A stretch of 25,200 nt of DNA, taken from a virus. Under the pieces are notes generated by a model. The model did not search any database. It was given only the letters and a program-made list of their open reading frames with translations, and was not told where the DNA came from. Position numbers and translations under genes: made by a program. Shown one piece after another: positions 1-25,200 of the stretch; position 1 is the stretch's first letter, and every line of letters starts with the position of its first letter. The stretch covers positions 1 through 25,200 of the IMG/VR virus record IMGVR_UViG_3300030390_001042; one strand, written 5' to 3'.

Positions 1-306
1 ATCTTCTTTAGTTAATTTTTTTAAAGTAAGATTTAAAGTTTGTTCATAAAAAACAGTTCCATTTTCTCTCGATGCTGTAACTGCTTGTTCCAAACTACTG
101 TTTCCTTTTACTTCATACTTAAACGCTGTTAATGAATTTGCTGATCCACCTATTGTTGTTCCAGTTAAATTATCAATTACATCTGCATTACCGCTATCAT
201 AAGCAACAGTACCTAATTTTCCAAAGTCTACAAAGTAAACATTCTTAATTCCCCCCACGGAATCCTTACAAGGTTCTTTCCTCCCTAAAGTTAAATCACA
301 AGCCAT
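1..306 (-). CDS. Virion structural protein, 3' end cut by the window edge
   Basis: Reading down from an ATG at 306, the minus strand is open for 102 codons to base 1, so the C-terminus lies outside the window. The protein begins MACDLTLGRKEPCKDSVGG and continues with a Gly/Thr/Asn-rich, beta-type composition and no membrane segment. This opening resembles small virion proteins that follow the major capsid gene in Bacteroidota siphophages, from memory only. The start is preceded by the A/T-rich run TAAATAAATAAAT rather than a Shine-Dalgarno sequence. It lies directly after the capsid gene, but a terminator hairpin separates them, so it may have its own promoter or depend on read-through. A tail-tube or head-tail role is possible but not shown. 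Confidence 0.7.
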   Translation of the reverse strand, partial: MACDLTLGRKEPCKDSVGGIKNVYFVDFGKLGTVAYDSGNADVIDNLTGTTIGGSANSLTAFKYEVKGNSSLEQAVTASRENGTVFYEQTLNLTLKKLTKED

Positions 307-323
307 ATTTATTTATTTTAATT

Positions 324-360
324 AAAAAAAGGGTAGATAGGCATATTGCTTACCCACCCT
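324..360 (-). terminator. Rho-independent terminator after the capsid gene
   Basis: On the minus strand AGGGT pairs with ACCCT. An inner GGGTA(A)GC arm pairs with GC(C)TATCT, using two G-U pairs and one mismatch around an AATAT loop, and a run of six or seven T follows. It would stop transcription after the major capsid gene. The other strand also ends in a T run (363-371), so it could work in both directions. Confidence 0.75.
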
Positions 361-378
361 AATTTTTTTTTGTTAATT

Positions 379-1308
379 TTAAGAATAAAGAACTATATCT
401 GATCCTATTCCATACTGAACCCCTGCGGTATAACGCATTACTACCCTACAATTTTGTGATCCATCAATATCTGCCATATCAATAACTTTTACAGTATTTG
501 AATCATTTAGTAACCCACAACCAAAATACAAATTGCTTTTTTCTGCTGCAACTGCGTGGTTGTCTGCAAGCCCATTTGCAACGAATAATTTAATTCCATC
601 GAAACTTAATGTGCCTCCTGTGTACCATTGAGTACCATCTTGATTTACACCGGCTGCTCCAATATTTGTAGCAAACCCCCCTAATGCACGTACGTATGAT
701 CTAGCTATATTTTGTGAAATATAAATGTGCATATCCTCACTTGTATAGAGAGAACTTGGAATGGAATCTACAATTGCACCTAGTTGGGCGATTACATTTC
801 CACTGTTTACCCCGCCTCCAACGGTGGCAACGTCAATTACATCCGCATCTGCTAACATTAATTCATCAAATCCTGCAAATTCTCCTGCTGTTGCTGCTGC
901 TCCACTCCAAATGGTTTGTTCTGTTTTTTGAGCTACTTTTGCTGCCACGTGACTTAATAAAAAGTCAGAAAATTTTGGGGGTAAATTATCAAAAGCTGAA
1001 TATCCTTGAGCTGCTGCCTCCCAATCTGAATGGAAGTCCTTTTTACATAATTGTAAATTAACTTGTAATTCAGTTGGTTGAATAATCCGTTCGGTTAAAA
1101 CCACCTGTGACGTGGGATCAAAATCACAGCTTGCCGGTTTAACTAAAGAATCAGTTGCAATTTTTTTAATTACTTCTTTATATTTAATATTTGGTTTAAT
1201 TGTAATACCGCCATTATCTAAAGTTGACCCTGAGAGAAGTGCTGCGGAGATGTAATCTCCTGCGAACTCCCCACTATAAGTAGTTGTTATGGAATTTGTT
1301 GTTGCCAT
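379..1308 (-). CDS. Major capsid protein (HK97-fold type, likely)
   Basis: A 309-residue protein that would form the icosahedral shell. It is recognised by size, by its place after protease, scaffold-like and decoration-like genes, and by its character: a Thr/Ser-rich N-terminus, alternating beta and helical stretches, many Ala/Gly, and a C-terminal segment (about 280-309) typical of a capsid P-domain. Residues 110-145 form an amphipathic helix that could be the spine helix. No N-terminal delta domain is obvious, which fits with scaffolding being supplied by the separate upstream gene. The start is ATG after an A/T-rich leader (AAATAAACA). It is the last gene before a strong terminator. The HK97 fold is inferred from context and composition, not from a diagnostic motif. 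Confidence 0.8.
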   Translation of the reverse strand: MATTNSITTTYSGEFAGDYISAALLSGSTLDNGGITIKPNIKYKEVIKKIATDSLVKPASCDFDPTSQVVLTERIIQPTELQVNLQLCKKDFHSDWEAAAQGYSAFDNLPPKFSDFLLSHVAAKVAQKTEQTIWSGAAATAGEFAGFDELMLADADVIDVATVGGGVNSGNVIAQLGAIVDSIPSSLYTSEDMHIYISQNIARSYVRALGGFATNIGAAGVNQDGTQWYTGGTLSFDGIKLFVANGLADNHAVAAEKSNLYFGCGLLNDSNTVKVIDMADIDGSQNCRVVMRYTAGVQYGIGSDIVLYS

Positions 1309-1333
1309 TGTTTATTTTTTTATATATTAATTA

Positions 1334-1741
1334 TTATGATTCACTAGCCCAAACACCATCTCCACCAGTTAAATACCAGTCTGTAAGCGCTACTGCTTTA
1401 ATTGTACACCAATCTCCTTTGTTTGCAGTTGCTTTAGTGTTGATCCAATCTTTGTTATCTACTCCTCCTGAATTAACTGCCGCTACTGCTCCGTGTATTG
1501 CATCGGTTGCTGCAGGACTTAAAGTAATAATGTTATTACCATCTGCACCAGTATTCCTAAAAGTAAATTCCATTCCTATGTTTTGTGCTGTAATTGTAGG
1601 TAAAGTCATTACTTTAGCATCAGTTGCAATATTAAACTCTGTACCTGCATCATTTACACTAATATCTTGAGTCGTTGTCAAAGTTTCTTGCTTTGATCTT
1701 GCTCTTAATACATCGTTACTTGTTGTGGTTATTGTTGACAT
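1334..1741 (-). CDS. Small capsid-associated (decoration-like) structural protein
   Basis: A 135-residue, Thr/Ala/Asn-rich protein without membrane segments or charged clusters, lying between the scaffold-like and major capsid genes. The middle reads like a beta-sandwich repeat (EFTFRNTGADGNNIITLSP), and the C-terminus carries well-spaced Trp residues (DWYLTGGDGVW). Such proteins beside the capsid gene are often head decoration or fibre-like proteins that bind the outside of the capsid. That role is inferred from position and fold character. No catalytic motif is visible. Confidence 0.6.
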   Translation of the reverse strand: MSTITTTSNDVLRARSKQETLTTTQDISVNDAGTEFNIATDAKVMTLPTITAQNIGMEFTFRNTGADGNNIITLSPAATDAIHGAVAAVNSGGVDNKDWINTKATANKGDWCTIKAVALTDWYLTGGDGVWASES

Positions 1742-1744
1742 TTT

Positions 1745-2395
1745 TTATTTATTTAAAATTTTATTCATTACTATATCTAAAGTTGTTGTTCCTCTTTTTT
1801 GTGAGTGTAAGACTTTTCTTTTAGATTTTTTTTCAGGATTATGTTTTATAGGATTTACAGCAGGTTTTGATAATTCATTTTTTATGCTTTCTTTTTCTGC
1901 GTAAACTGTTTCATTAGTTGATTTTTCTGATTTTACAGATTTACTTCCATCATTGCTCATCTCTTCCTCTTCTACAACTTCATCGTTAGGTTCAATCATT
2001 TTTTTCATACTTTCAACCATTTCTTTTAAAGAATCGAATTCCTCTCTAGTAGGGTATAACTCTTCATTCATCTTTTTTTCATCGTCTTCCATATCATCTT
2101 CTTTTTTTGAAGGATATCCTGCTTCTACTTCAATAGATTCAATTAAACCTTCTTCTTTAATTTTTAAAATTCTTCCATCTTCCAATTCATAATTTCCTAT
2201 TGGGAGTGGAACTTGTTGGTCTTCAGTTAGTATAAAAATCTCGTTTCCATTTTCAAAATTTTCGGATTCTAAAATTGTACCATTTTTTAAACTTAACTGT
2301 GCAAGTATTATTTTTGAAGAATTTAAATCTTCCTTTGTTAATTCTACTCCTAACAAATTTTTTATTTCTTTTAACATTTCTATAGGATTTTTCAT
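1745..2395 (-). CDS. Scaffold-like capsid assembly protein
   Basis: A 216-residue, strongly charged protein. Residues 95-150 are acidic and predicted helical or coiled coil (KKEDDMEDDEKKMNEE, then a heptad-like stretch), followed by a Lys/Ser-rich disordered stretch and a basic tail (KKSKRKVLHSQKRG) ending in a short helix. Acidic coiled-coil bodies with basic capsid-binding tails are typical of phage scaffolding proteins. The gene sits between the protease and the capsid gene, where a scaffold belongs. The N-terminal about 90 residues look like a small beta domain rather than a plain scaffold. Function is inferred from composition and position. Confidence 0.6.
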   Translation of the reverse strand: MKNPIEMLKEIKNLLGVELTKEDLNSSKIILAQLSLKNGTILESENFENGNEIFILTEDQQVPLPIGNYELEDGRILKIKEEGLIESIEVEAGYPSKKEDDMEDDEKKMNEELYPTREEFDSLKEMVESMKKMIEPNDEVVEEEEMSNDGSKSVKSEKSTNETVYAEKESIKNELSKPAVNPIKHNPEKKSKRKVLHSQKRGTTTLDIVMNKILNK

Positions 2396-2437
2396 ATAAG
2401 TATTACGTAATTAATTATTAATTTTGTATTTATTGTT

Positions 2438-2800
2438 TTAATTTGCTGATATACAGGCGTTACAATTATTATAACTTGTTGCTTTATAGACTTCTAAACT
2501 TCCATTATTTCTTGTAGACGTAACAGTATAACAACCAGAATTATTATTAATAGTAAATAATAAGTAATAAATACTATTTATTGTTAATTCAATTCCATTA
2601 GTGTGTATTTTTAATACTTCTCCTGAAGTACAATTTGTTATATTATAATATCTAGTGGTTGAGGTTTTTGTAACACTTCCGACTCCTTGTGAAAAATATT
2701 CTCCATCACAACAATCTCTTGAATATGATCCATCTCTACACAAACACCCTCTTTTAGAGTTTCTAGGCGAAGAACTTCGTCCTTTGTATTTTCTTGACAT
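2438..2800 (-). CDS. Small Cys-rich virion-associated protein
   Basis: A 120-residue protein with a basic N-terminus followed by a compact Cys cluster (GCLCRDGSYSRDCCDG, residues 18-33) and further Cys pairs near the C-terminus (NNCNACISAN). The middle is beta-rich and Thr/Asn-rich. I have seen similar GCLCRDG...CCDG proteins among Bacteroidota phage structural genes, but no function is known to me. Its ATG shares a base with the protease stop codon (TAATG), so the two are probably translationally coupled. It could be a head or tail accessory protein; the Cys pairs suggest a metal site or disulfides. Confidence 0.6.
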   Translation of the reverse strand: MSRKYKGRSSSPRNSKRGCLCRDGSYSRDCCDGEYFSQGVGSVTKTSTTRYYNITNCTSGEVLKIHTNGIELTINSIYYLLFTINNNSGCYTVTSTRNNGSLEVYKATSYNNCNACISAN

Positions 2801-3495
2801 TATTTAATTTTTACACAATTAGGAACCTTTTTTCCATCAATCATTTTATATCCATCCATTTTATATCCATCCCAACAAGGTTCTTTTAATTCAGTTAATA
2901 GGTTTTTTAATTGATCTATTAAAGATTGTGCTTCTGATTCTTGACTTAATTCATCTTTTATTCCTTTATCTTTTGGAGACTCTGCTGAATCTGCAAAATA
3001 ACCTTCAATACTAAAACCTTTTACAAGACCAGTTTTAACATAAGAATTCCACACTTCTTCATTATCTACTTTAACAGATCCCATCCAAGTCCCTAAAGGC
3101 ACATCCATTCCATATTTTACAGATTTATCGTGTACCATATCTTCTTTAATCCAACTTTCAACAAGAGTTAATCCTTGTATGTTCATTTGATGTTCAAGTG
3201 TACTATTCTTTTGATTCCCTGCTTTAAGATACTTTTGAGATGCTTTTAAGACAGTATCACGTGAAAAATATATATAATATTCTTCTTCTGCGTTATTCCT
3301 ATATATAGGTCTATTTGGAATTAAAAGTGGTCCCATTAATATCTTTTTTTCTTTGTCTACTTCTGCAAGCTCTAAAGGCTTTTTGTCTTTTAATGCAATA
3401 AAATCTTCCATTATTGCTGGGGATTCGACTATTGAAATCGCTTCTATGCCATTTAAATCGTCATTTTCATCTATAATTAATTCTACTATTTTCAT
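2800..3495 (-). CDS. XkdF-like prohead protease
   Basis: A 231-residue protein that resembles the XkdF/prohead protease-like family. The N-terminus (IDENDDLNGIEAISIVESPAI) and the central block are family-like: a conserved His in LEHQMNIQGL (about 102-111), the SWIKEDMVHDKS segment, PLGTWMGSVKV, and the VKGFSIEGYF motif (about 158-167). It would mature the scaffold and capsid. Its place upstream of scaffold-like and capsid genes agrees. The C-terminus carries a tandem five-codon repeat (DGYKM twice) before DGKKVPNC. The start is ATG at 3495, just after the tape-measure-like gene. Catalytic residues were not mapped with certainty. Confidence 0.75.
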   Translation of the reverse strand: MKIVELIIDENDDLNGIEAISIVESPAIMEDFIALKDKKPLELAEVDKEKKILMGPLLIPNRPIYRNNAEEEYYIYFSRDTVLKASQKYLKAGNQKNSTLEHQMNIQGLTLVESWIKEDMVHDKSVKYGMDVPLGTWMGSVKVDNEEVWNSYVKTGLVKGFSIEGYFADSAESPKDKGIKDELSQESEAQSLIDQLKNLLTELKEPCWDGYKMDGYKMIDGKKVPNCVKIK

Positions 3496-3500
3496 ATTTT

Positions 3501-5399
3501 TTATCCTAATGATGCGTTATCTACTATGTTTCTGTCTAATGCCTGTTGGCTTGTTACTTCTGATCCTACTACAAATGCCTGTAATGGCTTATCTTGTTGT
3601 TCTCCTAATGCTTCTGCTAATTGATTTTCAGGTGCAGTTCCTACAACATTAAAAGAAGGTGGAGTAGGTGGTGCTGTAATTTGTCTACCACCTCCACTAC
3701 TAGGAGATCCTCCTGTACTTTTTGTATTTGTACTTAATATATTTTTTACAGCTTTAAAACCAATAGCACTTGTAGTTGCAATATTTGCTAGTTTAATACC
3801 AAATTCAAAAGGTGTAAAAGTCTTTGTTGCAAGTTCTGCAGTTATACCTTGATAAGTATTAATTAAAGATGCTGCAACTGCTGCTGCTTTTCCTGCTGCT
3901 GAACTTTTACCTAGAACATTTGTAATATTCATAAGTGTTTGTTTCGCCATATTCATTTTTGCATTAGCAACTATCTTATCTTTTATACCCTCTTCTTTTA
4001 TATTTTTTTCTTCTAGTTCTTTTCTTTTACCTGCATAAAATTCTCTTATTATTTGCTTTTGTTCTTCTGTTGCTGAAAAAGTTGCTAATTCTGCTAATCT
4101 TCTTTCTTCTTCTAAGTCATTTTTTTGTATTTCTGTTTCTGCTTTTTCATCTTCTTTTGTTGTCTTAATTTCATCTATTATTTCTTGTACAGATTGAACT
4201 CTTTCAATTTCTTTGTCATCAGCCTCTTTTTTTATTCTTTCTATTTCTTTGTTTTCTTTTCGAAGTATCATTTGTCTTTGATTTGACACCTCTCTTTGTC
4301 TGTTTAATTTCTTAGCTTCTAATTCAAATAATTTTGCTTCTAGTTTTGCTTGTTCGTCAGCATCTTCTTTTCTTACTTCGGCAACTAAATTATTTTCAGT
4401 CTTCTTAGCTTCAAACCTTAATCTTGCTGATTGAATTTCTTTATTTGTTATACCATCTTCAATTTTTATTGCTTCTTCTAAAAATGCAATTCTTTCTTTG
4501 TTGTTAAATCTTTCTGTATCATAGGCTTTTGTTCTTATGTCATTAATTTTAACATTAGCTTTTTGTCTTTCAACTAATAACTTTCGGTCTATTTTATCTG
4601 CTTTAGCAATATTGTCAGACAATTGACCTGCAGCTTCTATATCTTCTTTGATATCATCACTAAAAGTTGATATTTTTTTCGCAACTGTTTCATATGTGTT
4701 TGAAACTGCTTTTATAGCACCATCAATATCTCCATCAATTAAAGCAGAAAATGCATTTGTAATTCCAGTTCCTAAGTTTGTTAATAAAGAGGTTACGTTA
4801 GTTATTACAGCTTTTGCTTGATTTAATGCTTTTGTTAATTTGTTTTGCCCTTCTTCACTAGATGTAAATGCCGCAACTAAAGATCCTAATGCAGTTACAA
4901 TAGCAACTATTGGAATAGCAAACATTGCAATTCTCACTAACCCTAAACTTCTAATTAATCCAACTGTTCCCTGAATTAATCCTTGAAAGGAACTAAATAA
5001 ACCACCAGTTGCTTTATCTAAAACTCCTGTTCCTCCTATTGATTTTGTTAATCCCTTACTTACATCATTATGATTTTTAGCTTGTTCTTTTAGTTTTTTA
5101 TTAGACTTTGTTAAAGTCTTGTTTGCTTTTTGTCTTTGTTTTGTAGTTTCCTTTAATGCTTCTTTTTCTTGCTTTAGATTAGTTTTTGTTTTATTAATTA
5201 AATCTGTAAGTTGTTTTCTTTTTGCAATATCTCTACCGGTAGCACCAGTAACCTCAGTTAATTCTTTTTCAAGACTGTTTAATCCTCTTTGTAAATCAGA
5301 AACTCCCCCTTCTAAATTTTCAATGCTTTCATCTAGAGATTCTAACTGTTTTTCAGCTTCTTTAGAATTTAATTTAATTTCTATTATTTTTTCTGCCAT
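3501..5399 (-). CDS. Tape-measure-like coiled-coil tail protein
   Basis: A 632-residue protein. Residues 1-115 are a Lys/Glu-rich coiled coil, residues 152-178 form one strongly hydrophobic segment (MFAIPIVAIVTALGSLVAAF), residues 240-460 are a long charged coiled coil, and residues 480-560 are Ala-rich helices. A disordered Pro/Gly/Ser tail (about 570-590) and a short C-terminal domain follow. This is the typical architecture of a tape measure protein, which sets tail length and is injected with the DNA. It is short for the family, predicting a short tail by the usual length relation. The ATG overlaps the end of the preceding 50-codon gene. Unusually, it is separated from the chaperone-like gene by three large tail genes. 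A coiled-coil structural protein of another kind is possible. Confidence 0.65.
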   Translation of the reverse strand: MAEKIIEIKLNSKEAEKQLESLDESIENLEGGVSDLQRGLNSLEKELTEVTGATGRDIAKRKQLTDLINKTKTNLKQEKEALKETTKQRQKANKTLTKSNKKLKEQAKNHNDVSKGLTKSIGGTGVLDKATGGLFSSFQGLIQGTVGLIRSLGLVRIAMFAIPIVAIVTALGSLVAAFTSSEEGQNKLTKALNQAKAVITNVTSLLTNLGTGITNAFSALIDGDIDGAIKAVSNTYETVAKKISTFSDDIKEDIEAAGQLSDNIAKADKIDRKLLVERQKANVKINDIRTKAYDTERFNNKERIAFLEEAIKIEDGITNKEIQSARLRFEAKKTENNLVAEVRKEDADEQAKLEAKLFELEAKKLNRQREVSNQRQMILRKENKEIERIKKEADDKEIERVQSVQEIIDEIKTTKEDEKAETEIQKNDLEEERRLAELATFSATEEQKQIIREFYAGKRKELEEKNIKEEGIKDKIVANAKMNMAKQTLMNITNVLGKSSAAGKAAAVAASLINTYQGITAELATKTFTPFEFGIKLANIATTSAIGFKAVKNILSTNTKSTGGSPSSGGGRQITAPPTPPSFNVVGTAPENQLAEALGEQQDKPLQAFVVGSEVTSQQALDRNIVDNASLG

Positions 5400-5536
5400 A
5401 ATTCTTTTTTAAGAAGTTCAAAACCTTCTTTAATAGTTTCAGGAAGTTTATTTTTACCTAATGCTACATCTATATAACGCCCTGAAATTTTTTCTTTTTT
5501 AATTAAACCTAAAAGATTTGTAATTGATTGTATCAT
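5384..5536 (-). CDS. Small helical protein between two tail genes
   Basis: An uncharted 50-codon gene found by reading the gap. The ATG at 5536 is two bases after the stop of the large tail gene, and the stop lies 16 bases inside the tape-measure-like gene. The protein (MIQSITNLLGLIKKEKISGR, then a Lys/Glu-rich helix ending LLKKELWQKK) looks helical and basic. Tight packing on both sides argues that it is translated. Function unknown; its position suggests a tail assembly or structural accessory role. Confidence 0.6.
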   Translation of the reverse strand: MIQSITNLLGLIKKEKISGRYIDVALGKNKLPETIKEGFELLKKELWQKK

Positions 5537-5538
5537 AA

Positions 5539-8500
5539 TTAATTTACTTCTCCATTTTTTGTTATACCATTTAACTGCTGAACAGATTTTACATTTGGTG
5601 CTGTTCTATTTGGAAAATCAATCCAATATTGTTTTGTAAAACTGTCATCAGCTACTGAAACAGGTGCTAATTCACTTGCATAGAATCCATCAGGCAAAGC
5701 ACCAACACTTCCTAAAGTTGATTCTAATCCTTTAAATGTATTTCTATATAAAGTAATGCCTTCGAAATTAAACCCTCTTGTATTATCTGTGTCTGTTCCT
5801 CTTGAAACTGTTAATAGATTAACCTCTGTTGCTCCAGTATTTCCTACTGATCCTGCTTTTGCTGCATTAATTGCAATCTGTCTATTGGTTGCGTGATAAA
5901 ATACGTTTCTAGTATCATTAGAGGATATCATATAAGGATGTGTTGCTGAACTTAAATCTCTAGCTGAAGTGTGAGGCATTGGCAATCCTTCTAAAATATA
6001 AGGAACTATCTTTGAAATTATTTGCTGTGGGTTTCCTCTTAATCCCGTAAAGTCTATTAAGTTTTGATCCTTGTCCATTATACGAATCTTTCTAATATCA
6101 TTATTATTACCTGCTATATAAGGGAACTCATAAACAAACATATTTGATGTTTCACTATAAGCAACACTTACAAAAGTTGAACTCGCATATAATTTAGATA
6201 TTATATCTGCTTTGGCATAATCACTTGTTGTATTAGTTCTTGCAAAGAATCTCCAAAATTTTGTAGCAGGATTACTCAAACCAGTTATTTGAGTTGTGTG
6301 TGTTCTTACAAGATCTAAATTTGAAATCAACTTAGGTGAACATCCATCCGTTTTTTGATTAGGAAAAAACTCTCTTGTTGTTATTCCTGAAGTTCCTTTT
6401 AGTGTATCAATATCATCTATTGTTTTTATATCTGTAGCACTATCACTAAACACCCATCCGTAACTTTGTATTGTAGACACTTCACATATTTTTCCAAGTT
6501 CTGTTATTGCGTGACTAAAGAAAACTGTAGTTTGTGTATTTGTTTGTTGAGTAACTTCTCCTAATGTTGCTGAAGTTACAGGACAAGGAATATTATTAAT
6601 TGGTTTTGGTCTATTCTCAGGTATTGTACTAGGAACTTTTCTTATGTCAGTAATTACAACAAAATTGGTTTTATCAGTTGTATCAGCAGTTATTAAAGTT
6701 GTATCTGCTGTTATTGTTGCTACATCTATATTTGCTGCATCACTTGCTAAGTTTCTAACAGGTTCTCTTTCATCAAATACATTGATTAATTCTAAACTTG
6801 ATAGATTTGTTTCAAAATTAGTAGTGATTTTATTTATTTTATAAACTCTATCTGCTATTATAAGTCGATCACTTAATTTTAATTTAACTACTACTGCTGT
6901 TGGTAAATAAGCTGATAGTTTTGTGAGCCTTCTTTCCTTTTTAAATAGATCGGTTATATAAGTTTTGTAATAAACATCAAATAAAGTCTTAGAAGCAGGA
7001 CTCAGAGCATATTCGTTCATCTCAGCACTAAAATTTAAGTTTCCTATATTATTAAATGTGTTTGAATTAGAAGGCATAAAAAACTCTGATACAGATTCTT
7101 TACTAGATCCATTTAAAAATGCTATTGGAGTAGGCGTTCCAACTCCAGTATTAAAACTTGTTGCTTTTACAGGATAAAATAAAAGAGGTTTTGTAACTTT
7201 TGCTGCTCTATTATCATCAACTGCCCAACCTAACAAAACAGTAGTAGGTACGTTTCCTGTCTGATTTACTAGTTTCTCATATTTCATATGTTCAAAAGGC
7301 AACTCTACTTTAAATGTTTTACCTTCAAACTCTGTGTTTTTATATTTTAAAGTTCCCCATTCTGTTCCAAATCTTTCTAAGTGATCTTTTGCTAAGAAAG
7401 TATCTAGTCCTTTATATTTAAAGTCTATTTGATTATAAGGAAGGACTGAGTCTATTTGTGTTTTTGATTTATCTACATTCTTTGTTATATCATAATATGC
7501 AATTGGATCTTCTGTTGTTCCTGCGAAGAACTCATCTAATGTTTTTACTTCAATAACATTATCTACATTTACAAATGCAGTTAGATTGAACATCTTAAAT
7601 ATGCCAGTCATCCAGTCTATTATTTTTATTTTAGGCAGATGGTCTTTTACCACATAAGTTTCATTTGATCCAATTGATACAATTGATTCAAAACTCACTT
7701 TAAGATCTTCCCCATTAAATAGACCTGTTTCTCCTTTTAGGATTTCAAATTCTCCTTTAAATGTACCTGCTGATGAAGATGAAACACCAAAAGTATAAGT
7801 TCCTGTAGGTACTTCAAGATTATTAATTATAAAAGATGTTTGACCTGTTAATCCACTAAACTCCTGAAATAACTCTCCATCTTTATTTAAGGTTACATTA
7901 TAACTCAGAGAAGATGAAGTTGTGCAATTAAACCTTCCGTATAAATCTTTCTTTCTTCCTGTGTTACTTACTGTAAAACTTCCTGAACTTTCTACAATAA
8001 CAAAGTCTCTTAAATTATCCTCTTGTTGTGATTTACTTGTGTAATTAACATTACTAAAAGATCTAAACGGTACAATTAAGTCTTCATCTACTTGAACAAT
8101 ATCTCCTTTTTTTTCATTTAACCATAAAAACAAATTGTAAAAAGCCTCATTATCTTGTGACAAAAAATCATCACTAAATTTTATTTGTGGATATTGATCT
8201 TCTATTGCTTTAAAAATTAATAACGCTCTAATAGCAGGTTTTAATTGTGTATATAACACACCCTGTTGAACAGAACTAGAAGAGAATGCAATATTAGCTA
8301 ATCCATTTGCGTTTACCACTTCATTACCACTATCATAATATAAACGATCTGTATGTGATATTAAAGGAAACAAAATGCTTTCTGTCCAAACTCCTGAGTT
8401 AAGGCGTAAAGTTCCTGCATTACTCATTAAGTTTTTTACATTTGCTGCTGAATATTCAAATGTAGCATTATCAAAGTAGTTTAAAGTCTTTAAGGTTTTG

Positions 8501-8877
8501 TCTCCTAATATGTCTTTTAAGTTTACTATTGATCCGTAAAAAGTTAATTTATATGTTTGAGGTTTATTGTCTTTTAAGGTTGCTCCTTCTAGTTTTATTT
8601 TACCAGTTTTAAAAGGCTCAAAGTTTAATTCTATTTTTGCATCTTTTTTTTCTCTAGCATCAAAACCTTGTATATAATAATTATAAAAATGCTTAAATAT
8701 TTTGTTGTTTATTTTTGAAGCAGGTATTGAAAAAGTTTGAGTATAATCTGTAAATATTTTTGATATATCCTGAACATCTTGAATACTTTGATTTAATGTT
8801 ACGCTTTCATCCTTGAAGAGTTCAATCTCTTGAAAAACATTATTTTCATCTTTAATATATAATTGTATAGATTGCAT
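5539..8877 (-). CDS. Large tail protein (tail tip or baseplate-like)
   Basis: A 1112-residue protein, the largest in the window. The N-terminal about 110 residues (MQSIQLYIKDENNVFQEIEL onward) include the phrase FTDYTQTFSIPASKINNKIF, which I associate with a tail protein common in Bacteroidota phages. The middle (about 300-380) has Ig-like beta segments. Residues 420-700 are rich in aromatic and charged residues and may be a hub-like domain. The C-terminal about 350 residues again look like fibronectin- or Ig-type domains that could contact the host. No enzyme motif was seen. It directly follows the 333-residue protein (the stop and start codons overlap), and together they probably form the distal tail. 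Assignment rests on size, composition and neighbours. Confidence 0.65.
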   Translation of the reverse strand: MQSIQLYIKDENNVFQEIELFKDESVTLNQSIQDVQDISKIFTDYTQTFSIPASKINNKIFKHFYNYYIQGFDAREKKDAKIELNFEPFKTGKIKLEGATLKDNKPQTYKLTFYGSIVNLKDILGDKTLKTLNYFDNATFEYSAANVKNLMSNAGTLRLNSGVWTESILFPLISHTDRLYYDSGNEVVNANGLANIAFSSSSVQQGVLYTQLKPAIRALLIFKAIEDQYPQIKFSDDFLSQDNEAFYNLFLWLNEKKGDIVQVDEDLIVPFRSFSNVNYTSKSQQEDNLRDFVIVESSGSFTVSNTGRKKDLYGRFNCTTSSSLSYNVTLNKDGELFQEFSGLTGQTSFIINNLEVPTGTYTFGVSSSSAGTFKGEFEILKGETGLFNGEDLKVSFESIVSIGSNETYVVKDHLPKIKIIDWMTGIFKMFNLTAFVNVDNVIEVKTLDEFFAGTTEDPIAYYDITKNVDKSKTQIDSVLPYNQIDFKYKGLDTFLAKDHLERFGTEWGTLKYKNTEFEGKTFKVELPFEHMKYEKLVNQTGNVPTTVLLGWAVDDNRAAKVTKPLLFYPVKATSFNTGVGTPTPIAFLNGSSKESVSEFFMPSNSNTFNNIGNLNFSAEMNEYALSPASKTLFDVYYKTYITDLFKKERRLTKLSAYLPTAVVVKLKLSDRLIIADRVYKINKITTNFETNLSSLELINVFDEREPVRNLASDAANIDVATITADTTLITADTTDKTNFVVITDIRKVPSTIPENRPKPINNIPCPVTSATLGEVTQQTNTQTTVFFSHAITELGKICEVSTIQSYGWVFSDSATDIKTIDDIDTLKGTSGITTREFFPNQKTDGCSPKLISNLDLVRTHTTQITGLSNPATKFWRFFARTNTTSDYAKADIISKLYASSTFVSVAYSETSNMFVYEFPYIAGNNNDIRKIRIMDKDQNLIDFTGLRGNPQQIISKIVPYILEGLPMPHTSARDLSSATHPYMISSNDTRNVFYHATNRQIAINAAKAGSVGNTGATEVNLLTVSRGTDTDNTRGFNFEGITLYRNTFKGLESTLGSVGALPDGFYASELAPVSVADDSFTKQYWIDFPNRTAPNVKSVQQLNGITKNGEVN

Positions 8878-9878
8878 TATCTAACATTGTTTATCTTGTT
8901 AAAGGCAAACTCAAAATCAATTGTATAATCAATTAACTTGTCATTTAATTTTGTTTTGTATTGTAATGATTTACTTGTAGGCATTACTGGTAATGTTTTA
9001 TTATTGAATCTAATCCATATATTCTCACTTAAAAATAATTCTTCTATTGTTGTATTCATATCCTCATCTATAAATCCTGTATTCATAGTCAAAGAAGTTT
9101 TTGCATTAACATTATATCTTTGCTTTTGTCCTTTATAGGTATTGTAAGTTCCTGATGCATTTTCTATTATATTTGTTTTATAAGTTGAATCTGTAACATT
9201 AAATTTTTCTGTTGTTTTTTTAAAAAAATACAAATCTTGAAAAGCTCCATATTTATTTAGAAACGTAACCTTATAAGAAGTAAATTTTGGCTCACATATA
9301 TTGTGTACTGTTATTGTTTTTTTAAGAGTAGAGTCATCTGTATCATATATTAAAACAGAAGTCGAATTAGCAGGTACATTTATATACTGTATTTTTTGAT
9401 TTGAATTTCCATTGTCAGTTACTTGTGTAGTAGTTGATCCTATTATAAATTTACCTACTCCCTCTGCAAAGATTGGAATCTTACTTACTGTGTTTTCAGG
9501 AACATAAACATTGTTTGATGAAATTAAAGCATTACGAGATAACTCAGGATTTGTACCATCTTCAAAAGTACCATAACCATTTACTGCTAAATAAGTTACA
9601 TCAACTGGGTTATTATGATCAAAAGCAACATCATCTGTATCAAATAATCTTGTATAGGCATTGACATATAAACAATCGATATTGCCATTTGTAGTAGATC
9701 CGTAGTCGTCATTAAATACTGGATTTAAAAAGTCGTTTATAAGTTCTCCTACCTCAAAATTAATATCACTATGAGTTGTAATTTTAGTCTTGCTAATTAT
9801 AAAGTTAGCTGCAGTAGGTTTATCAGATGTTGTACCTGACCATATATATAAGTTTAGTTCTGCTCTATTTAATGCCAT
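8877..9878 (-). CDS. Tail structural protein
   Basis: A 333-residue beta-rich protein, without signal peptide or membrane segment, that opens with MALNRAELNLYIWSG. It is coupled to the large tail protein downstream: the two share a base at 8877. The alternation of short polar loops with Val/Ile/Thr strands fits a distal tail or baseplate component. I recall similar proteins next to the large tail gene in Bacteroidota siphophages. No catalytic or metal-binding motif is seen. The exact tail role is not resolved. Confidence 0.6.
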   Translation of the reverse strand: MALNRAELNLYIWSGTTSDKPTAANFIISKTKITTHSDINFEVGELINDFLNPVFNDDYGSTTNGNIDCLYVNAYTRLFDTDDVAFDHNNPVDVTYLAVNGYGTFEDGTNPELSRNALISSNNVYVPENTVSKIPIFAEGVGKFIIGSTTTQVTDNGNSNQKIQYINVPANSTSVLIYDTDDSTLKKTITVHNICEPKFTSYKVTFLNKYGAFQDLYFFKKTTEKFNVTDSTYKTNIIENASGTYNTYKGQKQRYNVNAKTSLTMNTGFIDEDMNTTIEELFLSENIWIRFNNKTLPVMPTSKSLQYKTKLNDKLIDYTIDFEFAFNKINNVR

Positions 9879-9880
9879 AT

Positions 9881-11443
9881 CTATAAGATTTGTCCTCCTA
9901 CTCCTAAAGTTCCATTACAGTAAAAGGGGAATTTATTTGTTATTTTTCCATTTTCGTCTATTAAAATCACTTGATATAATCCCGCACCTACTCCTGCAGG
10001 TACATTAACTGCACCACTATTTATAACATAGGCTGCTGTTCTTCCCGGTTTTATATTTCCTGATGCTGTACAAATCGTAGTTCCTGCTGTTATATTTGAA
10101 TATGCTGCCGAAGTTTTAACCTCTGTTTTTATAGAATATGCTTCATCACAAATACCAAACACATTTAAAAAACCATTACTAATTCCATAATTAAATCCTT
10201 TACTAATAAAAATAGAATGAGTCGCACTAGCACAAGGTGATAGATTTGCAGGTTGAACCATTGAGGCTCTAAATGCTGCAAGGTTTGTATTTGGATTACT
10301 ATATACCTGACTTAAATTAGGAGACTTAATAACAAAATCTACTTCTCTTGTTGTATCTGTAGTGACCGAAGGAAATCTCATTGCATCAACTCCAACAGGA
10401 TCATAGCTTTCTATATTTCCTAAGACAACTTCTCCAACATCAATAACACCATCCTGTCCAACACCGAATCTAAAATGGTTTGCATCAGCATAAGTGAAAG
10501 CAGGTAAATTACCTGTTGATTGTTGTACTATTCTATGTAAACACCACTTATCTCCTCCTGCACTTGTAAATCCCGGTGGTATTGTCAATTTATAATATAG
10601 ATCTACATTTATAGGAGATCCACTTGAGTTTGCAGCTACTGAAGTTATTATTGGAGTTCCATCTGCTTCAGTACTTATATTATTTGAGGTAGTTATAAAA
10701 GCAGCAGAACTAGGTTTTGTAGATATAGTTCCATTAGGATCAATAACACCACCACTCAAAGGAGCATCAGTACAGGCAAAAGTTCCACATCCTGTGACAT
10801 CTACTTGGATCTGTTGAAATACTTCACAAGAAGTTGAATTTGCTACTGTTGGTGTTACTCTTAAAAATCCAGTTCCACAAGTACTGTTTGAAGTTATTGT
10901 AATATTTAAATCTGTTCCACTTGCTGCTGTTGTTGAAACAGAAAATAAAGAGTCATTGTCTTGTGAAAAAGTAAAACCTGTTATTGTATCTCCATTTAAT
11001 GTAAACTTACTAGCTGTTGACTGTGCTGTGCTAGATGCACCATTTTTTGCAATTGATACATTTGACATTGATCCATTAGGTGCAATTCTAGAAGTACAAG
11101 TTGTTCCTGAAACAAAAGCAGGTTGTACCGCTGTAGCTGAACAGTTTAAATAAATATCAGTTGTATTAGAAAATCCCTGTGGAATAGCAATTTTTAAAAC
11201 TACTGTTCTTGTTGTTGGACTTGTTACATCTGCATATTTACCATTTGAAAATCCTGAGTCAGAACTTGTATAAGAAACTATAAAACCAAAGTCAGGAGTG
11301 TCAAGAGTTATTATACCCCTTTGACTTATCTCCATACAAAAAGAATCTCCTAATGCTGTATCACAATTAAATTGAGGTTGTGGAGTTGTTGGCTCTCCAT
11401 AGTTTAAATATATCGGACTTCTTGCATTAAACTTTGTACTCAT
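9881..11443 (-). CDS. Ig-like, Cys-containing virion surface or tail protein
   Basis: A 520-residue, Ser/Thr/Gly/Asn-rich protein made of several beta-sandwich-like units. Strand patterns resembling BACON or other Ig-like domains recur (for example GFTFSQDNDSLFSVSTTAA, about 153-171), with single Cys residues at comparable places (NSTCGTGF, NSTSCEVF, VTGCGTFAC). Lys is scarce compared with the replication proteins, as expected for an exposed virion protein. It sits between the HK97 gp10-like neck gene and the tail gene pair. It could be a tail-tube protein with Ig decorations or a tail fibre; the sequence does not decide. Confidence 0.55.
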   Translation of the reverse strand: MSTKFNARSPIYLNYGEPTTPQPQFNCDTALGDSFCMEISQRGIITLDTPDFGFIVSYTSSDSGFSNGKYADVTSPTTRTVVLKIAIPQGFSNTTDIYLNCSATAVQPAFVSGTTCTSRIAPNGSMSNVSIAKNGASSTAQSTASKFTLNGDTITGFTFSQDNDSLFSVSTTAASGTDLNITITSNSTCGTGFLRVTPTVANSTSCEVFQQIQVDVTGCGTFACTDAPLSGGVIDPNGTISTKPSSAAFITTSNNISTEADGTPIITSVAANSSGSPINVDLYYKLTIPPGFTSAGGDKWCLHRIVQQSTGNLPAFTYADANHFRFGVGQDGVIDVGEVVLGNIESYDPVGVDAMRFPSVTTDTTREVDFVIKSPNLSQVYSNPNTNLAAFRASMVQPANLSPCASATHSIFISKGFNYGISNGFLNVFGICDEAYSIKTEVKTSAAYSNITAGTTICTASGNIKPGRTAAYVINSGAVNVPAGVGAGLYQVILIDENGKITNKFPFYCNGTLGVGGQIL

Positions 11444-11979
11444 TTTTTATCTATTTTATTTTCTATTTCTAAAATGAAACTATTAACTATTTTTTCTGAT
11501 AGGGTTTTGTATTCTTTTTCAAAAGGTTTTGTAAAAAACATACTTGCTTTTATTCCTTTACTATAAATGCTTCTTGCTATTAAAAATTGTATTGATTTTT
11601 TAAATCCTACTGTATCTATTTTTCTCCCTGTAAATCTTCCTTTATTTCTAGGTGCTAATTTATTTCTTACAATCCACTTATCTAATTTTGAAGGAGGTGG
11701 CATCTTATTAGTATATGCATAGAATTCTCCAGACTGATTTTTTATAGCCTCTGACTCATCATTTATAGCACCTTTTACTCCTTTATCAATATAATCAGCA
11801 TAATCTTCTCCAAAGAAACTAATTATAAAACCTTTCTCAGTGGGTGTTATTTTTTTTCTTAAAGAGTTTAAAAGTTTACCTGATGACTTTCCTTTTTTCT
11901 TTTGTAAGTTTTCTTTAGCTAAACTAACTACGAGTTCTGCAAATTTTTCAATAGAATTTTTAACAGTTTCTAATCGCAT
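11440..11979 (-). CDS. HK97 gp10-like neck / tail completion protein
   Basis: A 179-residue basic protein with the layout of the HK97 gp10 family: an N-terminal helix (VKNSIEKFAELVVSLAKENL), a Lys/Ser/Gly loop with GKLLNSLRKKI (about 34-44), a strand-rich middle ending in EDYADYIDKGVKG, and a C-terminal helix. The YADYIDKGVKG segment is the family-like part I recognise. Such proteins sit at the head-tail connector and help join tail to head. The gene overlaps both its neighbours. The insert at about 95-120 (KLDKWIVRNKLAPRNKGRF) is basic and might touch DNA or the tube. Confidence 0.7.
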   Translation of the reverse strand: MRLETVKNSIEKFAELVVSLAKENLQKKKGKSSGKLLNSLRKKITPTEKGFIISFFGEDYADYIDKGVKGAINDESEAIKNQSGEFYAYTNKMPPPSKLDKWIVRNKLAPRNKGRFTGRKIDTVGFKKSIQFLIARSIYSKGIKASMFFTKPFEKEYKTLSEKIVNSFILEIENKIDKK

Positions 11980-12473
11980 ATTGAAATGTCATTATTTGTT
12001 ATTACGTCAAAAGTTACCGCCCATCCTGCTAATTCATTCTCAAATCTATCACTAAAAGGTTCTGTATTTGGATCTCCTTGTACTTGATAATTTACAGATC
12101 CTGCGCCTACTTCTGCTATGCTTTTAGAATATAAATCTCCTTTTCTTAATTCTTGTATTAATCTATTTTGTACTTCTAATTGAGTATTTAAAATATCCTG
12201 CTCATTATTATTACCTCTAAATATATTTGTAATTGCATCTTTTGAAACGTCAACAACATCCATACTAATAACACTTATATTAAAATTTAGAGTATTATTT
12301 AAAAAAGAAACGCTGTTTACCATAATATGAGACAAAGGAAACATAGATTGTTTTGATAAATCTACATCCTGTATATTTCCAAATGAAACAGTATTAACAG
12401 AAGGATCATTTAATAATTGATTTTTAATAACTTCTGTAACTTGATAAAATCCTCTAGTTCCTTGTTGGCTCAT
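11970..12473 (-). CDS. Tail terminator-like neck protein
   Basis: A 167-residue protein with a mixed alpha/beta pattern. After an N-terminal helix (YQVTEVIKNQLLNDP) come strands describing sequence-dependent features such as LSHIMVNSVSFLNNTLNF, a helix near residue 110 (QLEVQNRLIQELRKGDLY), and a C-terminal strand block (RFENELAGWAVTFDV). The latter two blocks match my memory of the tail terminator / neck family in Bacteroidota siphophages. It lies just upstream of the gp10-like gene, which is the usual pairing. It would cap the tail tube and bind the head connector. The call rests on pattern and synteny. Confidence 0.6.
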   Translation of the reverse strand: MSQQGTRGFYQVTEVIKNQLLNDPSVNTVSFGNIQDVDLSKQSMFPLSHIMVNSVSFLNNTLNFNISVISMDVVDVSKDAITNIFRGNNNEQDILNTQLEVQNRLIQELRKGDLYSKSIAEVGAGSVNYQVQGDPNTEPFSDRFENELAGWAVTFDVITNNDISICD

Positions 12474-12766
12474 AAATATAAATTATAAATCTGCTCTAAT
12501 CTTTTAGTCATTGTTGTTGTGTAAGTTTTATAAAAAGTTTGGTTAAAAACTCTATTATATATATTTGCTAAACTTTGTTTTTGATTGTTACTTAAATTTT
12601 CTATATCTAAAAAACTTTCTTTTAAAATATTAAATTCATTTTCTTTTAAACAGTTAATTTCAAATTGAGGGAATAATTTTCTAAATTCATTTTCTAAATT
12701 ACATTCACATTCTATATTTTCACAAAATATAACTTGAACTAATTTTGTTTTTTTTGATTTCTTCAT
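12470..12766 (-). CDS. Hypothetical protein, 98 residues
   Basis: A short protein with a basic start (MKKSKKTKLVQVIFC), a small acidic and Cys-containing part (CENIECECNLENEF, about 15-28), and a helical C-terminal half. I do not recognise a family. Its ATG overlaps the stop of the frameshifted reading frame upstream (ATGA at 12766-12763), and its own end overlaps the tail terminator-like gene (ATGA at 12473-12470), so it belongs to the neck/tail operon. A small assembly factor is a guess. Confidence 0.55.
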   Translation of the reverse strand: MKKSKKTKLVQVIFCENIECECNLENEFRKLFPQFEINCLKENEFNILKESFLDIENLSNNQKQSLANIYNRVFNQTFYKTYTTTMTKRLEQIYNLYL

Positions 12767-13511
12767 ATACTATTTTTTTTTATCTGTTTTATTTCTAACT
12801 CATTTTTTTCTTTCATAAAGGATAACATTAAAAAACATTCAGTAGCTTTTAATTTTGTGATATGTTTAATTCTTTCAATATTTCCGCCAGAGAGTCCATA
12901 CACTGAGTTATACCATCCCCATTTTTTTCCAAAGTTTTCAACTGCTCCTGCGTTAGATTCTCCCCCAATTCCTTCTCCAAAAATTTCAGGGTATAAACTA
13001 ATAATTCTTTGCTTAAATTGTAAAAAAAAACCTGTGAACTAATTACAACACTTAAAGGAGATTTAAGCATTTGTTTATCATATATTGCCCCTGAGTAGTT
13101 TTCTATTAAGTATCTATTATCTTTTTTTAATTTTATAGGTCTGTATAAAACTGACATAGCTTTGTGCATATTTTCCCAAGAGCCTAAGTAATTATCTAAG
13201 TCAATGTATTCTCCTAAAGTAATATTGTCAAGGTCTGGAATAAAACCAAATTGAATTCCATCAAGTTTAAAAGTTGTAATTAATTCAGGCTTAGAAGTAA
13301 GTAAATTATTTAAATGAGTTACTATATCGATTAAGTCTTTGTATTTTATATTCCGTGTAAGATCTAAATCAACTTTACAAAATATTTCTACCATTTTTTG
13401 CATTAAAAAAACAGAGTCTTTATTTTCTTCTGTGTTAACTTTTTCAAACTTTTGATACTCTTCAAGAGTAATGTCATCTAAACTGTCAGGAATATTTAAG
13501 TGAAGTTTCAT
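12763..13511 (-). CDS. Tail assembly chaperone-like protein, -1 frameshift fusion (249 residues)
   Basis: If the ribosome slips back one base at 12927-12921, the first 197 codons are joined to 52 codons of the -1 frame. The extension begins WGWYNSVYGLSGGNIERIKH and ends in a charged helix (KEKNELEIKQIKKNSI). It stops at a TGA (12765-12763) that overlaps the ATG of the next gene. The extension is rich in aromatic and Gly residues at its start and helical afterwards, like a real domain, and it uses codons like the rest of the operon. It has no sensible start of its own (an internal ATG would give only 21 codons). A homopolymer sequencing error could mimic this, but then the zero-frame tail would be the artefact. 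Confidence 0.6.
12849..13511 (-). CDS. Tail assembly chaperone-like protein, unshifted product
   Basis: A 220-residue, mostly helical, acidic protein opening MKLHLNIPDSLDDITLEEYQ. Domain cues include the repeated LEEYQKF and LGEYIDLDNYLG segments. I recall similar proteins near the neck genes of Bacteroidota siphophages. It ends in LEKNGDGITQ plus a short helix. The KNGDG codons lie on a slippery A-AAA-AAT run, after which a second long open frame continues past this stop. This is the layout of lambda G/GT-type tail chaperones, where the short form is abundant and the shifted form carries an extra domain. The chaperone role is inferred from that layout and from the neighbouring neck genes; no homology search was possible. 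Confidence 0.7.
   Translation of the reverse strand: MKLHLNIPDSLDDITLEEYQKFEKVNTEENKDSVFLMQKMVEIFCKVDLDLTRNIKYKDLIDIVTHLNNLLTSKPELITTFKLDGIQFGFIPDLDNITLGEYIDLDNYLGSWENMHKAMSVLYRPIKLKKDNRYLIENYSGAIYDKQMLKSPLSVVISSQVFFYNLSKELLVYTLKFLEKELGENLTQEQLKTLEKNGDGITQCMDSLAEILKELNISQN
12921..12927 (-). promoter_or_regulatory. Slippery heptamer A AAA AAT (programmed -1 frameshift site)
   Basis: In the zero frame the codons are GAA AAA AAT, so the heptamer A-AAA-AAT fits X-XXY-YYZ exactly. Four G bases follow at once. I did not identify a convincing downstream pseudoknot, but G-rich sequence (GGGGATGG) follows, and the two frames stay open on either side. Confidence 0.6.
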
Positions 13512-13543
13512 AATTATATAACGTTATTTAAGTTCTGTTTACG

Positions 13544-13571
13544 AAAAAAGGGCAATCTAATTGACCGCCCT
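13544..13571 (-). terminator. Rho-independent terminator after the small-gene insert
   Basis: On the minus strand AGGGC pairs with GCCCT, with an inner GGTC/GATT stem (two G-U pairs) and an AATTA loop, followed by a run of T. It would end the unit containing the 114-residue protein before the chaperone-like gene. The chaperone operon therefore needs read-through or a promoter in 13512-13548, where I see no clear one. Confidence 0.75.
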
Positions 13572-13605
13572 AATTTAATTAAATAAAACTAAATAAAAAA
13601 TTTAT

Positions 13606-13950
13606 CTAACTTGTAACCACTTCTGTATAACAATTTATTGAACATACACCTTTATTTGCCCATTGCGTAGGTGCATCATATAAGTTAGAATCACATTCAC
13701 TACAAAAGTTTTCATTTTTATAATCTTCTATGTGTTCTAGTATCTCATAAAAATTTACATTATCAATAAAAGCATTTGCGTAAGATAGAGTTGCTTGATT
13801 ATTACAATCCATTTCTAGGATTTCTTCTACGTATTCTTTTAGTGAGTCTCTATCATACTCTAAAAAATCTTCGTAATGATCTCCAAATATTTCTAGGTTA
13901 ACTCTCCACGTTTCGTAGTTAGTCCAACCATTGTGTCTTTCATATCCCAT
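13606..13950 (-). CDS. Conserved phage protein with GWTNYETW motif and Cys-rich C-terminus
   Basis: A 114-residue acidic protein. The N-terminal motif NGWTNYETWRVNLEIF (about 7-22) is a recognisable feature of a small phage and plasmid protein family of unknown function. The middle is helical and acidic. The C-terminus has CSECDSNLYD and CSINC (four Cys in a CX2C...CX3C layout, about 82-107), suggesting a small zinc-ribbon fold. It shares TAATG with the membrane microprotein upstream and is followed by a terminator, so the two form a compact unit between terminase and structural genes. Such placement resembles an accessory (moron) gene. Function unknown; host takeover or anti-defence would be speculation. 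Confidence 0.65.
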   Translation of the reverse strand: MGYERHNGWTNYETWRVNLEIFGDHYEDFLEYDRDSLKEYVEEILEMDCNNQATLSYANAFIDNVNFYEILEHIEDYKNENFCSECDSNLYDAPTQWANKGVCSINCYTEVVTS

Positions 13951-14090
13951 TAGTAAAAGATATTATAATCTAGCCAAGCTATTGAGTAGATAATTAAATA
14001 AAATAGTGTTGAATATATACAACCTCCTAATATCATTTTTAATGATGTTGATCGGTTTTGTTTATTAAATAGTTCTTTTATAATTTCCAT
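13950..14090 (-). CDS. Membrane microprotein, one transmembrane segment (46 residues)
   Basis: A short gene not caught by length cut-offs. The ATG at 14090 opens MEIIKELFNKQNRSTSLKM, followed by a hydrophobic helix (ILGGCIYSTLFYLIIYSIAW, residues 20-39) and a short Tyr/Asp tail. The basic N-terminus suggests it stays in the cytoplasm. The TAA stop shares its last A with the ATG of the next gene (TAATG), a strong sign of translation. No lysis-specific motif was seen, so holin is only one option; an exclusion or membrane-anchor protein is equally possible. Confidence 0.6.
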   Translation of the reverse strand: MEIIKELFNKQNRSTSLKMILGGCIYSTLFYLIIYSIAWLDYNIFY

Positions 14091-14113
14091 AGTTTTGTTT
14101 TATTAATTATAAG

Positions 14114-14158
14114 AAAGGGAGAGCTGTAATTTAACATACAGAGTCTGTCCTCCCCTTC
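14114..14158 (-). terminator. Rho-independent terminator between small genes
   Basis: On the minus strand AAGGGGAG pairs with CTC-T-CCCTT (one bulge), with a second small stem CTGTA/TACAG inside and a T-rich stretch (TTTCTTAT) after it. It lies between the 61-residue gene and the membrane microprotein. The stem is long but the T run is interrupted, so efficiency is uncertain. Confidence 0.6.
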
Positions 14159-14179
14159 TTTTTGCACCTGATAGATTTT

Positions 14180-14365
14180 TTATTTAATTAAATGAGTAAA
14201 ATCTAAAATGTTATTTTGAAATAACTTTGCTCTTTTATAGGCGTTTGCTCCTTCAAATATTTTCTCTCTAAAATTATTTCCAAATTTTATAATTAACTTG
14301 AAAGAAGTTTCTTTAGAGTTTGATAATAATCTTGTTGAAATTGATCTATCTTTGTAATGTTTCAT
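14180..14365 (-). CDS. Hypothetical basic protein, 61 residues
   Basis: A Lys/Arg/Asn-rich short protein (MKHYKDRSISTRLLSNSKET onward) with a strand-turn-strand beginning and a helical C-terminus (GANAYKRAKLFQNNILDFTH). No family recognised. It has its own promoter-like sequence upstream (14390-14420) and a terminator downstream, so it may be a monocistronic unit. The basic charge would suit a nucleic-acid-binding role, but nothing in the sequence proves it. Confidence 0.5.
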   Translation of the reverse strand: MKHYKDRSISTRLLSNSKETSFKLIIKFGNNFREKIFEGANAYKRAKLFQNNILDFTHLIK

Positions 14366-14389
14366 AGTTAGTTTTATTTAGTTATAGTA

Positions 14390-14420
14390 TAAAGATACTA
14401 ACAATTCTTAATAACTGCAA
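14390..14420 (-). promoter_or_regulatory. Candidate Bacteroidota-type promoter
   Basis: On the minus strand TTG (14420-14418) is followed after 20 bases by TATCTTTA (14397-14390), one base from the Bacteroidota -7 consensus TAnnTTTG. It lies just after the TerL stop and about 25 bases upstream of the 61-residue gene. No expression evidence is available and AT-rich sequence gives many near-matches. Confidence 0.4.
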
Positions 14421-14427
14421 CTATATT

Positions 14428-15582
14428 TTAATTAATTGCATATTTACCAAAGTTAGGTTTTGATAAAATACTATATGTACTATAACGTAAAGCATCTATT
14501 AAGTGGTTGTGTTTATCTTCAGGGACATTAATTGTTTTTCCACTTTTGTCTTCTTTCCATTTATAATTTCTAAACTCTTGTATTGCATTATTACTATCCT
14601 TAGTTAAATGAATCTTATATCTTTTTAGAAGATCTATTCCTGCATTTACTGAATCTCTACCTTTTACACTTGGTCTTATATTCCAACCCATTCTTCTTAA
14701 TTCGTCTATCAATCTTACTTCGGCTGAGTCTGCGTAGATCATCTCCCTGTTAATATTTAATGAAGTAAGAAACTTATGAATATCTGTTGTTGTCATCATA
14801 GTTCTATATAAATACTCTTTAGCATATAAATCATAACCATCAGTCCAAACTCCTATAAGCGTTGTTGGATCATTAGTGTACCCAAAATCCATTCCATAAG
14901 ATAAAAAATTTAAATGTTCAGGAACTTGATTAACTTCTATGTATCTTAAAATGGTTGACTTTGTGACTCCTTTTATTCCAAGTCCATATATTTGCCAATA
15001 CTGCTCATCTGTGTCTCTAAGTCTTTCAATTTCTTCTACTATTGTTGACTCTAAAAATGGATTGTCTAAGTAAGTTGTTTTATAAAAATCTGCGTCATCT
15101 CTTGTAATTACCTTATCGTAGATCCAATGGTATTCATCTGAAGGATTGTAATCTATTATTATTCTTTCTTGTGTCCTAAAAACGAGTTGTTGCCAATCTT
15201 CCCAGTATAATTCGTTTGCTTCATTTATAAATAACAAATCTCTTTTTCTACCTCTCACTTTTTGAGGTTGATCTAAACTTATAAACTCTATTAGATTTCC
15301 GTACAACTGATATTCACTTGAAGACTTGTTATGTGACTCTTCTGAATACATCTTATGTTTTCTTAGTATATCTATAAAGTCTCTCATTACAGACGCTCTA
15401 AGGCTTGGAAAAGTCTTTCTACATATTGTTATAGTTTTGTTTCTTTTATTAGTACAATAACTAAAGATGATCCAAAGTAAAATATTATATGTCTTACCTG
15501 ATCTAGTTCCGCCTTGTTCTACTATTATTTTCTTATTGCTTTCTACTAAATGTCCATAAACATCATTAGTTTTTATTCTCAT
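14428..15582 (-). CDS. terL: Terminase large subunit (ATPase and nuclease)
   Basis: A 384-residue DNA-packaging motor with both functional halves. Walker A is GGTRSGKT (24-31), and the Walker B-like block is LLFINEANE (116-124) with Glu121 as the likely catalytic acid. A coupling-like VFRTQER segment follows near residue 134. The RNase H-like nuclease has YGMDFGYTNDPTT (Asp232), IYADSAE (Asp285) and HNHLIDALRY (Asp363). The order and spacing match the PBSX/XtmB-like Terminase_3 group; the length is slightly short but complete. It overlaps the small subunit gene by 17 bases. It is the strongest call in the window and shows that this is a tailed phage. Confidence 0.96.
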   Translation of the reverse strand: MRIKTNDVYGHLVESNKKIIVEQGGTRSGKTYNILLWIIFSYCTNKRNKTITICRKTFPSLRASVMRDFIDILRKHKMYSEESHNKSSSEYQLYGNLIEFISLDQPQKVRGRKRDLLFINEANELYWEDWQQLVFRTQERIIIDYNPSDEYHWIYDKVITRDDADFYKTTYLDNPFLESTIVEEIERLRDTDEQYWQIYGLGIKGVTKSTILRYIEVNQVPEHLNFLSYGMDFGYTNDPTTLIGVWTDGYDLYAKEYLYRTMMTTTDIHKFLTSLNINREMIYADSAEVRLIDELRRMGWNIRPSVKGRDSVNAGIDLLKRYKIHLTKDSNNAIQEFRNYKWKEDKSGKTINVPEDKHNHLIDALRYSTYSILSKPNFGKYAIN

Positions 15583-15916
15583 TCCTTATAATCTCAACTG
15601 TAACACTTGTTGGTAAACCTTCAGCTCCTGTTATTTCTTGACGCTCTACATACCCTCGTTTCTTTCCTTTTGTTTTTAATAAAAAAATAGTTGCTGCTGT
15701 ATTTCCTCCTTGTATCTGTTTATGTAATTGACTTTCGGCAAAATCTAAAGCTACGTCTTGTATCTCATCAACTTGTTTTTTAAAATCTAAGTCTTTTAAA
15801 TATTCATAAAACGTAGTTCTTCCAACTTCAGCCTGTCTACAAGCACTTGTAACTACACCTAAAGATTTTTCTAGCGCTTCTATTAAAGCCTTTTTATTGT
15901 GTTCTGTTTTGTTCAT
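15566..15916 (-). CDS. terS: Terminase small subunit-like DNA-binding protein
   Basis: A 116-residue protein just upstream of TerL. Residues 9-50 contain a helix-turn-helix (ALIEALEKSLGVVTSACRQA, then EVGRTTFYEYL), as in phage small terminases that recognise the packaging site. A helical oligomerisation part (DEIQDVALDFAESQLHKQI) follows and a short polar tail ends the protein. Its ATG overlaps the FolE stop (ATGA at 15916-15913), so the modification operon runs straight into the packaging genes. Call based on HTH, length and position. Confidence 0.85.
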   Translation of the reverse strand: MNKTEHNKKALIEALEKSLGVVTSACRQAEVGRTTFYEYLKDLDFKKQVDEIQDVALDFAESQLHKQIQGGNTAATIFLLKTKGKKRGYVERQEITGAEGLPTSVTVEIIRNENKN

Positions 15917-16737
15917 TTTATACAGTTTAAAAATTCATTCCTACATTCCGCCTGATCTTTAAAGAATCCTAATAATTTATTTGTAGTAGTCCAAGTATTA
16001 TGTTTTTTTACTCCTCTCATTTCCATACACATATGTTTTGCTGTTAATGAAACTGCAACTCCTTTTGGCTCTAACTCTTTCCATAAAAACTCTGCAACTT
16101 GTGTTGTTATTCTTTCTTGGTTTTGTAATCTTCTTGAATAAGTTTCTAAAGTTCTTGCTAATTTAGAAAGACCCACAATTTTTTTATTTGGTATATAGGC
16201 TATATGTCCTTCCCCAAAGAAAGGTGCTATATGGTGTTCACACAAAGAATGAAAAGGTATATTTTTTTGTATTATCATCTCGTCATAACCTTCTCCCTCA
16301 AATGTTGTACAGTTCCATTTTGGAGGATTCAAAAATTCCTTAAAAAACTTTATATATCTTTTTGGTGTATCTTTTAATCCTTCCCTTTCTACATCTTCTC
16401 CAAAGTATTGTAAAAGTCTTATAACATTATCCTCTATGTCTCCTTCAGAATTTTCCCAAGGAAACACTAACCATTCATTTTGTAACTCTTCTCTTTTATC
16501 TATTAAAACACTAAAAGGTTTATTATATTTTTTATATCTGTTTAATGTAGTTCCACTATCAATTAAGTCATCAACTATAACATCTGCTTGTTCTATTTTA
16601 TCTACTGCGTTTCCTAATAATCCTGCTACTATTTGTCCTCCTCTTGGAACTCCATAATATTTTGTTTCAGGATCATACTTTGATTTTAAAAAATCTACTC
16701 TATTATATATTTCTGTCCAACTTATTTCTGTTTTCAT
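15913..16737 (-). CDS. folE: Phosphoribosyltransferase-like domain fused to GTP cyclohydrolase I
   Basis: A 274-residue fusion. The C-terminal about 175 residues are a full GTP cyclohydrolase I: CEHHIAPFFGEGHIAYIP (166-183; Cys166 and His169 as zinc ligands), GLSKLARTLETYSRRLQNQE (189-208), and HMCMEMRGV (235-243; Cys237 as the third ligand). This enzyme turns GTP into dihydroneopterin triphosphate, the first step of 7-deazaguanine synthesis. The N-terminal about 95 residues resemble a type I phosphoribosyltransferase: VPRGGQIVAGLL (30-41) and the PRPP-binding loop VIVDDLIDSGTT (53-64). Ordinary FolE proteins lack this extension. It could salvage or hydrolyse purine nucleotides, or regulate the enzyme; its activity is unknown. 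The gene overlaps the small membrane gene upstream and TerS downstream. Confidence 0.93.
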   Translation of the reverse strand: MKTEISWTEIYNRVDFLKSKYDPETKYYGVPRGGQIVAGLLGNAVDKIEQADVIVDDLIDSGTTLNRYKKYNKPFSVLIDKREELQNEWLVFPWENSEGDIEDNVIRLLQYFGEDVEREGLKDTPKRYIKFFKEFLNPPKWNCTTFEGEGYDEMIIQKNIPFHSLCEHHIAPFFGEGHIAYIPNKKIVGLSKLARTLETYSRRLQNQERITTQVAEFLWKELEPKGVAVSLTAKHMCMEMRGVKKHNTWTTTNKLLGFFKDQAECRNEFLNCIK

Positions 16738-16840
16738 ATATTATTTTTATTATATAAAATATTATTAATAATGTTAAAATTGTATTTATATTAAAATGTG
16801 GCTCTCCACATAATCCTGTTAAGTGTTTAATTGTTTTCAT
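16703..16840 (-). CDS. Membrane microprotein with TGLCGEPH motif (45 residues)
   Basis: A short gene in the gap between queE and folE. It reads MKTIKHLTGLCGEPHFNINT, then a hydrophobic helix (ILTLLIIFYIIKII, about 21-34) and a polar tail. I recall LTGLCGEPHP-type one-TM microproteins in other marine phages, also near small metabolic genes, but with no known function. The stop lies 35 bases inside folE, so the two overlap. The Cys/His pair (Cys11, His15) could bind a metal. Start chosen at the ATG right behind the queE stop (16842). Confidence 0.6.
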   Translation of the reverse strand: MKTIKHLTGLCGEPHFNINTILTLLIIFYIIKIIYENRNKLDRNI

Positions 16841-16841
16841 T

Positions 16842-17570
16842 TTATACTCCTGTTTTTTTATTCCAAATATCTATATGCAATCTAGTTGTAAAATTTAAGT
16901 GGTTCCGGATTGCTAAGTCTACTACTTTTTGTTTATTATTATTTAACAAGTCTTGATTTTCTCCGGCAGGCATTAAATATATTTTACTATGATCTACAAT
17001 ATTAAAATAATCTTTTTTAATTTCTTTCCATTCTTTTTCTCCGTTCACTACAAATTTAAAAATTGTATTTTTTTTATTTAATTTAGCAATGACATCTTCT
17101 TTAAAAGTGAGGGATCTATCGTTTCCACTATTTTTTAATTTAGGACTACAATTCCATAAATCAATATTATTAAATAAATTTTGCTCTGGCATTATTGTTC
17201 CATTAGTTTCTACTTCAAAAAAAACATTTTTATTTATATTACTTTTAACATAATAGATAAATTCAAGTAAAGAGGCTTGTTGCATCATCGGTTCGCCTCC
17301 TGTTAATATTATATGTGCTCCTTTTTTTATTGCTTCAATACAATCTTTTGGTAATATTTTATTAACTTCCATACTTTGTGCTTTCATCCAAACCTCTACT
17401 GTATCACATCTAAATTCTGCATCGTTATGAAGTTCTCCATCAAATTGAGTTCCCATTCCTCCACACATTAAATTACAACCACCTAATCTAACAAACACAC
17501 TTGGGATTCCTACAGTTTTTCCTTCTCCTTGTATTGAATAAAATACTTCACTAATTGCCAGTTTCTTCAT
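16842..17570 (-). CDS. queE: 7-carboxy-7-deazaguanine synthase, radical SAM
   Basis: A 242-residue enzyme that converts 6-carboxytetrahydropterin to CDG. Family marks include ISEVFYSIQGEGKTVGIPSV (6-25), FVRLGGCNLMC (26-36), CDTVEVW (55-61), the TGGEP motif (90-94), FFEVETNGT and NCSPKLKNSGN. The radical-SAM Cys residues are Cys32, Cys36 and Cys55, giving CX3CX18C instead of the usual CX3CX2C; the 16-residue-longer gap (GGMGTQFDGELHNDAEFR) sits between the second and third ligands. Such loops are known in other QueE variants (for example CX14CX2C in Burkholderia), so it is probably active. The gene overlaps queD by 20 bases. Confidence 0.93.
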   Translation of the reverse strand: MKKLAISEVFYSIQGEGKTVGIPSVFVRLGGCNLMCGGMGTQFDGELHNDAEFRCDTVEVWMKAQSMEVNKILPKDCIEAIKKGAHIILTGGEPMMQQASLLEFIYYVKSNINKNVFFEVETNGTIMPEQNLFNNIDLWNCSPKLKNSGNDRSLTFKEDVIAKLNKKNTIFKFVVNGEKEWKEIKKDYFNIVDHSKIYLMPAGENQDLLNNNKQKVVDLAIRNHLNFTTRLHIDIWNKKTGV

Positions 17571-17952
17571 ATATTATAGTACTTGATTTTGTTTCTGCTA
17601 ATTCAATCCTAGTTATTGGAAGTTCTTTTTTTATTCTATTAAATAACCAAATTGCCATATTTTCTGCTGATGTTTCAAAAGGTAATACAATAATTGGTTC
17701 ATTATTAAAATTTAATACTTCAACTAAAGGATCGTTTTTATATAACGCAAAATAATGATCATATTCTTTTATAATAGGTTCAGCAACTTTATCAATGTCT
17801 GAAAACAACATTGTTACTCCGTTGGTCATTTTAGTAAATTTAAACTCACACACAACATCATAGGTATGTCCGTGTAGCCTTCCACACTTTTCTCCTGCTT
17901 CTTTATTTCTGTGACCCATATAAAAATGGTACTTTTTTCTTATTTTAATCAT
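17551..17952 (-). CDS. queD: 6-carboxy-5,6,7,8-tetrahydropterin synthase
   Basis: A 133-residue T-fold enzyme that converts dihydroneopterin triphosphate to 6-carboxytetrahydropterin, the substrate of QueE. The zinc ligands His14 (FYMGHR), His27 and His29 (CGRLHGHTY) are present, as is Cys23, the usual catalytic Cys. The DHYFALYKNDP segment, the TSAENMAIWLF helix and the substrate-binding Glu in ELAETKSS complete the family pattern. Length is normal for QueD. It lies between dpdA (five bases upstream) and queE (overlapping), so the pathway genes are in one unit. Confidence 0.93.
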   Translation of the reverse strand: MIKIRKKYHFYMGHRNKEAGEKCGRLHGHTYDVVCEFKFTKMTNGVTMLFSDIDKVAEPIIKEYDHYFALYKNDPLVEVLNFNNEPIIVLPFETSAENMAIWLFNRIKKELPITRIELAETKSSTIIYEETGN

Positions 17953-17957
17953 TCTTT

Positions 17958-18839
17958 TTAATCTTGGTTTCCTGCAAAGTTATTATATATTTTTTTAAAC
18001 TGCTCTGCTGCAAATGTTTCAGTTCCAAAATACCTTTTATTATTTGGAGTTTTATGTAAAGGAAATTTATTGTCTTTTATTTCTTTCCATTTTGTAAATC
18101 TGTTTTCCCAAATTTGTGATTTTAAATTTTTAATATGATTAATCCCTACTGATGTTTCTATTTTTCCATACTTAACTGGAGATAGCCAACTAGTAGAATC
18201 CGAAGAAGAACAAAATTTGAATTTATTAAAATTATTTTTTTCTGTAAACCCCAACAAATGAATATCAATTTCAGGTTTTTTATTTTTTATGTAATTAGCT
18301 AGTTTGTATAAATATTCTTTTTTTTTAATAAATCTTAACTCAGGAACACTTAAAGCTATATAATCAGAAAATTCAATTAACCTATCTAATCCTTTTTTTC
18401 CATCTTCAAAATGAAATACATTTATAATTCTATTTGGTAGTTTATCTTTCATTTTTATTCTATACTCCCAAGCCTTTTCTACTCCTAATACTTTTTGGCA
18501 ATCAACCTCAACCATCGTTCCTTTATATTTTTCGTAAAGAACATAATCAGTCAAACACTCATACCATTTATCCAAATAAGATTCGTCTTTTTTTCCTTTT
18601 AATGAGCCAAACATTAAAGTAAATAAACCACTATCCAATATATAGTGTTTATATTTAGATGATATTTGTTTAATAATCTTTCTGTCATCTATTTTTCCAT
18701 TCTTAAACATTTTATGTACAAAAGGAAAAGCAGTTCCAAGTCCATAATTAACTTTAGCAGCTAGTGAACTAATTGCGTGGTTCATTTGTTCTGTACCTGC
18801 AAAATGAATTTTTATATTAGATTGGTTTTGTGTTATCAT
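17958..18839 (-). CDS. dpdA: DpdA-type DNA guanine transglycosylase
   Basis: A 293-residue protein related to tRNA-guanine transglycosylases, the enzymes that swap guanine for a 7-deazaguanine. Visible marks: HYILDSGLFTLMFGS (65-79) with Asp69 in the position of the TGT DSGG motif, MVEVDCQKVLGV (109-120), IALSVPEL (161-168), IHLLGFTE (193-200) in the place of the TGT HxxGxG-like strand, and SSSDSTSWLSPVKYG (211-225) with Asp214 as a plausible nucleophile. It lacks the TGT zinc-binding Cys cluster. Context with queD, queE and folE supports a DNA rather than tRNA role. Its ATG overlaps the stop of the T-fold gene upstream (ATGA). The DpdA subfamily cannot be settled by eye. Confidence 0.88.
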   Translation of the reverse strand: MITQNQSNIKIHFAGTEQMNHAISSLAAKVNYGLGTAFPFVHKMFKNGKIDDRKIIKQISSKYKHYILDSGLFTLMFGSLKGKKDESYLDKWYECLTDYVLYEKYKGTMVEVDCQKVLGVEKAWEYRIKMKDKLPNRIINVFHFEDGKKGLDRLIEFSDYIALSVPELRFIKKKEYLYKLANYIKNKKPEIDIHLLGFTEKNNFNKFKFCSSSDSTSWLSPVKYGKIETSVGINHIKNLKSQIWENRFTKWKEIKDNKFPLHKTPNNKRYFGTETFAAEQFKKIYNNFAGNQD

Positions 18840-19168
18840 TTTTCTACTCTAGCCCCGCCCTTTCCATCTTCAAAAATTTCTACCCAAACACCTCCATCAT
18901 CTAAAGTAAATTGTAGCAACTCTTCTGCAATCATCTCACAACTCATATCTCCAAAATTACAAGGATTTCCATAAGATTCAATTAAGTAATCTTTAATAAA
19001 GTCTTGTTGTATAAAAATTTCTTTTTCTCTGTTTAGATCGTCTACTTTATATCCAATACGTATTTGAAAAATATGTCTGTGTTTATGTGCTAAGAAATTA
19101 ACTTTTTTTGGTGGATTAGGATAAAAATGGAATCCTTCAATGTCAAAATCTAATATTACTGTTGTCAT
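18836..19168 (-). CDS. Divergent QueD-like T-fold protein, candidate base-tailoring enzyme
   Basis: A 110-residue protein with the outline of QueD/6-pyruvoyltetrahydropterin synthase: a first His in EGFHFYPNPP (His14), a His cluster AHKHRHIFQIRIGY (27-40) in the place of QueD's LHGHxYxVxV, a strand EIFIQQDFIKDYL like the QueD VIDFGDLK block, a helix SCEMIAEELLQF like TSENLAxWL, and a strand ending VEIFEDGKGGARVE like the QueD Glu motif. The QueD catalytic Cys before HGH is absent (Asn/Phe instead). A true QueD already lies two genes on, so a different reaction is likely. It overlaps dpdA (ATGA). Phage 7-deazaguanine tailoring enzymes, including a CDG decarboxylase (DpdL), have been described; whether this belongs there is a guess. 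Confidence 0.65.
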   Translation of the reverse strand: MTTVILDFDIEGFHFYPNPPKKVNFLAHKHRHIFQIRIGYKVDDLNREKEIFIQQDFIKDYLIESYGNPCNFGDMSCEMIAEELLQFTLDDGGVWVEIFEDGKGGARVEK

Positions 19169-19171
19169 AGG

Positions 19172-19708
19172 TTATTTATTTACTATAAGGTCGTAAATTA
19201 TTTTCTCTTTACCAACAATTTCCTTATCTAAAATGTTAATTAAAGTGTTGTAATCTTCCTCGTTATATTCTAATGTTATTTTATGTTTTTCTATATCATC
19301 TTCTGTTTCATCGGTTTCATTAAAAAAATCTTCAAGTTCTAAGTCTTCTTCAGGCTTCCAAACATCTAAACCCCATTCATTAAGTTTTTCACTTTCCCAA
19401 CCATTTGCTAGTGAATCCCAATCCCATTCCCCAAACCCAATATTATCTTTTATAATAAATTCTTGTTTTTGATCTTCTGTCCAGTCTTTAGCAATCAAAA
19501 TATCTACTTGTTTTAATCCTGCTTCCTGACAAGCCTTTAACCTCATATTACCACCTAGTATTATCATTTGATCATCAACTACTATTGGTCTTTTTTCTAA
19601 CATTTCAGGAAAATCCTTAATAGATTTAACAAGTTGTTTGAATTTATTATCTTTTATTATTCTAGGGTTTTTTGTATTTGTTTTTATTTTATTTATATTT
19701 ATTTTCAT
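19172..19708 (-). CDS. ParB/sulfiredoxin-fold nuclease-like protein
   Basis: A 178-residue protein with an N-terminal ParB-like domain. [20 protein letters not shown] (1-20) matches the usual opening strand and NPR motif, followed by the helix [14 protein letters not shown], the strand [20 protein letters not shown] (40-59) with the GGNMR phosphate-binding loop, and [19 protein letters not shown]. Then comes an acidic tail (about 120-178). Stand-alone ParB-like domains are common in phages, where some act as nucleases and others are linked to DNA modification. It overlaps the HNH gene upstream (ATGA) and ends just before the T-fold gene, so it may be part of the modification operon. Exact activity unknown. 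Confidence 0.8.
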
Positions 19709-20133
19709 AATAATTTCAGTTGAAGTTTGTTTTCTTCATTTTTAAACTCTTTCATATTCTCAGAGGGAGTAACCCATTCTAAATTTCCAATGTGGTTGTT
19801 TTGTCTGTTTCCATCAATATGATTAACTTGAGTGTATTTTTGTCTATTTATGCATTTTATAAAAGTACAAGCAACAAGTCTGTGAATATACACAGTTTTA
19901 TATATATTGTTAAATTTAACTCTTTTTACAACATAAGGATTGATGGAGTTTCTTGAATTAGGTCTTTTGGTTTTTAAATTTTTATTAGAATAATTAGACT
20001 TTATCTGACCTCTTCTATTTATTAGATACTCTGTAAAATAATATGTAGTAAAATCTATACCATCCCAAAGAGAAGGTATTGTGTATTCATTTAAATATTT
20101 ATTTTCAAAAGGAAAAAATGATTGTTGACTCAT
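19705..20133 (-). CDS. HNH endonuclease with NUMOD4-like N-terminus
   Basis: A 142-residue protein. The N-terminal segment ([19 protein letters not shown], then INRRGQIKS) resembles NUMOD4, a DNA-binding module of homing nucleases. The HNH part has HRLVACTFI (His84), [20 protein letters not shown] (103-122) and SENM, the usual HNH signature with His105 as base candidate. It could be a free-standing homing endonuclease. Against a recent insertion, both ends overlap the neighbours by four bases (ATGA), so it is embedded in the operon. It may have been recruited for genome maintenance. Activity is likely since all key residues are seen. Confidence 0.88.
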
Positions 20134-20555
20134 TTATTATTTATAAAAGTGAAAATTTCAACATCTTCAATTTTTGCGTTATCAATTATTTGTTTTGCTA
20201 TAAACCTTTTTGCTTTATGAGATTCAACTGTTGGAACTATAGAGTTAAAATATATCTTTAATTTTTTATTAAATTGGCTATACATTTCAAAGTTTTTATA
20301 CGAATGTATTGCAGTACTGTGATCATAATCTTTTCCATTATTAGTAAAAAAATCTCTAATGTTATGGAAAGTCATTCCCTCCACTTTTTTTAATATATAA
20401 ACAAATAAAGATCTTACCTCCACAATTTCCTTGTTACGGCTATTTTTAAAAACATCTACTCCACTTTCTTTTTTTAATGTTCTAGCTATCATTTGAGCAG
20501 AACTATAAGACTTTAATAATTTATTTCGTTTATTTTCTTTCGTTTTTAATTTCAT
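20130..20555 (-). CDS. DnaA domain IV-like DNA-binding protein
   Basis: A 141-residue protein that resembles only the C-terminal DNA-binding domain of DnaA. The cue is [20 protein letters not shown] (47-66) followed by [17 protein letters not shown] (76-92), comparable to the DnaA signature with its DHSTVxxA core. No AAA+ ATPase domain is encoded here or nearby. It could bind DnaA boxes at a phage or host origin, recruiting or blocking host DnaA, or act as a regulator. It overlaps the HNH gene downstream (ATGA) and the small gene upstream by 26 bases. Call rests on the signature alone. Confidence 0.8.
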
Positions 20556-20754
20556 AATATTTGTTTCTTTTTTTAATTTCTTTCCAAACTTTTAAATTTC
20601 TAATGTCGAAAGATAGTAATTTATAATTCATTTCTTTTTCTGTATTATCTATATTATAATGTCTATTCTGAAACAAAATGCTAACACTATTTTCAAAAGA
20701 TTTAATTTGACTATATATTTTATTGTCTATTCTTTCACTTATATAATCTTTCAT
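20530..20754 (-). CDS. Hypothetical charged protein, 74 residues
   Basis: A Lys/Glu/Asn-rich, mostly helical protein (MKDYISERIDNKIYSQIKSF at the start) with a basic end ([16 protein letters not shown]). No family recognised. It starts inside the stop of the exonuclease-like gene (ATGA) and its end overlaps the DnaA-like gene by 26 bases, so translation is likely coupled. It may be a partner of one of these DNA-binding proteins. Confidence 0.55.
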   Translation of the reverse strand: MKDYISERIDNKIYSQIKSFENSVSILFQNRHYNIDNTEKEMNYKLLSFDIRNLKVWKEIKKRNKYYEIKNERK

Positions 20755-21545
20755 AGTGTTTCAATTTTTAAATACTCATTAATATCTGTACCTGAAAATA
20801 AGTTATATTCTTCTATTGCTTTTTGACATTTGTTTTCTCCTCGTAGATAAAATTCTTCAGATACATTAAAATATTTACTCACTAAACTTTTTTTGTCAAT
20901 TGCTATAATTTTAAATTTATCATAGGTTATTCCGAATAGATTACAGTATATATAACATTGCATATCGTAACACCAAGTATTTGCACTATACTTAAACTGA
21001 GAGATTGTTGTTGTTGTTTTGAGATCTATTATATTTCCATCCTTTGTAATAATATCTGCTTTTCCTCTAAATGGCATCCCCATAATTTCCCCTGCCATTG
21101 GTACTTCAAACTTTGCTTTGTTTAAGTAAGAAACTAATTTGCTATTTTTTAAAAAAGAATCTGCTAATCTTTCTGCATCTCCTTTTTCTTTTATAGTATA
21201 AATTTTTACACTAGGATTTTCTTCTTTTGCTTTTTTAAATTTTAAAGTATTTTTACTTTGAACATCTACAAATACTTGAGCATTAAAAATATGTGGCTCT
21301 AATATTGCAGTATGAAACAACCAGCCTGCATTTAATGCATCAGAAGAATCGGATCCGTATTTTTTTATGTAATAATATTTCTTATAAGAATCTAATAAGT
21401 TTTTGCAGATGCTACTTGATAACATTGTATTTCCACATTGCTTATAATAAAAATCATCTTCATTCATTTTTTTTATTAATTCTTTTTTATCCCATACAGA
21501 ATCATCTAATAATTTAATTGTTTTAACTTTCATCCCAATCGGCAT
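20751..21545 (-). CDS. PD-(D/E)XK exonuclease, exonuclease VIII / YqaJ-like
   Basis: A 264-residue nuclease. The core shows MLSSSICKNLLDSYKKYYYI (41-60), a pattern of the RecE/Cas4-like N-terminal part, then GMPFRGKADIITKDGNIIDLKTT (156-178) with Asp164 and the DLK acid-base pair (Asp174, Lys176), and YDMQCYIY (193-200) with Gln196 of motif QxxxY. These residues bind the catalytic metals. The family acts as a 5'-3' exonuclease in phage recombination, but no RecT-like annealing partner is recognised next to it. Start at 21545 lies inside the upstream gene; a second ATG at 21533 (MKVKTIKLL) is an alternative. Confidence 0.85.
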   Translation of the reverse strand: MPIGMKVKTIKLLDDSVWDKKELIKKMNEDDFYYKQCGNTMLSSSICKNLLDSYKKYYYIKKYGSDSSDALNAGWLFHTAILEPHIFNAQVFVDVQSKNTLKFKKAKEENPSVKIYTIKEKGDAERLADSFLKNSKLVSYLNKAKFEVPMAGEIMGMPFRGKADIITKDGNIIDLKTTTTISQFKYSANTWCYDMQCYIYCNLFGITYDKFKIIAIDKKSLVSKYFNVSEEFYLRGENKCQKAIEEYNLFSGTDINEYLKIETL

Positions 21546-21852
21546 TTATTATTATTTGACTTTCTAATAAACTGTCATAGTCTTGATACGACTTCATTAA
21601 AGAATGTTCTAAGTCTTTAATCTCTTTAAAGTTTGCTCCGTGTGGATTATCTTCCCAAGTAAACTCTAAGTCCTGAACTTGTTTTTTATTCTTCCAAACT
21701 TTTATCTGATAATGTCCGCTGCAATCTAATTCCCATCCTAATTTCCTGTATCGTAAATGTGCTTCTTCTATTTCAATAATAAGTTCAGATTTTGTTTTTT
21801 TGTTTAATGTTTTGTAATATGTTTCGTGAAATACTTTTCCGTTTTTGTTCAT
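21523..21852 (-). CDS. Hypothetical protein, 109 residues
   Basis: An acidic, mixed alpha/beta protein (MNKNGKVFHETYYKTLNKKT at the start) with a strand block LDCSGHYQIKVWKNKKQVQD (43-62) and a helical end. No family recognised. It overlaps the exonuclease-like gene at its end and sits one base behind the coiled-coil gene's stop, so it is part of the same operon. The GHYQIKVW strand could belong to a small beta domain. Confidence 0.55.
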   Translation of the reverse strand: MNKNGKVFHETYYKTLNKKTKSELIIEIEEAHLRYRKLGWELDCSGHYQIKVWKNKKQVQDLEFTWEDNPHGANFKEIKDLEHSLMKSYQDYDSLLESQIIINADWDES

Positions 21853-21853
21853 T

Positions 21854-22135
21854 TTATTTTTTGTTTAATTGTTTTTCTGATTCTCTTGCTCTCATTACTG
21901 CTCTAACTTTATCCATTCTATACTCTTCGGCTATCTTATACAAATGTTCTTTGTCTGTAATTAAACTGTTACATAAAAAAGATAATTTTATTAGAGCAGA
22001 ACTAGCAACTTGCAACTCTTCATTTTCAGGTTTTTGATCTAACCATTTTTTAAAGTGTTCCTGTAATATTAATAAACTTGATGTAATTTCTAAGTCTTGT
22101 AAGTTTACAATCTTCTTTTCTATAATACTTTTCAT
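21854..22135 (-). CDS. Hypothetical helical protein, 93 residues
   Basis: A Leu/Lys/Glu-rich protein predicted to be nearly all helix, with heptad-like runs (LQDLEITSSLLILQEHFKKW, then EELQVASSALIKLSFLC) and a basic C-terminus (AVMRARESEKQLNKK). It could be a coiled-coil partner of its neighbours. No family recognised and no catalytic motif. It follows a 33-base AT-rich gap after the resolvase-like gene. Confidence 0.5.
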   Translation of the reverse strand: MKSIIEKKIVNLQDLEITSSLLILQEHFKKWLDQKPENEELQVASSALIKLSFLCNSLITDKEHLYKIAEEYRMDKVRAVMRARESEKQLNKK

Positions 22136-22168
22136 TGTATTAAAGATATAAAAAATTGTTAATAAATA

Positions 22169-22585
22169 CTAATCATTTAAGTTTATCATTGAAGCATCAT
22201 TTTCAGGTAATAAATAACAAGGCTTTAAAACTTTTTTTTTAGTCCAAAAAGTCGTGTCTGGACACCACATATCTTTAACTGGAGGAATATTTAAACTATT
22301 AAGCCAAAACAAATAATTACCTTTTGGATCATTAATAAAATATAGTTTTACAATATCCTTATCCATTTGCATAAGTTTGTCAAATTTGTATTTTTCAAGT
22401 AATTTATCTTTGTAGTATTTATTTCGAAATTTCATCTCAATCACACATTTAGTTCCTTTAGGTGTTAACCCAATAGCATCATAATGTTCAAACTTTCCTC
22501 CACTCCATTCTAACGCCCATCCATCAAAATTATAAAAATCAATTATTGCTTGTTCTAATTTATGTGTTTTTGATATTTCACTCAC
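22169..22585 (-). CDS. Small PD-(D/E)XK nuclease-like protein
   Basis: A 138-residue protein with a restriction-endonuclease-like core. Glu11 lies in an N-terminal helix (THKLEQAIIDFYNF), Asp36 in HYDAIGLTPKG, Glu50 and Lys52 in VIEMKFRNKYY (the E-x-K pair), and Lys67 in a helix after it (EKYKFDKLM). The size and the E...D...ExK layout resemble small Holliday-junction resolvases or repair nucleases. The C-terminal third (from about 85) lacks recognisable motifs. Overlap with the downstream and upstream genes (ATGA at 22585) puts it in the replication operon. The nuclease call is by motif only. Confidence 0.7.
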   Translation of the reverse strand: MSEISKTHKLEQAIIDFYNFDGWALEWSGGKFEHYDAIGLTPKGTKCVIEMKFRNKYYKDKLLEKYKFDKLMQMDKDIVKLYFINDPKGNYLFWLNSLNIPPVKDMWCPDTTFWTKKKVLKPCYLLPENDASMINLND

Positions 22586-22800
22586 AAACTTCCATTTTCG
22601 TAAATATCATTTAAATGTGCGATCCAAGTATTCCAAGTCTTAGGGCTACAGCCGCAAGGAATATGATAAGAATGATTCATATATTTTGCGTGTAATAAAG
22701 AGATCATTTTAGTTTCTTCAGATGTTAATTTGTTGCTTATAGATTTTTTAAATTCAGACCATTTATTATAATCTTTTTTAAGCATTTTTGTTATCTGCAT
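22582..22800 (-). CDS. Small conserved phage protein with PCGCSPKTW motif
   Basis: A 72-residue protein, helical with LTSEETKMISLLHAKYMNHS (25-44) followed by YHIPCGCSPKTWNTWIAHLN (45-64). I recall similar LHAKYxxHxYxxPCxCSPKTI proteins in phages of Bacteroidota, usually just after a sigma-like gene and a second CGC microprotein, as here. The two Cys of CGC could bind a metal with His residues. Function unknown. Start overlaps the end of the 56-codon gene. Confidence 0.65.
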   Translation of the reverse strand: MQITKMLKKDYNKWSEFKKSISNKLTSEETKMISLLHAKYMNHSYHIPCGCSPKTWNTWIAHLNDIYENGSL

Positions 22801-22948
22801 TCCTGTTTATTGTTAATTCATTTAAATATTTTTTTCTATCATCACAACCACAACTTTCATATTTTAACCAATCAAATACTATTTTATGATGTAACCATTT
22901 TATTCCTGTTAACTTAAATATTTTTTCAACTAAGTCTCCTAATTTCAT
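22778..22948 (-). CDS. CGCD-motif microprotein (56 residues)
   Basis: A gene too short for usual cut-offs. The ATG at 22948 overlaps the TGA of the sigma-like gene (ATGA). The protein runs MKLGDLVEKIFKLTGIKWLH, then a Trp/Lys-rich helix, then YESCGCDDRKKYLNEL and a short polar tail, stopping at TAA (22780-22778) just inside the next gene. I recall closely similar KLGDLVExIFxxTGIKWLxxK...DCGCDxRKxxLN proteins in other Bacteroidota phages, encoded in the same place. The CGCD motif could hold metal. Function unknown; the sigma neighbour suggests a transcription role. Confidence 0.7.
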   Translation of the reverse strand: MKLGDLVEKIFKLTGIKWLHHKIVFDWLKYESCGCDDRKKYLNELTINRNADNKNA

Positions 22949-23424
22949 ATTTTTTCTAATAATGTTTGCTTTACTCTTCTGTAAGTATTATATAACGAAT
23001 AATAACTAATTTTAGTTTTTTCACTAAGACTTGCAATACTTTCTCCAGCTTCAATATATTCAAATACTTTTTTATCGTACCAGTGAAAATTATCTAAATT
23101 ATTTAAAAATTTATTATATTCTGTACTAAAGTTTACTTCGTTTGGAGCTGGAGGTAATTGTGCTTTTTCAATATCAATAAGAACTACTTTTTTTTCTTTC
23201 CTTATTAAATCTAAAAACATAGTTCGTAAAGTTCTAAAAATATAAAAATGATTTATTTCAGTTTCATTATACATAATATTTGTACCTTTTGAAAGAGTAG
23301 TATTTATTTTTAAATACATTTCCTGAACTACATCCTCTGAAGTTTCAGAATTACAGCCAAAACTTTCAACAATTCTAATCCAATCATTATGTTTTTCTGC
23401 TATAATTTGCAAAGTGCTTTTCAT
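22945..23424 (-). CDS. Sigma-70 family (ECF-like) factor
   Basis: A 159-residue protein with region 2 (SEDVVQEMYLKINTTLSKG, about 28-46, then HFYIFRTLRTMFLDLIRKEK, about 59-78) and region 4 (KVFEYIEAGESIASLSEKTK, about 124-143, then the recognition helix SYYSLYNTYRRVKQTLLEK). Such factors direct host RNA polymerase to phage promoters. A GTG 12 bases further up (23436) is open, but the ATG at 23424 is preferred: it overlaps the TGA of the upstream gene (ATGA) and has GGAG five bases upstream, one of few clear Shine-Dalgarno-like sites here. The AT-rich late promoters it might use are not identified. Confidence 0.8.
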   Translation of the reverse strand: MKSTLQIIAEKHNDWIRIVESFGCNSETSEDVVQEMYLKINTTLSKGTNIMYNETEINHFYIFRTLRTMFLDLIRKEKKVVLIDIEKAQLPPAPNEVNFSTEYNKFLNNLDNFHWYDKKVFEYIEAGESIASLSEKTKISYYSLYNTYRRVKQTLLEKI

Positions 23425-23612
23425 AATCTCCACCAAGTAATATGCAAACCAAATATTATAAATAATAATGTTAACTGATCGTAATAATCTTCATCAAGAA
23501 CTATAGAATTATCAGGTTCTAAGTTAGGATTATAATATAAAAACCCTAAAGCAATTCCATAAGTAGGAATTATTTGAATATTAAAACCATAATTTTTTGT
23601 ACTAAATTCCAT
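23421..23612 (-). CDS. Hypothetical protein, 63 residues
   Basis: A short, aromatic-rich protein (MEFSTKNYGFNIQIIPTYGI at the start) with a hydrophobic C-terminal strand or helix (LTLLFIIFGLHITWWRL). It could be membrane-associated, but an all-beta soluble fold is also possible. It shares overlaps with the helicase gene upstream (shared base 23612) and the sigma gene downstream. Function unknown. Confidence 0.55.
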   Translation of the reverse strand: MEFSTKNYGFNIQIIPTYGIALGFLYYNPNLEPDNSIVLDEDYYDQLTLLFIIFGLHITWWRL

Positions 23613-24526
23613 TAAAAAGGCAAGTCGGTTTGAACTCTTTTAGGTAAATCTAGTAAATTTTTTTCATTTATTTCAAAACCTACGTTGTTTATCACACTTT
23701 TTAGTCGTATAGGAGAATCCATTGGAGTTGGTCGACCCCCTGTGTCCACATCTTTAATTTTCCTTACGTGTATTAAACTATTCATCCATTCAGTTGGGTG
23801 TTGAATATATCTGTGAATAACCAGAAAATCATCTGCCCTGTTTACAAACTTTCCTCCTCCTTCAACATCACTCGCCATTGGAGGGATTGGATGTCCAAAG
23901 TATTCGTGTCTTTCTCCGTGTTTTTTTCTTAACGAATCTGTACTCGCGTGAGTGTTTAACCAAACAGAAATTTGATTAGTTTTACAAAAAACTCTAATTT
24001 CAGATGTGGCGTAATAATCATATTCGTGTCCGTTTAAATTTTTTATTAAATGCTTATCTTTTACCATAGAATTATAAGGGTCAATCATTAAACCATCATA
24101 ATTCCATCCTTTTTTTATCGCAGTCGCTAAGTCTAAAATATTTTTAAAACTATACAATTGGTTTGGATCTATAAATTTAAAATGTTTATCCACCCAATCA
24201 CTTCGGTTTTTAAAATGTAATTCTTCTATTTTATTAATTACGTTTCCTTCTAAAAATTCAATAAGTTTTTTAATTAATGTATAAGGTTCGTTTTCGCTAC
24301 TAAAAATTAACCATCTTAAATTATGCTTAACCGAATACATCAACATTAAATATAATACTAATGTTGTCTTTCCAGTATTTGCGTGTCCAAGTATTACGTT
24401 AAAATTTGAAGTTTTGAATCTAAAGTGTTCATCAATTTCAGGAATGTCAAGTTTTAATCCTTCTTTTAGATTTCCTGATCTTACTTCTTTTATCTTATTT
24501 AAATGGTCTTCAAAGTTTATTATCAT
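23612..24526 (-). CDS. DnaB/RecA-like ATPase, likely replicative helicase
   Basis: A 304-residue RecA-fold ATPase. Walker A is GHANTGKT (47-54). Next comes WLIFSSENEPYTLIKKLIEF (72-91), a DnaB-like strand with the catalytic Glu region. Walker B is GLMIDPYNSM (145-154), and VWLNTHAST (about 185-193) is the motif H-like strand. Later, DVEGGGKFVNRADDFLVIHR resembles the DnaB C-terminal DNA-binding loop and Arg-finger region. It lacks the DnaB N-terminal primase-binding domain. The C-terminus ends TDLPF, like the SSB tip. It would drive the phage replication fork or a recombination step. It follows a terminator and may have its own promoter. Confidence 0.8.
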   Translation of the reverse strand: MIINFEDHLNKIKEVRSGNLKEGLKLDIPEIDEHFRFKTSNFNVILGHANTGKTTLVLYLMLMYSVKHNLRWLIFSSENEPYTLIKKLIEFLEGNVINKIEELHFKNRSDWVDKHFKFIDPNQLYSFKNILDLATAIKKGWNYDGLMIDPYNSMVKDKHLIKNLNGHEYDYYATSEIRVFCKTNQISVWLNTHASTDSLRKKHGERHEYFGHPIPPMASDVEGGGKFVNRADDFLVIHRYIQHPTEWMNSLIHVRKIKDVDTGGRPTPMDSPIRLKSVINNVGFEINEKNLLDLPKRVQTDLPF

Positions 24527-24555
24527 TTAGTTTTGTTTAGTTTTATAAATATAAT

Positions 24556-24592
24556 AAAAAAAAAAGGGCAAAGATTCGTGGTTCCTGCCCTT
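24556..24592 (-). terminator. Rho-independent terminator upstream of the helicase gene
   Basis: On the minus strand AAGGGCA pairs with TGCCCTT around a 15-base loop, followed by an uninterrupted run of about ten T. It would end transcription of the SSB-tip gene and separate it from the helicase unit. The intergenic stretch 24527-24627 holds nothing else convincing apart from a weak TATATTTA (24553-24546) that could be a -7 element for the helicase gene, with a poorly spaced TTG. Confidence 0.8.
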
Positions 24593-24627
24593 ATAAAAGT
24601 AGTGAGATACTTTTTGTCGATTCCTTC

Positions 24628-24897
24628 TTAAAAAGGTAAGCCGTTTCTGTCAGGACTGTGATCTGCTGAACTTACTTGTGTTTGTTTTTCAGGTTTAAAG
24701 TCATCTAAAATTGCATATAGTTTTTGTCCATCTTTAGAAACACAAATATCTATATTTAAAAATCCTGCTTCAGATACTTGATCTTTTAATCTAACTAATT
24801 CTTTAGCAAAGGTTTCAACTTTTAATCCTATTCTTACTTTTTTCCATTCTTGATTTCCTGTACTACAGTATAATCCTTGTATTAATTTACTTTCCAT
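24628..24897 (-). CDS. Small protein with SSB-like C-terminal tip
   Basis: An 89-residue protein with a strand-helix-strand body: YCSTGNQEWKKVRIGLKVET (10-29), a helix (FAKELVRLKDQVSEAG), strands (FLNIDICVSKDGQKLYAILDD), and a disordered polar tail ending in DRNGLPF. The tip resembles the DxIPF end of single-stranded-DNA-binding proteins, through which partners bind. The body is not an obvious OB-fold. It stands alone between the upstream partial gene (two bases away) and a terminator. It may be a replication accessory or ssDNA-binding protein. Confidence 0.6.
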   Translation of the reverse strand: MESKLIQGLYCSTGNQEWKKVRIGLKVETFAKELVRLKDQVSEAGFLNIDICVSKDGQKLYAILDDFKPEKQTQVSSADHSPDRNGLPF

Positions 24898-24898
24898 T

Positions 24899-25200
24899 TT
24901 ATATGTTATTTAATATTTGTTTTAAAGATAAAAAATCTTCTTGAGTATTTTTAATTACTGAACCTCTGTTTTCTTTTCCAAACGCTTGCATATTTTCTTT
25001 ATAGCAAACTTGTAGAATAATACTATCGTTTGTCGTTGCCCTCATTCTAATTGTTTCAGGTCTTCCAAATGGTGCATTTGGTGTCAACACTTCTGAAACT
25101 TGTTCTTTTATTATTTTTTTTACACCTTTTGCATATTTATATTGTTCATTTGATACAATGTAAGAAATTTCCGTTCCTACTTCGTGCTTCCATTCTCCTT
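24899..25200 (-). CDS. Unknown protein, 5' end cut by the window edge
   Basis: The minus-strand frame is open from the right edge to a stop at 24901-24899, so at least 99 residues are visible and the true start lies outside the window. The GTG at 25090 is an internal codon, not a needed start: the frame upstream is protein-like (GEWKHEVGTEISYIVSNEQY, then KGVKKIIKEQVSEVL). The visible part is mixed alpha/beta with NAPFGRPETIRMRATTNDS and a Lys/Gln-rich end. No family recognised. It is two bases from the SSB-tip gene, so they may act together in replication. Confidence 0.6.
   Translation of the reverse strand, partial: GEWKHEVGTEISYIVSNEQYKYAKGVKKIIKEQVSEVLTPNAPFGRPETIRMRATTNDSIILQVCYKENMQAFGKENRGSVIKNTQEDFLSLKQILNNI

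Follow-up and report, generated by a model that had tools for sequence, protein, structure and literature searches.

A phage 7-deazaguanine cassette in which a QueD-like T-fold protein replaces QueC

We analyzed a 25,200-nucleotide window of a contig from an uncultured virus (IMG/VR record IMGVR_UViG_3300030390_001042) and found a compact cassette that combines the genes of the 7-carboxy-7-deazaguanine (CDG) pathway, a DpdA-like DNA-guanine transglycosylase and, where related cassettes carry QueC, a T-fold protein that resembles QueD. We estimate a probability of about 0.6 that the T-fold protein acts in QueC's place on CDG made by this pathway, most likely decarboxylating it to 7-deazaguanine, and that the DpdA-like enzyme puts the resulting base in the phage's DNA in place of some guanines.

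A compact cassette upstream of the terminase genes

The ParB-like, T-fold, DpdA-like, QueD, QueE and FolE genes are packed on the minus strand directly upstream of the terminase genes (Table 1). Neighboring genes overlap at the T-fold/DpdA (4 nt), QueD/QueE (20 nt) and FolE/TerS (4 nt) junctions, the DpdA-QueD gap is 5 nt and queE and folE lie 104 nt apart. The sequence-only reading had described a compact five-gene cassette at 15913-19168, and all five genes were confirmed at that place and in that order, on the minus strand and with family matches. The same arrangement was found again in about 40 related viral contigs, a recurrence far beyond chance. That reading had overlooked two features: the ParB-like gene, which is conserved as part of the cassette, and a PRTase-like domain at the N-terminus of FolE. 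Scans for promoters and terminators yielded matches at chance level only.

Table 1. Coordinates of the cassette and its downstream neighbors in the window
Feature	Coordinates	Strand	Length and evidence
ParB_N-domain protein, DpdB-like partner candidate	19172..19708	-	178 aa; PF02195 30.2 bits, cut-off 26.3
T-fold protein, QueD paralogue, candidate CDG decarboxylase (DpdL-like)	18836..19168	-	110 aa; predicted fold and conserved residues
DpdA-like DNA-guanine transglycosylase	17958..18839	-	293 aa; phrog_887 E 1.6e-23
QueD, CPH4 synthase	17551..17952	-	133 aa; PF01242 (PTPS) 81 bits, cut-off 22.4
QueE, radical SAM CDG synthase	16842..17570	-	242 aa; phrog_2076 E 1.1e-55, full-length
FolE gene (PRTase-like and GTP cyclohydrolase I domains)	15913..16737	-	
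FolE (GTP cyclohydrolase I) domain	15913..16446	-	TIGR00063 203.4 bits, cut-off 181.6; PF01227 E 2e-63
PRTase-like domain, N-terminal on FolE	16447..16737	-	about 97 aa; phrog_8995 E 5e-5
TerS-like small terminase subunit	15566..15916	-	phrog_309 E 3e-6; downstream neighbor outside the pathway
TerL, large terminase subunit	14428..15582	-	TIGR01547 129.9 bits, cut-off 105; downstream neighbor

Neither the T-fold protein nor DpdA, used as sequence or as profile, gave a significant match when the PDB was searched by sequence, and both had to be compared by fold. The DpdA-like protein belongs to the phage DpdA family phrog_887, and the best PDB matches to its AF2 model (pLDDT 91.5) are all tRNA-guanine transglycosylases (TGTs; Z about 17 over about 260 residues). 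D69, D113 and D214 are invariant in 82 of 82 homologues, and D69 and D214 correspond to D102 and D280 of TGT, as assigned by motif position and fold rather than by residue-level superposition. The TGT active site is intact. H194, also invariant among these homologues, may be the counterpart of His196 of the 9g DpdA, a conserved residue absent from DpdA2. The QueC-type relatives of the protein match annotated DpdA of the 9g type, and the T-fold-associated DpdA proteins form a separate clade (support 100/100).

A ParB gene is present in 86 of 95 DpdA loci, and in most of them it either adjoins dpdA or has the T-fold gene alone in between. In bacteria, DpdB is an ATPase of the ParB type (PMC12839542), and the ParB-like protein is a candidate DpdB-like partner of DpdA. 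Among the pathway enzymes, QueD has C23, H27, H29, D65, H66, E97 and E120, and QueE carries a CX3CX18C motif. The TGT fold, the invariant catalytic Asp residues, the full CDG pathway and the terminase-adjacent position lend good support to the DNA-modification pathway with DpdA that had been proposed.

The PRTase-like domain fused to FolE keeps the motifs YGVPRGGQ, VDDLIDSGTT, DK and W(L/I)xFPWE in most of the 25 rows compared. The fusion is also seen in known 7-deazaguanine-type phages (33 records) and occurs with QueC-type phages, and it is absent from about a third of T-fold/DpdA loci. Loci with a short FolE have an additional gene that separates dpdA from queD; the idea that it encodes a free PRTase was rejected, as its product is a Vut_1/YhhQ-type transporter. 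Treating the fusion and the transporter as strict alternatives was unsupported, with one locus having both and several having neither.

The T-fold protein and the exclusion of QueC

The cassette had been described as lacking QueC, and a search of the remaining contig agreed, with no match to PF06508 across all 27,311 bp of a contig that is possibly incomplete. QueC was likewise absent from a first set of 40 IMG/VR contigs and 6 phage genomes that carry the T-fold gene or its DpdA clade, and from 50 further IMG/VR contigs (90 related IMG/VR contigs in all). A profile search found QueC in 0 of 128 T-fold loci, and the T-fold protein was found in 0 of 29 related loci that bear QueC; in none of 157 loci did the two occur together. 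Locus L064 seemed to carry both, but its supposed QueC match had in fact fallen on QueD. L002 and its relatives have the QueC version of the cassette, in the order ParB-DpdA-QueC-QueD-QueE-FolE, with queC placed between dpdA and queD. The absence of QueC is systematic across the T-fold family, rather than a gap of one contig, and the T-fold protein replaces QueC in the cassette.

The T-fold protein matches a family of unknown function (phrog_17812, E 4e-19) and no Pfam family. The best PDB match to its AF2 model (pLDDT 94.6) is E. coli QueD (Z 13.3; structures 3qna and 4ntk). H30, R31, H32, R47, E50, C77 and E100 are invariant in 120 of 120 homologues, while H14 is found in 119, so that the three metal His and the ring-anchoring Glu (E100) typical of QueD are kept. 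The position of the QueD catalytic Cys is occupied by Leu26 in all 120 sequences, as compared to Cys in 101 of 101 QueD sequences, the HGH motif of QueD reads HRH in all 120, and its Asp-His (DH) motif is absent from the T-fold sequences. Model and alignment together point to a QueD-family paralogue that lacks the QueD catalytic residues.

The T-fold family extends to at least 423 viral contigs, with FolE, QueD and QueE as the gene's usual companions and, in most cassettes, dpdA adjoining it. Phages phiST, MA9V-3, BUCT-ZZ01 and ACP17 carry the T-fold gene and FolE/QueD/QueE without QueC. Faecalibacterium phage Roos carries the T-fold protein, DpdA and a Vut_1 (YhhQ-family) transporter with no QueD, QueE or FolE beside the T-fold and DpdA genes; consequently, the substrate in Roos must have another source. 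A DpdA of the phrog_887 family was not found in many of the large T-fold phages, and there was no phrog_887 match in phiST, MA9V-3, BUCT-ZZ01, Bakedbeans or ACP17. The neighboring genes in phages without this match include phrog_10773 and phrog_20335, and in phiST the T-fold gene has MazG and AAA_18 (kinase-like) genes beside it.

Proposed pathway and competing explanations

We infer the following chemical steps, the identity of the base and its protective effect. FolE, QueD and QueE would convert GTP to CDG. The T-fold protein would act on CDG instead of QueC, most likely removing its carboxylate to yield 7-deazaguanine. The resulting base would then be exchanged for guanine in DNA by the DpdA-like enzyme ahead of packaging, with the ParB/DpdB-like protein as a probable partner. 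The PRTase-like domain of FolE may convert the released guanine back to GMP, and the modified base would hide the phage DNA from restriction enzymes. A limited literature search found no guanine-recycling role for a FolE-fused PRTase.

A more specific version of this pathway is tentative, and we hold it to be somewhat doubtful: a metal-dependent T-fold CDG decarboxylase, arising from a QueD-like ancestor that lost its Cys, would have taken QueC's place across hundreds of phages, with a Gpt-like PRTase on FolE recycling the guanine freed by DpdA into new precursor. We know of no T-fold enzyme that is a decarboxylase. This, the context in Roos, the T-fold phages without a phrog_887 DpdA and the precedent of the tubercidin pathway, where the proposed decarboxylase is of the UbiD type (PMC6112128), all count against the preferred pathway as a whole.

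The T-fold protein could instead perform another tailoring step, or serve DpdA as a specificity subunit or base carrier by passing CDG on to it, leaving CDG or another derivative in the DNA. Its gene's position next to dpdA and its retention in Roos without CDG genes alongside would fit such a role, and the invariant Arg31 and Cys77 do not uniquely point to decarboxylation. However, a carrier alone leaves the exclusion of QueC unexplained, and Cellulophaga phages phiSM, phi38:2 and phi47:1 have QueE and QueD with no T-fold match, indicating that CDG pathways exist without the T-fold protein. We give this explanation an appreciable but minor chance. It is improbable that host QueC turns phage-made CDG into preQ0 for insertion by DpdA, even though QueC is present in many bacteria and E. 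coli that expresses only the dpdA of phage 9g acquires dPreQ0, derived from the host's preQ0 (PMC6884629). QueC-encoding relatives retain queC within the cassette and T-fold cassettes never carry it, a phage depending on host preQ0 would have little need for its own FolE, QueD and QueE, and the T-fold protein would be left unexplained. The three products that the sequence-only reading allowed (CDG, a decarboxylated form or preQ0 made with host QueC) can accordingly be narrowed: the decarboxylated form is the most likely, while host-made preQ0 comes last, given the dedicated QueD-like protein that stands in QueC's place and, in the 157 loci, never beside it.

Even less probable is a nucleotide route, in which the PRTase domain would use PRPP to make a nucleotide of CDG or 7-deazaguanine, to be converted into a dNTP for a polymerase. 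The tubercidin pathway has a CDG-specific PRTase, TubE (PMC6112128), the PRPP motifs are kept in the domain, and the MazG and AAA_18 genes adjoin the phiST T-fold gene. The DpdA of the cassette nonetheless has its TGT active site intact, the fusion is lacking in about a third of the T-fold/DpdA loci and extends to QueC-type phages, and the Gpt-like WxxxPWE motif of the domain is in keeping with salvage of guanine or xanthine. The slightest chance belongs to a role in boosting queuosine in host tRNA, rather than in modifying phage DNA. FolE, QueD and QueE are common to queuosine synthesis, and DNA is assigned as the substrate of the DpdA-like enzyme by its family alone; yet the contig has no QueC, the genes examined include no QueF, QueA or QueG, and a phrog_887 DpdA with an adjoining ParB (DpdB-like) gene and downstream terminase is the arrangement of DNA-modifying phages.

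The either-or pattern of QueC and the T-fold protein, together with the altered QueD active site and the matching DpdA clade, makes a specific and cheaply testable prediction. If the preferred pathway is correct, a pterin-enzyme fold has acquired a reaction new to it, and the cassette, widespread among marine phages, is one whose product in DNA is plain 7-deazaguanine. The FolE-fused PRTase suggests a closed guanine-recycling loop.

Comparison with known systems

The cassette is a variant of phage systems already described. In 2023, Cui et al. reportedly found dCDG and dDG in phages of Cellulophaga and predicted a decarboxylase, DpdL, a prediction said to be tied to FolE/QueD/QueE without QueC; phage phiST reportedly has dDG in its DNA. 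To our knowledge, the phage enzyme that decarboxylates CDG has so far only been predicted. The dDG and dCDG phages have FolE/QueD/QueE without QueC, as here, and phiST has a homologue of the window's T-fold protein, whereas the DpdA of the cassette is a phrog_887 member and phiST has no phrog_887 match. The T-fold family is likened to DpdL by this gene context.

The QueC-type DpdA pathways of phages 9g, CAjan, Rosebush and CRB2 (PMC6884629, PMC6392294) have FolE, QueD, QueE and DpdA in common with the cassette, and in CRB2 a ParB-like gene adjoins dpdA with the terminase genes shortly downstream (PMC6392294), as here. In contrast to these phages, QueC is absent here, a T-fold QueD paralogue is present and DpdA falls in a distinct clade. 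The bacterial Dpd system (DpdA, DpdB and DpdC) likewise pairs a TGT-like DpdA with a ParB-like partner (PMC12839542), but no DpdC or restriction genes were seen in the window, and its DpdA scores 14.5 bits with the bacterial DpdA equivalog NF041059 (NCBIfam), for which the cut-off is 200. With QueD/6-pyruvoyltetrahydropterin synthase, the T-fold protein shares its fold, three His and base-anchoring Glu, and differs in having Leu for the catalytic Cys, no Asp-His pair and HRH for HGH. The tubercidin pathway (TubA-C, TubE and TubF; PMC6112128) also makes CDG with GTP cyclohydrolase I, QueD-like and QueE-like enzymes and no QueC step, and combines a proposed decarboxylation with a PRTase; unlike the cassette, it has no DpdA, and its UbiD decarboxylase and CDG-PRTase yield a nucleoside antibiotic.

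Cassette layout and the T-fold protein

All the genes named by the sequence-only reading were confirmed on the minus strand, with overlaps of 4 to 20 nt between several genes of the cassette region. Family searches matched the T-fold protein only to phrog_17812, which has no functional annotation, and found no QueC in the 27,311-bp IMG/VR contig that contains the window. The small membrane-peptide-like ORF is conserved at the equivalent position in five related contigs (L005, L006, L007, L009 and L011); the free-standing HNH gene has an equivalent place in L005, L006, L007 and L009 and is absent from more distant cassettes.

Features of the window cassette, in transcription order, followed by side features of the window and of related viral loci
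Feature	Location	Strand	Remarks
ParB-like	19708-19172	-	first
T-fold	19168-18836	-	second; 110 aa; phrog_17812
DpdA-like	18839-17958	-	third; family search
QueD	17952-17551	-	fourth; family search
QueE	17570-16842	-	fifth; family search
FolE	16737-15913	-	sixth; family search
TerS-like	15916-15566	-	after FolE
TerL	15582-14428	-	last listed; family search
Small ORF	16741-16840	-	~40 aa, MKTIKHLTGLCGEPHFNINTILTLLIIF...; between queE and folE
HNH endonuclease	19705-20133	-	between ParB-like and DnaA_C-like genes
Vut_1/YhhQ-type transporter	L012, L022-L025, L028, L030, L031, L033, L038		~173 aa; between dpdA and queD
Methyltransferase-like	L080:1379-1951; L085:6575-7159		between dpdA and queD, the usual QueC position
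Glycosyltransferase-like and phrog_10773	L049:7337-9920 (BUCT-ZZ01); L051:7701-9997 (ACP17)		large T-fold phages
phrog_20335	L047:12771-13550 (phiST); L048:10812-11606 (MA9V-3)		adjoins T-fold gene

The model of the T-fold protein (pLDDT 94.6) has a beta-beta-alpha-alpha-beta-beta T-fold, and the structures it most closely resembles are those of E. coli QueD (Z 13.3, rmsd 2.2 over 106 residues). Across 120 distinct homologues, L26, H30, R31, H32, F34, R47, E50, C77 and E100 are invariant, while H14, S76 and E78 are each present in 119. When aligned by profile to the neighbouring QueD, H30 and H32 correspond to the HGH histidines and E100 to the ring-anchoring Glu, an assignment that rests mainly on the fold match (hhalign E-value 8.5e-4, probability only 24%). 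The catalytic Cys found in 101/101 QueD proteins is replaced by Leu26, the HGH Gly is replaced by Arg31 and the Asp-His pair is missing, and therefore a second QueD is ruled out. The protein retains the metal site and the pocket for a guanine-like ring, together with new conserved charges, features that would suit CDG as a putative ligand.

T-fold and QueC across viruses

Homologues of the T-fold protein occur on at least 423 viral contigs. QueC was absent from all 64 T-fold loci of at least 9 kb in the last set, where FolE was present in 49, QueE in 45, QueD in 38 and a window-type DpdA in 14. Another 50 contigs, with lengths up to 292 kb, also lacked QueC. In the first set, none of the 40 IMG/VR contigs and none of the six phage genomes with the T-fold or its DpdA clade had QueC, the only match being in L002, a contig without T-fold; in a control set gathered with the L002 DpdA, most loci carried QueC and no locus carried T-fold. 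With the sets combined, T-fold occurs without QueC at 128 loci and QueC without T-fold at 29, and the two are never found together; the Fisher p of 3e-14 overstates the evidence for this exclusion because the sets were gathered through T-fold or DpdA searches and the loci are related. An apparent co-occurrence in L064 was removed from this count as a false hit. The gene order in L002 and its relatives is ParB-DpdA-QueC-QueD-QueE-FolE; therefore the two cassettes differ mainly in carrying QueC or T-fold, and the T-fold protein occupies QueC's place.

The structural matches of the window DpdA model (AlphaFold2 pLDDT 91.5) are tRNA-guanine transglycosylases (top Z 17.4 across 258 residues), and its D69, D113 and D214, invariant in 82 homologues, correspond by motif to TGT D102, D156 and D280. 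It falls far below threshold for the bacterial DpdA model (14.5 versus 200 bits) and groups with phage phrog_887. A tree of 75 sequences separates the DpdA proteins that accompany T-fold, which make up one clade (100/100), from a second clade of those that accompany QueC; there is a single crossing (L044/L045), on a long, uncertain branch.

Proposed fate of CDG and the predicted modified base

CDG is made by FolE, QueD and QueE (PMC6884629). Without QueC, the pathway would halt at this compound. We propose, with a probability of about 0.6, that the T-fold protein is a CDG decarboxylase standing in for QueC. Cui et al. (2023, Nucleic Acids Res. 51:9214) reportedly found phages with dCDG and dDG, and predicted that a protein termed DpdL decarboxylates CDG. 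The proposal fits the distribution of the T-fold gene, since Cellulophaga phage phiST, whose DNA reportedly contains dDG, carries it beside QueD, QueE and FolE, while phiSM, phi38:2 and phi47:1, all with QueE and QueD, gave no match. The sequence-only reading, which had allowed CDG, a decarboxylated form or preQ0 made with host QueC, was right in kind about 7-deazaguanine DNA modification; preQ0 through host QueC is improbable, and the favoured product is a base derived from CDG, most likely 7-deazaguanine.

The contigs L080 and L085 hold DpdA, QueD, QueE and FolE with neither QueC nor T-fold, and their methyltransferase-like protein (PF13489, 24.4 bits, just under cut-off) might provide an alternative tailoring, such as a methyl ester. 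In BUCT-ZZ01 and ACP17, the glycosyltransferase-like and phrog_10773 genes adjoin T-fold, QueD, QueE and FolE, and the base may be glycosylated. Neither phiST nor MA9V-3 has a phrog_887 DpdA, so the phrog_20335 protein common to both may be a transglycosylase that has escaped recognition, or a partner.

Candidate partner proteins and known systems

Two elements had been overlooked. FolE carries about 97 extra N-terminal residues with YGVPRGGQ, VDDLIDSGTT, DK and W(L/I)xFPWE motifs, which identify a putative compact guanine/xanthine-type PRTase. The fusion occurs in 25 loci of the compared set and in 33 phage records, including Pseudomonas NP1, PaMx25 and Quinobequin, Vibrio VpKK5 and Sphingomonas MMDA13, several of these phages being known encoders of 7-deazaguanine pathways. 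The domain may convert the guanine released by DpdA back to GMP; a rival role is ribosylation of CDG, for which TubE of the tubercidin pathway offers a precedent (PMC6112128). At nine of the ten transporter loci, no PRTase fusion to FolE was detected. In phage Roos, T-fold, DpdA and a Vut_1 transporter occur without FolE, QueD and QueE beside them, so this phage may use an imported or host-made precursor.

The second element, a ParB_N-domain gene, is a steady cassette member (86/95 DpdA loci); in most of these it either adjoins dpdA or has just the T-fold gene in between. In bacteria, the ParB-like ATPase DpdB works with DpdA (PMC12839542), and by analogy the phage protein probably assists DpdA in reaching DNA. 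In mycobacteriophage CRB2, a ParB-like ORF1 adjoins a DpdA-like ORF2, followed by queC/D/E, with terminase genes at ORF7-8 (PMC6392294). The window system is a variant of the known phage 7-deazaguanine DNA modification.

Follow-up and report, generated by a model that had tools for sequence, protein, structure and literature searches.

A QueD-like phage protein family that alternates with QueC, pairs with DpdA and is a candidate for modifying CDG

Among the systems described so far, those closest to the protein considered here are QueD, QueC and DpdL. In this pathway, QueD serves as the CPH4 synthase and QueE, a radical SAM enzyme, as the CDG synthase, and QueC (PF06508) is the ATP-dependent enzyme that carries CDG on to ADG/preQ0. 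DpdL reportedly has been predicted to act as a CDG decarboxylase in phages with dDG. The locus examined in this study is an operon of the same pathway, complete within a virus fragment of 27,311 bases (IMG/VR record IMGVR_UViG_3300030390_001042). The first 25,200 nucleotides of that record were analysed as one stretch, hereafter called the window. The operon includes a small gene for a QueD-like protein, and its features are collected in Table 1 together with those of related loci that are mentioned below.

Table 1. Positions of operon genes in the window and of selected genes in related loci (L numbers; all other positions are those of the window)
Feature	Position	Strand	Basis or remarks
FolE (GTP cyclohydrolase I) with N-terminal phosphoribosyltransferase-like region	15913..16737	-	Library matches
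QueE (CDG synthase, radical SAM)	16842..17570	-	Library matches
Canonical QueD (CPH4 synthase)	17551..17952	-	CGRLHGH and DH motifs
DpdA-type DNA guanine transglycosylase	17958..18839	-	TGT fold; invariant D69-S-G, D113, D214
QueD-like protein, PHROG 17812, candidate DpdL	18836..19168	-	T-fold; zinc-type His14/His30/His32; no catalytic Cys
ParB-N domain protein, upstream border of exchangeable cassette	19172..19708	-	Library matches, cassette comparison
GT1-type glycosyltransferase gene	L134:5611-6795
GT1-type glycosyltransferase gene	L142:2452-3474
GT1-type glycosyltransferase gene	L151:3143-4120
GT1-type glycosyltransferase gene	L003:4972-5997
GT1-type glycosyltransferase gene	L099:8563-9675
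Methyltransferase-like (class I) gene in queC/family slot	L184:6810-7391
Methyltransferase-like (class I) gene in queC/family slot	L205:7014-7595
Methyltransferase-like (class I) gene in queC/family slot	L206:1367-1948
FolE N-terminal region	L006:1420-1881		PRPP-type motif
Vut_1/YhhQ-like transporter gene	L040:1528-2040
QueC-like protein of Vibrio phage D479	L207:708-1514	-	CxxC zinc motif, degenerate PP-loop

The gene for the QueD-like protein begins with ATG, encodes 110 amino acids and overlaps the start of dpdA by four bases. Relatives of its product occur in 37 viral contigs at 37-82% identity, with substitutions skewed to third codon positions, and 146 distinct loci with family members were collected in this analysis, which together rule out a chance open reading frame. 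The protein matches PHROG 17812 (E 4e-19), an entry listed as of unknown function, as do the members from phages phiST and ACP17. Searches of Pfam and NCBIfam with the window protein gave no usable match, a hit to DUF2682 (E 0.16) being dismissed as noise, and no model named DpdL was matched in the Pfam, NCBIfam and PHROG libraries. A tblastn search with the protein returned 15 phage records, every one of them annotated 'hypothetical protein', from phages of Cellulophaga, Chryseobacterium, Vibrio, Synechococcus, Rhizobium, Acidovorax, Aeromonas, Xanthomonas and Faecalibacterium, and most of the genes found in this way adjoin annotated folE, queD, queE or transglycosylase genes. Viral contigs hold many more family members than phage records do, and a profile search of genome contigs (alignment A2) yielded five MAG contigs with the family. 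Megablast of the whole window matched no phage, and the published description of phage MA9V-3 does not discuss the family gene. Among the 146 distinct loci, 140 have a pathway gene in the flanks of the family gene and 138 have a DpdA-type gene there. The PHROG 17812 family is old and phage-wide.

Some members are joined to other sequences. The family domain forms the C-terminal half of a protein in locus L092 (and, by eye, in L093), where it is linked to a P-loop kinase-like domain, and the members from phages MA9V-3 and Bakedbeans carry N-terminal fusions in which no domain was identified. Next to the family gene of phiST (gp040, AGO47179.1) lies gp041, which encodes an AAA_18 protein.

An AlphaFold2 model of the window protein, computed from a 32-sequence input (pLDDT 94.4, pTM 0.86), adopts a T-fold. 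Its best match in the PDB is QueD (Foldseek E 7.8e-6), and comparison with E. coli QueD (4NTK) gives Z 13.3 and an rmsd of 2.1 over 106 aligned residues. The structures ranking after QueD/PTPS are dihydroneopterin aldolase, QueF-like proteins and FolE, which all belong to the T-fold superfamily. When the family profile was compared with profiles of the pathway proteins of these phages, the match to QueD had 94% probability (E 1e-7), against less than 1% each for FolE and QueE, whereas the sequence-profile match to PTPS in the PDB (E 0.44) is not significant alone and served for residue alignment only. His14, His30 and His32 align with the zinc-ligand histidines of PTPS/QueD, which lie in the FDAAH and HGH motifs. 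S76, E78 and E100 align with PTPS residues that grip the pyrimidine ring, a role known from rat PTPS. Leu26 takes the place of the catalytic Cys that QueD has four residues before HxH. Invariant where present among the 146 distinct loci are H14, L26, H30, H32, R47, E50, C77 and E100, and R31 is nearly so (144 of 145). The QueD profile alignment offers no counterpart of the Asp-His relay (DH motif), and no such conserved motif occurs in the family.

Much of what the initial annotation had read from this gene agrees with these results. It had described a 110-residue protein with His14, His28, His30 and His32, all four of which are present; it had remarked that no Cys precedes the His cluster, and the corresponding column is indeed an invariant leucine; and the normal queD that it placed in the same operon is intact (Pfam PTPS E 9e-23). 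The T-fold that it expected appears in the model with QueD as the best solved match, and alignment with the PTPS/QueD zinc ligands is consistent with the putative metal site. Its set of histidines, however, holds only for His14, His30 and His32, since only 45 of 145 members have a histidine at position 28. It also missed the invariant Cys77, which lies C-terminal to the cluster. Judging from conservation, the family keeps the pocket and a zinc-type metal site, has lost the QueD reaction and has fixed new polar residues.

The place of the protein in the pathway can be read from the genes with which it does and does not occur. Loci were picked by similarity to the window QueE, blind to the presence of the family, and among the 80 so fetched there are 35 with the family, 29 with queC, 16 with neither and none with both (Fisher p 1.3e-10, a value calculated before de-duplication and with kinship ignored, which the tree counts below address). 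With repeats removed, the 68 remaining loci comprise 32 with the family, 24 with queC, none with both, three with a methyltransferase-like gene instead and nine with none; in these last nine the slot reads empty because the contigs start at or just upstream of queD and the slot is cut off. Three short queC ORFs of about 145 codons occur in the QueE-fetched set. In a wider set of 58 whole records that carry the family, 56 give no match to the QueC profile; for comparison, 331 phage records have a QueC relative. The two exceptions, Vibrio phage D479 and Xanthomonas phage X1, were considered as carriers of both genes and rejected: by eye, the match in the former is a divergent QueC-like protein encoded some 100 kb from the family gene, and that in the latter resembles NAD synthase (NadE-like). 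The exclusion therefore places the family protein at the CDG branch. Exchange with queC speaks for this branch point and not for a particular reaction.

A comparison of 51 operons in which all genes are readable revealed that the slot between parB and queD is filled by dpdA-queC, by family-dpdA, by dpdA-family-glycosyltransferase or by dpdA-methyltransferase. Each cassette type keeps one gene order, namely parB-dpdA-queC-queD-queE-folE (21 of 51 operons), parB-family-dpdA-queD-queE(-folE), which is the window type (15 of 51), parB-dpdA-family-glycosyltransferase-queD-queE-folE (13 of 51) and parB-dpdA-methyltransferase-queD-queE-folE (2 of 51). On trees of these same operons, the cassette type changes three times for DpdA, which is the minimum, nine times for ParB, 15 times for QueD and 19 times for QueE, compared with about 24 changes when the types are shuffled. 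A larger set of 59 operons gives 21 changes on the QueE tree and four on the DpdA tree. QueD and ParB adjoin the cassette and yet do not track its type as DpdA does, so linkage alone is no explanation. Taken with the exclusion of queC, the few changes on the DpdA tree indicate that the family stands in functionally for QueC at CDG and is matched to its DpdA, and the simplest reading is that every DpdA specifically recognises the base that its own cassette produces. Three methyltransferase-type operons have neither queC nor the family, and their DpdA clusters with the queC type.

The window DpdA matches the TGT of Z. mobilis (1p0d) with Z 17.4 over 263 residues; D69, D113 and D214 are invariant in 21 sequences, and its subfamily is found only together with the PHROG 17812 family. 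The coupling of a QueD-like protein to dpdA, proposed in the initial annotation, is thus borne out by context and by co-inheritance with a DpdA subfamily. The duplication that it also proposed finds no such backing as a recent event within this operon: the family is ancient, is about 15% identical to QueD and has spread through very different phages.

We believe that the family protein probably acts on CDG to make another modified guanine, which protects phage DNA from restriction. The reading we favour, with moderate confidence, is that it is a metal-dependent T-fold enzyme that decarboxylates CDG to 7-deazaguanine, which the partner DpdA puts in DNA. Decarboxylation is the most economical reaction because the protein offers a zinc-type site and a retained guanine-like pocket, together with two conserved arginines, and lacks a site for a cofactor. 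The family protein would receive CDG from QueE at the step for which other phages use QueC. The retained glutamates E78 and E100 would bind CDG, R31 and R47 would hold its carboxylate close to a zinc ion coordinated by H14, H30 and H32, and E50 or C77 might protonate C7 as CO2 leaves, giving 7-deazaguanine. DpdA could then swap guanine in phage DNA for this base, yielding dDG and restriction resistance. The earlier suggestion that the protein acts on CDG by carboxyl removal is supported by context and fold as far as the CDG branch is concerned, with the chemistry standing as a best guess.

Other functions deserve consideration in light of the same observations. The QueD fold and the zinc-type site would be expected of a second QueD acting as a spare or improved CPH4 synthase, but this proposal is highly improbable given that the operon already has an intact queD, as do most relatives (within the fetched flanks of the family gene in 98 of 146 loci), that every member lacks the catalytic Cys and the Asp-His relay and that exclusion of queC would not be expected of a spare QueD. 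Loss of the QueD catalytic triad with retention of the ring-binding positions would also suit a non-catalytic partner of DpdA that binds CDG and hands it to a CDG-specific DpdA, in which case the DNA base would be dCDG. Such a protein should generate the same pattern of exclusion and pairing, and the tie between each family type and its own DpdA subfamily is as expected of a physical partner. However, a carrier has no need for the invariant R47, E50 and C77, the near-invariant R31 and the full zinc-type His set kept across the 146 loci. Furthermore, DpdA subfamilies besides that of the window (dpd5 and dpd6) also accompany the family, a pattern more in keeping with a common small-molecule product than with a common contact surface, and we consider a carrier role rather unlikely.

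A similarly small chance is given to a different change of CDG, one that makes a group for a glycosyltransferase to decorate and whose product in the window is the final base. Of the 146 distinct loci, 58 carry a GT1-type (GT-B-like) glycosyltransferase gene along with the family, and this gene never accompanies queC (the L142 protein scores 37 bits against Pfam Glycos_transf_1, cut-off 26), and the conserved family residues are identical with and without it. Some members may indeed do something else, because 7-deazaguanine has no obvious sugar acceptor except carbon 7. Against this, the 110 residues show no evident cofactor site, so that few reactions besides decarboxylation would be available, and the glycosyltransferase might target carbon 7 of 7-deazaguanine or something else. 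Three possibilities exist for phages with this gene: glycosylation of carbon 7, a different product, or another target of the enzyme. The objection is weaker for the window because the glycosyltransferase is absent from its clade (43 rows). Among isolated phages, ACP17 has the family together with a glycosyltransferase, and the flanks of the phiST family gene showed no such enzyme. If decarboxylation is the reaction, it is conceivable, albeit doubtful, that the family and the glycosyltransferase form a route to glycosylated 7-deazaguanine in phage DNA, of which the window would be the simpler, sugar-free branch. To our knowledge, this type of hypermodified guanine has not been described in phage DNA.

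Additional observations concern other genes of these operons. The N-terminal region of about 100 amino acids in the window FolE, and likewise in that of L006, contains the PRPP-type motif VIVDDLIDSGTT. In related loci, about one FolE ORF in two has this phosphoribosyltransferase-like region, irrespective of cassette type, and phage BUCT-ZZ01 has a xanthine-guanine phosphoribosyltransferase as a separate gene. The region may recycle guanine set free by DpdA. A Vut_1/YhhQ-like transporter gene is present in L040 and ten other loci, part of the window's clade, and wherever it occurs in the operon the family is present too.

The family is probably the predicted DpdL, and it occurs in phiST, reportedly a phage from the DpdL work of Cui et al. 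PMC13329287 and PMC12783734 both cite Cui et al. 2023 (NAR 51:9214). Novelty of the enzyme itself, as suggested in the initial annotation, is accordingly doubtful, given that the protein already falls within PHROG 17812, and if the family is DpdL, the window protein belongs to a kind that has a predicted function only. What is new, and undescribed in the literature as far as checked, is the cassette exchange, the strict pairing with DpdA and the cassettes with a glycosyltransferase or a methyltransferase. A widespread phage family that lacked an assigned role thereby gains a testable function, and phages are seen to exchange a tailoring enzyme and its matching DpdA as one cassette within a constant folE-queD-queE operon. 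Such swapping means that gene content predicts the DNA base and that pairs of DpdA proteins are ready for the study of base specificity, and the glycosyltransferase and methyltransferase cassettes hint at DNA bases open to direct search.

Viewed against the known systems, the family resembles QueD (PTPS, PF01242; 4NTK) in its full-length T-fold, its three zinc-ligand histidines, its ring-holding Glu and its place in the same operon pathway. It departs from QueD in having Leu26 for Cys, no Asp-His relay and a shorter length, as well as the invariant R47, E50 and C77 and the near-invariant R31, and the Pfam PTPS model is blind to it. Like QueC, it fills the same slot at the same metabolic branch point, although the folds are unrelated and QueC is tied to other DpdA subfamilies. 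With DpdL as it is reportedly described, it shares the phage folE-queD-queE-dpdA set without queC and the expected substrate CDG; the glycosyltransferase partner and the cassette exchange are not known to belong to that description. Finally, for PHROG 17812, the entry of unknown function to which the window protein belongs, the present analysis supplies a fold, a set of conserved residues and a genetic context.
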